This document shows positions 1 to 64,000 of a DNA stretch of 64,000 bases, in pieces. Numbering within the stretch: position 1 is the first letter of the stretch; every line of letters begins with the position of its first letter. The DNA comes from Deltaproteobacteria bacterium (GTDB taxonomy: Bacteria > Desulfobacterota > DSM-4660 > Desulfatiglandales > HGW-15): assembly GCA_019310525.1 (NCBI GenBank), contig JAFDEE010000012.1, forward strand, positions 62,001 through 126,000, in the 5' to 3' direction. The notes under the pieces are model-generated. The model did no database searches, had not been told where the DNA came from, and worked only from the letters and a program-made list of their open reading frames with translations. Position numbers and translations under genes: made by a program.

Positions 1-149
1 TGACTTGCCCTGAATCTTCCGTGTAATCTCACGGGACGAAATTCGGCTCGGGTCTCCTCTTTTGACCCGGGCGATCAATCTCCAGGATTGTTTTGAAAAA
101 CACCCGTTGGGCCATCTTGAACGATCCCGTTCAGAAGGAAAGATAAAGG

Positions 150-1439
150 ATGGTGACAAGAGACTATGAATTCCTCCCTGCAATGCTCTTTGCCGATGGG
201 GAGGGCCGCATATATGATCACCCCCATTTACGGATGGTGGGGTTTTCCGGGGACACCCCCTGTCTCCCGGAAAGGGAGGACCTGGTTCTTCTACCTGAAT
301 TCAGCAAACTCTTCTTCCTCCCGAAATGCCCTCCCTTGGGGCTGAACCCCGACACGGGGAAAATCGAGGTTGTGCGGGAGACCGAGATAGAAGGTAAAAA
401 CGCACCTTGCTTTGCCGTCGCCGCCTTTCTGGAACCCGGAATGGTCCGCACACATCTCCCCGCCGCGGATTACCGGGCCAAGGATTACGTACTCCCCATG
501 TGGGCCTATACCGCCGTAGGATTCAAGGATGATCGATACTGGGCCTCGGCCTTCAGGATCGAGTATAACCATCGCTGGGATCCCCGCCGTTATGACGACC
601 TTGAGCTTGTCCCGGCCATCGAGTCTTTTCAAAATAAATACCCCGCAGGCCCCCTGACCCGGCATCTGATTGACTGCGCCACCCTGAATCACTGCTTTGC
701 GGCCAAGAACCTCTTCATGAAACGATGGGAAGCCCCCCTCCCCGTCAGCCGCACCTGTAACGCAGAGTGTCTGGGTTGTCTTTCCCTTCAAGGTTATGGC
801 TCCTGCGAGGCGTCCCACCACCGCATTTCCTTCCGCCCCTCCAGGGAAGAGATCGTGGATCTGGCCGTTCGCCACCTCGAGGAAGCCCCCGACGCCATCG
901 TGAGCTTCGGTCAGGGATGTGAAGGGGAACCCCTTATGGAATACCGGCTCATCGCGGAAAGCATCCGCGAGATTCGGAGACGCACCGGGAAGGGCACCAT
1001 CAACCTCAACACTAATGGATCCAGGCCCGAGCGGGTCCGGGAAATCGCCCGAAGCGGCCTGGACTCGATCCGGATCAGCCTGTGCAGCGCGAGGCCGGAG
1101 GTCTACCGGGCCTACACCCGGCCAAGGGGCTTCGATTTCGAGGATGTCCTCCAATCCATCTCCCTATCCCGGGAAATGGGCCTCTACACCATGGTCAATT
1201 ACCTGGTCTTCCCGGGGATAAGCGACCAGGAAGAGGAACTTACCGCCCTCGAGAAACTGGTGGAAAGAACGGGGGTCCAATTCATCCACTTGAAAAACCT
1301 GTGCATAGACCCGGAACTTTATCTAAGAAGCATACCCAGAACGGATTCACCCGCCATGGGTATGAGGCAGCTGGCAGGAATTGTTAAGAAAAATTTACCG
1401 GAAGTCGAGTTGGGGTATTTCAATCGGGCCGTAAGGTGA
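150..1439 (+). CDS. radical SAM domain protein
   Basis: A 429-residue protein with a radical SAM core in its second half. The [4Fe-4S]/SAM motif is CxxxCxxC with Cys203, Cys207 and Cys210, followed by a typical barrel (conserved GxGE-like 'GQGCEGEP' near 255 and a 'NTNG' strand near 287). The first 190 residues form a separate domain that I do not recognise. The start is an ATG with an upstream AAGGAAAG ribosome-binding site. It stands alone, with a diverged repeat element behind it, so context gives no substrate. I see no extra cysteine clusters of the SPASM type. The family is sure; the reaction is unknown. Confidence 0.85.
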   Translation: MVTRDYEFLPAMLFADGEGRIYDHPHLRMVGFSGDTPCLPEREDLVLLPEFSKLFFLPKCPPLGLNPDTGKIEVVRETEIEGKNAPCFAVAAFLEPGMVRTHLPAADYRAKDYVLPMWAYTAVGFKDDRYWASAFRIEYNHRWDPRRYDDLELVPAIESFQNKYPAGPLTRHLIDCATLNHCFAAKNLFMKRWEAPLPVSRTCNAECLGCLSLQGYGSCEASHHRISFRPSREEIVDLAVRHLEEAPDAIVSFGQGCEGEPLMEYRLIAESIREIRRRTGKGTINLNTNGSRPERVREIARSGLDSIRISLCSARPEVYRAYTRPRGFDFEDVLQSISLSREMGLYTMVNYLVFPGISDQEEELTALEKLVERTGVQFIHLKNLCIDPELYLRSIPRTDSPAMGMRQLAGIVKKNLPEVELGYFNRAVR

Positions 1440-1449
1440 GATGCTTATC

Positions 1450-1646
1450 GAGACCCTTGAAATAACCAGGCCGTGAGACCGGAAACGAGGGAAAGACCCC
1501 CATGCCCCTTCAGTGGATATTCAAAATACTTCAATGTATGGTGCCTCTACCGCTTTGTATCCTAAACGGAGCGGTTGAAATTTCCGTGTTCCATTCCTGG
1601 CCGGAGACTTGATCTTGAACAAAATTGAACGTTTTTCAAAGGCCTC
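1450..1646 (-). repeat. diverged family-A inverted-repeat element
   Basis: This fills the gap between the radical SAM gene and purD. Read on the minus strand it starts GAGGCCTTTGAAAAACG and continues TCAATTTTG-TCAAG, then AATTTCAACC and ATACATT-AAGTATTTTGA, in the same order as the element at 62564-62707. The other end reads GAGACCCTTGAAATAACC. It is longer and more diverged than the other copies, and its flanks show no duplication, so I take it as an old copy. A 20-base piece (1454-1473) recurs exactly at 43688-43707. Confidence 0.6.
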
Positions 1647-1652
1647 ATTGTT

Positions 1653-3011
1653 TCATAAGCCGATCGTCTTCCGATACCGCATACAGTTCTTGCCCTCGTT
1701 GTTGTGGTCCGCGAAGGTGAGTTTTTCAATGTTTCGGTAGGCCTTTTTTCGGGCATCCTCCAGAGTGGAATCGCCGGCGATCACATGGAGGACCCTTCCC
1801 CCGAAGGTCACCAGCCCCTTTTCGGGGTCTTCGTCGACCCCGGCGAAATAGACGGCGACTCCCTTTTCCAGATCCTCGAGACCCAGGATCTTGTGTCCCT
1901 TTCCATACCTGCCGGGGTAGCCCTTGTTCCATCCCCGGGAGGCCTTGGACCGACCCTCCATGGCGATCACGTCCACATAATATTGCTTGTTCCAGACCTG
2001 CCGCACGGTGTCCAGGGTGCCTTCCCAGACCGCCGTCCCGATTTCGAACAGATCCGTGCTGAGTTTCCGGGCCAGGACTTCCCACTCAGGGTCTCCATGC
2101 CTAACATTGATCTCGAATACCTCAAGATTGTCGTAAGGATCGAGGTTCAAGCCGAAGTAGACAACCCCTTTGTAGGCCCACCCCAGATCGTTGTAAATCG
2201 CGTTGACCGTCGGGTTGACGATCTCCTTAACGATTCGGTTGACCAGCCAGGGGCTGACCAGCTTATGGGGGCAATAGCAGCCGGTTCCCCCCGTGTTCAA
2301 ATTCCCTCCGAATTTCGCTATGGATTCCGTGTCATCGGGATCAAAGGCCGGCTTGTAGTCCTGGGCGAACATCTTGAGGGGCATGACATGTTCCCCGTCC
2401 AGATAAGCGAAAAAGGAGATCTCGGTCCCGTACTTGCGCTCCTCGATGACCACCCGGTTCCCGGAATCCCCGAAGGCCCTCTCGACCATGATCCGCTCCA
2501 CGGCCGCCTCGGCATCCGGGACGTCCTCACATACGATGGCCCCCTTGCCGGCGGCCAGCCCATTGGCCTTGACCACCACCTGGTACCCGATGTTGCGTAC
2601 ATAGGCCTTGGCCTCGGCCGGGTCATCAAAGACACGGTACTCGGGCTTGGGGACACCGATACGCGTGAGCAGATCATCGGTGAAGGCCCTATCAGCCTCC
2701 AGGCGTACATATTCCTTTTTTGGGCCTACGGTTCGAATCCCTTTCTCGTTCAGGACATCGATCAGGCCTTCACCCAGCGGATTTTCACTGCCAACATCCA
2801 CGAGGTCGATCTTCTTCTCTTTGCAAAATTCAGCGACGGCCCCGAAATCCTCAAGCCTCACCACCTCGATTAGTTTCCTTTTTCCCTTGGGCGTATAAAG
2901 AACTCCAGGGTTACCCGGGACCAGGTAAACTTTGTCCACATGCTGACTGTCGGCATAGCTGTCCGCCAGGCAGTGGTCCCTTCCTCCTGAACCGTAAACC
3001 AATACTTTCAT
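1653..3011 (-). CDS. purD: phosphoribosylamine-glycine ligase (GARS), divergent
   Basis: The protein is an ATP-grasp enzyme of 452 residues that would join phosphoribosylamine and glycine in purine synthesis. It has the N-terminal GSGGRDHCL motif (usually GSGGREHAL), the NPG loop, the ATP-grasp segment VVKANGLAAGKGA near 150, the GTEISFFAYLDG strand and the metal-binding FEINVRHGDPE (usually FNVRFGDPE). Length is close to the usual 420-440. The substitutions in several signature motifs mark it as a divergent PurD, possibly a paralogue with a shifted substrate. It is a single gene with no purine genes beside it. A G-rich ribosome-binding site precedes the ATG. Confidence 0.82.
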   Translation of the reverse strand: MKVLVYGSGGRDHCLADSYADSQHVDKVYLVPGNPGVLYTPKGKRKLIEVVRLEDFGAVAEFCKEKKIDLVDVGSENPLGEGLIDVLNEKGIRTVGPKKEYVRLEADRAFTDDLLTRIGVPKPEYRVFDDPAEAKAYVRNIGYQVVVKANGLAAGKGAIVCEDVPDAEAAVERIMVERAFGDSGNRVVIEERKYGTEISFFAYLDGEHVMPLKMFAQDYKPAFDPDDTESIAKFGGNLNTGGTGCYCPHKLVSPWLVNRIVKEIVNPTVNAIYNDLGWAYKGVVYFGLNLDPYDNLEVFEINVRHGDPEWEVLARKLSTDLFEIGTAVWEGTLDTVRQVWNKQYYVDVIAMEGRSKASRGWNKGYPGRYGKGHKILGLEDLEKGVAVYFAGVDEDPEKGLVTFGGRVLHVIAGDSTLEDARKKAYRNIEKLTFADHNNEGKNCMRYRKTIGL

Positions 3012-3488
3012 TATATTACCCCCGTAAAAATGAAACGGATTCCGGGGAGTATAGGAAAGTGGAAATGGGGTGTCAAGGATCGGCGAGGACTCTCTTCTCC
3101 ACGGGCCCGGACGGTTGAAGTATCCGGGCCTGGGCGTTCCCTGGGTCCAGGGACCTTCTCCGATTATGGAGGATTCCGGGAAGCAGGTATTTTATATTGT
3201 CAAATGATCCAACTTGCGCTTTAATAATGGATACTTAAATGTGTTCCGGTTATTGTTTTCAAATTTTCCTCTTGTTTGCGGCTTTGCCCATCTCATCTGG
3301 TCCGGATTCTGATATTTTCATCTATCGGGGGATCCTTTTCCGGCCCGGGGAGGGGAAAACCAGCCTTTTCCCTCAAAGAGACATCTTTGCGGGTTGATGG
3401 GAAAATGCTCCTTGGACGGACACTGAGCCATTGGGGAAATTTCTTTTCTGCTGCTATTCCAGGGGCTCCAGGCACTCTAGGAGGAACC
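3012..3488. other. intergenic region between purD and the lipoprotein gene
   Basis: The two genes diverge from here. I see a short GC-rich hairpin near 3139-3155 and the promoter candidate listed separately. The reading frame of the downstream gene stays open upstream to 3276, but that part has no ribosome-binding site and does not look like protein. I see no other gene. Confidence 0.5.
3197..3225 (+). promoter_or_regulatory. sigma-70-type promoter candidate
   Basis: TTGTCA (3197-3202) and TTTAAT (3220-3225) are separated by 17 bases in an A/T-rich stretch upstream of the lipoprotein-coaBC-udg-nfeD run. The leader would be about 255 bases. This is a motif match only. Confidence 0.35.
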
Positions 3489-4352
3489 ATGAATATGATG
3501 CTGCACAAAGCAAGGTTGTTTCCCTTGTTTTTCGCGCTGATTTCTTTTCTCTTCCTGTTTCCCGGGTGTTCGAAGGATGAACAGGCGCCTCCTCCCGAGC
3601 AGAGGCAGAAGGTCACGGGCCTGATCAAGAGACCGATTCAGAAACCTCCGGAAGAAAAAGGGACAGGCCGGAATGAAGACAAGTCCCTGGACTCAGGATC
3701 CAACTTCCAAGAGGAAGGGGACATCTCCCGTGACAAGCCCGCCGAACCGGTTGCTGAGGCGGGGCCCTCCAAGGATGGGGGATCGAAGCCCCCGGAACCT
3801 GAATCCGGAGAAGCCTTCCCTTCCGCTGGAGAAAATGCGGCAGGGTATTATGTGGTCAGGAAAGGTGATACACTCAAAGGGATAGCCGGCAGGAACGATG
3901 TTTACGGGGATCCCTTGAAATGGCCGGTCCTTTACCGATTCAACAGGGATCGACTCGCTTTTGTCGGTCCGGATGAAACAGCGCCGGAGAAGAAACTCCG
4001 GGAAGGACTTCGACTCAAAATCCCCCGCCGGGAAGAGGGCCGGAAAAGGACTGAGCGGCGGTGGATCATCAACGTCCTTTCCTCCAGGCGCGAAGCGGAA
4101 ATAATTCCTTCCGCCCTCAGGCTCATCAGGGAAGGATATCCCGTCTATCTCACCCGTGCCGAGGTAAAGGGAGAGGAATGGATCAGGCTCCGGGTGGGGT
4201 TTTATCGGAGCAAAAAAGAAGCGCAGGCCGAAAGTAAAAAAATCAAGGCGATGTTGCAATTTGGGGATTTGTGGGTTACGAAGGTCAGCACGGCCGAACT
4301 TGAAGAATTCGCAGGATACCAGGAAAACGATCGGGAGAACTCCTTACAATGA
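3489..4352 (+). CDS. LysM and SPOR domain lipoprotein
   Basis: A 287-residue secreted lipoprotein. A hydrophobic signal ends in a lipobox with Cys27. Then comes a Pro/Glu/Lys-rich, probably disordered linker (about 30-115), a LysM domain (about 119-178, starting YYVVRKGDTLKGIA) and a SPOR-like repeat domain (about 191-275). LysM and SPOR domains both bind peptidoglycan, SPOR preferring stem-peptide-free strands at division sites, so it probably acts on the periplasmic wall. I chose ATG 3489 because an AGGAGG site lies just upstream and the signal peptide begins there. Its stop overlaps the coaBC start (ATGA), so the two are translationally coupled. Confidence 0.82.
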   Translation: MNMMLHKARLFPLFFALISFLFLFPGCSKDEQAPPPEQRQKVTGLIKRPIQKPPEEKGTGRNEDKSLDSGSNFQEEGDISRDKPAEPVAEAGPSKDGGSKPPEPESGEAFPSAGENAAGYYVVRKGDTLKGIAGRNDVYGDPLKWPVLYRFNRDRLAFVGPDETAPEKKLREGLRLKIPRREEGRKRTERRWIINVLSSRREAEIIPSALRLIREGYPVYLTRAEVKGEEWIRLRVGFYRSKKEAQAESKKIKAMLQFGDLWVTKVSTAELEEFAGYQENDRENSLQ

Positions 4353-5551
4353 TGAAAGGCAGAAGGATCGTGGTGGGGGTCACCGGGGGAATCGCCGCTT
4401 ACAAGGCTGCGGAATTGGTCCGCCTGCTGGTCAAGGCGGGGGCGGATACCCGGGTGGCCATGACGGCCCACGCAACCAGGTTCATCACCCCTCTTACCTT
4501 TGAGGCCCTATCGGGGCATCGGGTCGTCTGGGACATGTGGGGCCGTGAGACCAAACCCCTGGATCATATCCAATGGGGCCAGGAAGCGGACCTCGTGGTC
4601 ATAGCCCCGGCCACGGCCGACTTTATCGCCAAGATGGCCCACGGCTTGGGAGACGATTTCCTCTCCTCCATGATCCTTGCCGCAACGGCCCGGATCCTGG
4701 TCTGCCCCTCCATGAATACCCGGATGTTCCAGAATCCCGTGGTTCAGGATAACCTGCTGTCCCTTCGGAACCGAGGATACCATGTCATGGCACCCGGAGA
4801 AGGAGAACTGGCCTGCGGGACCGAAGGGCCGGGGAGACTGCCCGAGCCCACCGAGATCCTGGAACAGATCGAGGCCTTGGTCCGGGGAAAAGATCTCGAA
4901 GGTCTCAGGGTCCTGGTAACGGCGGGCCCCACCCAGGAACCCATCGATCCGGTCCGTTATATCACCAACCGCTCCAGCGGAAAGATGGGTTATGCCGTTG
5001 CAAAGGTCGCCGCTCAAAGGGGGGCCGAGGTGACCCTGGTGAGCGGTCCCTGCGATTTGAAACCGCCGGTCGGCGTCCGGCTTCATCGGGTCCGGACCAC
5101 TGAGGAAATGCGGCGGGCCGTCTTGAAGGAGAGGCCGGGGGTCGACGTAATCATAAAGGCGGCTGCTGTTCTCGATTACAAGCCCAGGGAGATGTCCAGA
5201 CAGAAGATAAAAAAGGAGAACGGGACCCCATCCCTCGATCTGGTATGCACCCCGGATATCCTGGCGGAACTGGGAAAAACAAAGGACACTCCCCCGTGTA
5301 TTCTCGTGGGCTTTGCGGCCGAGACGGAAGATCTCCTGGCCCATGCCTCCCGGAAATTGAACCAAAAAAACCTCGACCTCATCGTGGCCAATGACGTAAC
5401 CAGAAAGGACGCCGGGTTCGACGCGGATACCAACCAGGTCAAGATTCTTTATCGGGACGGACACACGGAAGATCTGCCCCTGATGAACAAAGAGGATGTA
5501 GCTGATCATATCCTGGACAGCGTGAAGATGTTATGGAAGAAGGAAGCCTGA
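4349..5551 (+). CDS. coaBC: bifunctional phosphopantothenoylcysteine decarboxylase / phosphopantothenate-cysteine ligase
   Basis: 400 residues, the usual length of CoaBC (Dfp). The N-terminal flavoprotein half (1-190) decarboxylates phosphopantothenoylcysteine: it starts GVTGGIAAYKAAEL and has the PSMNTRMF motif (canonical PxMN) and a later active-site cysteine. The C-terminal half (from about 190) has the CoaB signature TAGPTQEPIDPVR with NRSSGKMG and the KAAAVLDY loop; it adds cysteine to phosphopantothenate. Together they make two steps of coenzyme A synthesis. It overlaps the gene before by 4 bases and the next by 19, so it belongs to one transcript with both. Confidence 0.95.
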   Translation: MMKGRRIVVGVTGGIAAYKAAELVRLLVKAGADTRVAMTAHATRFITPLTFEALSGHRVVWDMWGRETKPLDHIQWGQEADLVVIAPATADFIAKMAHGLGDDFLSSMILAATARILVCPSMNTRMFQNPVVQDNLLSLRNRGYHVMAPGEGELACGTEGPGRLPEPTEILEQIEALVRGKDLEGLRVLVTAGPTQEPIDPVRYITNRSSGKMGYAVAKVAAQRGAEVTLVSGPCDLKPPVGVRLHRVRTTEEMRRAVLKERPGVDVIIKAAAVLDYKPREMSRQKIKKENGTPSLDLVCTPDILAELGKTKDTPPCILVGFAAETEDLLAHASRKLNQKNLDLIVANDVTRKDAGFDADTNQVKILYRDGHTEDLPLMNKEDVADHILDSVKMLWKKEA

Positions 5552-6267
5552 CCCCCCGGGAAGAACTCAGGGAAATCGTGACCCAGTTGAAAAACCTGCT
5601 GACCTTTGACCATGACCTGGGACTCGATGCCCCGCCCCTCTCCGAGGCCTCACTGTCCTACCTGGAAAAGGGGCCCTCCATGGCAGGATCCCTTGAAACC
5701 CTCAAGGAAGCCGTCATGGATTGCAGGCGTTGCAGGCTTTCCCAAAGCAGGACCCAGCCCGTGTTCGGCGAGGGAGACCCCCGGGCGCAACTGGTGTTCG
5801 TGGGGGAAGCCCCGGGAAAGGACGAAGATCTGAGCGGACGGCCCTTTGTCGGGGAGGCCGGGAGACTGCTTACGAGGATCATAGAAAAAGGGATGAACCT
5901 GAAGAGAGAAGAAGTCTATATCTGCAACGTGGTCAAGTGCCGCCCCCCTGGAAACCGGGATCCCCAGAGAGATGAAATCGAGACCTGTCTGCCCTTCCTG
6001 GAAAAACAGATCCGCCTGATCCGGCCGAAGGTGATTTGCACTTTGGGTCGAATCGCGGCCAAGAGCCTGCTGGGGAGGGAGTTCCGGATCAAAGCCGAAA
6101 GGGGGAAATGGCAATCCTTTATGGGGATTCCACTCATGCCCACCTTTCACCCCTCCTATATCCTGAGAAAACCGGAAATGGAAAAAACCTTGAAAGGCAT
6201 GGTATGGTCGGACATCCAGGCGGTGATGAAACGGCTGGGATTGGAGGTCAGGAAGAATGCGCAATAG
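5533..6267 (+). CDS. family 4 uracil-DNA glycosylase
   Basis: 244 residues. It removes uracil from DNA and carries an iron-sulfur cluster. The N-terminal 60 residues are a variable tail; the core begins with CRRCRL (two cluster cysteines), then VFGEGDP, the water-activating loop GEAPGKDEDLSGRPFVG, VVKCRPPGNRDP with EIETC giving the other two cysteines, and the C-terminal HPSYILRKPE motif. This set is diagnostic for the family-4 enzymes first known from thermophiles. The ATG at 5533 lies inside the end of coaBC without a clear ribosome-binding site, which suggests coupled translation. Confidence 0.93.
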   Translation: MEEGSLTPREELREIVTQLKNLLTFDHDLGLDAPPLSEASLSYLEKGPSMAGSLETLKEAVMDCRRCRLSQSRTQPVFGEGDPRAQLVFVGEAPGKDEDLSGRPFVGEAGRLLTRIIEKGMNLKREEVYICNVVKCRPPGNRDPQRDEIETCLPFLEKQIRLIRPKVICTLGRIAAKSLLGREFRIKAERGKWQSFMGIPLMPTFHPSYILRKPEMEKTLKGMVWSDIQAVMKRLGLEVRKNAQ

Positions 6268-7603
6268 GCGTTACGGCTTTATTATGCTCTCCGGGATGAT
6301 CCTTCTCGCAGGCCTTGCCCTGTTGTGGGGCTTCACGACCCAACCTGCCCGCTGCGGGGAACGGGAGGCCCTGATTCTTGATCTTGAGGGTCCCATCAGT
6401 CCAGCCAGCGCCTCTTTTCTCACCAGGGGCCTGAGCGAGGCCGAGGAAAGGGATGCCGCTCTTGTTGTCGTGCGGCTGGATACTCCGGGGGGGTTGGGTT
6501 CATCCATGCGGACCATGGTGAAGGCTATCCTGAATTCTCCTGTCCCGGTGGTCGTCTATGTCGCCCCGAGGGGGGCGGGGGCAGCCTCGGCCGGCGTGCT
6601 GGTGACCATCTCCGCCCACGTGGCCGCCATGGCGCCGGGGACCAACATAGGCGCGGCCCACCCTGTAAGCGCCGGAGGCAAGGACATTGAAAAGACCATG
6701 TCCGAGAAGGTGGTCAACGACATGGCCTCTTATGCCAGGGGCATCGCGAAAGACAAGGGCAGGAATTCGGAGTGGGTCGAGAAGGCCATCAGGGAAAGTG
6801 TTTCCATCACCGCAGACGAGGCCGTAAAAAAGGGTGTGGTGGATCTAGTGGCGGAGAACCTGGATGAACTCTTACGGCTGATCGACGGTCGGGAGGTGCT
6901 CGTCAAAGGGCAGAAAATCACCTTGCAGACCGGTGACCTTGTGAAAACCTATTATCGTACCGGATGGAGGGACCGGGTCCTTCGAACCATCAGCGACCCG
7001 AACATCGCCTACCTCCTCATGATGATCGGGATGGCGGGCCTCTTCATGGAAATCTACTATCCCGGTGCCATTTTCCCTGGGGTCATCGGCGCCATCTCCC
7101 TCATCTTGGCCTTTTACTCGTTTCAAACCCTGCCGGTCAATTACGCTGGGGTGCTCCTGATCCTTCTGGCCGTCGTGCTCTTTATCGCAGAGATCAAGGT
7201 GACCAGTTATGGTTTCCTCTCATTGGGGGGGCTGTCATCTTTGGTGTTGGGTTCCATCATGCTCTTTGACGATGTCAAGGTATCCTTGACATATCTGATT
7301 CCCACCGTGGCCCTCATAGGGGGATTTTTCGTGTTGGCCTCCACCCTGGCCTTCCGCGCCCAGTTCTCCAAACCGAAGAGCGGGAAGGAAGGGCTCATCG
7401 GGGAGGTAGGGATCGTGAAAAAAAGGATCGACCCCGAGGGATTAGTGTTTGTCCATGGGGAATACTGGCGGGCGGCCAGCAGGGATCCCATCGAATCGGG
7501 GAAAAAGGTGATCGTGGAGGGAATGGAAGGCCTGGTGCTGGAGGTAAAGGAGATCGGAGAGGAAAATTTCTCCCGGGGGCCTTCCAAGAGCGGGAGAAGC
7601 TGA
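6257..7603 (+). CDS. NfeD-type membrane-bound serine protease (ClpP class)
   Basis: 448 residues. A signal/anchor (about 7-27) is followed by a ClpP-like protease domain with the AASAGVLV motif carrying the likely catalytic serine. Four or so membrane segments lie between about 245 and 375, and a C-terminal OB-fold NfeD domain from about 380. In the characterised family the enzyme is a Ser/Lys dyad protease that cuts the C-terminus of the partner stomatin-like protein. That partner is the next gene, so the pair is the conserved nfeD-slipin module. It overlaps udg by 11 bases. Confidence 0.92.
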   Translation: MRNRRYGFIMLSGMILLAGLALLWGFTTQPARCGEREALILDLEGPISPASASFLTRGLSEAEERDAALVVVRLDTPGGLGSSMRTMVKAILNSPVPVVVYVAPRGAGAASAGVLVTISAHVAAMAPGTNIGAAHPVSAGGKDIEKTMSEKVVNDMASYARGIAKDKGRNSEWVEKAIRESVSITADEAVKKGVVDLVAENLDELLRLIDGREVLVKGQKITLQTGDLVKTYYRTGWRDRVLRTISDPNIAYLLMMIGMAGLFMEIYYPGAIFPGVIGAISLILAFYSFQTLPVNYAGVLLILLAVVLFIAEIKVTSYGFLSLGGLSSLVLGSIMLFDDVKVSLTYLIPTVALIGGFFVLASTLAFRAQFSKPKSGKEGLIGEVGIVKKRIDPEGLVFVHGEYWRAASRDPIESGKKVIVEGMEGLVLEVKEIGEENFSRGPSKSGRS

Positions 7604-7669
7604 GGGATTTTCAAGGCTTCCCGCCTTGATCAAAACCCATGATTCCATTCGGGAGAAGGAGGGAAAGAG

Positions 7670-8422
7670 ATGCCTTTTTTGGTGTTTATTATCGTACTCG
7701 TTGTCCTGTTCCTCTGGTCGGCGATCAAGATCCTCAAGGAATATGAACGGGGAGTGATCTTCAGGCTGGGACGTGTCATCAGGACCAAGGGACCGGGGCT
7801 CATCATTCTCATCCCCATCATTGATAAGATGGTCAAGGTCAGCCTGCGCCTGGTGGCCATGGATGTCCCCCCGCAGGACGTCATTACACGGGACAACGTC
7901 TCCATCAAGGTCAACGCAGTGATTTATTTCCGGGTCATGGATCCGACCAAGGCCACCATCGAGGTGGAAAACTACCTCTTTGCTACTTCCCAGCTGGCTC
8001 AGACCACCCTTCGAAGCGTTTGCGGACAGGTGGAACTGGATGATTTGCTCTCCGAAAGAGAGAAGATCAACACAGAACTTCAAAGCATCCTTGACCACCA
8101 TACGGATCCTTGGGGGATCAAGGTGACCACTGTGGAGGTCAAGCACATCGATCTTCCCCAGGAGATGCAGCGGGCCATGGCCAAGCAGGCCGAGGCGGAA
8201 AGAGAGAGAAGGGCCAAGGTGATAAACGCCGAGGGGGAATATCAGGCGGCGGACCGTCTGGCTCAGGCCGCGGGAATCATCCAAAAATATCCCGAGGCCT
8301 TGCAGTTGAGGTATCTGCAGACTTTAAGGGAAATCGCCTCTGAGAACAATTCGACGACCCTGTTCCCCATTCCCATAGATCTTCTCGCCCCGTTTATCAA
8401 AAAAAGTGAGGGGAAAGCTTAG
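7670..8422 (+). CDS. slipin (stomatin/prohibitin-like SPFH protein)
   Basis: 250 residues: one N-terminal membrane hairpin (about 1-18), then the SPFH domain ([14 protein letters not shown] is the family hallmark) and a C-terminal coiled coil rich in Ala, Glu and Arg (about 175-220). Such proteins oligomerise on the inner membrane and organise microdomains. The paired NfeD protease sits 66 bases upstream. The start has an AAAGAG site just before it. Confidence 0.93.
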
Positions 8423-8452
8423 GTCTTTCGAGGCTATAATGAGAGCAAACTT

Positions 8453-8601
8453 CTATCGGCTGAAGCCGATAGCTTTAGGGGTCAAGGGGCCAAGTGAAAT
8501 GCCCAGAGGCAGGCTTGGAAGGCTCAACCAACCACTTGAACCCTTGGATCCTTGGACCCTATTATTAAAACGATCAAACCAAAATCTTCGCCTGAAGGCG
8601 A
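8453..8601. repeat. two short TGAA-loop hairpins between slipin and the Rho-N gene
   Basis: CTATCGGCTGAAGCCGATAG (8453-8472) is a perfect 8-bp stem with a TGAA loop, and TCGCCTGAAGGCGA (8588-8601) is a smaller hairpin with the same loop. Between them lies a run of short related words (CTTGAACC, CTTGGATC, CTTGGACC). The first may weakly end transcription after slipin, but its T tail is only three bases. No gene is visible in 8423-8670. Confidence 0.45.
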
Positions 8602-8670
8602 GGGATTCTTTTCCATTCCCGGATTGGAACATTAAACAGACCATGGTAGAAAGGAGTGATTCAAAGTCTC

Positions 8671-9066
8671 ATGGATGAAGAAATCAAACAGGAAGAGACT
8701 CAGGACTCAACCGTTGCCGAAGAACAAAAAGCGGAGACAAGCGAGGAAGAAAAACCCCTGGAAAAGATGACCGCCAAGGAACTTCGGGAAGTGGCCCTCG
8801 GAATCCCGGGCATTACCGGGGTCCACGCCATGAAAAAAGAAGAACTTCTTGCCGCCATCAAGGAAGCCAGAGGAATTGCGGACGAAGAACCGAAGAAAAA
8901 AAAGAAGACAAAATCGACTAAAGAGATCGACGTCCGCCTTTTAAAAAAGAAAATCTCCAGTCTCCGGGAAGAAAAACGCGCGCTTCCCTCGTCTTCCCGA
9001 AAGGAACGCGATATCTTACGAAGACGGATCAACCGCCTTAAAAAGCAGACCCGAAAAGCAGTCTGA
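8671..9066 (+). CDS. Rho N-terminal (SAP-like) domain small charged protein
   Basis: 131 residues, very rich in Glu and Lys. Residues about 32-65 match the Rho N-terminal domain (MTAKELREVALGIPGITGVHAMKKEELLAAI), a helical nucleic-acid-binding module. A poly-Lys stretch and a long basic helix with regular Arg/Lys follow. This suggests a small RNA- or DNA-binding protein, but the function is not known to me. ATG 8671 sits 15 bases after AAAGGAG; a GTG at 8656 directly abuts that site and is less likely. A strong terminator follows at once. Confidence 0.75.
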   Translation: MDEEIKQEETQDSTVAEEQKAETSEEEKPLEKMTAKELREVALGIPGITGVHAMKKEELLAAIKEARGIADEEPKKKKKTKSTKEIDVRLLKKKISSLREEKRALPSSSRKERDILRRRINRLKKQTRKAV

Positions 9067-9096
9067 GGCGGATCCTGGTTGAAAACGGGCGCCCAG

Positions 9097-9138
9097 GCAG
9101 GCCCACGGAAGTGAGGGCTTCACTGGGCCTGCTTTTTT
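9097..9138 (+). terminator. rho-independent terminator after the Rho-N gene
   Basis: GCAGGCCCA (9097-9105) pairs perfectly with TGGGCCTGC (9124-9132), and an inner GTGA/TCAC pair extends the hairpin; TTTTTT follows. This is the clearest intrinsic terminator in the window. It also shows that the long ispD reading frame, open from a GTG at 9111 inside this loop, must start further downstream. Confidence 0.9.
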
Positions 9139-9173
9139 CCCGCTCCCTGGGCGGGCTCGGTGGAGACCCTTTC

Positions 9174-9980
9174 GTGGTGAAGGAAAAGCTTATCACCCCA
9201 TTCAACGCAGTAGGCGTGGTCACGGCCGCCGGCGCAGGTGTGCGGATGGGGAGTGACCTGGCCAAGCAGTTTTTGGAACTCCAGGGGAAACCCATCCTGA
9301 CCCATACCCTCGAGAAGTTCCAGTCCTGCCCCGACATCCGGGAAATCATCGTAGTGGTTCCCGAGGGAAGCGTGGACTTTTGCCTGGATCAAGTCGTAAA
9401 GCCTTACGGCCTGAGCAAGGTCTCGGAAATCGTTGTGGGGGGCGAGAGGCGGCAGGATTCGGTGCGCATGGGGATCGAGGCCACCCGGGGAGACTTTGAT
9501 CTGGTGGCTGTCCATGACGGCGTCCGTCCCTTCGTTACCCCCGAATTGATATCCCGTATCGTGGCGGCCGCAGCGCAATACGGGGCCGCCACGGCAGGAC
9601 TGCGGGCCAGGGAAACTGTAAAGGAGGTGGACGGGGAGGGATGGGTTATTAGGACCCATGATCGAAGGCGTTTATGGATGATTCAGACTCCCCAGGTCTT
9701 TCGATACCGGGACATTGTTTCGGCCCATCGCCGGGCCCAGCGGGAAGGATGGGAGGACTTGACAGACGACGCCTTGCTCATGGAGCGGATGGGGATTCCC
9801 GTCAAAGTTATCGAAGGATCAGAGGAGAATATCAAGATTACCACTCCGAAAGACTTGCTGCTGGGGAGGTTTTTTGTGGAGGCGGGAACCGGCTTTCCCC
9901 AGGGGGGCATGGGAGACTCCAATGGGCATGCATCTGAGAATCGGTACAAGGGGAAGCAGACTGGCCCTTGCCCAGAGTGA
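9174..9980 (+). CDS. ispD: 2-C-methyl-D-erythritol 4-phosphate cytidylyltransferase
   Basis: This enzyme couples CTP to methylerythritol phosphate in the non-mevalonate isoprenoid pathway. Visible motifs are the nucleotide-binding VTAAGAGVRMG, KQFLELQGKPIL, VHDGVRPFV and the C-terminal KITTPKDL. I chose GTG 9174 (GGTGGAG site eight bases upstream); a GTG at 9111 lies in the terminator loop. The protein runs about 30 residues past the usual end, and the last 59 bases overlap hemC in another frame. This tail (Gly/Asn-rich) is probably a readthrough extension rather than a domain. It begins a block with hemC and cobA-hemD. Confidence 0.92.
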   Translation: MVKEKLITPFNAVGVVTAAGAGVRMGSDLAKQFLELQGKPILTHTLEKFQSCPDIREIIVVVPEGSVDFCLDQVVKPYGLSKVSEIVVGGERRQDSVRMGIEATRGDFDLVAVHDGVRPFVTPELISRIVAAAAQYGAATAGLRARETVKEVDGEGWVIRTHDRRRLWMIQTPQVFRYRDIVSAHRRAQREGWEDLTDDALLMERMGIPVKVIEGSEENIKITTPKDLLLGRFFVEAGTGFPQGGMGDSNGHASENRYKGKQTGPCPE

Positions 9981-10851
9981 ATGGGTGAAGGAACAGATCC
10001 AGCTTCGCCATCCCGACCTCCGGGTATCTCTCGTCAAGATCAAGACCAAGGGCGACAAAATCCTGGATTCCCCCTTAAGCAAGATAGGGGGGAAAGGCCT
10101 CTTTGTGAAGGAAATCGAGGCGGCTCTGCTCCGGGGTGAGGTGGATCTGGCGGTCCATAGCATAAAAGACGTCCCGGCCGACCTGCCGGAAGGGCTCGAT
10201 ATTTCCATTTTCCCGGAAAGGGAAGATCCCCGGGACGTCCTCGTCTCACCGAATTGCCGCACCTTGTCCGATTTGCCCGAAGGAGCCTCGGTGGGGACCG
10301 GGAGCCTGAGACGCGCCGCCCAGATTCTTCATTTGCGGCCCGATCTCCGGATCGTTTCAATAAGGGGTAATGTGGACACCCGCTTGAAGAAACTCCGGGA
10401 GCAAAATTTGGGCGCCCTGGTACTTGCAGCGGCGGGCCTAAGGCGGTTGGGGCTCAAGGAGAACATAATGGAATACCTTGATCCCGAAAAAATCCTTCCG
10501 GCTATCGGACAGGGGGCCCTCGGCCTGGAGCTGCGGCGCGAGGATACCCGGGTTAGGGAACAGGTCGAATTCCTGAACCACCGGGAAACGGAACTCTGTG
10601 TCAGGACGGAAAGGGCCTTTCTGAAGACACTGGGTGGTGGATGCCAGGTGCCCATCGCGGGTTATGCCAGGTACGAAAACGGGAAAATCGAATTAAGCGG
10701 CATGGTGGCGGAATTGGACGGTAGCGGGATCATTCGGGATCGGTTGGACGGTAACGGCTCAGACCCTGAAAAGATCGGAATCACCCTCGCAAAACGGCTC
10801 CTGGCATCGGGGGCTGAGCGGATACTGGCGGAATTAATCCCAGACGAATAA
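9922..10851 (+). CDS. hemC: porphobilinogen deaminase (hydroxymethylbilane synthase)
   Basis: 309 residues, the normal length. It polymerises four porphobilinogens on a dipyrromethane cofactor to make the linear tetrapyrrole. Signatures: RIGTRGSRLALAQ at the N-terminus, KGLFVKEIEAAL, the active-site HSIKDVP, and the cofactor-attachment cysteine in LGGGCQVPIAGYA. ATG 9922 follows a GGGAG site at 9911-9915 and gives the standard N-terminus; it lies inside the end of ispD. The next gene completes uroporphyrinogen III formation and its methylation. Confidence 0.96.
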   Translation: MGMHLRIGTRGSRLALAQSEWVKEQIQLRHPDLRVSLVKIKTKGDKILDSPLSKIGGKGLFVKEIEAALLRGEVDLAVHSIKDVPADLPEGLDISIFPEREDPRDVLVSPNCRTLSDLPEGASVGTGSLRRAAQILHLRPDLRIVSIRGNVDTRLKKLREQNLGALVLAAAGLRRLGLKENIMEYLDPEKILPAIGQGALGLELRREDTRVREQVEFLNHRETELCVRTERAFLKTLGGGCQVPIAGYARYENGKIELSGMVAELDGSGIIRDRLDGNGSDPEKIGITLAKRLLASGAERILAELIPDE

Positions 10852-10930
10852 ATAAGGCTGGCAGACCTATCATGGCGGTATTCCGTTTTTTGAGGATTCA
10901 AGGGGTCGAACAAGTTGGGATGAACTGAGA

Positions 10931-12472
10931 ATGGGAAAAAAAGGAAAGGTCTACCTCGTGGGTGCAGGTCCCGGTGATCCGGGTCTCTTGACCTTGAGGG
11001 CGAAGGAGTGCATCGAAAAGGCGGATGTTCTGGTTTACGACTATCTGGCCAATGAGGTGTTTCTCGAATACGGGCGGCCTGAAGCCGAACGGGTCTATGT
11101 CGGGAAGAGAGGAGGGTGTCATACCCTGAGCCAGGAGGAGATCAACCGACTCATCATCTCAAAGGCCAGGGAAGGCCTCTCCGTTGTAAGGCTTAAAGGG
11201 GGAGATCCCTTTATTTTCGGCCGGGGCGGGGAAGAGGCCCAGGAGCTGGAGAGAGCCGGGGTCCCATTTGAAATCGTCCCGGGAGTGACCTCGGCCATAG
11301 CCGTTCCCGCCTATGCGGGAATTCCACTGACCCACAGGGATTATGTATCCACGGTCGCATTTGTCACCGGACACGAGGATCCAGGAAAGGCCTCCTCGGG
11401 TATTGCATGGGACAAGCTGGCCACCGGGGCCGGAACCCTGGTCGTGCTCATGGGCGTGGGAAACTTGGCACGCATCATCCAAAACATCGTTGCCTGTGGC
11501 AGGTCGCCTGAAACACCGGTGGCAATCATCCAAAAGGGTACTTCCCCTGCCCAGAGGACCGTTGTGGGCACATTGGAGGACATTACGGAAAGGGCCCATC
11601 AGGCGGGTTTGAAACCCCCCGCCGTGATCGTGGTTGGAGAAGTCGTTACCCTGAGGGGGGAACTCAACTGGTTCGAAACCCTCCCCCTCTTCGGCAAGCG
11701 CATTCTGGTGACCCGGGCCCGCAACCAGGCAAGCGATTTCCTGGCGCGCTTGAGGGAGTTGGGGGCCGAATGCATCGAATTCCCTACCATAGAAATCGCC
11801 CCTCCAAAGAGCTGGAGATCACTGGACAGGGCCGTCCGATCCCTGGGAGATTACGACTGGGTGGTATTTACCAGCGTTAACGGCGTCAGGGTTTTCTTTG
11901 AGCGGTTACCCGCCCTTGGTCTTGATGTCAGGGTACTCGGGGGAATCCGGATCGGGGCGATCGGACCGAAGACCGCAAGTGCGCTGGAATCAAGGGGAAT
12001 ACACCCCGACATCGTTCCGGGAGAATACCGGGCGGAAGCCCTGGTGGAGGCCTTTGGAAAGAAGAAGAACACCCGACTTCGGATCCTGCTTCCAAGGGCG
12101 GCCCAGGCCAGGGATGTCTTCCCCAGGGAACTGGAGAAGATGGGCGCGCTCGTGGATGTTGTGGAGGCATACCGAACGGTGAAGCCCCAAACGGAAAAGA
12201 CCCGAGTGATGAAGATGCTGGAGGGAGGGGAGATCCACATGATCACCTTCACCAGCTCATCCACTGTAAAGAATTTTTTAGACATGTTCAGTGAGGATGA
12301 GGTTCAACGGCTCCACCAGTGGATGGAAGGAGTCCATGTGGCCTGTATCGGGCCCATTACGGCTGATACGGCCGGCGCTTTGGGGTTCAAGGTCACCCTG
12401 GTGTCTCATGAATACACGATTGAGGGTCTCACCGAAGCGATCTTGAAATTCTACCGTAGAAATCAAACCTGA
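10931..12472 (+). CDS. cobA-hemD: fused uroporphyrinogen-III C-methyltransferase / uroporphyrinogen-III synthase
   Basis: 513 residues in two domains. Residues about 4-245 are the SAM-dependent SUMT (VYLVGAGPGDPGLLTLRA, RLKGGDPFIFGRGGEE, VPGVTSA), which makes precorrin-2 for sirohaem, cobalamin or haem d1/alternative haem. Residues about 253-505 are HemD, which closes the linear tetrapyrrole. The fusion is common in anaerobes such as Desulfobacterota and clostridia. Lying 79 bases behind hemC it joins consecutive steps of tetrapyrrole synthesis. It converges on the acetyltransferase gene, only 30 bases away. Confidence 0.95.
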   Translation: MGKKGKVYLVGAGPGDPGLLTLRAKECIEKADVLVYDYLANEVFLEYGRPEAERVYVGKRGGCHTLSQEEINRLIISKAREGLSVVRLKGGDPFIFGRGGEEAQELERAGVPFEIVPGVTSAIAVPAYAGIPLTHRDYVSTVAFVTGHEDPGKASSGIAWDKLATGAGTLVVLMGVGNLARIIQNIVACGRSPETPVAIIQKGTSPAQRTVVGTLEDITERAHQAGLKPPAVIVVGEVVTLRGELNWFETLPLFGKRILVTRARNQASDFLARLRELGAECIEFPTIEIAPPKSWRSLDRAVRSLGDYDWVVFTSVNGVRVFFERLPALGLDVRVLGGIRIGAIGPKTASALESRGIHPDIVPGEYRAEALVEAFGKKKNTRLRILLPRAAQARDVFPRELEKMGALVDVVEAYRTVKPQTEKTRVMKMLEGGEIHMITFTSSSTVKNFLDMFSEDEVQRLHQWMEGVHVACIGPITADTAGALGFKVTLVSHEYTIEGLTEAILKFYRRNQT

Positions 12473-12502
12473 TACCGGGAAGAAGATGCCCTTCCTATAA
12501 CC

Positions 12503-13057
12503 CTAACGGGTCCCGATCTCCATCGTCCTTTCACAGGCGTCCATTTCGCAAATCTGAAAACCGAGCTTGCGGTATAGTTTGATGGCGATATAGTTGGTGT
12601 TTGCGACCGTCAACCAGACAGACTCATAGCCCATCCGAGACGCCTCTTCGAGACTTCGGCGGGCCAGAGCCGTCCCAATACCTAGGTTCCTGTAATCCTG
12701 GTGGACGAATATGATGAATTCCGCCGATCTCCCGCCTGGATCGGGAATCAGGGCGGCATGGCCAAGCACCTTTCCCTCCCGACAGGCGAGGAAATTCATG
12801 CCCGTGGTAAAAACATTTTCCACCCAGCTACGGCGGGTTTCAGAATCTTCCGGTGGAAGTCCCTGGGAGGCAGGGCGTGGTGAAAAATCATCGTACATCT
12901 CCATCAGACCGATTATATCCTCCCCCGTCCCGAACTTTAACTCGAAAGGTTCGCCAAATTTATCCCTTGAAACGACACATGGACGGGTGGTGGTTTTCGT
13001 ATCCACACTGATCCCCCTTGGCCGCGGCAAACGGACGAGAGGCAGGGAAAACCGCAA
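12503..13057 (-). CDS. GNAT family N-acetyltransferase
   Basis: Up to 184 residues. The acetyl-CoA binding motif is VHQDYRNLGIGTALARRSLEEA (the Q/RxxGxG/A loop near 120-130), and the C-terminal half has the typical ANTNYIAIKLYRKLGFQ segment. The substrate cannot be told. The first 17 residues are Arg/Pro-rich and unlike the family; a GTG at 13006 behind AAGGGGGAT is an equally good start. No operon partner. Confidence 0.82.
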   Translation of the reverse strand: MRFSLPLVRLPRPRGISVDTKTTTRPCVVSRDKFGEPFELKFGTGEDIIGLMEMYDDFSPRPASQGLPPEDSETRRSWVENVFTTGMNFLACREGKVLGHAALIPDPGGRSAEFIIFVHQDYRNLGIGTALARRSLEEASRMGYESVWLTVANTNYIAIKLYRKLGFQICEMDACERTMEIGTR

Positions 13058-13172
13058 GCCGGGTCGGCAGGTGACTTGTACCTGATGGTTCCTGTTTGAA
13101 TTCTAAGACAGGCCGGATGGGCCGTCAAGCCGTGAAGCCCGAAAAACCCGGAGAGAATGGATCCACAAAAAC

Positions 13173-13202
13173 TTGACACCTTCCCCGCTGCTCTTTTAAC
13201 GT
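13173..13202 (+). promoter_or_regulatory. promoter candidate for dodecin
   Basis: TTGACA (13173-13178) is followed after 17-18 bases by TTAACG/TAACGT. It lies about 90 bases upstream of the dodecin start and faces it. The leader also contains the odd mini-frame at 13214-13231 reported among the findings. Confidence 0.5.
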
Positions 13203-13290
13203 AAAGTAGGATACCATGACGGAAAGGAGGTGAATTTCGATTCCACCACACCCATTTTCAACTTTCATCCCATAGGAAGGGGGACACATC

Positions 13291-13503
13291 ATGGCCGGAA
13301 GCACTTATAAGATCATTGAACTCGTTGGGACGAGCGATACCTCCTGGGAAGAGGCCGCCAAGGTCGCCGTGGAAACCGCCGCTGAAAGTCTCAAAGACTT
13401 AAGGATCGCCGAAGTCACAAAGCTGGACCTGACCATTGAAAACGGAAAGGTCAGAAATTACAGGGCCCGGGTAAACGTTTCATTCAAATACGTGAAAGAT
13501 TAG
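13291..13503 (+). CDS. dodecin (flavin-binding dodecamer)
   Basis: 70 residues, the full family length. The sequence follows the dodecin pattern (YKIIELVGTS, SWEEAA..A, and the C-terminal YRARVNVSFKY). Dodecins form hollow twelve-subunit spheres that store flavins or coenzyme A and protect the cell from light-driven radical chemistry. The residue that stacks on flavin in bacterial forms (Trp in SWEEA) is present. A GGAAGGGGG site precedes the ATG and a terminator follows 12 bases after the stop, so it is probably monocistronic. Confidence 0.93.
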   Translation: MAGSTYKIIELVGTSDTSWEEAAKVAVETAAESLKDLRIAEVTKLDLTIENGKVRNYRARVNVSFKYVKD

Positions 13504-13515
13504 GATCCATAGCTG

Positions 13516-13540
13516 GGACCCGGGGGTTCCGGGTCCTTTT
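13516..13540 (+). terminator. intrinsic terminator after dodecin
   Basis: GGACCCGG (13516-13523) pairs with CCGGGTCC (13529-13536), with a five-base loop and TTTT behind it. It lies immediately after the stop codon. Confidence 0.85.
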
Positions 13541-13559
13541 CCTCTGCCGGAGGTAAGGC

Positions 13560-13691
13560 GAGACCTTTGAAAAACGCCCCCTTTTGCCCAATTGCGGCGT
13601 CAGGCTCAAATTTCAATCCTCAAAATACTAAATGTATTCCTGCGGTTGAAATTTTCGCCTTCCTTGAACTTGAGCATTTTTCAAAGGTCTC
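13560..13691. mobile_element. family-A miniature inverted-repeat element, copy A1 (132 bp)
   Basis: The ends are 18-bp inverted repeats with one mismatch (left GAGACCTTTGAAAAACGC, right GCATTTTTCAAAGGTCTC). It is flanked on both sides by AAGGC (13555-13559 and 13692-13696), as expected for a 5-bp target duplication. The reverse complement matches the element at 62564-62707 nearly base for base. It encodes no protein, so it must be moved in trans, if it still moves. Confidence 0.8.
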
Positions 13692-13723
13692 AAGGCTTTT
13701 TACGCACATCCGAGGAGATTTGA

Positions 13724-14371
13724 ATGGATATCACTAAAAAGAAACTAACGGTTCTCGATCAAATTACCGCCTCGGACAAGGTCCGAAGAAAGATCATCGA
13801 TGCGGCCAGCATCCTTTATGCCAAGAAGGGGTACAGGGCCACTTCCATCGAGGAGATCTCGGAAAAGGCCGGTGTGAGTCTCCCGGTCACCTACCATTAC
13901 GCCCGGAACAAATCGGGCATAATGAGAATGATCATGGAGGATGTTCTCAATATCTTCCGGGAAACCCTCACCAGGGAGATATCGAATATCGAGGACCCCG
14001 AGGAAAAACTTGCGCTTGCGGTCATCATCTATTTTCGGGTTGTGGAACAGCACAACAAGAAGGCACTTTTGATCTACCAAAAATCCAGTTCCCTGGAGAA
14101 ATCGGACAAGACCAAGATAATGGACCTAGAGGTTCAGGTCTCCAAAGTGTTCGGGGAGATCATCCAGGAAGGCATAGACAAAGGAGTATTCAAGGACGTG
14201 GATGTGGACCTGGCGGCTTACAATATCATCATGATGGCCCACATGTGGGTCCTGAAGCATTGGCATTTCAAAAAAAGGCTCACCCATGACCGGTATACGG
14301 ACCTACAGTTGACACAGATCATGAGGGCCCTCTGCAAAAGGGAGACCGACCGGTCCCCCGAAAAGGAATGA
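13724..14371 (+). CDS. TetR/AcrR family transcriptional regulator
   Basis: 215 residues. The N-terminal helix-turn-helix (about 22-66) reads ILYAKKGYRATSIEEISEKAGVS followed by a recognition helix region PVTYHYARNKSGI. The rest is an all-helical ligand domain resembling the regulators of fatty-acid or acyl-CoA genes (TetR_C-like), but the ligand cannot be told. Its start is 32 bases after element A1. No target gene is obvious; rsmG converges from the other side. Confidence 0.88.
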   Translation: MDITKKKLTVLDQITASDKVRRKIIDAASILYAKKGYRATSIEEISEKAGVSLPVTYHYARNKSGIMRMIMEDVLNIFRETLTREISNIEDPEEKLALAVIIYFRVVEQHNKKALLIYQKSSSLEKSDKTKIMDLEVQVSKVFGEIIQEGIDKGVFKDVDVDLAAYNIIMMAHMWVLKHWHFKKRLTHDRYTDLQLTQIMRALCKRETDRSPEKE

Positions 14372-14468
14372 AAGCTGGTTTCAACCTATAAATGGCTTCT
14401 TTTCATCCCGCTTGCAGCGGAACGTCAATCGGCAAATCCCCTTTAAAATGAATTAAGGCACAATTCCT

Positions 14469-15122
14469 TTACCTTTTTTTCAGAAAAACCACCATTCGTT
14501 TCCTCTTCCCCGGGAGCCGATAGGTCCGCTTTTTCGCGATCTTCAGCCCGTATTCCTCCATGACACCCCGGCAGACCTCCAGGTCCTTTTCCCCTGCCGC
14601 TCCCAGAAACCCCACCAGACCCCCTGCCCTGGTAATACGGTGAGCACACAACCCTATGACTCTCCCCAGGTCGGCCACAGCACGTGCCGTCACGATATCG
14701 TAGTGGGGCCTGATAGGGGGCGGGGTTTTATGCCCCATCCTTCCCCGGATAACCCGGAGATCCTTCAGGTTCAAAAGCCTGGAGACATGTTTCAGGAAGC
14801 TGACTTTTTTCGAGTGGGGTTCGAGAAGATCCGTTTGGAGCCTTGGGGAACAAATCTTCAGGGGAATCCCCGGGAGACCGGCGCCGGAGCCCACGTCCAA
14901 CAACGTCCCCTCCTCCGGGAGCCAAGGTAACGGGAGCAAGGAATCCAGAAGGAGTTCGTTGATTACGTCTTCCATCCTGGAGAGGCCTATAAGGTTCACA
15001 CGTTGGTTCCAGTCCCAAAGTTCATCCAGGTAGATCTGAAAGAGATCCAGTTGATCCGGGGTCAATTCGATCCCGAAATCTCTACTCCGGGCTCTCAGCA
15101 GGTCCATTTCCTTCCCTGACAC
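14469..15122 (-). CDS. rsmG: 16S rRNA (guanine527-N7)-methyltransferase
   Basis: 217 residues. The SAM fold starts at LLDVGSGAGLPGIPL (about 74-88) and continues with LLEPHSKKVSFLKHV and TARAVADL, the RsmG hallmarks. It methylates G527 of 16S rRNA. It lies 2 bases behind the LOG-family gene, so both share a transcript; the usual gidA/parA neighbours are not here. Confidence 0.94.
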   Translation of the reverse strand: MSGKEMDLLRARSRDFGIELTPDQLDLFQIYLDELWDWNQRVNLIGLSRMEDVINELLLDSLLPLPWLPEEGTLLDVGSGAGLPGIPLKICSPRLQTDLLEPHSKKVSFLKHVSRLLNLKDLRVIRGRMGHKTPPPIRPHYDIVTARAVADLGRVIGLCAHRITRAGGLVGFLGAAGEKDLEVCRGVMEEYGLKIAKKRTYRLPGKRKRMVVFLKKR

Positions 15123-15124
15123 CT

Positions 15125-15778
15125 CTAAAGAATCACCCTCCTCTTGATGATGCCGACGGCCTCCTCCGGGCTGTCAACGACCCTGAAGATCTCCAGGTCT
15201 GAACGAGATATGGACTTTTCCCTGAGGAGAGTGTCCTTCATCCAGTCAAGTAACCCCTTCCAGTACTTGGTGTCCATGAGGATAACGGGAAAAGGTTTGA
15301 TCCTTTTCGTCTGAATCAAGGTGAGAGATTCGAAAAGCTCATCAAGTGTCCCGAAACCACCCGGCATGATAATATAAGCCACGGCATACTTGACGAACAT
15401 CACCTTCCTAATGAAGAAATACTTGAAGTCCAGCCTTAGATTCGCGTACTTGTTCGGCCGCTGCTCATTCGGAAGATGGATATGGAGCCCTACGGACTTC
15501 CCACCCGCCTCCGCCGCACCCTTGTTGGCCGCCTCCATGATGCCGGGCCCTCCCCCCGAAATGACATTGAACCCGCTCTCGACCAGGAGCCTGGCCACCT
15601 TTTCGGTAACCTTATAGATGCGGCGGTTTGGGTGTACCCGAGCCGACCCGAAGATGGTAACGGCCGGATGTACATCGGGCAGGACATCGAAGCCCTCTAC
15701 AAATTCAGCTATGATATTAAACATCCGCCAGGTCTCGTCCCTGGTCAACTCATCCACAACATACTGATTCTCTCGCAT
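15125..15778 (-). CDS. LOG family protein (TIGR00730-type Rossmann nucleotide hydrolase)
   Basis: 217 residues. The motifs SGGGPGIMEAANKGA and PGGFGTLDELFE define the LOG (lonely guy / lysine-decarboxylase-like) family, whose characterised members release free cytokinin bases or hydrolyse nucleoside monophosphates. The frame is open to 15877, but I place the start at 15778, where GGGAGAA precedes an ATG and the homologous region begins. It is transcribed just ahead of rsmG. Confidence 0.9.
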   Translation of the reverse strand: MRENQYVVDELTRDETWRMFNIIAEFVEGFDVLPDVHPAVTIFGSARVHPNRRIYKVTEKVARLLVESGFNVISGGGPGIMEAANKGAAEAGGKSVGLHIHLPNEQRPNKYANLRLDFKYFFIRKVMFVKYAVAYIIMPGGFGTLDELFESLTLIQTKRIKPFPVILMDTKYWKGLLDWMKDTLLREKSISRSDLEIFRVVDSPEEAVGIIKRRVIL

Positions 15779-16123
15779 GATAGTTCTCCCGTCTTGACCC
15801 CAAAAATATGCTTTTTTGAAAAAACAACCAAAACATTTTTGATCAAAATAATTTACCGCTTCAAGCAGAGACCGCAAAGGAACCTTGCCTTGGAATCAAA
15901 TGGTATATACGAATATCTCCCTGATTCTATGGTCTCCAAAAACCCCTGCAAGATCCAGTCCTGCCAAAAACCGATCAGATCAGGATATCCCCGAAGATTA
16001 TCCCTTCAAAAAAAGGAAAAAAGTGCTTGACAAAACGGAATATCCGGTTAGTCTAGCATCCCTGTTATTCGCGCGGCACCCATTTTTGAGGGCCGCTTTT
16101 ATTATGCAGAAAGGAGATAATAA
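15779..16123. other. intergenic region between LOG gene and small Cys-rich gene
   Basis: A/T-rich divergent control region. On the plus strand TTGACA at 16027-16032 is followed after 16 bases by TAGTCT, a possible promoter for the small gene at 16124. I see no convincing gene. Confidence 0.4.
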
Positions 16124-16282
16124 GTGATTCATCGTTGTAAGCATGGACTGATCGAGGAACAATGCAGTTATTGCAGGAATATGGCCAAGAGAAGACAACT
16201 ACGTAAAAACACTTCTGAAATCGAGGAGGCCCCCGAAAGGAACAGGAAGCAAGCGGACAAGCTGAAAAGCTCGGGGAGCTGA
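16124..16282 (+). CDS. small Cys-rich protein with CKHGL...CxYC motif
   Basis: A 52-residue frame starting at GTG with AAGGAG seven bases upstream. The N-terminus reads (M)IHRCKHGLIEEQCSYCRN: one Cys, then His-Gly, then a CxxC pair, which looks like a small zinc-binding site. The rest is a highly basic and acidic helix. A second, decayed copy with the same first ten residues lies at 23636-23683, and conservation of these residues between the copies supports translation. Similar short CxHG...CxxC proteins exist in other bacteria, but I know no function. Confidence 0.55.
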   Translation: MIHRCKHGLIEEQCSYCRNMAKRRQLRKNTSEIEEAPERNRKQADKLKSSGS

Positions 16283-16340
16283 CTCATTCCCTTCCCGCTA
16301 CAAAAACCGTTCGCATGAAATCCCCGATTATTCAAGATCC

Positions 16341-16391
16341 AACAGGCTGTTGAAAAACATTGCAAGCGCAGTGGTTTTTCAACAGCCTGTT
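16341..16391. repeat. perfect 18-bp inverted repeat (hairpin)
   Basis: AACAGGCTGTTGAAAAAC (16341-16358) and its exact complement GTTTTTCAACAGCCTGTT (16374-16391) flank a 15-base loop. It follows the small Cys-rich gene by 58 bases. There is no T tail in the strict sense, so it may be a terminator-like mRNA end, or a repeat: a related AACAGGCTGTTAACAGCTTGTTAA word occurs beside the element at 58059-58231. Confidence 0.75.
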
Positions 16392-16983
16392 AAGGCGAAT
16401 TCAACCTTCGGGGACCAAAGGAGCCTTATTACGTATTTCCCTAAAGGTCCCCTGTGATATCTCCACTCGCCTCTTCTGCCCGTCCCTGCCCCATATCACC
16501 AAAATCCTCATCCTTGCTGCAAGGTCCACGTTTAGATAAAGTTGCCAACAGACGAAAAAAAACATATTATCTTGATTTCATAATTCATCCCGAAAACGCT
16601 TTAGACCACATTGGACATTTCGAGACCCAAGGAACCCTTTTTGAGAAAAACTGAAATGAGAGTCGGTATCAGTGTATCCGAAAACCCTGATGCGGGAATT
16701 TCCGGACAGGAAGCGATTTGATCTTTCCTCTGGTGGCGGGAACGTCCAAGATCCCGACCTTACCCTCGCCTTCCTCCATGGTTAAAATGGCGAGTAAAGC
16801 CCTTTCCGGGGGCTCCAATCCAGGCGGGCCGCAATATTAGGTATCATCAGGGACCACACTCACATTTTTCTTACCGGCTATCACAGACCGCAGCCAGAGC
16901 TGCGATCCGGCCACGTGAAAATCCTTTACAACAACCGGGATGATAAATCCATCCCCACTTCCAAGAAAAGGAGATGCCAAGAC
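16392..16983. other. intergenic region, possible gene remnant on the minus strand
   Basis: No convincing gene. On the minus strand from about 16840 down to 16669 a frame without a good start has protein-like content (ERALLAILTMEEGEGKVGI...), which may be the remains of a broken gene, but I cannot name it. The remaining sequence shows no strong hairpin or promoter except the ribosome-binding site of the next gene. Confidence 0.3.
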
Positions 16984-17490
16984 ATGAAAAAGCTGGATTA
17001 CATGGCCGTAGCCGAGAGAATCATGAAACAGATCAAGAGGGGTGCCTTTCTGACCGTCAAGGCCGGTGACGCCCTGAACACCATGACCATAGGATGGGCC
17101 GCTGTCGGGTTCGTGTGGAACAAACCCGTGTTCATGGTGGCGGTGAGGGACTCCCGCCATACCTTCGGGATCATAGAGAAGGCCGAAGATTTTACCGTTA
17201 CGGTACCCACGGCAGACATGAAAGACGCCCTCATGTACTGCGGCACGAAATCGGGAAGGGATGTGGACAAGTTCCGGGAATGTAACCTCAAGACCAGAGA
17301 CGGCCGCACGACATCCTCTCCTATCATAGACATCCCTGGGATCCAGTTCGAGTGCAGGATCGTTTTCAAGGCGCCCATGGATCCCAAATACCTGGCAAAG
17401 GAATACGACGAAAGGCTCTATCCCGAGAAAGACTACCATACGTTATACTTCGGCGAGATCCTGGACTGCTACGAAACAACGTACGGTTAG
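16984..17490 (+). CDS. flavin reductase-like FMN-binding protein
   Basis: 168 residues. The pattern GAFLTVKAGDALNTMTIGWAAVGFVWNKPVFMVAVR matches the flavin reductase-like split-barrel family, with FMN bound by the TIGWA region, and HTFGIIEKAEDFTVTVP follows. In anaerobes such proteins are FMN-binding reductases or flavoredoxins. I start it at ATG 16984, behind AAAGGAGA; the frame continues 23 codons upstream but without a site. It stands alone. Confidence 0.85.
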   Translation: MKKLDYMAVAERIMKQIKRGAFLTVKAGDALNTMTIGWAAVGFVWNKPVFMVAVRDSRHTFGIIEKAEDFTVTVPTADMKDALMYCGTKSGRDVDKFRECNLKTRDGRTTSSPIIDIPGIQFECRIVFKAPMDPKYLAKEYDERLYPEKDYHTLYFGEILDCYETTYG

Positions 17491-17749
17491 AATCCAAAGA
17501 AAAAATCCCTGGGAAATCGGACCGTAAATTTCGGTTTATGCCCCAGGGTAATCCGGGCCCGGAACGGTCGATCGAGCACTGAAACCGGTCGGAGGTAGGC
17601 CAGCCTCCATTACGGAGTGGAAACCTTTGGTCCCTCGAATCATTTCAGACAAAAAATTCAAGTCTCCACCTGAAGGCCGGCCAGGCGGCAGCAACCAAGG
17701 ATTTTCCCCCATTCCTTGAAGAAGCCAATAAAAATTTCAGGGGAATACC

Positions 17750-18670
17750 ATGTCCCAATACGTTGTTAAACGTCTTATTTCCACCATACCCGTTCTCATT
17801 GGAATCTCCATCATGCTCTTCTTCATGCTGCGCGCTCTTCCCGGCGATCCCGCCCAAGTGCTCGCCGGCCAAATGGCAACGCAGGAAGACATTCAACTCA
17901 TTCGCACCCAGCTTGGACTGGATAGGCCCATTTACATCCAGTATGCGACCTTTTTTTGGCGTTTGATCCGGTTTGACCTGGGGAGATCGGCAAGGACCCA
18001 GAATCCCGTTATCCTTGAAATCTGGGCCCGTCTACCGAATACCATCATCCTGGCAGTGATCGCCATAACCCTGGCCTGCCTGTTTGGGATCCCCGCAGGC
18101 ATCATCTCGGCCGTCCGGCCGTATTCTGTGCTGGACTATTTCGTTACCGCCGCGACCCTCTTCGGCATCTCCATGCCCGTCTTCTGGCTCGGGCTCATGC
18201 TGGTGGTCGTCTTTTCCGTTCTGCTTCATTGGTTGCCCGCCGGCGGGACGGGTTCATGGAAACATCTCATCCTGCCCTCCATCACCCTGAGCGCTTTCGT
18301 GGTGGCCTTCATTGCTCGGATGACCCGTTCAAGCATGCTCGAGGTCCTCTCCCAGGACTATACGACCACAGCCCGCTCTAAAGGGCTGAAGGAAAAGGTG
18401 GTCATCATAAAACATGCCCTGAAAAACGCACTCATTCCAATTATCACCGTAGTCGGCCTTCAATTCGGGATGCTCCTGGGGGGGGCTGTTTTAACAGAGA
18501 CTGTATTTGCATGGCCAGGACTGGGCCGTTTGATCGTGGATTCCATTCTGGCCCGTGACTATCCAGTAATCCAGGGAGCCATCCTCATCTTTGGGCTCCT
18601 TTACATACTGGTTAACCTTATAGTTGATGTGATTTACGCCTTTGTGGATCCGAGGATTCGTTATGACTGA
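17750..18670 (+). CDS. DppB/OppB-type ABC transporter permease
   Basis: 306 residues with about six membrane segments. The start MSQYVVKRLISTIPVLIGISIMLFFMLRALPGDPA is characteristic of the first permease of peptide/nickel ABC importers, and the EAA-loop (TARSKGLKEKVVIIKHALKNALIP) contacts the ATPases. It heads a four-gene operon. No periplasmic binding protein gene lies on either side, so the substrate remains unknown. Confidence 0.94.
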   Translation: MSQYVVKRLISTIPVLIGISIMLFFMLRALPGDPAQVLAGQMATQEDIQLIRTQLGLDRPIYIQYATFFWRLIRFDLGRSARTQNPVILEIWARLPNTIILAVIAITLACLFGIPAGIISAVRPYSVLDYFVTAATLFGISMPVFWLGLMLVVVFSVLLHWLPAGGTGSWKHLILPSITLSAFVVAFIARMTRSSMLEVLSQDYTTTARSKGLKEKVVIIKHALKNALIPIITVVGLQFGMLLGGAVLTETVFAWPGLGRLIVDSILARDYPVIQGAILIFGLLYILVNLIVDVIYAFVDPRIRYD

Positions 18671-19556
18671 TGAAATCCAGAGCACAGGATGTCTTACCCT
18701 GAATCGTCCAACACCCGCCGGCCGGTTCAGACGCTTTTGGTTCAAGCTCAAGCGAAACAAGGCAGCTCTGGCTGGAGGAGTCCTGATACTGTTCTATTTA
18801 TGCACTGCGCTTCTGGCACCGGTTCTCTTTCCCGGGAACCCATCGGTCCCTAATCTCGGCATGGCCCTGGAACCCCCCACCCTGGAACACCCCCTGGGAA
18901 CCGACGAACTGGGTCGATCCATTCTTGGCAGGATCATATATGGTTCCCGGGTTTCACTTTTGATCGCCGTAGGGGTCGTTTCGGTGGGATTGTTTATCGG
19001 AGTGCCCCTGGGGCTCATCTCAGGATACTATGGAGGAAAGATCGATTTCATCATTCAACGAATAACCGACACCATGTTGGCCTTTCCCGGTTTTTTATTG
19101 GCCCTGGGCCTCGTTGCCGTCCTGGGAGTGGGTCTCAAGAACGCCATGGTCTCCGTGGGTATCGCCATGATTCCACTTTACATCCGCCTTGTCAGAGGCT
19201 GCACCCTGGCGGTCAGGGAGGAAGTTTACGTGGAGGCGGCCCGGGCGGTTGGTACCAGGGATTCCGTCATCCTGATCAGGCACATTCTGCCCAATGTGAT
19301 GATTCCCATCATTGTTCAAACGAGCCTCGCCATGGGCATGGCCATCCTGTTTGCAGCGGGACTGGGATTCCTGGGCATCGGGGTACAGCCGCCCACACCG
19401 GAGTGGGGAACCATGCTTGGATCCGGCAGGGCATATATCTTCCGCGCACCCCACGTCGCCACCTTCCCCGGCATCGCCATCTTTCTTGCTGTTCTGGGAT
19501 TCAACCTCTTGGGTGACGGCCTGAGGGACGCACTTGATCCGAGGTTCAAACTATGA
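18663..19556 (+). CDS. DppC/OppC-type ABC transporter permease
   Basis: 297 residues: an N-terminal cytoplasmic stretch (1-30), a membrane anchor, then the binding-protein-dependent permease domain with the EAA loop YVEAARAVGTRDSVILIRHILPNVMIPI. It pairs with the preceding permease. ATG 18663 overlaps the previous stop by 8 bases, and its own stop overlaps the next ATG by 4. Confidence 0.94.
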   Translation: MTDEIQSTGCLTLNRPTPAGRFRRFWFKLKRNKAALAGGVLILFYLCTALLAPVLFPGNPSVPNLGMALEPPTLEHPLGTDELGRSILGRIIYGSRVSLLIAVGVVSVGLFIGVPLGLISGYYGGKIDFIIQRITDTMLAFPGFLLALGLVAVLGVGLKNAMVSVGIAMIPLYIRLVRGCTLAVREEVYVEAARAVGTRDSVILIRHILPNVMIPIIVQTSLAMGMAILFAAGLGFLGIGVQPPTPEWGTMLGSGRAYIFRAPHVATFPGIAIFLAVLGFNLLGDGLRDALDPRFKL

Positions 19557-20545
19557 ATGAACGGCCCAAACCCCTTCTTGAAATTCAAGACCTGCATACC
19601 CGCTTTCACACAATGGATGGAGTTGTAAGTGCCGTAGACGGGGTTGATTTTGAAGTTTATAGTGGCGAAACCTTGGGGTTGGTCGGGGAAAGCGGTTGCG
19701 GCAAAAGCGTCACTGCCCTCTCCATTTTGCGGCTTTTGCGTTGTCCTCCGGCTGAAATCAAAGGGCGGATTCTTTTCGAGGGTGAAAACCTCCTGGAACT
19801 CGACCGAGAAAAGATCAGAAAAATCAGAGGAAATGATATATCGATGATTTTTCAGGAACCCATGACCTCTCTGAATCCGGTTTTAAAAGTCGGGGAGCAG
19901 ATCGCTGAGGCCGCCAGGCTGCACAAAGCCATGAATCGCCCGGGATCCTGGCGGTGGGCGGTTGAGATGTTGCGGAGGGTTCAAATACCGGAACCTGATG
20001 CGAGATCCAGGCAATATCCTCACAAGTTCTCCGGAGGCATGCGACAGAGGGCCATGATCGCCATGGCCCTGTCCTGCAACCCACGGCTCATTTTGGCGGA
20101 TGAACCGACCACGGCCCTGGATGTAACCATCCAGGCCCAGATCATGGCCCTTTTACAGCAACTTAAAGATGAATTTAATACCGCCATTTTGTTGATTACC
20201 CATGATCTAGGTGTTATTGCGGAAATGGCCAGCAGGGTCATCGTCATGTACGCGGGCAAGGTGGTGGAGGAGGCACCGGTTAAAGATCTTTTTAGAGATC
20301 CCAGGCACCCTTACACACAAGGTCTGCTGGGATCGATACCAGTAATAGGCCGCAAGGAACAAACCGGCCGCCGCCTTCAGGAAATATCAGGTATCGTTCC
20401 CAGTCCGAATGAAATGCCTTCCGGGTGCAGGTTTCATCCTCGATGCAGTGAAGCAATGGATCGGTGCCGCCGGCAGGAACCGCCGATGACCCGTCTGGGC
20501 GAACACAGACGGGTCAATTGCTGGCTTCAGGCTGAAGTGTCATAA
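19553..20545 (+). CDS. DppD/OppD-type ABC transporter ATP-binding protein
   Basis: 330 residues. Walker A GESGCGKS, signature SGGMRQR, Walker [13 protein letters not shown], and the C-terminal oligopeptide-type extension with GCRFHPRC, which often binds a [4Fe-4S] cluster or metal in this subfamily. One of the two energising subunits of the importer. Confidence 0.95.
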
Positions 20546-20591
20546 AGGAAGGATAATATGCAACCATGAAAAAAAGGGAAAAGGGATTCCC

Positions 20592-21551
20592 ATGGCACTT
20601 TTAGAAGTTGAAAACCTGAAGAAGTATTTCCCGGTCAAAAAAGGAATACTCTCCCGTACTGTCGGGTATGTGCGGGCGGTGGACGGGGTCAGTTTCACCC
20701 TGGATCGCGGTGAAACCCTCGGCCTGGTGGGAGAAAGCGGATGCGGGAAGACTACCGTGGGTCGCTCGATATTACGCCTCATCGAACCTACCGACGGCCG
20801 TGTGGTCTTCAACGGAAAGAATTTGCTTGACCTGGACCGTGAAGAACTTAGGAACATTCGAGCATCACTTCAAATTATTTTCCAGGACCCCTTCTCGTCT
20901 CTGAATCCCCGTATGAGTGTCGCCCAAATTATAGGAGAACCGATCCAAAACCACATGAAGATTTCAAAAAAGGAAATCAGGGACAAGGTCGCCTATTTGA
21001 TGGAACGCGTCGGGCTCCACCCCGACCAGATGAATCGCTATCCTCACGAGTTCTCAGGAGGACAACGCCAGCGGATCGGTATCGCCCGGGCCCTGGCTCT
21101 CAATCCCCTTGCCATCATTTGTGATGAACCCGTCTCGGCCCTGGATGTCTCCATTCAGGCCCAGGTAATAAATCTCCTAGTCCAGCTTCAGGAACAGATG
21201 AACCTTTCATATCTGTTTATCGCCCATGATTTGAGTGTCGTGGAACACATCAGCGACCGGGTGGCCGTCATGTATTTGGGGCATATTGTGGAATTGGCGA
21301 CAGACAAGGAACTCTACCGTAATCCGCTGCATCCATACAGCCAGGCATTACTCTCGGCGGTTCCCATTCCCGACCCTGAGATCAGCAGAAAGAAAATCCT
21401 TCTTCAGGGGGATGTACCAAGCCCCCTGAACCCTCCCGAAGGTTGTCCCTTTCACACCAGGTGCCCGGAACGCAAGGAAATATGTACCGAGGAGACACCT
21501 GTCTTCAGAAACATGGGCGGTGAACATTGGGTCGCCTGCCACCTCAGGTAG
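20592..21551 (+). CDS. DppF/OppF-type ABC transporter ATP-binding protein
   Basis: 319 residues. Walker [10 protein letters not shown], signature SGGQRQR, Walker [13 protein letters not shown] and the C-terminal [10 protein letters not shown] motif. Second ATPase of the importer, 46 bases behind its partner. Confidence 0.95.
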
Positions 21552-21656
21552 TAATGAGTAAAGGAAAAGAAGGGTATCAGGGTGCTCCGTCCATACGGAA
21601 TAGATGGATAGAGTCCCTTTACAAGCCTAATAGTGGATTGTCTTTAGGATTCCCTC

Positions 21657-23243
21657 CTAAAAATCCTTGAAATCATCATCGTCCAGGGGAATCACTTCAT
21701 CGGGCCTTACTTCTTTCGGGCGGTGCGGCGCGGGCAAGGGAGATTTTCCTGCCCTCTTATTCACCACCCCACCGGCCCTGTCAGGGATATCCCGCGAAGG
21801 ACCGATTGATTTGTCCGACAGCGCTTTGGGAGCTCTTTTATTCTTTTTACCGGCACCCACCCCGACCTGGGTAACCAATTCAGAGACCAGGTTCCTCATG
21901 GCCTCGGCCTCTGAGGTCATCTCCTGCGCAGCACTGGCACACTCCTCAGCCCGGGCGGCATTCTGCTGAACCACCGTATCCATTTCCGCCACACCAAGAT
22001 TCAACTGTTCGATTCCCTTGGCCTGCTCACTTGAGGCTGCAGCGATCTCACTGACCAGATCATTCACCTTTTTACTGGTTTCAGCGATTTCAGAAAATTC
22101 CTGGTTGGTTTTCTGTACCAAATCCCCGCCTTCCTCCACTTTCTGAACCGTCCCCTTGATCAGTTCCGCCGTGCTCTTGGCGGCTTCGGCCGCCCGCATT
22201 GCAAGATTCCTCACCTCATCGGCCACAACGGCGAACCCGGCTCCGGCCTCCCCCGCCCTGGCAGCCTCCACTGCCGCGTTAAGTGCAAGGAGATTTGTTT
22301 GAAATGCTATCTCATCGATCGTCTTGATGATCTTGGAAGTCTCTTCGCTTGCCCTTGAAATCTCCTCCATAGAAGCAATGACTCGGGACATGGACTCGTT
22401 GGCCCGCCGGATGATCGCATCGGACTCCTTGGTCAAATTATCGGCCTGGGCTGCGTTTTCCGCGCTCTGCTTGGTCATGGAAGATATCTCCTCAAGAGCC
22501 GAGGAGGTCTCCTCCAGCGTGGCTGCTTGCTGCGTTGATCCTTCGGCGAGCTGCATGCTCGTTTCGTTCATCATGGAAGCCACATCCAATGTCTTTGAAG
22601 ATGCGTCAGACAGATCTCGGGACAATTTATTCAGAGATCTGAAGATAACCTGCACATTCTTTCTCACAATAAAGAGACTGATGAGGAAAAGGGCACAGAG
22701 AATACCCGCGCCCCATCGCAAGACATTTCCCACCAACTTCACCTTGTTTGAAGCCTCATGGTCCATGAGGAAAACGGCCTTATTCATTTCCTTGAGCAAT
22801 GTCTCATTGTTGTTCTTCAGATAATCCAGTGACTCCTTATCCTTTTTCTTGAGAAAGGTCCGGATCTTTTCATTGAACACACTCCAAATGGATTCCACTG
22901 TTTTCAATTGTCCTATGACATCCTCACTCTCCGGTTGGGGGAGTGTAGTAAAATCAGTCTGTTCCAGGTCAAGGGGCGCTTCACCCCCGTAAAGAAGAGC
23001 CTTCAGGGTCTTGTGGAATACATCAACCGTATTCATGACCTTGTCCGATGAAAAACCGCCCTGCAAATAAAGCAATACTTCCTTGGTCATTTTTTGGCTT
23101 AACATCCGCTGCCGCCCTGCCAGATTCACCACCACGCTGTCATGGGCCTGCTGTTTCTGCATACTGATTACAATCCAGATAAGAGAAATCGCAATAAGGA
23201 ACTGCAAGATGATCGCTGCGTATAGTTTTGTCGATATCTTCAT
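21657..23243 (-). CDS. methyl-accepting chemotaxis protein with PilJ-type sensor
   Basis: 528 residues. A first membrane segment (about 8-28), a periplasmic PilJ-like domain whose N-terminus has [13 protein letters not shown] (about 40-52), a second membrane segment (about 180-198), then a long signalling coiled coil. Its hairpin tip reads [23 protein letters not shown], the site of CheA/CheW contact. I do not see a classical HAMP between the second membrane helix and the coil. The C-terminus is acidic and lacks the NWETF-type CheR tether. PilJ domains of this kind also occur in NarX-type nitrate sensors. The signal is unknown. Confidence 0.93.
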
Positions 23244-23635
23244 CCCCAGCCTCCTTTAAAGTGTGTTTCTCAAAGGGTCAAATCAGATGCCAGGCACGAA
23301 ATTTTCCCCCTCGAGGAATACGGTCTCACCCTGAAATCTTCTTTACGAGATTGAATATAGCATAATCCATACCAAAACAGCCAAAAGGCGATTGAACCCA
23401 ACCATCTGTTTTGACCGCACTTTTTCGGGAATCAGGCTCAAGGCTTCCCTTACCTCCGACTTCTTTGGTTCCACGGTATCGTCAAATAATTGACCAACGC
23501 GATACCCTCATGACAGGACCGTGTGGAAGACGGGAAAAGGCATGGGCTTTCTTCAGGAACTCTTCAAGAAAGAGGAAAAATGGCTTTGGCGAAGGGTGGG
23601 TGTAAAAAAACAAAGACAAATGAAGGAGTTGTTCG
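23244..23635. other. control region upstream of the chemoreceptor, with a tiny frame
   Basis: The minus-strand promoter candidate is listed separately. On the plus strand a 36-codon frame (23542-23652, ATG behind AAAGG) encodes a basic amphipathic peptide MGFLQELFKKEEKWLWRRVG..., overlapping the decayed small gene at 23636. I cannot support it as a gene beyond that. Confidence 0.3.
23278..23292 (-). promoter_or_regulatory. sigma-54-like promoter candidate for the chemoreceptor
   Basis: On the minus strand TGGCAT, five bases, TTGA lies 35-49 bases upstream of the chemoreceptor ATG. The spacing of the -24 GG and -12 elements is right for sigma-54, but the -12 dinucleotide is GA where GC is standard. 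The same variant occurs at 41384-41398. Confidence 0.35.
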
Positions 23636-23683
23636 ATGATTCATCGTTTTAAGCACGGACTGATCCGGGTGAAAAGGGGCTAG
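23636..23683 (+). pseudogene. decayed copy of the small CKHGL protein gene
   Basis: ATG behind AAGGAG opens a 15-codon frame MIHRFKHGLIRVKRG. Nine of its first ten residues equal the 52-residue protein at 16124-16282, but the first Cys is Phe, and the CxxC part and tail are missing. I read this as a truncated paralogue, or a leader peptide derived from one. Its end overlaps the tail of the FmdE-like gene on the other strand. Confidence 0.5.
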
Positions 23684-24285
23684 GAAACCACCGGAAGGGT
23701 CCCCTTTACGGAATCACGATAGGGGCTCTCTCCCTGGCAGGCCCTGCAAATTCCACCGTCTCTTGCAGGGTAAGATTCTCCGCAGAGGGGGCAAACCGCG
23801 AAACCACCCCTGTGGGGCCTTCCCAGGAAACAGGGATGAACCTCCACTTCCTGAACGCCGTAAATGCTCTCCCCGGCCTCCCTGATCTGATCCAGGAGAC
23901 GGTCGGGGTCTTGTTCGGCCTTGGGTTTCGTCTTGAAAAACCACGCCCGGATTTCAGACCACTTCTCAAGCCTTGCGGGATCCAGGAACACACGGATGCC
24001 TTTCCCCCCGGTCTTTTCATAAAGGGCGAGAGCATATCTTCCAAGGTCGACGATCCGAAGCCAACCGTTGCCGACCGTACATGGGGTAAGCAACTGGACG
24101 GCATCGGGCAGGCAGGCCCGCGTCTCGCATATGGCGTCAAAAAGCCCTTCCGCCGGAAGTCGCCTGTACGCCACGTCAACCATGACGCCCCCGATCACCA
24201 CGCCCGGCGCCAAGTGCCCGTGAAAGGACCGAACGAGGGATAAATAATCTTCAAAGGTATAGGTGCAAATATTCATACGCGCCAT
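23680..24285 (-). CDS. FmdE family protein with C-terminal zinc ribbon
   Basis: 201 residues. The FmdE domain has SFHGHLAPGVVIG near residue 20 and CTVGNGW near 70. The C-terminal CPLCG...CRACQG is a zinc ribbon (two CxxC pairs). FmdE was named from tungsten/molybdenum formylmethanofuran dehydrogenase operons; related proteins often accompany molybdoenzymes. Most members I know have FHGHxCPG; here the Cys is Ala. Last gene of the trihydroxybenzene operon, 57 bases behind the beta subunit, so it may help metal-cofactor handling of the hydroxytransferases. That is an inference. A start at the internal ATG (MNICTYT) is possible. Confidence 0.8.
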   Translation of the reverse strand: MARMNICTYTFEDYLSLVRSFHGHLAPGVVIGGVMVDVAYRRLPAEGLFDAICETRACLPDAVQLLTPCTVGNGWLRIVDLGRYALALYEKTGGKGIRVFLDPARLEKWSEIRAWFFKTKPKAEQDPDRLLDQIREAGESIYGVQEVEVHPCFLGRPHRGGFAVCPLCGESYPARDGGICRACQGESPYRDSVKGTLPVVS

Positions 24286-24342
24286 TTATCCGGGATGCAT
24301 AGGGAATTCACCTCCCCTGGATCCCGGACACGTCTTGGTGGG

Positions 24343-25179
24343 TCACAGGAAAACCGTCCCGATATTCAGGCTCGTGTTCAACTCCACCTCGATCTTCTTT
24401 TCTTCATGCCCCGGGTACTGAATCAATAGGATATATCTCCCGCTTTCCTCCTCGAGATTATCGAACTTGAAGTCGCCGTAATTATTGGTGGTGGTTTCTC
24501 CGATCTCACCACGGGTACCATCCATCAGGATCACTCTGGCCCCTTCGGCGCACTCGTCAGGGTCCCTGAGCGCAACGCTCCCCGCGATGAAACATTTCGT
24601 GTACCGGTAAAGGTTCCGGTAGTAGACCCGCGGCCTGGTACCAAGTTCCGGGAGATAGGGCTCCAGGCCCTCGGATTCCCTGATCCTGGCCATTTCGGCA
24701 TCATCGGCCCGGATTATGCTCAGGGCTCCCGTCGGACAGGCCTGGACGCATCTCGGCTCCTTCCAGCCCTCATCCAGAAGGTGAACGCAAAAAGTGCACT
24801 TCTGCGGCACCGCCTTTTCACTGTTCCACCATACGGCCCCGTAAGGACAGGCATCCACGACACCCTTCTGTCCCCGTGCCTTCACAGGGTCGATGAGAAC
24901 GATCCCGTCCTCCCGCTTGTAGACGGCCCCGTCCCGCGCCGCCTTGATGCAGGGGGCATCGTCACAATGCATGCACGGGACGGGTAAGTAGGCGACATCC
25001 ACCTTGGGATACCGGCCCCGCTCCTTCCGCATGATGTTCATCCAGCGATGCCCGTGCCTGGGTTGTGCCAGGGAATAGGGGAGAAAATCATTGTCCACAT
25101 ACTCATCCTTGCAGGAGAGGAAACAGTTGTTGCAATCGTGGCATTTGGCCACGTCGACGACAAGGTTCCATCTTTTCAT
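24343..25179 (-). CDS. transhydroxylase/resorcinol hydroxylase-like beta subunit (iron-sulfur), copy 1
   Basis: 278 residues, close to the 274 of pyrogallol-phloroglucinol transhydroxylase beta of Pelobacter acidigallici. It has ferredoxin-type cysteine sets: CHDCNNCFLSC at 13-23, CMHCDDAPC, a CPYGAV and CTFCVHLL...CVQACPTG, enough for three [4Fe-4S] clusters. The last 75 residues (GARVILMDGTRGEIG...GDFKFDNLEEESGRY) form a Cna-B/transthyretin-like beta domain, as in the solved transhydroxylase. It lies 12 bases behind its alpha subunit. It has no Tat or Sec signal, so the pair is cytoplasmic. Confidence 0.88.
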   Translation of the reverse strand: MKRWNLVVDVAKCHDCNNCFLSCKDEYVDNDFLPYSLAQPRHGHRWMNIMRKERGRYPKVDVAYLPVPCMHCDDAPCIKAARDGAVYKREDGIVLIDPVKARGQKGVVDACPYGAVWWNSEKAVPQKCTFCVHLLDEGWKEPRCVQACPTGALSIIRADDAEMARIRESEGLEPYLPELGTRPRVYYRNLYRYTKCFIAGSVALRDPDECAEGARVILMDGTRGEIGETTTNNYGDFKFDNLEEESGRYILLIQYPGHEEKKIEVELNTSLNIGTVFL

Positions 25180-25191
25180 CCCTTACACCCC

Positions 25192-27753
25192 CTAACATTT
25201 CTCGATCTGCACCAGGCAGGAGTTGGGCGCCATTCCGCAGGCGTTCTTGGAAATGAAGCGGCTCGGGGTCAGGATATTGATACAGCCCCTCCGATCCGGC
25301 GATTCTCCCGGGTCGCCCAGGGGATCGTAATCCGCGCATGATTCATAGGAATGAACCGTCCCCGGGGGAACCCTCTCGGTAACCTGGGCGGCACAGATGA
25401 CCGCCCCCCTGTCGTTGAATACCCTAACAAGGTCGTTGTTCCTGATTCCACGCTCCGCCGCATCCCTCGTGTGGATCCTTATGATCCAGTAGTAATAACC
25501 GTCGATCAGCACCCTGTGATCCTTGACGTCATTGATGATGCTGTCTTTCCCGTCGCCCATGGTGTGGAAACTGAACCTGGGATGAGGTGAAATGAGCTGG
25601 AGAGGATATTTCCCGTAAAGTCTCGTGGTGTGGTGGCCTTCCCAGGATGGAATATATTTCGGGATGAGTGGCCTCTCCTCGTCTCCCGGATCGAATTTCT
25701 TCAGGCTGGAGGACTCGAATTCAATGAGGCCGCTGGTGGTCTGGAGACCCTCGCCGAATACTTCCTGGGACTCGGGATGAGGTCCCCAGTCCGGGGTATC
25801 ACGCCTCCGGTTCTCCGCGAACCACCTCAGGGCGGGTGTGGGGCGGTAGTCTTCCGGAAGTGGGACAACGAAATAGCCCTTCTTGAAAAATTCCTCCCAT
25901 GTGATGTGCTTGGGCAAGTCGGAAGCGTCGAAAAGCCTCTTTACCCAATCCAGTTCCGTCAATCCACCGTCGGTGTAAACATCGTAGAGTCCCAGCCTTC
26001 GAGACAAGAAGGCGAAGATGTCATAGTCCGACTTGGACTCTCCCAAGGGCTCGATGCACTTCTTTTGCAGGGTGATGATCCTGTGGTTGACCTGGCTGGT
26101 GTTGTCCGGGATGTATCCGTGGCAACCGGCGAATTCGCTGATATCCCACCGCTCGAAATTGGTGCAGGCCGGCAGCAGGACATCGGCGAACCGTGCCTCT
26201 CCCTCAAACCAGATGGACTGATTCACCACGAAGGGCAAACGATCCGTCCGGTAGGCCTTCACATACCGGTTCGTCTCGTTCATGGTGCCGATGAAGGACC
26301 CCCCATAGCGATAGTACATCTGGATCTCCGGGTAACCGTCCGCCGGGTACTTGTACTTATGGAACTGGGCCTCGATGGACTGGCCGCAGAATCCTTTCCC
26401 CCTCCATTCGTAGTGCCCCTCCAAAATGCATTCCGGGATCCTTAGTCTCGGGATATGTTGCCCCATCGGGGTGTTGATGCTCGAACGCGTCGGCCGCTCA
26501 TGCATCCGGTAGACGAACCGGAATCCAGCAGCCGAGTTGTCCACGTCCCCGGACATGCCTCCCTCCGTGTACCCCGGAAACAGGAAATCGGAGTTGTGGG
26601 GTGCCCCCTGGGTCGTGCCCCAGATGTTGATTCCGGGTTTTCCCAGGCCCTGCATGGCCTGAAGGCTGATCATCAACCGTGCCCAGGCTCCCCCTGTGGC
26701 GGACCGGCAGGCTCCGCCCCAGCCCCCCAGTCCACCTGCGGCAAGCATGGTCTTCTTGGAGGCCCACTCCCTGGCCAGGGCCTTGATCTCCCGGGCGGGG
26801 ACGGTGCTCTCCCTCTCCGCCCATTCCGGGGTCTTCGGGACGCCGTCCTCCTTCCCAAGGATGTAGTCTTTCCACTTGTCGAACCCAATGGTCCTGCCCT
26901 GGATGTATTCCTTGTCGTAGAGGTCTTCGGTGATCCAGACAAAGGCGATGGCGCAGGCCACGGCGTTCCCCGTATCCGGCCTCGGGGCAAACCACTTGTC
27001 TGCGTAAAGGCCTGCCGTGTGGTTGAAAAACGGGTCGATAAACACCATCTTGACCCCAAGTTCCTTGAGCCACATCCGGCGGCAGGTGCTTTCAAAGGCG
27101 GCGTAGATCCCGCTGGTGGTCTCCGGATCGCTTGACCAGAAGACGATCATCTCGGTATGCTTCAGGGCATCCTCCAGGAGGTCGTACTGCTCGGGAATAC
27201 CAAGCCTGTGGCTGAATCCCCACTGGTGCATCCCTTCCCAGTGCCATCCTTCCCAGCTGTCCGGATTGTGATCGGCATAGGTGAAGCCGACAAGGTTCAT
27301 GAACCTGAAATAGGCGCTGTGCCGATACCCAAGGTGACCCCAGAGGTGGTGAGAACTGGCGGTGGACAGGATGGCTGCCGGGCCATACTCCCGTTTGATC
27401 CGCCGTATCTCCCCCGTAACGATGTCGGCGGCCTCGTCCCAGCTGATCCGCTCGTATCCCGACTCCCCCCTCTTTTCACAGTTCCGCTTCCCCGCCGGGT
27501 CGAAGTCCACGCGCTTCATAGGGTAAAGAAGGCGGTTGGGCGAGTAGATCATCGACCTCCATGCGAAGGAATAGGGGGAAAGGGTGGTTTTGCGGGGAGG
27601 AGAGAATTCTCTTCCCCTCGCCCTGATCACCCAGGAGGGCGCATCGCTTTGGTCCAGTTCCATGGGCGTCATGCGGATGATCCGGCCGTCCTTCACGTAG
27701 ACGAAAACCGGTCCCCCCGTCGTGCCATTGGTCAGTTTTTGAACCTCACCCAT
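25192..27753 (-). CDS. molybdopterin hydroxytransferase (pyrogallol transhydroxylase / resorcinol hydroxylase-like) alpha subunit, copy 1
   Basis: 853 residues from ATG 27753 (GGGGGAAG site; a longer frame begins at 27801). A DMSO-reductase-family molybdopterin enzyme without Tat signal or N-terminal Fe-S cluster, as in pyrogallol-phloroglucinol transhydroxylase (about 875 residues). From memory, its catalytic residues are His144, Asp174, Ser175 (Mo ligand) and Tyr404. The same residues with the same spacings occur here: His135, Asp165, Ser166 (in HNPDSWEGW) and Tyr395 (in FPGYTEGG). I infer it moves or adds a hydroxyl on a di- or trihydroxybenzene without oxygen. Acetylene hydratase-like or other members are less likely because of the paired beta subunit with Cna-B domain. 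Confidence 0.87.
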   Translation of the reverse strand: MGEVQKLTNGTTGGPVFVYVKDGRIIRMTPMELDQSDAPSWVIRARGREFSPPRKTTLSPYSFAWRSMIYSPNRLLYPMKRVDFDPAGKRNCEKRGESGYERISWDEAADIVTGEIRRIKREYGPAAILSTASSHHLWGHLGYRHSAYFRFMNLVGFTYADHNPDSWEGWHWEGMHQWGFSHRLGIPEQYDLLEDALKHTEMIVFWSSDPETTSGIYAAFESTCRRMWLKELGVKMVFIDPFFNHTAGLYADKWFAPRPDTGNAVACAIAFVWITEDLYDKEYIQGRTIGFDKWKDYILGKEDGVPKTPEWAERESTVPAREIKALAREWASKKTMLAAGGLGGWGGACRSATGGAWARLMISLQAMQGLGKPGINIWGTTQGAPHNSDFLFPGYTEGGMSGDVDNSAAGFRFVYRMHERPTRSSINTPMGQHIPRLRIPECILEGHYEWRGKGFCGQSIEAQFHKYKYPADGYPEIQMYYRYGGSFIGTMNETNRYVKAYRTDRLPFVVNQSIWFEGEARFADVLLPACTNFERWDISEFAGCHGYIPDNTSQVNHRIITLQKKCIEPLGESKSDYDIFAFLSRRLGLYDVYTDGGLTELDWVKRLFDASDLPKHITWEEFFKKGYFVVPLPEDYRPTPALRWFAENRRRDTPDWGPHPESQEVFGEGLQTTSGLIEFESSSLKKFDPGDEERPLIPKYIPSWEGHHTTRLYGKYPLQLISPHPRFSFHTMGDGKDSIINDVKDHRVLIDGYYYWIIRIHTRDAAERGIRNNDLVRVFNDRGAVICAAQVTERVPPGTVHSYESCADYDPLGDPGESPDRRGCINILTPSRFISKNACGMAPNSCLVQIEKC

Positions 27754-27863
27754 GAGTCTTCCCCCTCTCTCTCGTTCACGACCGGTATCTGCCCTGCTCA
27801 AGGAGGTGCCAGGATTTCATCTCCACCGAGTTCTCTCCAAGATCGAGTCGGCTTGATTTCCGC

Positions 27864-28703
27864 CTATACCACAATGGTTCCTACGTTCACGCTATTGGTC
27901 AATTCCACTTCCAGGGTCTTTGGGGCATGTTCCCGGTACTTGATTTCGACGACATACTTTCCGCTGTTCTCCTCGAGACGGTCGAACTTGAAATCGCCGA
28001 AGGCGTCGGTGCAGGTTCGGGCGATCTCGGTCGCGTCCTTTCTCAAAGTGATCTCAGCCCCAGCCGCGCAATCCTTGATCCCTTTCCTCTCAAAGGCCAC
28101 ACTGCCGCCGATAAAGCACTTCTCGAAAAGATACAGATTCTTGTAGTAGACCCTGGGGGCGGTATCGTATTCGGAATGGAGGACTTCCAATCCCTCTTCA
28201 CCCACGATACGCTTCATTTCCGGATCCTCGACCCGCAGGATTCGAAGGGCGCCGGTCGGACAGGCCTGGACACACCGCGGCTTCTCCCACCCGGCGTCCA
28301 GGAGGTGGGAGCAAAGGGTGCATTTCTGGGGTACCCCCAGTTCCTCGTTCCACCAGATCGCTCCGTAGGGACAGGCCTTCAGGAGGTCCCTCCTCCCTTT
28401 GGCCTTTACCGGATCGATCAAAACGATTCCGTCCTCCCTCTTGTGGACCGAGCCGTCCCCGGCCGCCTCGATGCAGGGCGCCCGGTCGCAGTGCATGCAG
28501 GGAGTCGGGCGGTAGGCCACATCGATGAGGGGAAACTGTCCTCTTTCCTTGCGCATGATGTTGATCCACCGGTGGCCGTGACGGGGCTGGGCCAAGGTGT
28601 ACCCCGGCCAATCGTTGTTCACGTGTTCGTCCTTACAGGAGAGAAAGCAATTGTTGCAGTCCTCGCACTTCTCCACGTCGATAATCAGGTTCCACCTCTT
28701 CAT
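27864..28703 (-). CDS. transhydroxylase/resorcinol hydroxylase-like beta subunit (iron-sulfur), copy 2
   Basis: 279 residues from ATG 28703, seven bases behind the stop of its alpha subunit and preceded by AGGGAGAG. Clear paralogue of the copy at 24343: same CEDCNNCFLSC N-terminus, CMHCDRAPC, CTLCSHLL...CVQACPTG and the C-terminal Cna-B-like domain (ACSG-free, GAEITLRKDATEIART...). The long upstream frame to 28760 overlaps the alpha gene and has no site of its own. Three [4Fe-4S] clusters expected. Confidence 0.88.
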   Translation of the reverse strand: MKRWNLIIDVEKCEDCNNCFLSCKDEHVNNDWPGYTLAQPRHGHRWINIMRKERGQFPLIDVAYRPTPCMHCDRAPCIEAAGDGSVHKREDGIVLIDPVKAKGRRDLLKACPYGAIWWNEELGVPQKCTLCSHLLDAGWEKPRCVQACPTGALRILRVEDPEMKRIVGEEGLEVLHSEYDTAPRVYYKNLYLFEKCFIGGSVAFERKGIKDCAAGAEITLRKDATEIARTCTDAFGDFKFDRLEENSGKYVVEIKYREHAPKTLEVELTNSVNVGTIVV

Positions 28704-28710
28704 GATGCCC

Positions 28711-31668
28711 TCACTCTCCCTTCCATGGCTCGATCTGCACAAGGCAGGAGTTGGCGGCATGGCTGTGGGATTTCTTGATCATCATCCGACTCGAGGTGAG
28801 CTGGTTGATGCACCCGCCCCGGTCCGGGGATTGACCCGGTTCACCGATGGGATCGTACACCGCGGAAGACTCGTAAGAGTGCACGGTGCCAGGGCGTACG
28901 CGCTCGGTTACCTGGGCGGCGCAGATGACCGCCCCCCGATCATTGAAGACCTTGACCAGATCGTTGCTCTTGATACCCCTGGCCTCGGCGTCCTTCCTGT
29001 GGATCCGCACAATCCAGTAGTAGTAGCCGTCGATCAGGACCCTGTGATCCTTTACGTCATTGACGATGCTGTCTTTGCCGTCTCCCATGGTGTGGAAGCT
29101 GTATCGGGGATGGGGAGAAATCAGCTGTAATGGATACTTCTCGTAGAGTTCCTTGCTGTGGTGGCCCTCCCAGGATGGGATATACTTGCTGATGGTCGGC
29201 CTCTCGGGGTCCTCCGGATCGAAACGCTTCAGGCTGGAACATTCGAACTCGATCTTGCCGGACTGGGTCTGGAGCCCCTTCCCAAATGACTCGGTGTAGT
29301 CCGCGGGAAGGGGGGCCAGCTCCGGGGTATCCTTGGGCCGATCCTCTGCGTACCACCTGAAGGAAACCGGGGCCCTGAGCTCCTCGGGAGGTGCCGGAAC
29401 CACGTAGTACCCCTTTTTCAGGAACTTCTTCCAGGAAATATGCTTCGGCAGGTCCGTGGCGTCAAAGAGGCGCTTGCACCAATCCAGTTCCGTCACCCCC
29501 TCGGAGAAGGGGGCCGCCAGGCCCAGTTTCTTGGCGATTTCCAGGAAGATCTGAAAGTCCGACTTGGACTCACCCAGGGGCTCTATACACTTGTGCTGGA
29601 GCACGGCGACCCGGTGATTGCACTGGTCGAAACTGTGCTGGATGTACCCCCCGCAATTGGCGAATTCGCTGATGTCCCACCGCTCGAAACTCGTACACGC
29701 AGGCAGGAGGATGTCGGCGAACTTGGCCTCCCCCTCGAACCATATGGACTGGTTGACCACGCATTCCAGGTTTTCACTCCTGTAAGCCCTCGCATACCGG
29801 TTGGTATCGCACATGGTGCCGAAATGGGATCCACCGTACTTATAGTAGAGTCTGACCGGGGAGTGGCCCGGGGCCGGGTAGTCGAACCGCATGAACTGCC
29901 CTTCGATGGTCTTGGGATCCGTTGGATAACCAAAGGTCCGTCCTTCCAGGATCGCTTCCGGGATTCTCAGCCTCGGCACCCTTTGGTAGACGGTGTTCAC
30001 CGTAGCGAGTTGGGGCATCCGTTGGTACATATTGACCGCCAGGGCGGTTCCCTCCAGGTCCCCCGACAATCCTCCCTCGGCATAGCCCGGGAAGAAGAAA
30101 GTATAATCCACGGGAGCCCCTTGCTGCATTCCCCCCATGTTGATTCCGGGTTTTCCCAGTCCTTGCATGGCCATGAGGCAGACCATGGAACGCGCCCATT
30201 CGTTACCTGTGGCGCAGCGGCAGGCGCTCCCGAACCCGGTTATTCCACCCGCCGCCAGGTAGGTTTTCCTGGTGCCCCATTCCCTTGCCAGGGCCCTGAC
30301 ATCCTTAGCCGGAATTCCCGCCTCTTTTTCCTGCCATTCGGGGGTCTTGGGAATGCCGTCCTCCTTCCCCAGGATGTAGTCCCGCCACTTTTCAAATCCC
30401 ACCGTTCGCCGCGCCACGTAGTCCTTGTCGTAGAGGCCCTCCGTAATCCACACGTAGGCGATGGCCAGGGCCAGGGCATTGCCCGTGGCCGGCCTGGGCG
30501 CGAGCCACTTTCCCCCGAGAAGTGCTGCCGTATGGTTGTAGTAGGGATCGATGTGGACCGTCTTGATACCCAGTTCCTTCAACCATTGACGGCGCACGGT
30601 CCCCTCAAAGGCGCCGTAAACCCCGCTGGTGGACTCCGGGTCACTGGACCAGAACACCACCATCTCGCAGTGCTTGAGGCAATCTTCCACAGTCCCGTAA
30701 GCCTCCGCTCCTCCGAGGCGCATGCTGTAGCCCCAGTGGTGCATGGCCCCCCAGTACCATCCTTCCCAGCTGTCGGGATTGTGGACCACGGGAGTCCAGC
30801 CGATTGAATTGAAAAACCGCATCCTCGCGCTCAACCAGTATCCCAGGGCACCCCAGGTATGATGGGATCCGCTCCCGTTCATGATGGCCCCCGGGCCGTA
30901 TTCCCGCTTTACCCTCTTGATCTCCGATGCCACGATATCCGTGGCCTCATCCCAGCTTATCCGCTCATATCCCGATATCCCACGGTTTCGGCAGTTGCGC
31001 TTCCCTTCCGGGTCGAAATCGACCCTTTTCATGGGATAGAGCAGGCGGTCCGGTGAATAGACCATGGATTTCCAGGCCAGGGTGTGAGGGGACACGGTGG
31101 TCCTTCGCGGAGGGGTGAAGGTCTTCCCGCGGGCCCGAATCGTCCAGGGTCCGGCGTCCTCCCCGTCGAACTCGATGGGCGTGATCCGCTGGATTTTCCC
31201 ATCTTTTACATAGACGAAAACGGGGCCTCCGTTGGTATTGCTGGTGTACCTTTTTACCCCGTCGCCCATGTCTGTACCATACTCCCATCCACCCGTAAGA
31301 AGCAGGCTGAGGGTTTCCGTGAACCAGGACGTCAACTCGTCCGGGCCTTCCATTCCGATTTGGAAGTTCTTCATCGCGTTGATCTGCTCGAGCTGATCCC
31401 GGTTCGGCCTCATGAGTCTGGCTGCAAGCCGGGCATCCCGGTAAGTGATGGTGATGTCCGGTTCCGGATGGATGCCGGCCTTGGAACTCACTTCCCCGTC
31501 CTTAAAAATGAAATACCGTCCCCGGGGCTCATCCCGGACCTTGATCTGCGCGATGAAGTTCTTCTCCTTCAACCGCTTCCTGAAGGAAGGCCGTTTCTTG
31601 GCGGCATGTTTCATCAACTTCTCAAGCCCAAGAAGGAATGCCGAAAACTGCACTTTTTCAAGAGCCAT
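28711..31668 (-). CDS. SCP2-domain fused molybdopterin hydroxytransferase alpha subunit, copy 2
   Basis: 985 residues, about 110 longer than known transhydroxylase large subunits. Residues about 1-125 look like an SCP2 (sterol carrier) domain: [34 protein letters not shown] and the GPDELTSWF end. From about 145 the molybdopterin part is collinear with copy 1, and the catalytic set is complete: His269, Asp299, Ser300 and Tyr529, with spacings 30, 1 and 229 identical to copy 1. SCP2 domains bind hydrophobic ligands, so it may present an aromatic substrate or anchor the enzyme; that is inference. ATG 31668 is the only sensible start. It precedes its own beta subunit. Confidence 0.86.
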
Positions 31669-31788
31669 CTCTTACCCCTACATCCTTGGTTTTCCAGAAA
31701 CGACACCCTGACAACACAAGATTGGTGGCGCCAGAGCACCCGGGAGAACCCCAACCCCTCTCTCCACTCCCATGTCCCCGGCCATGGG

Positions 31789-32718
31789 CTAGCCGCCACC
31801 CGTCACCTTCAGAAGATGCTCCTTTAACCGGGCCCGCGAGGTCTCAGCCTTTTCGGTGGGCCACTCTTGGAAGCCCCGCCCCGTCTTGAACCCCAGGCAC
31901 CCCTCTTTCACCAGTTTCCTTAAAAGAGGAGAGGGGTCCGGTGAGCTCTCGAGGTGTTTGAGAATGTATTCGTGTATGGCCAGGGTCAGGTCAGTCCCCA
32001 CCATGTCCGCCGTTTCCAGTGGACCGAGCACGGGAAGCCGCATTCCGAACCCGTAACGAACACACTCATCCACGGTCGCAGCATCCGCGATTCCGTGTTC
32101 CACGATGCTGATCGCTTCCCGCCAGAGGGCATGCTGGAGCCGGTTTCCGACAAATCCCGGCACGTCCTTGTTCACCCGGACAGGGTGCTTTCCGACCGCC
32201 TCAAGCAAGGAAAAGGTTCGATCCATGGTTTCATCCGAGGTCTCCCCGCCCCTTACGACCTCTACCAGGGGAACCAGGTAGGGGGGATTCCAGAAATGGG
32301 TCCCGACGATCCGATCCTTGTATCTTGACTTTTGGGCGATTTCCGTGATGCTGATGACCGACGTGTTCGTGGCAAGAACGGTCTCCCTGGGGCAGATGGA
32401 ATCCAGCTCTTCAAAGATGTCCTGTTTGAGCTCCACCTTTTCAACAACGGCCTCCACGACGAAATGGGCGTCCGAGGCCGCCCGTTTCATGTCGACTGTA
32501 GGTGTGATCCTGCCAAGGATCCCATCAATGTCTTCCCTGAGTCCGATCCCGTGCTCCGCCATCAAGGCCAGGTTGGATCGGACCATATCCAGGGCCCGGG
32601 CCAGAAGTTCCTCCGACAGGTCCACCAGACTCACCTCGTATCCCTTCGCAGCGAAGACCTGGGCGATGCCGTGACCCATGAGGCCGGCGCCCACGACGGC
32701 GATGTTTCTTGTTTCCAT
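31789..32718 (-). CDS. 3-hydroxyacyl-CoA dehydrogenase family enzyme, candidate 3-hydroxy-5-oxohexanoate dehydrogenase
   Basis: 309 residues. N-terminal NAD fold with VVGAGLMGHGIAQVFA (GxGxxG at 10-15), TNTSVISITEIA and HFWNPPYLVPLVEVV around the catalytic His, then the helical C-terminal domain (PGFVGNRLQHALWREA, GFKTGRGF). The generic family oxidises 3-hydroxyacyl-CoA. The neighbours (SDR, cyclase, BKACE) suggest instead the oxidation of 3-hydroxy-5-oxohexanoate to triacetate in phloroglucinol breakdown. It has a site AAGGAC just before the ATG, and is 15 bases behind the SDR. Confidence 0.85.
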   Translation of the reverse strand: METRNIAVVGAGLMGHGIAQVFAAKGYEVSLVDLSEELLARALDMVRSNLALMAEHGIGLREDIDGILGRITPTVDMKRAASDAHFVVEAVVEKVELKQDIFEELDSICPRETVLATNTSVISITEIAQKSRYKDRIVGTHFWNPPYLVPLVEVVRGGETSDETMDRTFSLLEAVGKHPVRVNKDVPGFVGNRLQHALWREAISIVEHGIADAATVDECVRYGFGMRLPVLGPLETADMVGTDLTLAIHEYILKHLESSPDPSPLLRKLVKEGCLGFKTGRGFQEWPTEKAETSRARLKEHLLKVTGGG

Positions 32719-32733
32719 GTCCTTGCGCTCCCT

Positions 32734-33525
32734 TCAGCCCGCTGTGTATCCCCCGTCCACGTAAAGGACGGCCCCGGTCATGAAATCCGATGCCCGGGAA
32801 GAAAGGAAGATCAGCGTTCCGATGAAATCCTCGGGTTCCCCCAACCTGCCGATGGGTATACGTTTCAGAAAGTTCTTGTAAAAGGCATCATCCTCGAACA
32901 TCCACTGGGTCAGGGCGGTCCGGAACACGGTCGGCGCGACAGCATTCACGTTGATCTTGTATGGCCCCCATTCGCAGGCCAAGGACTTGGCCATTAGGCT
33001 GACCGCGCCCTTGGATGGGCTGTAAGCCGTATAGTTGGCCATGCCCAGCATCCCCCTCGTGGAAGAGACCAGGATGACCTTTCCCCCGCGTCCCTGGGCG
33101 ATCATGGCCCTTCCCGCCTCCTTGCAGTAAAGCCAAGTCCCCTTGACATTGACGTCCATCACCATCTGCCATTCCTCAACGGGCTGCTCGGTGATTGGAG
33201 CAGGTTTGTTGACCCCAGCGGCCGTGATCAGAATATCGATTTCTCCGAAGTGATTCAGGGTCTCCTCAACCACCCTTTTCACGTCCTCATGGACGATCGG
33301 GGACCCGGCGCAGAAAGCGGCCCGGCCGCCGGCTGCCTGGATCTCCTCGGCGAGGGGTTTCAGGGTCTCCTCGTTTCGGCCTGTGACCATTACCTTGGCA
33401 CCTGCCAAGGCCAAGCCCATGGATGCGGCCCGCCCGAACCCGCCCGTGGCGCCCGTGATCAGCGCAACTTTCCCGGACACGTCGAAGAGAGATTTTACGT
33501 CGTAGGTTCCTTTCAAGGCTCCCAT
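32734..33525 (-). CDS. SDR family oxidoreductase, candidate phloroglucinol reductase
   Basis: 263 residues. The cofactor loop TGATGGFG is at 24-31; the catalytic Tyr168xxxLys172 is in YSPSK with Ser154/155 before it. The NNAG motif is TAAG. Characterised phloroglucinol reductases are NADPH-dependent members of this superfamily, which reduce the ring to dihydrophloroglucinol. Assignment rests on the operon, because SDRs are too varied to call from sequence. AGGAGG precedes the ATG. Followed by the HADH-like gene. Confidence 0.85.
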   Translation of the reverse strand: MGALKGTYDVKSLFDVSGKVALITGATGGFGRAASMGLALAGAKVMVTGRNEETLKPLAEEIQAAGGRAAFCAGSPIVHEDVKRVVEETLNHFGEIDILITAAGVNKPAPITEQPVEEWQMVMDVNVKGTWLYCKEAGRAMIAQGRGGKVILVSSTRGMLGMANYTAYSPSKGAVSLMAKSLACEWGPYKINVNAVAPTVFRTALTQWMFEDDAFYKNFLKRIPIGRLGEPEDFIGTLIFLSSRASDFMTGAVLYVDGGYTAG

Positions 33526-33543
33526 GTGGTCGACCTCCTTCCG

Positions 33544-34464
33544 CTAGAAATTCACCTTATCGGGGCCCTTGAGCCCAAGGATCTCCCTCGCCTCGTCCGG
33601 CGAAGCAGGTTCAAGACCCAGTTCCCCGGCGATACGAATCGCTTTTTCGACCTGCTCTGCACTGCTCTTAGCGAGCCGTCCCTTGGAGATATAAAGGTTA
33701 TCTTCGAGACCGACCCGCATGTGCCCGCCCTGGAGCATGTTCACCACCCCCATGGGGAACTGGTGCCGGCCAGCGGCGCAAACGGAGAGCTCAAAATCCC
33801 CGAGCACCCGTCGGGCCGTATTTGTCAGGAACACCAGATTGTCGATCGTTGCGGGAATTCCTCCCAGAATGCCGAGCACGAACTGCAGGTAAAGGGGCTT
33901 TTTCAGGTAGCCCTCCCGGATAATCTGGGCCAGGTTGGTGATCTGTCCGACATCGTATACCTCCAGTTCCGGTTTCGTCTGGACTTCGTTCATGGTCCGG
34001 CAGAACACCTTGAGAGAGGTGAAGGTGTTGGAAAATATGAAGCTCTCGGTGGATTCCAGGAACTCCTTTTCCCACCCGTACTTGAATTCCTTGATCTTTC
34101 CCACGATGGGATACAGGGCGAAATTGATGGACCCCGCGTTGAAGGTGGCCATTTCGGGTTTAAGCTCCCGCACCACCGCGATCCGCTCCTCCGGAGTCAT
34201 GGTGGCCGTGCCCCCGGTTGTAGGGCTCACCACGACCCTGGACCTGGCCTTAATGCCGCTCAGGATTTCCCGGTAGATCTCGACATCCGTCGTCGGCTTT
34301 CCATCCTCGGGATTCCGGGCATGCACATGAACCACCGCCGCCCCCGCCTGCTCGCACCTGACCGCCTCGTCAATAAGTTGCTCCGGGGTAAGGGGCAGAT
34401 AGGGAGACATGGAGGGGGTGTGGATATTGCCCGTCAAGGCGGCCGTGAAAATGACTTTACCCAT
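33544..34464 (-). CDS. BKACE (DUF849) beta-keto acid cleavage enzyme, candidate triacetate acetoacetate-lyase
   Basis: 306 residues. A TIM-barrel zinc enzyme: the N-terminal FTAALTGNIHTPSMSPYLPLTPEQ and HVHARNPEDGKPTTD with metal ligands His46 and His48 are family hallmarks, along with ATFNAGSINF and QGGHMRVGLEDN. BKACEs condense a beta-keto acid with acetyl-CoA to give a new acyl-CoA and acetoacetate. In the phloroglucinol route the substrate is triacetate (3,5-dioxohexanoate). Consistent with the neighbours; other keto acids cannot be excluded. GGAGGAAAT precedes the ATG. Confidence 0.88.
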   Translation of the reverse strand: MGKVIFTAALTGNIHTPSMSPYLPLTPEQLIDEAVRCEQAGAAVVHVHARNPEDGKPTTDVEIYREILSGIKARSRVVVSPTTGGTATMTPEERIAVVRELKPEMATFNAGSINFALYPIVGKIKEFKYGWEKEFLESTESFIFSNTFTSLKVFCRTMNEVQTKPELEVYDVGQITNLAQIIREGYLKKPLYLQFVLGILGGIPATIDNLVFLTNTARRVLGDFELSVCAAGRHQFPMGVVNMLQGGHMRVGLEDNLYISKGRLAKSSAEQVEKAIRIAGELGLEPASPDEAREILGLKGPDKVNF

Positions 34465-34520
34465 TCATTTCCTCCAGTTTTGAATGTTTTTGCTCTAAGC
34501 GCTTCGCGGCCGTACCGGCC

Positions 34521-34865
34521 CTAGTCCGGGTAATTGATGACCACGAGCATGCTGGCAGGCTTGTTGGTATGGTTGATCAACTCTCTTCCCTCGTAAGGAG
34601 CAAGATAGATGGAGTCCCACTTTCGGAGAACGTATTCCTCCGTCTTGCTCTTTACCGTGATCTCTCCCTCGAGAACGAAGTAGATCTTCTCCAGGGGGGA
34701 GTCCTCATAGGCCCATTCCGCCCCCCCGCCCGGCAAGAAATGGGACAGCCCCATCCAGAACCTCTGTGTACCCGTTTCTTCTTTTCCGTGAAGCCTCATG
34801 GCCGTCATACCGAAATGTCCGGGTGCTTCGTAAGATTTTACATCCTTCAGCTCCACCTTTTTCAT
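34521..34865 (-). CDS. cupin domain protein
   Basis: 114 residues, a single cupin barrel: SHFLPGGGAEWAYEDSPLEKIYFVLEGEITVKSKTEEYVLRKWDSIYLAPYEGRELINHTNKPASMLVV. The first cupin motif here has fewer of the usual His ligands (one Glu, no His pair), so metal binding is uncertain. It sits inside the operon between the cyclase and BKACE genes. It may be a tautomerase, a sensor or a stabilising protein; nothing in the sequence decides this. AAGGAGG lies 9 bases before the ATG. Confidence 0.82.
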   Translation of the reverse strand: MKKVELKDVKSYEAPGHFGMTAMRLHGKEETGTQRFWMGLSHFLPGGGAEWAYEDSPLEKIYFVLEGEITVKSKTEEYVLRKWDSIYLAPYEGRELINHTNKPASMLVVINYPD

Positions 34866-34945
34866 GATGCCGATCCTCCTTTCGGCTCGCTGTTCTGCGG
34901 GTTATCGCCCGTGCCCGGTCAGGCTCCCCGGGGCCCTTTGCGGGG

Positions 34946-35004
34946 AAAAGGCAAGGCCTCCCCCTTTCCCCATCATTTCTATTGCCTGCTTGGAAGGCCT
35001 TGCC
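34946..35004 (-). terminator. hairpin with T tail inside the operon (possible attenuator)
   Basis: Read on the minus strand GGCAAGGCCT pairs exactly with AGGCCTTGCC over a 35-base loop, and TTTT follows (A-tract at 34946-34949 on the plus strand). It lies between the cyclase and the cupin genes, in the longest non-coding gap of that part of the operon (260 bp). It may partly end transcription or stabilise an mRNA end. Confidence 0.5.
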
Positions 35005-35126
35005 CCGACCCTGTCCAGGGCTGCCGGACGTCCGAATCCCAAAAAGGGAGATCCATTCCAATCACCGAATCCACCGCACCCCGGTCCCTCCGGGTGCTTC
35101 GTTTAGCGCAAATTTCCAGATTCGGG

Positions 35127-35888
35127 TTATTGATCCCCGCTGTCCACGATAGCCACCAGGCGGACTATGGACCCGTCTCCCTTCTCCCAACGGATGGGAA
35201 ATCCCACCAGGGTTACCCGCATGCCGGTAACCTGATCGATGTCTCCGCCGACGTTCTCGTAACCCATGATCCCGTTCCCCAGCAGGGCGCGGTGACAGGG
35301 TTCCCAGTAAGGGAAATCCTCCTTGACGTCCCTTCCCGTTTCCTTCCGGTATTCCTCGCACACATCCGGGAGCAGGGGACCCGGGCCATGGGGACCGATG
35401 GCTGTCCCCAGGGGGTGATCCAGGGCCTGCTGATCCACGCCCACACACTTGACCCCCTTTTCCACGAACCATTCCCCCGCTTCCTTGTACAAGCCCGGGG
35501 AATAGGCGAAGTATTTCTTGTTGTCTCCCCAGTACTTGTGCCAACCGCTGTTGATGATAACGATGTCTCCCTTCTCTATCTTCGGCCTCGCCTTTTCCAG
35601 ATCATCCGGAGTGATCACCTCCCATTTTCCTTTCGGGATGCTCACCACCACCCCCGTGCCGTAATACTTCTCCAGGGGGATCTCATCGGTGTACTCCAAT
35701 CCCTCGATTACGTGGGCCGGTGAATCGGCATGGGTCGTGCAATGCATGAAAGTCGTTATTTGTTGCGAAAGGACGCCGGACTTGGCGTGATAATGGAAGC
35801 GCTCGATCTTCACGTCAGGGAAATAGGGCCAGAGCGGACAATTGTGGCCGAATTTGTGGCTGAGATCGACAAGTTTGACCTTTCCCAT
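35127..35888 (-). CDS. cyclase-family metal-dependent hydrolase, candidate dihydrophloroglucinol cyclohydrolase
   Basis: 253 residues from ATG 35888 (GGGAGG upstream). The metal-binding signature HCTTHADSPAH gives His49, His53, Asp55 and His59, typical of the kynurenine formamidase/cyclase fold. Family members hydrolyse formamides or open cyclic diketones. Next to an SDR, a HADH-like enzyme and a BKACE, the best fit is the ring-opening hydrolase that converts dihydrophloroglucinol to 3-hydroxy-5-oxohexanoate. No kynurenine gene lies nearby. Confidence in family high, in reaction moderate. Confidence 0.86.
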   Translation of the reverse strand: MGKVKLVDLSHKFGHNCPLWPYFPDVKIERFHYHAKSGVLSQQITTFMHCTTHADSPAHVIEGLEYTDEIPLEKYYGTGVVVSIPKGKWEVITPDDLEKARPKIEKGDIVIINSGWHKYWGDNKKYFAYSPGLYKEAGEWFVEKGVKCVGVDQQALDHPLGTAIGPHGPGPLLPDVCEEYRKETGRDVKEDFPYWEPCHRALLGNGIMGYENVGGDIDQVTGMRVTLVGFPIRWEKGDGSIVRLVAIVDSGDQ

Positions 35889-36200
35889 TTTTTGAAAACC
35901 TCCCTTTTGCATATTTCCCGGCTATTGCGGAATCCACCCAATACCCCCACCCCGGAGAAGGGCCGCAGCCGGGATCCTTCCTCTCTCCAGGGGGACTCGG
36001 GGATGAACGCCGGAACGGGTCCCCTGGGAAAAACCCAGCAGGCGTTTTAATCCAAGGAGGGAAATCCCCTTCTTGCGATCCCCGGCATCCATCAAAAAAG
36101 GGAAAATCCGGCCCCCAGCGAGCCCGTGAATGCCTCGCCCGGACACGGTAACGATGCTCCGGAAGGGGCCCGGATCTCCCCCGGGTTGCAAGGGCGTTCC
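35889..36200. other. intergenic gap between binding-protein and cyclase genes
   Basis: 312 bases within the operon. It contains a loose inverted repeat (AACGCC.../...GGCGTT near 36010-36050, read on the minus strand), but no T-tailed terminator, no clear promoter and no gene. Confidence 0.4.
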
Positions 36201-37508
36201 TTACTTGCGGATCGGAAAAATTTCACCCGTCAACGGGATATTGGGATGTTCGCCGTTATAGACGATCTTGATCTCCCAGGGGAACTTGTCCCCCTTGACC
36301 CATTGCCCCCCCACCACGGGAGTCCGACTGTAATTCTGCTCGTTGTATTGGATGGGGCCCACCATGGTGTTCAGGCGTGTTTCGGCGATGGCCTTTCGGA
36401 TCTTCTTCTTATCCAGACTCCCCGCCCGGGTGAGCACATCGGCCAGGATCTCGTACCCGGCATACTTGTAACCCAGGGTCGCGAGAGGTTGTTTTCCGGT
36501 GGCCTTTGTCCACGCATCACAGAGTTCCTTGGCCGAATAGCCGGCCAGGGAACTGCTGAAGGGATGGTGAGGGCTCCACCAGACTTCCGTAGTCAGACCG
36601 TTGGGAAGGTCTCCCCCCAGGGCCGCCACGGCGGAGGGGAACAGGATGGCCTTTCCGATGGTGGCCGCTTTGGGAATGAATCCCAGCCGATGGCATTGTC
36701 TCCAGGCCGTCACGAAATCCGGCGGGATCATATTGCCGAGGATGATCTCGACCTTTTCCTTCTTCCATCCGTCGATAAAGGAGCTGAAGTCCTGCATGCC
36801 GTAAGGAAACCGCCCCAGGTCCACGACCTTGTACCCCCGGGGTTCCAGGGCCTTTTTGAAGGTGGCGGACCAGGACACGCCATCGGGATCGTTCCCCATG
36901 AGAATTCCAACCACCTTATTGGTATTGAGCTTTTCCCACATGCCGATGTAAGCCGGAACGATGTCTTTCTCTACGGACCAGAAAGCGTGAAAGACCCACT
37001 TATAGGGTCCGCCCTCCAGCCATGGTTCGAGCGGCGAGTCCAGGGAAATCCCGGGGACCCGGTATCTCTCACATATGCTCGAGATGGGGTTGACCGTGTC
37101 CGGCGTGTGGTAGAACACCATGAGATCCACCTTGTCCTTCACGATCAGCCTGGAGGCCACCTCGGCCGCCTTCGTCGGATTGCTCTCCGTGTCCACCACC
37201 TTGATCTTGACGGGCAGCTTCTTCCCCAATTCCTTCAAGTAGATGCCTCCGTCCCGGTTGATTTCCGCAAGCGCCCTTTCATCCGTCCAGGGAGTCCCCT
37301 CTCCGAAGGAAGCCAGAGGCCCCGTTGTGGGATTGGGCCTTCCGATCAGGATGTAGTCCCGCTTAGCGGCCTCGGCCCTTCTTGCCGAGCCCGGGAACAC
37401 CAGTCCCGAGGTTACAGCCGCTCCCACGGCAATGGCCCCCTTCTTCATGAATTCCCGCCTGTTCATGCCTTTCCGCTCTACCCCTTTGTTCTCCCTCTTC
37501 TCTTTCAT
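36201..37508 (-). CDS. Liv-type ABC transporter substrate-binding protein with Tat signal
   Basis: 435 residues. The N-terminus has a twin-arginine signal (NRREFMKKGAIAVGAAVTSGLVFPGS, cut after about 46), followed by a periplasmic type-1 fold of the branched-chain amino acid/amide group (IGRPNPTTGPLASFGEG, VVDTESNPTKAAEVASRLI). Proteins of this type also bind aromatic acids and other aromatics. Export already folded by Tat may mean a cofactor or quick folding is needed. It is the first gene after the permeases in the operon, and I infer it captures the phenolic substrate. GGAGGGAG precedes ATG 37508. Confidence 0.9.
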   Translation of the reverse strand: MKEKRENKGVERKGMNRREFMKKGAIAVGAAVTSGLVFPGSARRAEAAKRDYILIGRPNPTTGPLASFGEGTPWTDERALAEINRDGGIYLKELGKKLPVKIKVVDTESNPTKAAEVASRLIVKDKVDLMVFYHTPDTVNPISSICERYRVPGISLDSPLEPWLEGGPYKWVFHAFWSVEKDIVPAYIGMWEKLNTNKVVGILMGNDPDGVSWSATFKKALEPRGYKVVDLGRFPYGMQDFSSFIDGWKKEKVEIILGNMIPPDFVTAWRQCHRLGFIPKAATIGKAILFPSAVAALGGDLPNGLTTEVWWSPHHPFSSSLAGYSAKELCDAWTKATGKQPLATLGYKYAGYEILADVLTRAGSLDKKKIRKAIAETRLNTMVGPIQYNEQNYSRTPVVGGQWVKGDKFPWEIKIVYNGEHPNIPLTGEIFPIRK

Positions 37509-37569
37509 TTTTCTCCCTCCTGACTTCTCGGATAAAGGTTGTCTTTCTTTTCCACCACAGACCGCCCTC

Positions 37570-38511
37570 CTAGACCCTGCGTGGAGAGAGGATCTCGAAC
37601 CCGGTTTTCTCCTGCAGCGTCCCCATGATTCCCTTGGGAGCAGCCAAGATGATCGTAATGGCGATGATCCCCAGGATGAGCATGCTCACGGAACCGTACT
37701 CGGCCAACCACTGGGAAAGGAGCACGTAAACGAAGGTCCCCACCAGCGGCCCCTCGACGGTGCCGATTCCGCCGATGATGACGATGAAGACCAGCTTCAC
37801 CGTCCAGTCCATGGCAAAAGCCTTGTATGGCTGGATGAAAATCTGGAAAAGATAAAACACGCCCGCCGTCGCCCCGGTGATGAAGGCCGCCACCAGGAAA
37901 CAGAACAGCTTGCAGCGGAAGACCTCGACTCCCATGGTCTCGGAGACTTCCTCGTTGTCCCGCATGGCCATGAGCCCCAGGCCCACCGGTGAACGCAGAA
38001 TCACGTAGACCGCGGCCAAGCCCACCGCCCCCATGATGAAAGCGGCGTAGTAGATAGCGGACATGGAAGGAGGATTCTCCGGCTTAATGAAGAGCCCGGT
38101 GGCGTACTTCACGTACTTCCAGTTGCTGAACCACAACATGAGCATTTCGGCGAACACCCACGTGCCGATGGCGAAGTAAATTCCCCTCATCCTGAAGATG
38201 AATAGGGACATGAAAAGGGCGAGAAGAACTGAGAAGACTCCGCCCAGGAAAACGCTCAGCCAGACATTGACCCCGTAATAGTTGATCATCACCGCCATGG
38301 AATAACCGCCGAAGCCAATGAAGGCCTGTTGTCCAAGGGAAAGCAGTCCCGAGTAACCGACGAGGAGATTCCACATCTGAGACAGAGCCAGGTAGAGGCA
38401 GAAAAGGAGACAAAAAAGGAGCACGTACTCCGTTCCCCAAAGAGGCACGGTGCCCAGTCCCGCGAAGAGGAACACGATGATCGACCACTTGCTCAATGCG
38501 CGAATTTTCAC
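37570..38511 (-). CDS. Liv-type ABC transporter permease (LivM-like)
   Basis: 313 residues with about eight to ten membrane helices. The LLVGYSGLLSLGQQAFIGFGGYS motif and the cytoplasmic EAA-like LGLMAMRDNEEVSETMGVEV loop are diagnostic of the LivM permease. It pairs with LivH behind it; stop and start are separated by 9 bases. Confidence 0.93.
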   Translation of the reverse strand: MKIRALSKWSIIVFLFAGLGTVPLWGTEYVLLFCLLFCLYLALSQMWNLLVGYSGLLSLGQQAFIGFGGYSMAVMINYYGVNVWLSVFLGGVFSVLLALFMSLFIFRMRGIYFAIGTWVFAEMLMLWFSNWKYVKYATGLFIKPENPPSMSAIYYAAFIMGAVGLAAVYVILRSPVGLGLMAMRDNEEVSETMGVEVFRCKLFCFLVAAFITGATAGVFYLFQIFIQPYKAFAMDWTVKLVFIVIIGGIGTVEGPLVGTFVYVLLSQWLAEYGSVSMLILGIIAITIILAAPKGIMGTLQEKTGFEILSPRRV

Positions 38512-38520
38512 TATTTCACC

Positions 38521-39384
38521 TTAGATCTTTCCGAATATCCCCTGGGGCCGAATACCGAGTACGACGAGGAATACCCCGTATCCAACGAGGAGCTGGTATC
38601 CCGGGCCCACGAAGTGGGCGCCCAGCGTCTGGGACACGGCCAGAATGACCCCGCCGGCCAAGGTCCCTTTGACGCTCCCCACCCCTCCGATAATGATGAC
38701 CCCGAATGCGATGATCAGGTACTGGGCCCCGGTATGGGGATAAAAAGTGAAAGTCATCCCCACCAGGACGCCCGCAATCGCTGCGGTCATCATGGCGATA
38801 CCCATGGCGTAGGCATAGATGTGCTTGGTGTTGATCCCCATCAACCGGGCACCGATCTCATCATCCGAGGCCGCCCGAATGGCCCGCCCGAGATAGGTGA
38901 ACTTGAAGAAGGCCTGGAGCCCGAAAATGACGGCCACCCCAATCACGAAGTCCACGAAATAGATCACCGGCAGGTTCAATGATCCTCCAAGGTCCATCGT
39001 CTTGACGGAGAGCCCTGTCATCAAGCTCCTGGCGTCCGGAGTGAAAACCAGGAGAAGAAAATTCTGAATTATGATGGAAAGCCCGAAGGCCACCAGGAGC
39101 GGCGGCTCCATTTCCTTTCCAAGGACCCGGTTCAGCAGGAAACCCTGGACGAAAAAACCGACGAAGAACATGACCGGAACGACGGCGAAAAGAGTCAGGA
39201 GGGGACTGATGCCTAACCAGGAAACCAGCACCAGGCTGAGATAGCTCCCCAGGATCATGAGATCGCCATGGGCCAGGTTGACCAGCTTGACGATACCGAA
39301 CATGGTGGACATGCCGAGGGCGATCACGGCGTAGAGACCGCCCAGCAGTATTCCATTAAGGATCGGTTGAATAAGACTTTCCAA
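38521..39384 (-). CDS. Liv-type ABC transporter permease (LivH-like)
   Basis: 287 residues, strongly hydrophobic. It opens ILNGILLGGLYAVIALGMSTMFGIVKLVNLAHGDLMILGSY, the LivH pattern, and the coupling loop RAIRAASDDEIGARLMGI follows near 185-205. Second permease of the importer. Confidence 0.93.
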   Translation of the reverse strand: MESLIQPILNGILLGGLYAVIALGMSTMFGIVKLVNLAHGDLMILGSYLSLVLVSWLGISPLLTLFAVVPVMFFVGFFVQGFLLNRVLGKEMEPPLLVAFGLSIIIQNFLLLVFTPDARSLMTGLSVKTMDLGGSLNLPVIYFVDFVIGVAVIFGLQAFFKFTYLGRAIRAASDDEIGARLMGINTKHIYAYAMGIAMMTAAIAGVLVGMTFTFYPHTGAQYLIIAFGVIIIGGVGSVKGTLAGGVILAVSQTLGAHFVGPGYQLLVGYGVFLVVLGIRPQGIFGKI

Positions 39385-39403
39385 GGGCTTCTCCCCCCTT
39401 GAG

Positions 39404-40120
39404 TCAAACTCCGAAATAGGCCTTCTTCACCTGGTCTTCGGAAAGGGCGGAGGGCTTCCCTTCCAGGGCGATTCTCCCCTCGAGCATGACGTAGGCCCGA
39501 TCCGCGGCCTTTAGGCTGCGCTTGACGTCCTGCTCCACGAGGACGATCGTGATGCCCTCCTGGTTGATTTTCACGAGCCGCTTGTAAATATCCTTGATGA
39601 TTACCGGCGCAAGCCCGAGGGAGATCTCGTCGCAGAGCATCAACTTCGGCTCACTCATCATGGCCCGGGCCACGGCCAGCATCTGCTGTTCCCCCCCGCT
39701 GAGGGTATCCGCCATCTGGTGGCGCCTTTCCTTCAAACGGGGGAACAGCTCGTAGAGCCTTTCCAGGACCTCCCCCTTCCTGGAGCGCGCCCTTGGAATA
39801 TAGGAGCCCATCACGAGGTTCTCGTAAACGCTGAGACGTGCGAAGACACGCCTTCCTTCCGGGACGAGGGTCATTCCCATGGGAACGATCTGGTGGGGAG
39901 AAAGTCCGTCTACCCTCTTCCCGTTGAACTCGATGGTTCCCTCGCTGGGACGCATCAATCCCGCCACGGTGTTCAAGAGGGTGGATTTCCCGGCCCCGTT
40001 CGCCCCGATCACCGAAACGATCTCCCCCTTTCTTACTTCGAGGGAGACGTCCCAGAGGGCCTTGAAATCTCCGTAATGGACCTCCAGATCATTCACCTTC
40101 AGGGCTGTTTCTCCATTCAC
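39404..40120 (-). CDS. Liv-type ABC transporter ATP-binding protein (LivF-like)
   Basis: 238 residues from GTG 40120, whose codon overlaps the LivG stop (GTGA) and which has GGAAGAGGA upstream. Walker A GANGAGKST, signature LSGGEQQMLAVARAMM, Walker B LMLCDEISLGLAP. The frame runs further upstream to 40201, but that part lies inside LivG. One of two ATPases of the importer. Confidence 0.94.
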   Translation of the reverse strand: MNGETALKVNDLEVHYGDFKALWDVSLEVRKGEIVSVIGANGAGKSTLLNTVAGLMRPSEGTIEFNGKRVDGLSPHQIVPMGMTLVPEGRRVFARLSVYENLVMGSYIPRARSRKGEVLERLYELFPRLKERRHQMADTLSGGEQQMLAVARAMMSEPKLMLCDEISLGLAPVIIKDIYKRLVKINQEGITIVLVEQDVKRSLKAADRAYVMLEGRIALEGKPSALSEDQVKKAYFGV

Positions 40121-40845
40121 TCCTCTTCCTCCGCTCCGAGGTAACACTCCAGGACCTCCTCGGAACCCATCACTTCCTTGGGATCGCCGCAGTGAAGCCA
40201 CCGCCCTTCCGAAATCACCAGCAACCGGTCCACACCCTCAGACATCATCATCAGGATGTGCTCGATCCAAAGAATGGTGATTCCCTGCCTCTGGATCTCT
40301 TTCACGATGCCGATGACCTGTTCCGTTTCGGCCTCGGTAAGCCCTCCCGCGACCTCGTCGAGAAGGATGAGTTTCGGCCGGGTGGCCAGGGCACGGCCCA
40401 GTTCCAGCTTCTTTCGATCCAGGAGGGGAAGGCCGCCAGCCAGCCTGTCCTTCAAAGGATGAAGGCCGATCAGATCCATGATCTCGAGTACCTCCACTCG
40501 GGCCTCCCTCTCCTTGAGGCCGCCTCCGTGCACGGCTGCCACCAGCAGGTTCTCGAAAAGGGTCATCTTGCCGAAGGGGCGAGGAATCTGGTAGGTGCGG
40601 CCCATTCCGAGCCGGCACCTCTTGGAGGGGGACAACCAGGTGATGTCTCCCCCCCCGAAGGTGATGGTGCCGCTCTCCGGTTTAAGGATGCCGGTCAGGA
40701 GGTTGAAAACCGTGGTCTTTCCAGCCCCGTTGGGCCCCATCAAACCCAGGATCTCTCCCTCCCTGACCTCGAAAGACAGGTTATCCACCACCACCAGTTT
40801 TCCGAAAGTCTTTCGCAGATTCCTCGCTACCAGGATATCCGTCAT
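40117..40845 (-). CDS. Liv-type ABC transporter ATP-binding protein (LivG-like)
   Basis: 242 residues from ATG 40845, just behind GGGAGGG. Walker A GPNGAGKTT, then GMGRTYQIPRPFGKMTLFENLLVAA, a signature region LAGGLPLLDRKKLELGRALA, and Walker B LILLDEVAGGLTEAE. The signature LAGGLPLLDRK deviates from LSYGQQR usual for LivG; this seems to be a subgroup feature rather than a defect. An acidic tail ends in four Glu. Confidence 0.93.
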   Translation of the reverse strand: MTDILVARNLRKTFGKLVVVDNLSFEVREGEILGLMGPNGAGKTTVFNLLTGILKPESGTITFGGGDITWLSPSKRCRLGMGRTYQIPRPFGKMTLFENLLVAAVHGGGLKEREARVEVLEIMDLIGLHPLKDRLAGGLPLLDRKKLELGRALATRPKLILLDEVAGGLTEAETEQVIGIVKEIQRQGITILWIEHILMMMSEGVDRLLVISEGRWLHCGDPKEVMGSEEVLECYLGAEEEE

Positions 40846-40955
40846 CAGCCCTCCCATGAAAGGTGAGGATCTCCCCCCATCGGTACGCCTTCCCCCGGTC
40901 CAGAGCAACGGGAGCCTCCGACCCTCGCGGATAAAGGGCCTTGTCATCCCCCGGG

Positions 40956-41306
40956 TCAGGGACTCTCCTCTCCCTTTTCCGATCCATGGTTCCTGAGTTT
41001 CTTCACCAACTCGAATCCTTTCGTGGAAGACACCTCGTGGAAATGGATTTCCGGGGGGTCATCGGCCATGTCCATCACGGCCAGGATCTTCAGGAAATCA
41101 TCGGAGAGTACATGTCGCTTGAGATCCGCCGGGGAATTCCATTCCTCCACCAGGATGAGGTCGTCATCGTTGTTCACGTCAGAGTAAAGCCGAATGCCCT
41201 TGCATCCGGGCTGTACCGAGATCGGCCCGGAAAAGGACTCGAAGATGTTGATGACATCGGATCTCTTAGAAGACGGGACCTTTACGGTCAAAACCACCAG
41301 ATACAT
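40956..41306 (-). CDS. antibiotic biosynthesis monooxygenase (ABM/YgiN-like) domain protein
   Basis: 116 residues, a ferredoxin-like dimeric alpha+beta barrel: YLVVLTVKVPSSKRSDVINIF, QPGCKGIRLYSDVNNDDDLILVEEWNSPADLKRHVLSDDFLKIL. Relatives act on quinols or other aromatics, some without any cofactor. It is the first gene after the sigma-54-like promoter, so presumably serves the aromatic pathway, but the reaction is unknown, and oxygen use seems unlikely in this setting. ATG 41306 is preceded by AAAGG. Confidence 0.83.
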   Translation of the reverse strand: MYLVVLTVKVPSSKRSDVINIFESFSGPISVQPGCKGIRLYSDVNNDDDLILVEEWNSPADLKRHVLSDDFLKILAVMDMADDPPEIHFHEVSSTKGFELVKKLRNHGSEKGEESP

Positions 41307-41383
41307 CCCGGGAACCTTTCACTTTCCTCGATCTCTTGCTCCTTACGCGAACATCCCAATAAGGGGTCCCTTCTTTAACGAAA

Positions 41384-41398
41384 TCAAGATTCCTGCCA
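41384..41398 (-). promoter_or_regulatory. sigma-54-like promoter candidate of the aromatic operon
   Basis: On the minus strand TGGCAG, five bases, TTGA stands 78 bases upstream of the ABM gene. The -24 GG and spacing are right; the -12 GC is GA. It lies directly behind the terminator of the sigma-54 activator gene, sharing its T-tract, which fits a promoter controlled by that activator. Motif inference only. Confidence 0.5.
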
Positions 41399-41437
41399 AA
41401 AAAATCGGCGGCCGGAAATACGTTCCAAGCCGCCGAT
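41398..41437 (-). terminator. intrinsic terminator behind the sigma-54 activator gene
   Basis: On the minus strand ATCGGCGGC (41429-41437 complement) pairs exactly with GCCGCCGAT (41404-41412 complement), and a run of seven T follows (A-tract 41398-41404). It lies 94 bases after the activator's stop codon, and so separates the activator transcript from the operon downstream. Confidence 0.88.
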
Positions 41438-41531
41438 ATCAAAGCTTTTCTATTCCCTAAGGAAAAGAGGTCCGGACAAACACCGGGAATTGCTTGCGTG
41501 AAATGTCGCGAGTTTCGCAATATATCGCAGA

Positions 41532-43388
41532 TCACCTTGGCCTTTCGATGTCGAGTCTTTTCATTCTTGATCTCAGGGTAGACTCCTTCAGGCCCAGGAG
41601 TTCCGCGGCGCCCCTCCTTCCACTCACACGCCAGCCTGTCTTTTCCAGGGTCTTTACAATGTACTGCCTTTCAACCTCTTCGAGTGTCTTGATCTCCTCC
41701 GGATTGGAAACCTCCGTTTCCAGCCGGTCGATGATCAGGGTTTCTCCGTTGCTCAGGATCAACGCCCTCTCAATGACATTCCTCAGTTCCCTCACATTTC
41801 CCGGCCATGAATAGCCCTGCAGGAATTCCATGGTTTTCTTGGGGATGTGCTTGATGGATTTTCCCATGCTCTGGGAAAACTCCTCTACAAAGGCCCAGAC
41901 GAGGAGAGGGATATCCTCCCTGCGCTCCCTCAAGGGCGGCAAGGTGATGGGGAACACATTCAAGCGGTAATAGAGGTCCCTCCTGAATTTCTTCTCCTTG
42001 ACCAGTTCGGCGAGGTCGTGGTTGGTGGCGGCGATCACCCGGACGTCCACGGAGATCGTCTCCGGGCTCCCGAGCCGTTCGAATTTGTTGTCCTGTAAGA
42101 CCCGCAACAGCTTGGCCTGGAGTTCGAGGGGGAGATCTCCTACCTCGTCAAGGAAAATCGTAGAACCGTCAGCCGCTTCGAAACGCCCCACCTGCTTGGA
42201 GACGGCACCGGTAAAGGCCCCCTTTTCCCGCCCGAACAACTCGCTCTCGATCAGGGTGGCCGGGAGAGCGGCGCAGTTTACCTTGATCATGGACCGGCCT
42301 TTGCGGGGGCTCATGTTGTGAATCGCCCGTGCCAGGAGTTCCTTTCCAGTACCCGTCTCACCCAGGATGAGGACGCAGGTATCCTCCTTGGCCACTTTTT
42401 CGGCGGCGCTCAGAACCTTTTTGATGGCAAGGCTCTCCCCGATGATCTCCTCATGCCTGTAACGGATCTCGATCTCCTGGCGGAGATAGATGTTTTCTTC
42501 TTCCAGGCGGTTCTTCAGGGCCTTGATCTCCTCGAAGGCCCTTTTCAGGTTTTTCTCCGCCTCCTTCCTCTCCGTGATATCCCGGGTCAAGGAAAGAAAC
42601 AGGGCCTGGTTCCCCAGGTTCAGACGGCCCAGGCGGACCTCGACGGGAAACCTGCTCCCGTCCTTTCGCCGATGAACACCTTCAAAGGTGATGTACTGGC
42701 CTGGAGACAGGGAATTCCAAAAGCGCGGTTTGTGCCGCTTGTGGCCGACTTCGATATCCACGTCCGAGATCTTCATTTCCAGGAGTTCTTCCCGGGTGTA
42801 ACCCAGGCTCTCGCAGGCCTGCCGGTTGACATCGAATATCTTGCCGTTGAAGTCGTGGATAAAGAAGGCGTCACCGGCCTGTTCCACGAGCATCCTGAAC
42901 CGCTTCTCGCTTTCGTGGAGGGAATTCTCGGCCTCCTTTCTTTTCGTGACATCCACGATGAAAGCCTCGTGAAAAACCGCACGGGAATTTTTCAAGATCA
43001 CCCGAGCGCTCAGACTGATCCAGATGGCTCTTCCATTCCGGCCCAGGGCTTCCACCTCTACCCCGTCCACGAAGCCCTTTTCCTTCATCTCCTGCAGAAT
43101 GTTCTCTCTGTCTTCGGGATTCAAAAAGAGGATCGATTCATTGGGAATGGCTTCCATGAATTCTTGAGGTGAGGAAAAGCCGAATATATTGGCAAGCTTC
43201 CGATTCACCAGGAGGATCTTCCCTTCTTCGGTGGAACGCAATATCCCGACAAGGGCATTGTCTATGAGGTTCTGGAATCGTTTCCTCCTTGCGGAAACGG
43301 AATTTTCCACGCCGGGTCTCTTTGCGATCGCTCTCTCGAGTCTCGCCAGCCTCTGCTCCAATTCTTCGTAATTGGGTATCTTTCCCAT
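41532..43388 (-). CDS. sigma-54-dependent transcriptional activator with two PAS domains
   Basis: 618 residues from ATG 43388 (AGGGAGG upstream; the frame reaches back to 43487). PAS domain 1 about 38-148, PAS domain 2 about 160-275, a short coiled coil, then the AAA+ domain with Walker A GETGTGKE (343-350) and the sigma-54 contact loop GAFTGA (390-395), and a C-terminal Fis-type helix-turn-helix (about 575-615, GAAELLGLKESTLRSRMKRL). With no receiver domain it probably senses a ligand or redox state through PAS. It lies next to the aromatic operon with a sigma-54-like promoter between. Confidence 0.93.
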   Translation of the reverse strand: MGKIPNYEELEQRLARLERAIAKRPGVENSVSARRKRFQNLIDNALVGILRSTEEGKILLVNRKLANIFGFSSPQEFMEAIPNESILFLNPEDRENILQEMKEKGFVDGVEVEALGRNGRAIWISLSARVILKNSRAVFHEAFIVDVTKRKEAENSLHESEKRFRMLVEQAGDAFFIHDFNGKIFDVNRQACESLGYTREELLEMKISDVDIEVGHKRHKPRFWNSLSPGQYITFEGVHRRKDGSRFPVEVRLGRLNLGNQALFLSLTRDITERKEAEKNLKRAFEEIKALKNRLEEENIYLRQEIEIRYRHEEIIGESLAIKKVLSAAEKVAKEDTCVLILGETGTGKELLARAIHNMSPRKGRSMIKVNCAALPATLIESELFGREKGAFTGAVSKQVGRFEAADGSTIFLDEVGDLPLELQAKLLRVLQDNKFERLGSPETISVDVRVIAATNHDLAELVKEKKFRRDLYYRLNVFPITLPPLRERREDIPLLVWAFVEEFSQSMGKSIKHIPKKTMEFLQGYSWPGNVRELRNVIERALILSNGETLIIDRLETEVSNPEEIKTLEEVERQYIVKTLEKTGWRVSGRRGAAELLGLKESTLRSRMKRLDIERPR

Positions 43389-44035
43389 GTCCTGCTGCCT
43401 CCCTGGGGTGGGGGAAGAAAATACGGGGTTAAATCTCGCAAACGTGGGACAAGGGGTCCGGAGGATTTGTTGCATTTGAATAGACAACTATGGGTCGATA
43501 AAACCCGTCAGGTTCCGGACTTTTTCGGTTGTATTTATCTGCGATTTCCCATTCACGAGAGAAACGGCATTTTTATTCACAAAGGATCTACCTGGAGTTT
43601 AATATTAGAATTAACATGTTTTCTCTCTTAATAAAACAGGTTATGGGCTCTGAGCCGCTCGAAGCTTCCCCTTGATCCTCCCCTAATCCCTTGAAATAAC
43701 CAGGCCGGAAAATTCGGAATCAAACAAAAAAACCCAGTGAGTGGGTATTTCAATGCGATATCTGTCTCCAACCCGGAATAGAGCACCCGGATCCCTGCCG
43801 GCATGGAAAAAAGGAATCCAACGCCGGGTTTTGGCTTTTTTCGAACTTCTTTAAGGGTTGACGCCCTTTTGCACAGGAAATTCCTTTTGTGTTAAGATGA
43901 AAGACTTTCATAATCGTTTTCCCCAGAAAAATTCGATCCAGGCGGTACAATACCGCGCGCTTGGGGTACCCGGCCGGTTCAGGGAGATCTTGATTCCGCC
44001 GGCATCCTGCGGAATCCGAAAAGGGAGACATAATC
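43389..44035. other. intergenic region between the activator and the glycosyltransferase
   Basis: A/T-rich divergent region. It holds an exact 20-base piece (43688-43707) shared with the repeat at 1454-1473, a weak minus-strand hairpin with T-run at 43726-43746, the promoter candidate listed next, and a GATTCCGC/GCGGAATC hairpin (43992-44016) that ends eight bases before the glycosyltransferase ribosome-binding site. I see no gene. Confidence 0.45.
43869..43898 (+). promoter_or_regulatory. promoter candidate for the alpha-glucan cluster
   Basis: TTGCAC (43869-43874), 18 bases, TAAGAT (43893-43898), facing the glycosyltransferase about 140 bases downstream. Motif inference. Confidence 0.4.
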
Positions 44036-45298
44036 ATGGCCGATTTTCACCAGGAAGGCATCATCACGACCCTCCACGGGCTATACGAGGCCTTTGACCG
44101 AGAAGAATACTTGGATATACTTGAACGGAAGCTGGAGGAATACGCGCGTCACGTCCACATCAGCCTCCTTCTCCCTTCCCTTTATTCTGAGATCCAAAAC
44201 CCCGTTGCCCTCGACCAGATCCTGGAAGAAATCGGAAAGGTGAATTACCTTCACAGGGTCGTTGTGGCCCTCGGCGGCGCCCAGGAAGAATCCAAGTTCC
44301 GGAAAGCGAAAAAGTATTTCAGCCGGCTCCGGAAACCCGACCTGGATGTAAAGGTGGTATGGGTCGAAGGGTCGCGTATTCAAAAGGTATTACAGGAGAT
44401 CCAGGAGAGGGACATCTCCACGGGTGTACAGGGGAAGGGTCAATCTGTCTGGGTCGCCCTTGGTTATCTTTTCGCCAAGGAGGACTGCCACGTCATCGCC
44501 CTTCATGATTGTGACATCCTTACCTATGACCGCATCCTCCTCGGGCGGCTCATAGAACCCACGGCCAATCCCAACAACGACTTCGAGTTCTGCAAGGGAT
44601 ACTATCCGCGGATCTCGCCTGAGGAGCGCACCATGAAGGGCCGGGTCACCCGGATCTTCGTAACCCCCTTTGTGGACACCATGAGCCGCATAATGCGAGA
44701 GAGGGGAATGAACGAACTTCGCCGCTTTTTCAGCTACCATCGGACCTTCAACTATCCCCTCGCCGGGGAAATCAGTTTCGTGACCCGACTCGCCCGTGGC
44801 ATCAGCATCGCTTACGACTGGGGGCTCGAAGTGAGCACCCTCTCGGAAGTTTACAAAAGGGTCATTCCCCCAAAGATCGCCCAGATAGATCTCGCCCCCA
44901 ACTACGACCACAAGCACCAGGAACTGTCCCAGGAGGACGCCGGGAAAGGTCTTCACAGGATGGTCGTGGATATCGCCAAATTCTTCCTGAACTATGTCCG
45001 ATCCCACGGATTCCCCTTGGACGATGCCACCGTGGATATGATCCTCCATTCCTATTACGAGAACACCCTGGGCTTCATCAAGAGTTACAGCGACGATGCG
45101 GAAGTGAACGGTCTCTACTATGACCGGTACCAGGAAGAACTGACGGCCCAATACTTTCGAGGGTTCCTCTGGACGGCCTGGGAGCAGATCAAGGGACCCC
45201 ATCAAAGCACCCTTATCCCTCCCTGGAACCGGGTCGCATACAGTGTCCCCAATATCTACAACATGCTCCTTGAGGCGGTTGAGACGGACAACGCTTGA
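44036..45298 (+). CDS. GT81-like glycosyltransferase
   Basis: 420 residues. The GT-A fold is seen in ISLLLPSLYSEI (about 42-53), GKGQSVW (133-139) and the metal site Asp158-Cys-Asp160 in LHDCDI. This is the layout of the glucosyl-3-phosphoglycerate synthase / mannosylglycerate synthase group that makes compatible solutes or primers of polysaccharides. The glgA and glgB genes follow, so glycogen-related priming is possible. The exact acceptor cannot be told. Confidence 0.8.
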   Translation: MADFHQEGIITTLHGLYEAFDREEYLDILERKLEEYARHVHISLLLPSLYSEIQNPVALDQILEEIGKVNYLHRVVVALGGAQEESKFRKAKKYFSRLRKPDLDVKVVWVEGSRIQKVLQEIQERDISTGVQGKGQSVWVALGYLFAKEDCHVIALHDCDILTYDRILLGRLIEPTANPNNDFEFCKGYYPRISPEERTMKGRVTRIFVTPFVDTMSRIMRERGMNELRRFFSYHRTFNYPLAGEISFVTRLARGISIAYDWGLEVSTLSEVYKRVIPPKIAQIDLAPNYDHKHQELSQEDAGKGLHRMVVDIAKFFLNYVRSHGFPLDDATVDMILHSYYENTLGFIKSYSDDAEVNGLYYDRYQEELTAQYFRGFLWTAWEQIKGPHQSTLIPPWNRVAYSVPNIYNMLLEAVETDNA

Positions 45299-45602
45299 GG
45301 GGCCTCCATCTTAAATCGGTAGTAACATTTTGCCCTTATGAAATACATGAATAGAGGATCAGCATCCTTTCTATGTTCGAAAGTCTCCCCGGCTGGTCTT
45401 TTTAGGCGACTAATCTGCGGGGGATCCCTGCCCCCTCCGCATTCTCGACTTCCTCGAGCTGCGGTTTCCCCCACGGATAAGTCACCAAAAGACGGCGCCC
45501 TTACGACAGTCACCCCGAAAGGATACTGACCCTCTATCGACAGGTTAGAAAAGAGCTAAGCTGTTACAATCGGTACGATCGATCACTAAAAAGGTTCTTC
45601 CT
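45299..45602. other. intergenic region before glgA
   Basis: 304 bases. Contains a short GC-rich hairpin (GGGGGATCCCTGCCCCC near 45419-45435) and a TACAAT box near 45564, but no good -35. No gene recognised. Confidence 0.35.
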
Positions 45603-47090
45603 ATGAAATCGAAGCTGAAGGTGCTTTTCCTTTCCCCGGAAGCCGTACCCTTTGCCAAGACGGGAGGGCTGGCCGACGTCGCCGGGGCCTTGCCGCGGGC
45701 CCTGAAGGCCCTGGGGATCGACGTCCGTCTTGTTCTCCCCTATTATCGTTCGGTACGAAGAAAGGATTTCCATGTCCGGCCTTTCAAAGAAAGGCTGTCC
45801 ATTGCCCTGGGCAGGGAAAAACTTCCCGCGAAGATTTTCGAAACATCTACTGAAGATGGAATCCCGGTTTACCTCTTAGAGAGGGAAGATCTCTACGACC
45901 GGCCCAACCTTTACGGAAATACGGAGGGAGATTACTATGACAACCTGGAGCGCTTTACCTTTTTCACCCGGGGTGCGCTCGAAATTGCCAGGCACCTCTC
46001 CTTCCGCCCCCACGTCATCCATTGCAACGACTGGCAATGCGGCCTGGTTCCCGCCCTCCTAAAGGGGCCTTACCGAAACGATTCGAAGCTCGGATCCCCG
46101 TACGTGGTGTTCACGATCCACAATCTGGCCTACCAGGGATTGTTTCCCGGCGAAAAGCTGCCTGTAACAGGGCTCTCTCCCAAAGAATTTTTCCACCCGG
46201 AGGGCCTGGAGTTTTTCGATAATATCAGCCTCCTCAAGGCAGGTATAGTTTACTCTCGGGCCGTTACCACCGTGAGCCCAACCTACGCCAAGGAGATCCA
46301 AACCCCGGAATACGGCGCAGGAATGGAAGGCATCCTCAGGAAAAGGAAGAAGGACCTTTACGGCATCCTCAACGGTGCGGACTACGACCACTGGGACCCG
46401 GCCCGGGACCCCTGTCTCCCGGCCCGCTACACCCCGGAACATTTAACCCCTAAAAAGGCCTGCAAAAAGGCCCTGATTGAAGAGATGGGCCTGGAGTCTT
46501 CCCTCCTGAAAAGGCCCCTCCTGGGCATGGTGACTCGACTTGACCGTCAGAAAGGCCTGGATCTACTCATTGCTGTCCTGGATGAGGTCATGGCCCTGGA
46601 CGTTGGGCTGGTAATATTGGGCTCCGGGAATGAAAAGATCCAACGAGACCTTCGGGAGGCCGCAGGACGCTACCCGCGGCGGTTCGGGCTTTCTCTTGGT
46701 TTCAACGAGCCCCTGGCCCGCAGGGTCCTGGCCGGCGCGGATCTCCTGCTCATCCCGTCCCGGTATGAACCGTGCGGGCTGACCCAAATGTACGCCCTTA
46801 AGTACGGGACCGTACCCTTGGTAAGGGCTACCGGCGGACTGGAGGATACGGTCACACCCTTTAGTCCATCCACAGGGAAGGGGACCGGGTTCAAATTCCG
46901 CCCTTTCGACGGAAAGGCCTTTCTGAAAGCACTGAAAAAGGGCATCCGGCTCTTCCAGAGAAAGGATCTCTGGGAGATCATTATGCGAAACGGCATGGCG
47001 GAGGACTTCTCCTGGACCCGATCGGCCCGGGAATATGTTAGACTTTATCATGGCCTGCTCAAGAAACGCCGAGGAAAAACAAATGCCTGA
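45603..47090 (+). CDS. glgA: glycogen synthase (ADP-glucose type)
   Basis: 495 residues, a normal GT5 length. N-terminal ADP-glucose loop [16 protein letters not shown] (Lys19), then [16 protein letters not shown], and the C-terminal [34 protein letters not shown] with the catalytic E-x7-E region. It extends alpha-1,4-glucan chains from ADP-glucose. Its stop overlaps the glgB start by 8 bases; the pair is coupled. Confidence 0.95.
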
Positions 47091-49056
47091 ACCTGTTCGC
47101 ACGGACATCAGTCTGTTGAGTGAAGAAGATCTTCACCTGTTCAATGAAGGCAACCATTTTCGTCTTTACGAGAAGCTGGGGGCCCACACTATGGGGCACG
47201 ACGGAGAGCAGGGGACCTATTTCGCCGTCTGGGCGCCGGATGCGGAGCAGATATTCGTCATCGGGGATTTCAATGGATGGGACAAAACGAGTCATCCCTT
47301 GCGCCCCAGGGGCCGATCGGGGATCTGGGAGGGTTTCATAGCTGGGGTAACCAAGGGGGATACTTACAAGTTCCACGTCCGGTCCCGCTATCATCTTTAC
47401 CGAGCGGACAAGGCCGATCCTTTTGCTTTTTACACCGAGGTGCCCCCGCGGACCGCCTCCCGGGTCTGGGACCTTGATTACCCTTGGAACGATCGGGAAT
47501 GGATGACTCATCGTGAAGAACGCATGCGACCTGAGGCTCCGATGGCAATCTACGAGGTCCACCTCGGATCCTGGGCAAGGGTTTCCGAAGAGGGGAACCG
47601 GTCCCTGACATACAGGGAGATGGCACCCAGGCTCGTTGAACATGTGAGGGAAATGGGGTTCACCCACGTGGAATTTCTCCCTGTCATGGAACACCCCTTT
47701 TATGGTTCCTGGGGATACCAGACCTTGGGCTATTTTGCACCCACCAGCCGTTACGGGACGCCCCAGGACTTCATGTTCCTTATCGATACCCTCCACCAGG
47801 AGGGCATCGGTGTCATCCTGGACTGGGTCCCGTCTCACTTTCCTACGGATGAGCACGGGCTCGGCTTCTTCGACGGCACCCATCTCTATGAACACGAGGA
47901 TCCCCGCAAGAGCATCCATCCGGAATGGAACAGCTTTATCTTCAACTACGGAAGAAACGAGGTCCGAAGCTTCCTGATCAGCAGCGCTCTTTTCTGGCTG
48001 GACAAGTACCATGTGGACGGGTTTCGTGTGGACGCCGTGGCCTCCATGCTCTACCTGGACTACGGGCGAAAGGATGGAGAATGGATCCCGAATCCTTACG
48101 GGGGAAGGGAAAACATCGACGCCATCGCCTTTTTGAAAAAACTTAACGAAGAAATCTACCGAAACTATCCCCAGGTGCAGACCATTGCCGAGGAATCCAC
48201 GGATTGGCCCATGGTATCCAGGCCGACTTACCTGGGTGGACTGGGATTCGGCATGAAATGGGACATGGGTTGGATGCACGACACGCTGCAATACATGTCA
48301 AAGGACCCCATCCACAGGGGCTACCACCATGACAAGCTGACCTTTAGAATGCTCTACGCCTTTCATGAAAACTTCGTGCTCCCGTTATCCCACGACGAGG
48401 TCGTATACGGAAAGGGCTCTCTCCTCAGGAAGATGCCCGGGGACGAATGGCAGAAATTCGCCAACCTGCGGCTCCTCTTCGGATACATGTACGCCCTGCC
48501 CGGGAAAAAGCTTCTATTCATGGGATTAGAGTTCGGCCAATGGAACGAATGGGACCACGAGACAAGCCTCCAGTGGCACCTGCTGGAATCTCCCCTCCAC
48601 CTCGGGATTTCACAATGGGTGCGGGACCTCAACTTCCTCTACCGGGAAGATCCCTCCCTCCACGAACTGGATTTTGATCCGGAGGGTTTCGAGTGGGTGG
48701 ACTGCACCGACTCCCATGCCTCTGTCGTAAGCCTGCTCCGTAAGGACCGATCCAACAAGAATCCTCTTCTCATCGTCTGCAACTTCACCCCGGTCCCCCG
48801 GATCGGTTACCGGATCGGAGTCCCGAACGGAGGGTTCTGGAGGGAAATCCTGAACAGTGACGCCAGGGAGTACGGTGGAAGCGGATTGGGGAACATGGGA
48901 GGGATGGAGGCTGAGCCTGTTCCGGCCCATGGCAGGGGGTTTTCCCTGAACCTGACACTCCCCCCATTAGGAGTGCTTTATTTCAAGGGGGTGGCGATTG
49001 CTCGGGGCCATGATAAAATGGATGAAACACCGACACTCGAACCCTCGACCCCTTGA
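47083..49056 (+). CDS. glgB: 1,4-alpha-glucan branching enzyme
   Basis: 657 residues from ATG 47083 with CGAGGAAA upstream. The N-terminal CBM48 module ([35 protein letters not shown]) leads into a GH13 barrel. The catalytic Asp is in [11 protein letters not shown], the Glu in IAEEST, and LPLSHDEV carries the transition-state His-Asp. Branching of alpha-glucan. The last dozen residues run into a CTCGAACC/CTTGAACC repeat, and probably are not functional. Confidence 0.95.
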
Positions 49057-49147
49057 ACCTTACAGGACCAAACCGAGAACCGGAGTCTTCTATCAGGTGA
49101 CGGGATTATTTGCTCTCTGAGGATAAACCGAAGAGGCGTTAAATCCG

Positions 49148-51583
49148 ATGGAAAAATACATTTGCATCCATGGCCACTTCTACCAGCCCCCCAGGGAAAA
49201 CCCCTGGATCGAGGCCGTGGATCTGCAGGACTCGGCTTACCCTTACCACGATTGGAATTGCAGGATCACAGCGGAATGTTATGCCCCGAACGCGAAGTCC
49301 AGGATCCTTGATGAAAAAAACAGAATCGTCCACCTGGTCAACAATTATTCCAGGATCAGCTTCAACTTCGGCCCCACCCTGCTCTCGTGGATTGAAGTGA
49401 ATGTTCCCTGGGTCTATGAGGCTATCTTAGAGGCCGACCGGGAGAGCATGAAACGCTGCTCGGGTCATGGAGCCGCCCTGGCCCAGGGTTATAATCACCT
49501 CATCCTCCCCCTTGCCAACCACCGGGACAAGGTCACCCAGGTGCTTTGGGGAATTCGGGACTTCGAGCACCGCTTCGGGAGGCCTCCCGAAGGGATGTGG
49601 CTTCCGGAGACGGCCGTCGACCTGGAGACCCTGGATATCCTTGCCGAACAAGGCATTCTTTTTACGATCCTGGCGCCCCATCAAGCCAAAAGCGTCCGTC
49701 CCATCGGGGAGAAGGAGTGGCGGGATGCGGGCAAGGGGAAGATCGACCCGACCATGGCTTATAGCCTCACCCTCCCTTCTGGCCGCTCCATCGCCCTCTT
49801 CTTTTACAACGGAGGTCTTTCCCGGGCCGTCGCCTTTGAAAACCTTCTGGAAAACGGTGAGATGTTCGCCCGGCGCCTCATGGAGGCCTTCTCCAAGGAC
49901 CGCGACCATCATCAACTCGTCCACATCGCCACGGATGGAGAGAGTTACGGACATCATCACCGCTTCGGAGACATGGCCCTGGCCTATGCTTTGAACATCA
50001 TAGAGCATGACGGTTCCGTAAGGCTCACCAACTACGGGGAATTCCTGGAAAAACACCCTCCCACCTGGGAGGTGAAGATCGCTGAAAACACATCCTGGAG
50101 CTGTGCCCATGGGGTGGAGCGATGGCGGGAGCACTGCGGCTGCCACACGGGAACCCATCCCGAATGGAACCAGCGCTGGCGGAGGCCCCTGAGGGAGGCC
50201 CTTGACCGGCTTCGGGATTCCCTGGTCCCCGCATTCGAGGAAAAGGCCGGGATCTTTCTGCGAGATCCCTGGAAGGCCAGGGACGACTATATTGATATCG
50301 TTCTCGACCGGTCCCCATCAACCCTCGCGGCCTTCCTCGAAAGGCACGGGATCCGACACCTAAGGCCTGAGGAGACGCGGGTCCTTCTCCAACTGCTGGA
50401 GCTCCAGCGGTACGCCCTGCTCATGTATACGAGCTGCGGCTGGTTCTTTGACGAACTCACGGGCATAGAGACCCTCCAGGTCCTCCAGTACGCAGGCAGG
50501 GTCCTCCAGTTGGCCCGGGAGGCCCTGGGTATGGATCTCGAGGGGCCTTTTCTGGAGATCCTGGGGCGAGCCCAGAGCAACTTGCCCGAATACGGGGACG
50601 GCCGGCAGGTCTTCCGGGAATTCGTGGAACCGGCGGTGGCTGATCTCCACAGTGTCTGCGCCCATTATGCCCTCAGCTCCCTTTTCAGGGATTATGAGGA
50701 AAAAGCCCGCATTTATTGTTACGACGTCCGTAGGGAGGACCAAAAAGCGGCCCGGTCCGGAAAGACCCGTCTCCTGGCCGGTAAGGCGGAATTGACCTCC
50801 CGGATCACCACCGAATCCGCCCGTCTTGTATTTTGCGCCCTTCACCTTGGAGACCACAACATGGTCTGTGGGATCCGGGAATTCCGGGATGAAACCGCGT
50901 ATCAGGCCCTTCTGGGAGAAATTTTCCAGGCCTTCGAAGGTGGAGACGTTCCGAGCACTATCCGCCGAATGGACGCCCGTTTCGCCCCCTTCACCTATAC
51001 TTTGAAATCCCTTTTTCGGGACGAACAAAGGCGGATTCTCCGTCTAATCATGTCCCCCGTGCTGGCGGAGGCGGAGAATGCCTACCGGCAGCTCTATGAA
51101 TATTATGGCTCCATGATCCGCTTTCTCAAGGCCACGAAAAACCCCATCCCCAGGGCCCTCTCCATCGCCGTTGAATTCGTGATCAACGCAGACCTCAAGC
51201 GGGCCTTTGAAAAGCGGCCCCTTGATCCCGGTCGGATCAACGATCTCCTGAAAGAGGCCCGGCTCACGGGTTCTTCCCTCAAGGGGGAAACCCTCGAATA
51301 CGCCTTGAGGAAATCCCTGGAAGCCATGGCGGAGGATCTTTCCCGTTCTCCCCGTGATCTGGAGAGGCTCCGGGAACTCGCAACCGCCCTGAAAATCCTT
51401 AACACACTTCCCTTCCAGGTCAATCTCTGGACCATTCAGAACACCTGTTACGACATCCTGGAAATAAGCTATGAAGCCATGAAAATGAAAGCCGAGCAGG
51501 GGGACAAGACCGCCGCTGAATGGATGCTGAACTTCTCTACCCTGGCGAAGAAACTTTCGATCCGGCTCCCGGAAGGGACCTGA
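49148..51583 (+). CDS. GH57 glycoside hydrolase with DUF3536
   Basis: 811 residues. N-terminal GH57 domain (MEKYICIHGHFYQPPRENPWIEAV is the family opening) with WLPETAVD, probably carrying the nucleophile Glu, and HIATDGESYGHHH. The C-terminal half is the DUF3536 domain typical of this subgroup, with ESARLVFCALHLGDHN. GH57 enzymes cleave or rearrange alpha-glucans (amylase, 4-alpha-glucanotransferase, branching). Lying behind glgA-glgB it is likely to degrade or remodel glycogen; the exact specificity is open. No signal peptide, so cytoplasmic. Confidence 0.9.
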   Translation: MEKYICIHGHFYQPPRENPWIEAVDLQDSAYPYHDWNCRITAECYAPNAKSRILDEKNRIVHLVNNYSRISFNFGPTLLSWIEVNVPWVYEAILEADRESMKRCSGHGAALAQGYNHLILPLANHRDKVTQVLWGIRDFEHRFGRPPEGMWLPETAVDLETLDILAEQGILFTILAPHQAKSVRPIGEKEWRDAGKGKIDPTMAYSLTLPSGRSIALFFYNGGLSRAVAFENLLENGEMFARRLMEAFSKDRDHHQLVHIATDGESYGHHHRFGDMALAYALNIIEHDGSVRLTNYGEFLEKHPPTWEVKIAENTSWSCAHGVERWREHCGCHTGTHPEWNQRWRRPLREALDRLRDSLVPAFEEKAGIFLRDPWKARDDYIDIVLDRSPSTLAAFLERHGIRHLRPEETRVLLQLLELQRYALLMYTSCGWFFDELTGIETLQVLQYAGRVLQLAREALGMDLEGPFLEILGRAQSNLPEYGDGRQVFREFVEPAVADLHSVCAHYALSSLFRDYEEKARIYCYDVRREDQKAARSGKTRLLAGKAELTSRITTESARLVFCALHLGDHNMVCGIREFRDETAYQALLGEIFQAFEGGDVPSTIRRMDARFAPFTYTLKSLFRDEQRRILRLIMSPVLAEAENAYRQLYEYYGSMIRFLKATKNPIPRALSIAVEFVINADLKRAFEKRPLDPGRINDLLKEARLTGSSLKGETLEYALRKSLEAMAEDLSRSPRDLERLRELATALKILNTLPFQVNLWTIQNTCYDILEISYEAMKMKAEQGDKTAAEWMLNFSTLAKKLSIRLPEGT

Positions 51584-51625
51584 CCCTGGAGCGGCATCCC
51601 CCGGGCTCCAACTTGGAGCTAAAGG

Positions 51626-52306
51626 ATGGACGATCACTACTATAAGGAGAAACTTTCCGCCGAACGCCTCAGGCGGTGTTACGAAATCGCCCCGCCCCGG
51701 GTGAAACAATACCTGGAGGCCGAAATCGCTTTCGTACTGGAAAGAATCCGGCACCGACACCTGGTCCTGGAACTGGGCTGCGGCTATGGCCGGGTCCTGA
51801 AACGGATCTTGGGGCATGCCCAAATCGTGGTGGGGATCGACAACTCCCTGGAGAGTCTGGCCCTGGCCCGGGAAGAAGTGGGCAGCCATCCTGCATGCCG
51901 CCTGGCTGCCATGGACGCATCCAGGCTCGGATTTCGAAAAGGGGTTTTCCACCGGGTACTGTGCATACAGAACGGTATTTCCGCCTTCAAGGTGGAGCCG
52001 CGCCGCCTTGTCCAGGAGGCCCTCCGCGTAACCCGCCGGGGAGGGAAAGTCCTGTTTTCCAGTTATTCGCACAGATTCTGGAACGAACGCCTGGAGTGGT
52101 TTCAAAGGCAGGCGGAACAGGGTCTCCTCGGGGAGATCGATTACGAGGCCACCGGCAACGGGGTTATCGTCTGCAAGGACGGATTCAGGGCGACTACCTT
52201 CGGGGCCGAGGAATTCCTCACCCTTGCGTCGGATTTCGACGTCTCCCCACTGGTCATGGAGGTGGACGAATCCAGTATATTCTGCGAGATGACCGTGTTA
52301 AAATAA
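51626..52306 (+). CDS. class I SAM-dependent methyltransferase
   Basis: 226 residues. SAM motif I VLELGCGYGRVLKRI (about 48-62), motif II VGIDNSLESLALAREEV, and the third strand KGVFHRVLCIQNGIS. The substrate is unknown. It lies 42 bases behind the GH57 gene on the same strand. Confidence 0.88.
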   Translation: MDDHYYKEKLSAERLRRCYEIAPPRVKQYLEAEIAFVLERIRHRHLVLELGCGYGRVLKRILGHAQIVVGIDNSLESLALAREEVGSHPACRLAAMDASRLGFRKGVFHRVLCIQNGISAFKVEPRRLVQEALRVTRRGGKVLFSSYSHRFWNERLEWFQRQAEQGLLGEIDYEATGNGVIVCKDGFRATTFGAEEFLTLASDFDVSPLVMEVDESSIFCEMTVLK

Positions 52307-52380
52307 GAATCGGCAAAAGGCCCTATGGAAGATCAGGTTTTTAAGGTGGGTGAAACCGAAAAGCAGGGAGGTAAAGAAGG

Positions 52381-52995
52381 ATGGCAGTCATCACCGTATC
52401 AAGGCTGTTCGGTGCCGGGGGATGGACCCTGGGGCAAAGGCTTGCGAAAACACTGGGATATCGGTATGTCGACGAACGCATGATCAACGAAATCGCTGAA
52501 AAGATCGGAGTTACGAAAGAATGCATAAGGGCCTTTGAGCAGGAAGGAGCCACCCGGCTCAACAAGTTCCTGGACATGGTAGTGAGCAGGAATTTCATCG
52601 ATCGGCATGTATCGAATAAGAGCGGCTACGTGGATGAAAAGCGTTACACACGGGCCGTTGAAGCCATCCTTCACGAGCTTCACAAGCAGGACAATGTGGT
52701 CATCGTCGGAAGGGCAGGGCAATATATCCTTAAGGGCTTCAGGGGGGTGTGGCGGATCTTCCTGGTGGACAACATGGAAGATCGGATCAGGATGGTCTCG
52801 AAAACCCACAAGGTAAGCGAATCAGATGCCGAGCGGCTCATTAGGACCAAGGACCGGATCCGCACCAACTTCCTGAGTTTTTTTGCCGATCCCAGCACCC
52901 ACGAGGACCCCCGGTCGTATGACCTGACCCTGAACATGGAACACATCTCCCTGGAAAAGGCGGAACGGCTGATTCTCACCCTCCTGGACCGCTGA
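52381..52995 (+). CDS. cytidylate kinase-like family protein
   Basis: 204 residues. It opens with ITVSRLFGAGGWTLGQRLAKTLGYRYVDERM, in which the P-loop is replaced by a GAGG pattern seen in the cytidylate-kinase-like (PF13189) group. NVVIVGRAGQYIL and the Arg-rich lid follow. Real Cmk has GPSGSGKST, so the substrate is unlikely to be CMP. Function unknown; some are found with stress or cell-envelope genes. It is the last gene of the plus-strand run. Confidence 0.85.
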   Translation: MAVITVSRLFGAGGWTLGQRLAKTLGYRYVDERMINEIAEKIGVTKECIRAFEQEGATRLNKFLDMVVSRNFIDRHVSNKSGYVDEKRYTRAVEAILHELHKQDNVVIVGRAGQYILKGFRGVWRIFLVDNMEDRIRMVSKTHKVSESDAERLIRTKDRIRTNFLSFFADPSTHEDPRSYDLTLNMEHISLEKAERLILTLLDR

Positions 52996-53015
52996 TCCCC
53001 GATCTGTAAAGGGAT

Positions 53016-53060
53016 TCCCGTGACAGGACGTTCCTCTCCAGGAAAGGTCCCGTCACGGGA
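53016..53060. terminator. hairpin between two converging genes
   Basis: TCCCGTGAC...GTCACGGGA with inner GGAC/GTCC and TTCCT/AGGAA pairs makes a long nested stem between the kinase-like gene and the MFS gene. It has no strong T tail on either strand, but such position and symmetry fit a two-way mRNA end structure. Confidence 0.6.
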
Positions 53061-53098
53061 TCAAATCCAACTCCTGGCAAGGGGAGGATCTCCTCCCA

Positions 53099-54250
53099 TT
53101 ACTCCCCACGGGCCTCTATGCCGTGAAGAAACCGGAGCAAAAACCCTGATACGGTCACAAGCACTCCAAGCATAAGGATTCCCACCCGGAAATTCCATTC
53201 ATCCGCAATCGCTCCAAGCACAACCGGAGCCACACCCAACCCGAAAACCACCCCCATGGCCACGGTCATCCCCGTAAAGGCGCTGCGGTCCCCTAAGCTG
53301 GTCAATCGGGAAATCGCCGTTATCCCGATCGGGAAAAAGGCGGTGCAAAAGGTCGCCTGGAGGGTGAGGAACACAACCACAGGGTAAAAACCCTGAACAA
53401 GGGCCAGAGCGACGGATGAGAGCCCCGTTACCAGGAGGGAAAAGAATAGGATCCGTCTTGCGCCGAAACGGTCTGCCAGGAAGCCGGCGGCCAGGGCCAC
53501 AAAAAAACCGCCCACCCGGGAAAAGCCGAACACGGTATTGGCCGTTTCCAGTTCCATGCCCTTTTCCATGACCAAAAAAAGGGGGATGAAATTGTAAAGG
53601 CCCAGGTTGGCGGCCGCCGCGAAGATCCAGAGAATGGCCATGATCCAGAAAGCCTTGTGCCTTACAAGGAAAAGTATTCCTCCCTTTTCCCTCTTCCCGG
53701 CCCTCGTATCCGGTGAGAAAAAGGCGAAGAGAACGAGAGCGGCAATGCACCCGCCGCTCAGTATGACGAAAAGCGCTCGCCAAGGCAGATATCTAAGAAA
53801 AAAAGCTGCATAAAGGGGAATGAAGAGGATGCTGAATGAAGCGGCTGTATCATGAAACGCAATGGCCTTTCCCCAGTTTTTCCGTGTAACGATTTCTGTC
53901 AGGATGGGAATGGCACTCGGGAGGTAAACCCCTGCGCCCAGACCGATCACGAAACAGGCCAATGCAAGCTGAAAGAAGCTTTGAGCATATTGCAGGGAAA
54001 ACAGGGCCCCACTGAGGATGAAAAATCCCCCAATGATGGAGCGCTTATACCCCAGGCGGGGTGAGAGCCAACCCGATAGCAGCAACGCCAGGGTGTACCC
54101 GACGGCCATTAGGGAAAAAAGACTGCCTGAGAGGGTATGGGTGATGCCCAGTTCTTCCTCAATGACAGGAAGCAGGGGAGAGATGATGGTCCGGGTCGAA
54201 AAACAGAGAAACCAGAGACACCAGAATACGAGAATCAGGAGAGCTTTCAT
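53099..54250 (-). CDS. major facilitator superfamily (MFS) transporter
   Basis: 383 residues with about twelve membrane segments. It opens with WFLCFSTRTIISPLLPVIEEELGITHTLSGSLFSLMAVGYTLALLLSGWLSPRLGYKRSI, the first MFS half including the GxLSxRxGYKR loop. The substrate is unknown. The only neighbour on its strand is the small membrane peptide 150 bases upstream. Confidence 0.9.
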   Translation of the reverse strand: MKALLILVFWCLWFLCFSTRTIISPLLPVIEEELGITHTLSGSLFSLMAVGYTLALLLSGWLSPRLGYKRSIIGGFFILSGALFSLQYAQSFFQLALACFVIGLGAGVYLPSAIPILTEIVTRKNWGKAIAFHDTAASFSILFIPLYAAFFLRYLPWRALFVILSGGCIAALVLFAFFSPDTRAGKREKGGILFLVRHKAFWIMAILWIFAAAANLGLYNFIPLFLVMEKGMELETANTVFGFSRVGGFFVALAAGFLADRFGARRILFFSLLVTGLSSVALALVQGFYPVVVFLTLQATFCTAFFPIGITAISRLTSLGDRSAFTGMTVAMGVVFGLGVAPVVLGAIADEWNFRVGILMLGVLVTVSGFLLRFLHGIEARGE

Positions 54251-54400
54251 GCGGGGCTTTATACACTTTCCCGTTCCCCCTTACAATCAGGAAATGCTCC
54301 TTTCCCGGAAAAGCTCGCTTACGCCGGGGAGTGGGCTAACCCGGAAAGGGTATTCCAGCTCCCGCTTGAAATTAAAGATCCTGTTCTGGATAAAAACAGC

Positions 54401-54487
54401 TTAGGCGATCATGAACAAGAGAAGAACGATGAATATTGAGGATCCGACCGTCAGGAAGCAGCACGTGTTGTTGATGGTTTCAATCAT
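54401..54487 (-). CDS. 28-residue single-helix membrane peptide
   Basis: A tiny frame MIETINNTCCFLTVGSSIFI... followed by an aliphatic stretch and ending in a hydrophobic helix (about residues 11-28). AAGGAG lies nine bases upstream of the ATG. It is upstream of the MFS gene on the same strand. Such peptides often assist membrane complexes or act as stress or toxin peptides. Too short to prove from the sequence alone. Confidence 0.42.
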   Translation of the reverse strand: MIETINNTCCFLTVGSSIFIVLLLFMIA

Positions 54488-54853
54488 GATTCATGCTCCT
54501 TTCTTCCGGAAACCTTTTTAAAGCGGCCCCCGGGAGAACCAGTCCGATGGGTGGGGTCAGGCCGTTTCGACCGGGGGCCCCACTTCTAAGGAGCCTTCTG
54601 AACCCCGGGGGATCCCCCAGGGATGCAACTGACTTTCAAGCCCCATGTCCCTTGTATTTTGCAAAATGGGTACCACAGGGTTCAAAATGCCAACTTCCTG
54701 AATTATCAAGGTCTTGGTTCCTATGCCCTCGGCAAGGATGTCTCTGTAAATGGGAAAAGATGTACATCCCGGTATTCACCCTGTCAAAAAATATCCACCT
54801 TTGTCAAGATTCATGCGGACGGGGTGAGGCTCAACCGCAGCCGGAACACGATC
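54488..54853. other. intergenic region, no gene recognised
   Basis: 366 bases between the membrane peptide and the DUF4405 gene. Reading frames here are Pro/Cys-rich and unlike protein. I see no strong hairpin or promoter other than the upstream region of the small peptide. Confidence 0.4.
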
Positions 54854-55699
54854 TTATTTCCGGGAATCATCCCCTGCATACTCCTTTATGAGATTGTAAA
54901 TCTCGCTAGGGGTTTTTTCCGCTCCTGAAGCAATCTCCTTCAATGGGACGTCCTCTTTCGCCTCCACACCTTTTTTCGCAAGATACTCGATCACCTCCGG
55001 AAGAGGCAGGCCATATTCACGGCACACTTCGGTGAGGGTCCGCCTCCCAAGTCCTGGTGGAGGAGTATCGGAAAGGGGCTTGGCATTCCCCGACGATTCC
55101 TCCTTTTTCGGCATCATCGCGATGTAGATTTCCTGCGGCGACAAGCCATGTTTCGCCGCGATCTCTTTAAGGGACTGGGTATCGTTCTCAACGTGGACGC
55201 CCGATGCCCTGAGCCTGTCGACTGCCTCGTCCAGATTCAGGCCGATTCTGGATGCGAAGCTCTTGAGTGAGGAGAGTTCGGCATGCCCGTAAGGAGGTTC
55301 TCCGTATTTCCGGGCTCCCGCCTCTTTTACTGCCTCGTTCAGGTCAAGCACCCACTGAAAGGGGGGCAAACCCCAATAGGTGCCTACCGAAAAAAGGAGA
55401 ACGAGGAAAAGGGCCGCGTTGAATTCCCTGGTGAAGACCTTCAACCGCCTCCCTCGGTCCTTCAGGTATGAAAGGATCGGTCTCCAGTTGTAATAAACAT
55501 GGAAGAAAAGGGATAGGAGGAAAAGCAAGCCCACATTGATATGAATGTTCGTCCACTGGTTCTTGCTCAGCCCCCAGAGGTGCCAGCCCGCCCAATAGGC
55601 TACCCGCCCTTGGGGCACTACGTACAGGATGACGCTTGTCAGGATCATGATCAAGAAGGATAAGCCCGCCGTAAGGGACATGATTTTTCTGATACTCAT
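54854..55699 (-). CDS. DUF4405 membrane protein with two tandem helical repeats
   Basis: 281 residues. Three membrane helices (about 8-28, 54-72, 95-112) form a DUF4405 core, with His40, His53 and His67 placed as in a b-haem-binding cytochrome-like bundle. The C-terminal half is soluble and shows an internal duplication: residues about 145-195 and 222-271 align (L-x-E/S-x-x-x-x-x-GL-x-L-x-E-x-x-x-x-L...LKEIA...P-x-EIY). The linker between is Pro/Ser-rich. It probably belongs to the electron-transport chain, but I cannot name its partner. Confidence 0.78.
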   Translation of the reverse strand: MSIRKIMSLTAGLSFLIMILTSVILYVVPQGRVAYWAGWHLWGLSKNQWTNIHINVGLLFLLSLFFHVYYNWRPILSYLKDRGRRLKVFTREFNAALFLVLLFSVGTYWGLPPFQWVLDLNEAVKEAGARKYGEPPYGHAELSSLKSFASRIGLNLDEAVDRLRASGVHVENDTQSLKEIAAKHGLSPQEIYIAMMPKKEESSGNAKPLSDTPPPGLGRRTLTEVCREYGLPLPEVIEYLAKKGVEAKEDVPLKEIASGAEKTPSEIYNLIKEYAGDDSRK

Positions 55700-55770
55700 A
55701 GTTCATCAGCCTCCCACATTTTTTTCGGTGTTCCTCTCCCCAGGCCCTGAAAACACGAGATATGCAAATT

Positions 55771-55985
55771 ATCCCAGATTATGCATGACAAATTTTGAAA
55801 GAAGTTGTTTCTTTAATGATTGTAGAGTGTTGAGCATCTTTCCGGATCAGATTACATTCACCAAAAAGGTGAAGTCAGAAGACATCGAATTTATTCAAAA
55901 TTTGTCACCCTTCGGGATTGCCGATTTTGCCGAATCTGCTGCGTTGTAAATCTTCGGCAAACTTGGCAATTGCATAATCCGGGAT
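55771..55985. repeat. family-B inverted-repeat element, copy B1
   Basis: Bounded by ATCCCAGATTATGCA (55771-55785) and TGCATAATCCGGGAT (55971-55985), which are inverted with one mismatch. The left half shares about 85 aligned bases with 59092-59180. It fills much of the gap between the DUF4405 gene and the dehydratase gene. It codes for nothing I can recognise. Confidence 0.65.
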
Positions 55986-56187
55986 TATATCTCGATATCA
56001 GGGGAGATCTCTTTAGTAGAGTTCAAAAGAAGAAATGGGTTTCACAGAATCGTTCACCATGGTCCCCTTGACAGAATGATCCCACTCAAGGACAATATTT
56101 TTTGCTTACTTCATGAAATCTTTCCCTAACTCCTTTGAAATCCAGGGTGATTTCCGCCCGGACCTACTGCCCATGAAGGGGGGGAGT

Positions 56188-57147
56188 ATGTTTGATAAGG
56201 TAAAGGCCGCCAGTGAGCGTATCAGGGGCCACGCCCACAGGACTCCTGTAATGACCTCCCGTACCCTGAATCGATGGGTCGGGGCGGAAGTTTTTCTGAA
56301 ATGTGAAAACTTCCAAAGGATGGGGGCCTTCAAGTTTCGGGGGGCCTTCAACACTATGTCGCAGTTGAGTGAAAATCAACGAATCAATGGGGTGCTGACC
56401 TATTCCTCCGGGAACCATGCCCAGGCCGTGGCACTCGTTGGACAACTCCTGAACATCCCGGTCACCGTGGTCATGCCCAGGGACGCCCCGATCACCAAGC
56501 GGGCCGCCACTGAGGCCTATGGTGCAACCGTCATCGACTATAACCCGGAGGAAGCCAACCGGGAGGAAGTGGCCAGGGACCTGGCGGAATCCCAACCTTA
56601 TACCCTGATTCCACCCTTTGACCACCCGGAAATCGTCGCCGGCCAAGGGACTACAGCAATGGAGCTCCTTGAGGATGTCCCCTCCCTGGATATGTTACTG
56701 GTCCCTTGTGGAGGGGGCGGTCTGCTCAGCGGTTGCGCCATCGCCGCAAATGGCCTCCGGCCCGGCTGCCGGGTGATCGGGATTGAACCCGAACTTGCTG
56801 ACGATGCCACACGGTCCTTCAAGACCCGGAAACTCCACCGCGTTCACAACCCTCCCACCATCGCCGATGGCACCCGTACCCCCTCTCTCGGAAAAATCAC
56901 CTTTCCCCTGGTCCTGGAATACGTGGATGACATGAGTACCGTTACCGAAGAGGCCATTATCACGGCGGTACAATTCCTGTTCTACCGAATGAAGCTGGTA
57001 GTGGAACCCTCAGGTGCCCTTGGCCTCTCCGCCCTCCTGAGCGGGGCCATATCCCCTCGGGGAAGGGTGGGAGTGATCCTCAGCGGTGGGAATATCGATG
57101 GTCCCACTATGACCATGATCCTGAACCAGGGAAACACAGGAATTTGA
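56188..57147 (+). CDS. PLP-dependent threonine/serine dehydratase-like enzyme
   Basis: 319 residues from ATG 56188 (GGGGGAG upstream; the frame extends to 56113). A fold-type II enzyme: PLP lysine Lys49 in GAFKFRGA, SSGNHAQAVA, the phosphate loop CGGGGLLSG, and no C-terminal regulatory ACT domain. It belongs to the serine racemase / threo-3-hydroxyaspartate ammonia-lyase / catabolic threonine dehydratase group, and I cannot choose among them. A short HAD gene follows on the same strand. Confidence 0.88.
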   Translation: MFDKVKAASERIRGHAHRTPVMTSRTLNRWVGAEVFLKCENFQRMGAFKFRGAFNTMSQLSENQRINGVLTYSSGNHAQAVALVGQLLNIPVTVVMPRDAPITKRAATEAYGATVIDYNPEEANREEVARDLAESQPYTLIPPFDHPEIVAGQGTTAMELLEDVPSLDMLLVPCGGGGLLSGCAIAANGLRPGCRVIGIEPELADDATRSFKTRKLHRVHNPPTIADGTRTPSLGKITFPLVLEYVDDMSTVTEEAIITAVQFLFYRMKLVVEPSGALGLSALLSGAISPRGRVGVILSGGNIDGPTMTMILNQGNTGI

Positions 57148-57224
57148 CGGACTCTCATGGAAAATCTGAAAATACCGACGGCAGACGAATTGAGTTTATA
57201 AAGGAGAGAAAGGAGAGAAAAACC

Positions 57225-57695
57225 ATGGTCAAAACCGAAATTCCGGGTCACGGAGAACTCGCGATCCGGTACCTCGTCCTGGATTATAACGGCACCCTAG
57301 CTGTGGATGGAGAACCCCTTCCAGGGGTGAAAAAGGCCCTTACGGCACTCTCCGGTGACGTGGAGGTCCACATCCTGACGGCGGATACCTTCGGAAAGGT
57401 CCGAAGCAGGATGGCCGAAGTTCCCTGCGTTATTTCCGTGCTCCCGCCCGGGGGCCAGGATAAAGGGAAACTCGATTACATAACGAGGCTTGGCCCACGG
57501 CAAACAGCCTGTATCGGGAACGGCCGTAACGACCGGCTCATGGTGAAGGAAGCGGCCCTTGGGATCGCCGTGATCTTAGGGGAAGGTGCATCAACAGAGA
57601 CGCTTCTCGCCGCCGATGTGGTTTGCACTGACATCCTTTCCGCCCTGGAACTCCTGAACCATCCATTACGCCTGACCGCCACTTTGAGGACTTAA
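57225..57695 (+). CDS. HAD family hydrolase (soluble P-type ATPase-like)
   Basis: 156 residues from ATG 57225 (two GGAGAGA sites upstream). Motif I is DYNGTLAVDG, so the second acid of the usual DxDGT is Asn, as in the soluble P-type-ATPase-like (COG4087-type) proteins. Motif with ILTADTFGKV and the C-terminal GNGRNDRLMVKEAALGIAV (motif IV) follow. Phosphatase activity is possible but unproven. Confidence 0.85.
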   Translation: MVKTEIPGHGELAIRYLVLDYNGTLAVDGEPLPGVKKALTALSGDVEVHILTADTFGKVRSRMAEVPCVISVLPPGGQDKGKLDYITRLGPRQTACIGNGRNDRLMVKEAALGIAVILGEGASTETLLAADVVCTDILSALELLNHPLRLTATLRT

Positions 57696-57722
57696 GAACA
57701 CTGAAGGAAATCACAAGTCAAG

Positions 57723-58037
57723 ATGAAACTTTTCGAAAAAATCACGGCGGCGAGAGACATTCTGGAACTCCCCGAACGGGCCACCCGGAAACAGATCAAA
57801 GCCAACTACAGGAGACTCCTCAGAGAATGGCATCCGGACAGGGGAACCCGGGCCGACAAAGAAATCCGTGAAAGACGGACGCGGCAGATCATTGAAGCTT
57901 ACAGGATCATCCGGACTTATTGTGACAACTACCGGTATTCTTTTACCGAGGAAGAGGTCCGCAATTACCTGTCAGGTGAAGAGTGGTGGATGGAGCGCTT
58001 CGGGACGACCACCCCCGGGGGGAAATCGAATCCATGA
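57723..58037 (+). CDS. J-domain protein
   Basis: 104 residues. The J domain (about 5-70) with HPD at 37-39 (REWHPDRG) would stimulate an Hsp70 ATPase. No Gly/Phe-rich or zinc domain follows, so it is a stand-alone type III co-chaperone. It lies 27 bases behind the HAD gene. Confidence 0.85.
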   Translation: MKLFEKITAARDILELPERATRKQIKANYRRLLREWHPDRGTRADKEIRERRTRQIIEAYRIIRTYCDNYRYSFTEEEVRNYLSGEEWWMERFGTTTPGGKSNP

Positions 58038-58058
58038 TAGGAGATTTGAGGATGTATT

Positions 58059-58231
58059 TAGTGCCCATCCATAAATGGCCCTTTTCCCCAATCTCTGCGC
58101 CTGCCTGTGCCGGACCTATCTGCCATTCCAAGGGGCAGGCAGGCACGGCAGACAGGTCAGGCTCAGATTTTAGTTAAAATCTTCGCCTTCCTTGACCTTG
58201 AACAAAATTGCCTATTTATGGATGGGCACTA
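58059..58231. repeat. element with family-A core but different ends, copy A4
   Basis: The ends TAGTGCCCATCCATAAAT (58059-58076) and their inverted copy (ending 58231) differ from those of A1/A2. The inner part shares TCAGGCTCA-ATTTTA and TCTTCGCCTTCCTTGA-CTTGAACA with family A. It also contains an imperfect GACCTATCTGCC...GGCAGACAGGTC hairpin. A short AACAGGCTGTTAACAGCTTGTTAA palindrome follows at once. Confidence 0.6.
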
Positions 58232-58753
58232 CTTAACAGGCTGTTAACAGCTTGTTAAACAGTCATTGATATTTTCAATGAAAGAACAAACGCCGAAGAG
58301 AAGTTACTATACTTCCAAAACGCAAAGAAGCATAAAGCAAGCAGAACCCAACCAAGGGAACACTGCAACAATTGACAAAAAGAGGAGGATCATACATATC
58401 GTTGGACCAGGCGCAATTGAGAATCATCACTACCACAATGTGGCTTGTCCCACTGAGTCTTGCACTCAGCTTCGGCTCAAGATGAGACCGCCCTTTATAA
58501 AAGCACGGCGGGAGATTCAAAGGGAACGCCCACCCGTAAGCGGCTAACAGGGACGAAATCAAAAAAGGCGCTTTTCGAAAATCCATACCCTCTTTTACAC
58601 TTCGATCCAACACAAAATTTCCCGGGTCAAAAACCCAGGGGTAAACCTGAGATCACCATATATGGTGCTTTTCTTTCTCGGATTCACAAGAATTGTTTCT
58701 AAAAAAAACATTAACCCTCATTAATCTCACTGAACCAGACTTCATCTTTTTTC

Positions 58754-58782
58754 TTGACTGATAAAAACGATTTCCTTATACT
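58754..58782 (+). promoter_or_regulatory. strong sigma-70-type promoter candidate
   Basis: TTGACT (58754-58759), exactly 17 bases, TATACT (58777-58782). It is the best -35/-10 match I noticed in the window, yet lies about 680 bases upstream of the next gene. It may drive a long leader, a small RNA, or be inherited from a lost gene. Confidence 0.5.
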
Positions 58783-59091
58783 TTGTCTCTCGGAAAAACA
58801 AGATCTTAAACCAACCAACTTTCCTTCAAGGCATTTTTTGAGGAGGAGGTTCCGGGCTTACAAAACAGCAACCGAAGCGATATTATGCACAGCGTTTTTA
58901 AATGCTTGCTGTGACTTTTCCATGAGCTCGGAATACCGCCATCTGTTTACAAGATGGAGCATACTCTATCCCGACAGACCGGGCGACTCTTCTTACACAT
59001 CGAACTTTTCAGACAACCACGAATTGGATTTGACTGCGGGTTACGGTAGATCCTCCAGGTAATTCTTACTTATTGACACCCTTTATTTTAA

Positions 59092-59180
59092 CCCGGATTA
59101 TGCGTGACAAACTTAAAAAGTCTTTTATTTAATGATTACAGACTGTTGCATATCTTTGCAGATCAAATTGCATTCATTAT
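59092..59180. repeat. family-B repeat, truncated copy B2
   Basis: CCCGGATTATGCGTGACAAACT opens a stretch that aligns with 55773-55861 over about 85 bases (TTTAATGATT-CAGA-TGTTG-ATCTTT-GATCA-ATT-CATTCA). No right-hand inverted end is seen, so the copy is one-sided. Confidence 0.55.
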
Positions 59181-59459
59181 AATTTGTCCACACCTCATTT
59201 GGGCTCCCTACCCTTCGGGAGGTCCCCCGGTTTGAGCCTTACGCAGTTTATCTGCCGGCGGTTTGGCGGGCTTGTCAAGCTGTAGCAGTTACGGAGGCGG
59301 AAGATCAGGCGAAAAATGGATTTGCAAAGGTCTCGCAAACTCGACGCTTGCAAGATCCAAGTACGACATAATATGAGGAAAGAAAGGAGGTGAAGCCAAA
59401 AAGGTCCGTGGGTCATAGGGTTTATTAACTCATAAACAAGCCAAGGAGCTTTCAAGACC

Positions 59460-60479
59460 ATGAAAAGAAGAATTGCATTTTTAGTGGCAGGGGTTTTTTT
59501 GATCTCAATATTAAGCTTAACTTTGATACCGGGGTATGCTACCGCAAAAACCATCAAGCTCAGCTATGCACAGTTTGCACCTGCTAAAACCTTCGTAGGT
59601 GTCCAACTGGAGAGATGGAAAAAAGAAGTCGAAAAACGAACAAATGGCAAGGTAAAGGTAGATGCTTATCACGGAGGAACCTTGCTCGGCGCAAAAAACA
59701 TGATAGACGGCGTTATTGCGGGTACAGCGGATATCGGCTGTCTTTGCATGGCATACCAACCCGGCCGCTTCGTGATCACTAACGCCACCAGCCTGCCTCT
59801 CGGATTTCCAAACGCCCGTGTTGCAAGTCTGACTCTTTGGGACCTTTACAAAAAGTACAATCCAAAAGCATTTTCCAAAGTAAAAGTTCTTTCCATGTTC
59901 ACGTGCGGCCCTTCAAATATTATGTCCAAGATTCCCGTCCGAACCCTCGCTGATCTCAAGGGTCTCGCTTTGCGCGCATCCGGAGGTGCCGCAAAAATAC
60001 TGAAGGCATGGGGGGCGAATCAGGTCGGGATGCCCATGTCCACAGTGCCCGAGGCCCTTCAAAAGGGTGTGGTAAAAGGTCTGTTCTCCTCGCTTGAAGT
60101 CATGAAAGACTTCAGGTTTGCTGAAATTTGCAAATATGCGACCATCACCAATACGGTGATTTATCCCTTTGCTGTCGTCATGAACAAGGACAAGTGGAAT
60201 TCCCTGCCTGGAGACGTCAAAAAGGTCATGGAGTCCATGGCAAGGGAACATGCGGAGTGGACCGGCAGCTATATGGACGATCACATTGCGGAGGCCATTG
60301 AATGGTCTAAAAAAGAGCAGGGCGTCGAAATAATCCAGCTATCCAAAGCAGAAAAAGCCAAATGGGACAAACTCCTTGAACCTATCACAGCAGGCTGGAT
60401 TGAAGATGCAAAAAAGAAAGGGATTCCCGGGGACGCTATAGTGTCTGATATCAAGGCGTTCATGAAAAAATATCAATAA
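59460..60479 (+). CDS. TRAP transporter substrate-binding protein (DctP type)
   Basis: 339 residues. A Sec signal peptide (about 1-28, cut after ATA) precedes the DctP fold: LSYAQFAPAKTFVGVQLERWKKEVEKRTNGKVKVDAYHGGTLLG, and the carboxylate-binding Arg is probably in LKGLALRASGG. It delivers an organic acid to the following permease pair. Ligand unknown. A GGAGC site is near the ATG. Confidence 0.93.
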   Translation: MKRRIAFLVAGVFLISILSLTLIPGYATAKTIKLSYAQFAPAKTFVGVQLERWKKEVEKRTNGKVKVDAYHGGTLLGAKNMIDGVIAGTADIGCLCMAYQPGRFVITNATSLPLGFPNARVASLTLWDLYKKYNPKAFSKVKVLSMFTCGPSNIMSKIPVRTLADLKGLALRASGGAAKILKAWGANQVGMPMSTVPEALQKGVVKGLFSSLEVMKDFRFAEICKYATITNTVIYPFAVVMNKDKWNSLPGDVKKVMESMAREHAEWTGSYMDDHIAEAIEWSKKEQGVEIIQLSKAEKAKWDKLLEPITAGWIEDAKKKGIPGDAIVSDIKAFMKKYQ

Positions 60480-60616
60480 AGATACAAGAAATCTTTGATG
60501 GGTGGGGTTGTGGATTTCGCAAGATTAAAAAGAGATAAGGAATCCACAACCCGAATTCATCTTCAGGAGTGCTGAAGATCATAAAAAAGGTTGGGCATTG
60601 ACACTGGAGGCACAAC

Positions 60617-61105
60617 ATGGAAGCACTCAAAAAAGCAACCCATTTTCTGAACGTGGTCCTCGTCTGGATAGCGAGCTTTTTTCTGGGCGCAATGATTTTT
60701 TTAACGTGCGGCAATATTTTCCTGCGCGCGGTTTGGCTTCCCTTAAGGGGAACTTTTGAACTGATGGGATACTTCGGAGCGATAGTGACAGCTTTTGCAT
60801 TAGGTTATGCACAGATTGGACGTTCCCATATTGCTGTTGATATTTTGGTGCTTCGCTTCTCAAAGAAAACCCGCAAGATTCTGAACGGCGTTAATTACCT
60901 CATTTGCACTGTTTTCTTCTCTATAGTGGCATGGCAGATAGCCAAACATGCAACAACCTTATGGAAGACGGGGGAAGTAACGGAAACGCTCCGATTTGCT
61001 TATTATCCTTTTACATACGGTGTTTCACTTGGTTGCCTTGTTTTAGCATTGGTCATGTTTGTTGATTTTCTGCAATTGCTTATCGGCGATAAGGGGGAAA
61101 AATAG
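60617..61105 (+). CDS. TRAP transporter small permease (DctQ type)
   Basis: 162 residues with four membrane helices, the usual DctQ build. GGAGG precedes the ATG. It lies 137 bases behind the binding protein and directly abuts the large permease. Confidence 0.92.
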   Translation: MEALKKATHFLNVVLVWIASFFLGAMIFLTCGNIFLRAVWLPLRGTFELMGYFGAIVTAFALGYAQIGRSHIAVDILVLRFSKKTRKILNGVNYLICTVFFSIVAWQIAKHATTLWKTGEVTETLRFAYYPFTYGVSLGCLVLALVMFVDFLQLLIGDKGEK

Positions 61106-62410
61106 ATGGACCTTGCCGTAGTTGGAATCATTGGAATCATAATCCTTCTCCTTGTACTTTTTTTCCTGGGAATGCCAGTCGGTTTTGCCATGGCGGTTGT
61201 GGGGTTTTGCGGATTTGCCTATGTGATTTCATTTAAAGCCGCATTAAACATGGTAGCCATCGATATATGGGCGACATTCTCAAAATACGGCCTCACCGTG
61301 ATACCTCTTTTCATTCTAATGGGTTACCTGGCATTCAACTCCGGCATCGCAGAAAAACTATACAACACCGCCTACAAGTGGTTTGGACATTGGCGCGGGG
61401 GGCTGGCGATAGCGACTATCGGTGCTGATGAGCTTTTTGCTGCAATTTGCGGCTCCAATACAGCAACGGCAGCCACCATGGGTGCCATAGCCATACCGCA
61501 AATGAAGAAATACAATTATGATGCAAGGTTAAGCAGCGGCACCGTGGTTACCGGCGGCACGCTTGGTACGGTCATGCCACCCAGCGTGCTTCTTATTATT
61601 ATCGGGCTTCAAACAGAACAATCCATCATCAAACTTTTCCTGGCAGGAATATTGCCGGCGATTCTTCTTGGGATCCTCTTTGTATTGACAATCTCAGTTC
61701 TTTGTCGAATTTATCCTGATTTTGGACCTGCCGGGCCGAAAACAACCTTCAAGGAAAAGCTCAAATCCCTTGCAGGAGTTACGGAGGCCATAGCCATATT
61801 TGTGCTGGTGATAGGCGGTTTGTATGCGGGCATCTTCACTCCTACTGAAGCGGGAGCCGCCGGGGTTTTACTGACACTCATTGTCACCGCACCGGCAGGT
61901 AGGCTGAAGTGGAAAGGAATTGTTGATTCTGTGAGGGATACATTGAAAATTTCCTGTATGGCGTTTGTCCTCGTTACAGGGGCTTTGATTTTCGGTCGAT
62001 TTCTGGCTGTAACCAGACTCCCTTTTTTGGTAGCGGATTTCGCCGCCTCACTTCCCGTGTCGCGATACCTCATCCTGACGATTGTTTTGCTGATTTATTT
62101 GGTCGGCGGTTGTTTCATGGACGCCCTTGGTTTTCTGGTACTCACAATCCCTATATTTTTCCCGTTAGGAAAAGCCCTTGGTTTTAATCCAATATGGTAC
62201 TCGATTATTATCACTATGGTAACAACACTCGGAGCGATTACACCGCCTGTCGGCGTGAATATATATGTAGTGAAAGCACTGGCCCCGGAAATAGACATAG
62301 GCACTATTTTCAAGAGCGCATTTTTCTTCCTCCTGGCCTGTATTGTTTCTATCGCGATTTTAATCATATTTCCTCAAATTACTCTGTTTATACCGAATTT
62401 GGTCCATTAA
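61106..62410 (+). CDS. TRAP transporter large permease (DctM type)
   Basis: 434 residues with about twelve helices. Family marks are FLGMPVGFAMAVVGFCG near the start, PLFILMGYLAFNSGIAEKLYN, the CGSNTATAATMGAIAIPQM segment and TGGTLGTVMPPSVLLIIIG. It completes the transporter. Its start codon follows the dctQ stop directly. Confidence 0.94.
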   Translation: MDLAVVGIIGIIILLLVLFFLGMPVGFAMAVVGFCGFAYVISFKAALNMVAIDIWATFSKYGLTVIPLFILMGYLAFNSGIAEKLYNTAYKWFGHWRGGLAIATIGADELFAAICGSNTATAATMGAIAIPQMKKYNYDARLSSGTVVTGGTLGTVMPPSVLLIIIGLQTEQSIIKLFLAGILPAILLGILFVLTISVLCRIYPDFGPAGPKTTFKEKLKSLAGVTEAIAIFVLVIGGLYAGIFTPTEAGAAGVLLTLIVTAPAGRLKWKGIVDSVRDTLKISCMAFVLVTGALIFGRFLAVTRLPFLVADFAASLPVSRYLILTIVLLIYLVGGCFMDALGFLVLTIPIFFPLGKALGFNPIWYSIIITMVTTLGAITPPVGVNIYVVKALAPEIDIGTIFKSAFFFLLACIVSIAILIIFPQITLFIPNLVH

Positions 62411-62937
62411 CATTGATGAACTTTTTGGCTAGACAAACGGGCTGACGGCCTCGCCTGGCTTACAAGGGAAATTTTCCTTTACTCTTCCCTTAAGAAACGA
62501 GCTCGTATCTGCAAAAATACCGCCTGATTCTTCATGATCAAAAATGAGGCCCCCGCTTCAAGCGAGACCTTTGAAAAATGCTCAATTTTGGTCAAGTTCA
62601 AGGAAGGCGAAAATTTCAACCACAGGAATACATTTATAGTATTTTGAGGATTGAAATTTAAGCCTGACGCAGAAATTGGGCAAAAGGGGGCGTTTTTCAA
62701 AGGTCTCCAAGCAGCGGGGTGTCTTGTATGGAACTGCGACGGAGCCAACCCCCCTTCCCGCAAAAGGGTTGAGGCACGCTCACCCCGCCACTCCCCTATG
62801 TGCCAAGTTACAGAGTATCCTGAGAGAGGCGAACGGATACAATAGTTGTTTGCTCAACCATTAGCTGGCTCGATAAGTTACCAACCATCAAAAACTTAGC
62901 ATAACCTACTTAAAACAAAGGCTTTTATTCTTTTTTC
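62411..62937. other. gap behind the TRAP operon
   Basis: Contains an AAGGGAAATTTTCCTTT palindrome near 62463-62479, element A2 (62564-62707) and otherwise no gene that I can support. The frames crossing it are short and follow the repeat. Confidence 0.45.
62564..62707. mobile_element. family-A miniature inverted-repeat element, copy A2 (144 bp)
   Basis: The ends are GAGACCTTTGAAAAATGC and GCGTTTTTCAAAGGTCTC. It is flanked by CAAGC on both sides (62559-62563 and 62708-62712), a 5-bp target duplication. Its interior is almost identical to the reverse complement of A1; small insertions (AATTTTGG) explain the extra length. It lies between the two TRAP loci. Confidence 0.8.
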
Positions 62938-62966
62938 TTGACATAACCCAAAAAGTTGTCTATGCA
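62938..62966 (+). promoter_or_regulatory. promoter candidate with overlapping palindrome before the second DctP
   Basis: TTGACA (62938-62943), 17 bases, TATGCA (62961-62966). An AGTTG..CAACT inverted repeat (62954-62969) covers the -10 region, and an AACTAATTAGTT palindrome follows. This is where a repressor (for example of the GntR class) could bind. Motif inference. Confidence 0.45.
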
Positions 62967-63149
62967 ACTAATTAGTTATCAATCGATGAGCCCTGGGAAA
63001 AAACCTACCTATCAACGTCACCCGATTTCTTCTTGAGCTTTATCATAAACCATTTTCATGGCTTTCGGGCTCAATACCCGAATCCAGCGTAACCAGCCTT
63101 GAATCCGTCAGGAATTTAATGAAATCTATTCATGAAGGGGGGTAAAGAC

Positions 63150-64000
63150 ATGTGTCGTTTAACAAAAGCTCTGATCAGCACAGGTTTGTTCGTAATGCTG
63201 GCATTATGCCCCGTAATTCCCGGTATCGCTGGAGAGGCTCAATTTACTGCACGCTATGCCACTCAGTTGTCCAAGACCTTTCACCTTACCGAGACAGATT
63301 ACAAATTCGCCGAACTAGTGGCCCAAAAGACCGACGGCCGCCTTAAAATCGATGTATACCCGGCCGGCCAGCTTTACAAGGGACGCTCGATTGTTAAGGC
63401 GATTGTGGATGGGGCCTTACAGATTGGCATTGTTTACAGTGGGGCTTGGAACGGGCAATTGCCGTATATTGATATTTTTGATGTGCCCTTTGTTTTCAAA
63501 AGCATGGAGGATATCCACCAAGCCATAGCCGGACCTTTAGGCGGAATGATTGCCAGGGACATGGAGAAATTCAACGCCAGATTGTTATATGTGGGTTACT
63601 ATGGACGCAGTTTCGAGATAGCCAACCGCATAAGACCTTTGAAAACCAGGGGCGATTTCAAAGGACTGAAGATACGCTGTAACCTGCCTACGGCGGTGGC
63701 GGCCATAAGCGCCATGGGGGCCGCACCCGTAAAGATGTCTTCTTCAGAAGTATACATGGCGCTGCAGCGCAAGACCATCGATGGTGTGGTTTCAGGTGCG
63801 CAGTCCATCGTTAAACGCAAGTGGAATGAAACCTGTAAATTTCTCACCATAACCAATGGAAGCTACTCGCCTTGGCCGGTGGTCATGAATCTGAAGTTCT
63901 GGAATAAACTGCCGGCCGATATACAAAAAGCTGTCATGGAGGCGGCGGCGGAAGTGAGTCGGATGAGCTTAAATCGCGCTGAAAAGGAGGACGCCGCCGC
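63150..64000 (+). CDS. TRAP transporter substrate-binding protein (DctP type), cut by window end
   Basis: The frame opens at ATG 63150 (AGGGGGG upstream) and is still open at 64000, giving 283 codons. A signal peptide (ending near ALCPVIPGIAGEA) precedes TARYATQLSKTFHLTETDYKFAELVAQKTDGRLKIDVYPAGQLYKG and LKGLKIRCNLPTAVAAISAMGAAPVKM with the likely carboxylate-binding Arg. It is clearly a different DctP from that at 59460. The permeases presumably follow outside the window. Confidence 0.9.
   Translation, partial: MCRLTKALISTGLFVMLALCPVIPGIAGEAQFTARYATQLSKTFHLTETDYKFAELVAQKTDGRLKIDVYPAGQLYKGRSIVKAIVDGALQIGIVYSGAWNGQLPYIDIFDVPFVFKSMEDIHQAIAGPLGGMIARDMEKFNARLLYVGYYGRSFEIANRIRPLKTRGDFKGLKIRCNLPTAVAAISAMGAAPVKMSSSEVYMALQRKTIDGVVSGAQSIVKRKWNETCKFLTITNGSYSPWPVVMNLKFWNKLPADIQKAVMEAAAEVSRMSLNRAEKEDAA

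Follow-up and report, generated by a model that had tools for sequence, protein, structure and literature searches.

A2, a short repeat lying between two TRAP transporter loci, is a non-autonomous transposable element (MITE) in which the ends and the body have separate histories. The reading that best accounts for it, at a probability of roughly 0.85, is a modular MITE that combines a lasting hairpin body with ends suited to different transposases, the helper of A2 being of the IS5 type. MITEs are usually viewed as cut-down copies of one insertion sequence (IS), whose loss they are not expected to survive. Under the modular reading, an IS5-family DDE transposase supplied in trans would bind the 15-bp ends and move A2, leaving a 5-bp target duplication. 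The body of about 105 nt, with a structure and an inner-loop sequence that are conserved over much of the phylum, would pair with varying terminal repeats: type A ends would be served by IS5 enzymes, type D by IS1182 enzymes, and types B and C by enzymes leaving 6-bp and 4-bp duplications, respectively. The body, not any single IS, thus seems to be the lasting unit, while the ends may follow whichever transposases are present.

A2 lies 153 bp past dctM (61106-62410) of a dctP-dctQ-dctM set (59460-62410) and 424 bp ahead of the next dctP, which starts at 63132 in the 64,000-nt stretch of DNA that was analysed (the window). This second TRAP operon is assigned from translations only, its dctQ and dctM falling outside the window. 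The original prediction had described a 144-bp element with CAAGC on both sides, the same ends as a copy named A1, and TRAP loci to the left and right; the duplication was found at both flanks, comparison of the two copies gave identical ends, and dct genes stand on either side. The perfect 15-bp terminal inverted repeats are part of longer arms, 36 nt each and 81% complementary. As a single strand, the 144 nt have a folding energy of -66 kcal/mol (z = -11). A2 has no transposase gene, and the sole open reading frame (ORF) over it (94 codons, 62479-62763, minus strand) has both its ends outside the element. There is no canonical terminator inside A2, a scan of Rfam 15 gave no match at the gathering threshold, and a search of a plasmid collection gave none either. 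The 15-mer end had no match in a literature search, and the type-B end brought up only papers unrelated by title.

Features of A2 and related elements (coordinates refer to the window; inserts are placed on the 144-bp frame)
Feature	Position	Strand	Description
MITE copy A2	62564..62707	+	type-A ends, 144 bp, one full-length hairpin fold
Left target-site duplication	62559..62563	.	CAAGC
Right target-site duplication	62708..62712	.	CAAGC
Left terminal inverted repeat	62564..62578	+	GAGACCTTTGAAAAA; matches IS5-family element ends of related genomes
Right terminal inverted repeat	62693..62707	-	perfect complement of left repeat
Conserved hairpin body (model R1)	62583..62688	+	common to elements with other ends
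Inner stem and loop	62618..62652	+	AACC(A/G)CAGGAATA..TATTT(C/T)GAGGATT; most conserved part of body
Copy A1	13560..13691	-	132 bp; duplication AAGGC at 13555-13559 and 13692-13696
Type-B element	58061..58229	-	related body and cassette c104 (58100-58156); ends GTGCCCATCCATAAATG
Insert	after base 38		32 nt
Insert	after base 58		24-25 nt
Insert	after base 86-92		about 130 nt or more
Insert	after base 93		48 nt
Insert	after base 104		58 nt
Insert	after base 109		31-54 nt

The source genome, a 3.78-Mb draft in 158 contigs, contains the 15-mer end 221 times (230 times with position 11 left free), as against 0 occurrences of the reversed control; together with the hairpin z-score, this places the A2 family far beyond chance. 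Exact 5-bp duplications flank 32 of 61 paired elements in this genome, and 6-bp duplications another 8 of the 61; the extra base is as expected from a chance extension. Of the 89 type-A elements classified over all genomes, 51 are flanked by an exact 5-bp duplication and a further 4 by one of 6 bp. At C4:43893-44114, a copy flanked by the duplication AGAGT is nested in a second copy. When its flanks are joined with one duplicate, a recognisable host copy is restored, that is, an empty site. The earlier proposal that A2 is a MITE that arrived by transposition is thereby supported, and the absence of duplications from further young copies, which would have spoken against it, was not what was found. 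A1 has the opposite orientation to A2 and is 88.9% identical to it; cassette-free type-A bodies in the source genome have a mean identity of 91%. L001-L005 and A1, 96-97% identical to A2, form with it a tighter subgroup that is probably younger. Copies are scarce inside long ORFs: of the 25 that have enough flank, 5 lie within ORFs of at least 200 codons, where random placement in these loci would put 16.6. A lone type-A end fragment at 1608-1646 of the window (87% over 39 nt) is probably a decayed copy. In several contigs of G000 (C3, C7, C18, C10, C14, C19, C33), the distance between the contig end, at the first bases, and a MITE end is about 70-120 bp. The assembly of the source genome is probably limited by these repeats, which may also hide a helper IS.

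The body was characterised separately from the ends. In an alignment of 47 bodies without their ends (types A and B, four genomes), the bodies form a 30-pair hairpin in which 98.3% of cells are paired; double-change cells number 123, against 34 +- 4 in shuffles and at most 26 in slid controls. Such covariation in a DNA palindrome may stem from hairpin-templated repair, and is no proof of RNA function. A covariance model of the body alone, for which E-values are rough, matched 51 of 85 genomes and 33 of 47 genera of the order, as well as 51 of 247 genomes sampled over the phylum, in many further families. The inner loop is near-invariant across the phylum, and copy number ranges from dozens to hundreds, differing between close relatives.

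Four types of ends were classified on this body. Type A is found on 89 elements with 5-bp duplications; type B, GTG(C/T)CCATCCATAAATG, on 46 elements with 6-bp duplications; type C, GAGGCAGTTTCAAAATG, on 14 elements, 9 of which have a 4-bp duplication; and type D, GAGGCTGTCTGAGAATG, on 13 elements at CTAG-like targets. The modal total length is 142 bp in each type, the covariance matches read in detail being the best-scoring ones, a choice that favours cassette-free bodies near this length. Type-B copies were first seen among loci carrying cassettes; the one in the window has slightly different flanks and no exact duplication. Further end types occur across the phylum, among them GTGCCTGAACGAAAACT with 6-bp duplications (L403, L414) and GGGTGTCTTGAAAAAT (L411, L413). 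Type D ends match those of an IS1182 element in the genome G060 (L116; ends GAGGCTGTCCGAGAA / GAGCTTGTCCGACAA, flanked by CTAG left and right; 398 bits with NF033551). Taken with the IS5-like ends and duplications of type A, described below, this implies at least two IS families. Another IS1182-type element (L143:1128-3040) has identical ends, GAGACTGTCGAAAAA, which come close to the MITE end types without being one of them. Type-A ends also occur on an unrelated body, the CATTGCGAGGAGCG repeat, in G026 and G036 (L050, L051, L053, L322-L326), some with 5-bp duplications.

ISNme1 of Neisseria, with the end GAGACCTTTGCAAAA, is linked to the ATR MITE of Neisseria meningitidis, which has ends like its own (PMC4596501); this pointed to IS5-family ends for A2. 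The related genome G026, which also has MITE ends, contains a complete IS of 1491 bp (L114) with ends GAGACCTTTGAATAA and GAGACCTTTGCATAA and the 5-bp duplication TGAAG. Its transposase of 353 aa scores 179 bits with NF033581 (IS5_4, cut-off 140) and contains DUF772 and DDE_Tnp_1. Further members of the IS5_4 clade have GAGACCTTTG ends. In most relatives of L114, a GAGACCTTTGCACAAC-like end is paired with GAGACCTTTGAATTT at the opposite side, and a few, for example L183 of Desulfosarcina cetonica, carry the 15-mer exactly as A2 does. Autonomous elements with ends matching A2 include L114, L126, L157, L183 and others. Exact 5-bp duplications flank seven of the listed IS end pairs (L154, L157, L162, L164, L177, L178, L187), a listing from which unrelated chance pairs (e.g., L166, L198) were set aside by eye, and 5 bp is the duplication length of IS5_4-clade elements and type-A MITEs alike. 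Since complete IS elements of related genomes share both the ends and the 5-bp duplications, the likely mobiliser of A2, judged from sequence, is an IS5-family transposase.

Searches of the source assembly, a draft whose contig ends often fall in MITE repeats, gave no IS5_4-type transposase; collapse and loss of the helper would look the same there. With PF05598, no transposase came up in the source genome, and PF01609 gave nothing but genes of the IS4 type or remnants, which lack GAGACC ends. Read side by side, the ends of A2 and the IS have just the terminal 16 bp or so in common, so A2 is no simple deletion product of an IS5 element. A pair of ends 1239 bp apart in G060 (L034:528-1766) was also rejected as an IS: it has no duplication, and encloses alpha/beta-hydrolase-like fragments, so called by reading of the translation. 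It is perhaps a captured gene between two type-A ends.

The longer copies (170-432 bp) consist of the 144-bp frame and inserts at fixed positions in various combinations. Most of these palindromic, optional inserts can be folded as hairpins. The 58-nt cassette has the same junction and the same body in all 30 loci read, while the long insert also occurs dispersed, as a repeat of its own, usually flanked by TTAA/TAAA. Pieces of a separate dispersed repeat of about 180 nt (CTACTATCGGCTGAAGCCG...GGGACATTAA) lie at 8453-8594 and 49034-49061 of the window and at L237-L266; this repeat often has TTAA/TAAA flanks, has more than 100 candidate sites in the genome and is sometimes nested in MITEs.

A conventional explanation would be an ordinary single-family IS5-type MITE, with bodies that look alike through convergence, or through noise in aligning A/T-rich hairpins. 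MITEs that have ends of the IS5 type are indeed well known (PMC4596501), and the body model was built from types A and B jointly. However, type-A and type-B bodies in the source genome are on average 88% identical over an inner part of about 100 nt (maximum 95%), both types share cassettes at the same sites, and matches near E 1e-28 carry type C and D ends, which lie outside the model. The end types turned up by this end-free model largely refute the explanation, which we consider very improbable. Still harder to sustain is a REP/REPIN moved by a RAYT transposase: the high copy number of small, palindromic, intergenic repeats would fit, but the 15-bp inverted ends, the type-specific duplications and the matches to ends of IS elements with DDE transposases leave it next to no room. 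To our knowledge, REPINs have neither defined inverted ends nor type-specific duplications. A role of the body as a functional structured RNA, or as some other hairpin of use to the host, with transposition a secondary route of spread, is unlikely, but deserves more weight than either. Strong covariation, the near-invariant loop and the intergenic bias all suit such a role. Against it, the dozens or hundreds of copies vary between close relatives, the intact duplications and the nested copy point to selfish spread, the covariation could also arise by hairpin-templated repair, and the Rfam and terminator searches of A2 were negative.

How the ends changed is a separate question. They could have been replaced wholesale rather than stepwise: an element would insert at another's tip, and the new end would be copied to the far side through the hairpin. 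Nested insertions do exist (the AGAGT copy, and a type-A element within a type-B remnant, L048), and the hairpin shape permits copying of ends, yet the modal length is constant over all four types and the ends are alike in register above shuffled sequences (A-C 10/15, p 0.003; C-D 11/15, p 0.0003; A-B 9/15, p 0.006). Stepwise retuning is favoured because of this likeness and the constant length, and wholesale replacement is a minority possibility, if a less remote one than the functional RNA. Relatedness among the IS ends themselves could be an alternative source of the in-register likeness. No convincing mixed-end intermediate was seen among the classified elements; the candidates listed are either matches by chance or, in L348, a type C that has diverged. 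The tree built from 117 bodies has few columns and weak support, and needs 8 end-type changes, where the minimum is 3; its well-supported branches are compatible with a single origin of each end type. Type-B bodies of the source genome group with its type-A bodies, not with most of the type-B bodies of G060. Given the few columns and the weak support, the tree does no more than suggest repeated switching of end type. Within the modular reading, we lean, with some reserve, towards a body of about 105 nt that is a long-lived parasite of the phylum, keeping its fold, inner loop and 142-bp length, while its 15-bp ends would have been repeatedly retuned and helpers of different families switched and outlived.

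BOX elements of pneumococcus are, like this family, modular small repeats with optional internal units, and differ from it in sequence; we know of no end switching in them. ATR and BrickBuilt (Porphyromonas gingivalis) resemble A2 in their GAGACCTTTG ends, their small size, their non-coding and intergenic nature and an inferred IS5-family mobiliser. In contrast to the present family, the available part of the source reports no body in common with other end types, about 19 copies rather than more than 100, and, for BrickBuilt, variable or unclear duplications in place of clear 5-bp ones (PMC4596501). The TIMEs and TIME-COMP mosaics of Pseudomonas are likewise non-autonomous, mosaic and without a transposase gene, with 5-6-bp duplications, but there the Tn3-like ends stay and the cores vary, whereas here it is mostly the core that stays (PMC4133298). 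The nearest precedent found is the coral CMITEs, in which, as here, conservation between families is higher in the internal region than in the terminal repeats; these are eukaryotic, however, with a single duplication type (TTAA) and piggyBac-type ends throughout, while the present family is bacterial, and has four types of duplication and two or more IS families (PMC2872659). No report of a body with interchangeable ends among bacterial mobile repeats was found in the literature searched, which included few subscription journals.

In practice, assemblies of this bacterial group appear to be broken by these repeats. If the modular reading is true, a body with ends of several transposase families, all differing in the length of the duplication they leave, would show that a non-autonomous element is able to change helpers, and the evolution of ends towards a transposase, as well as the role of the conserved hairpin, would become testable.
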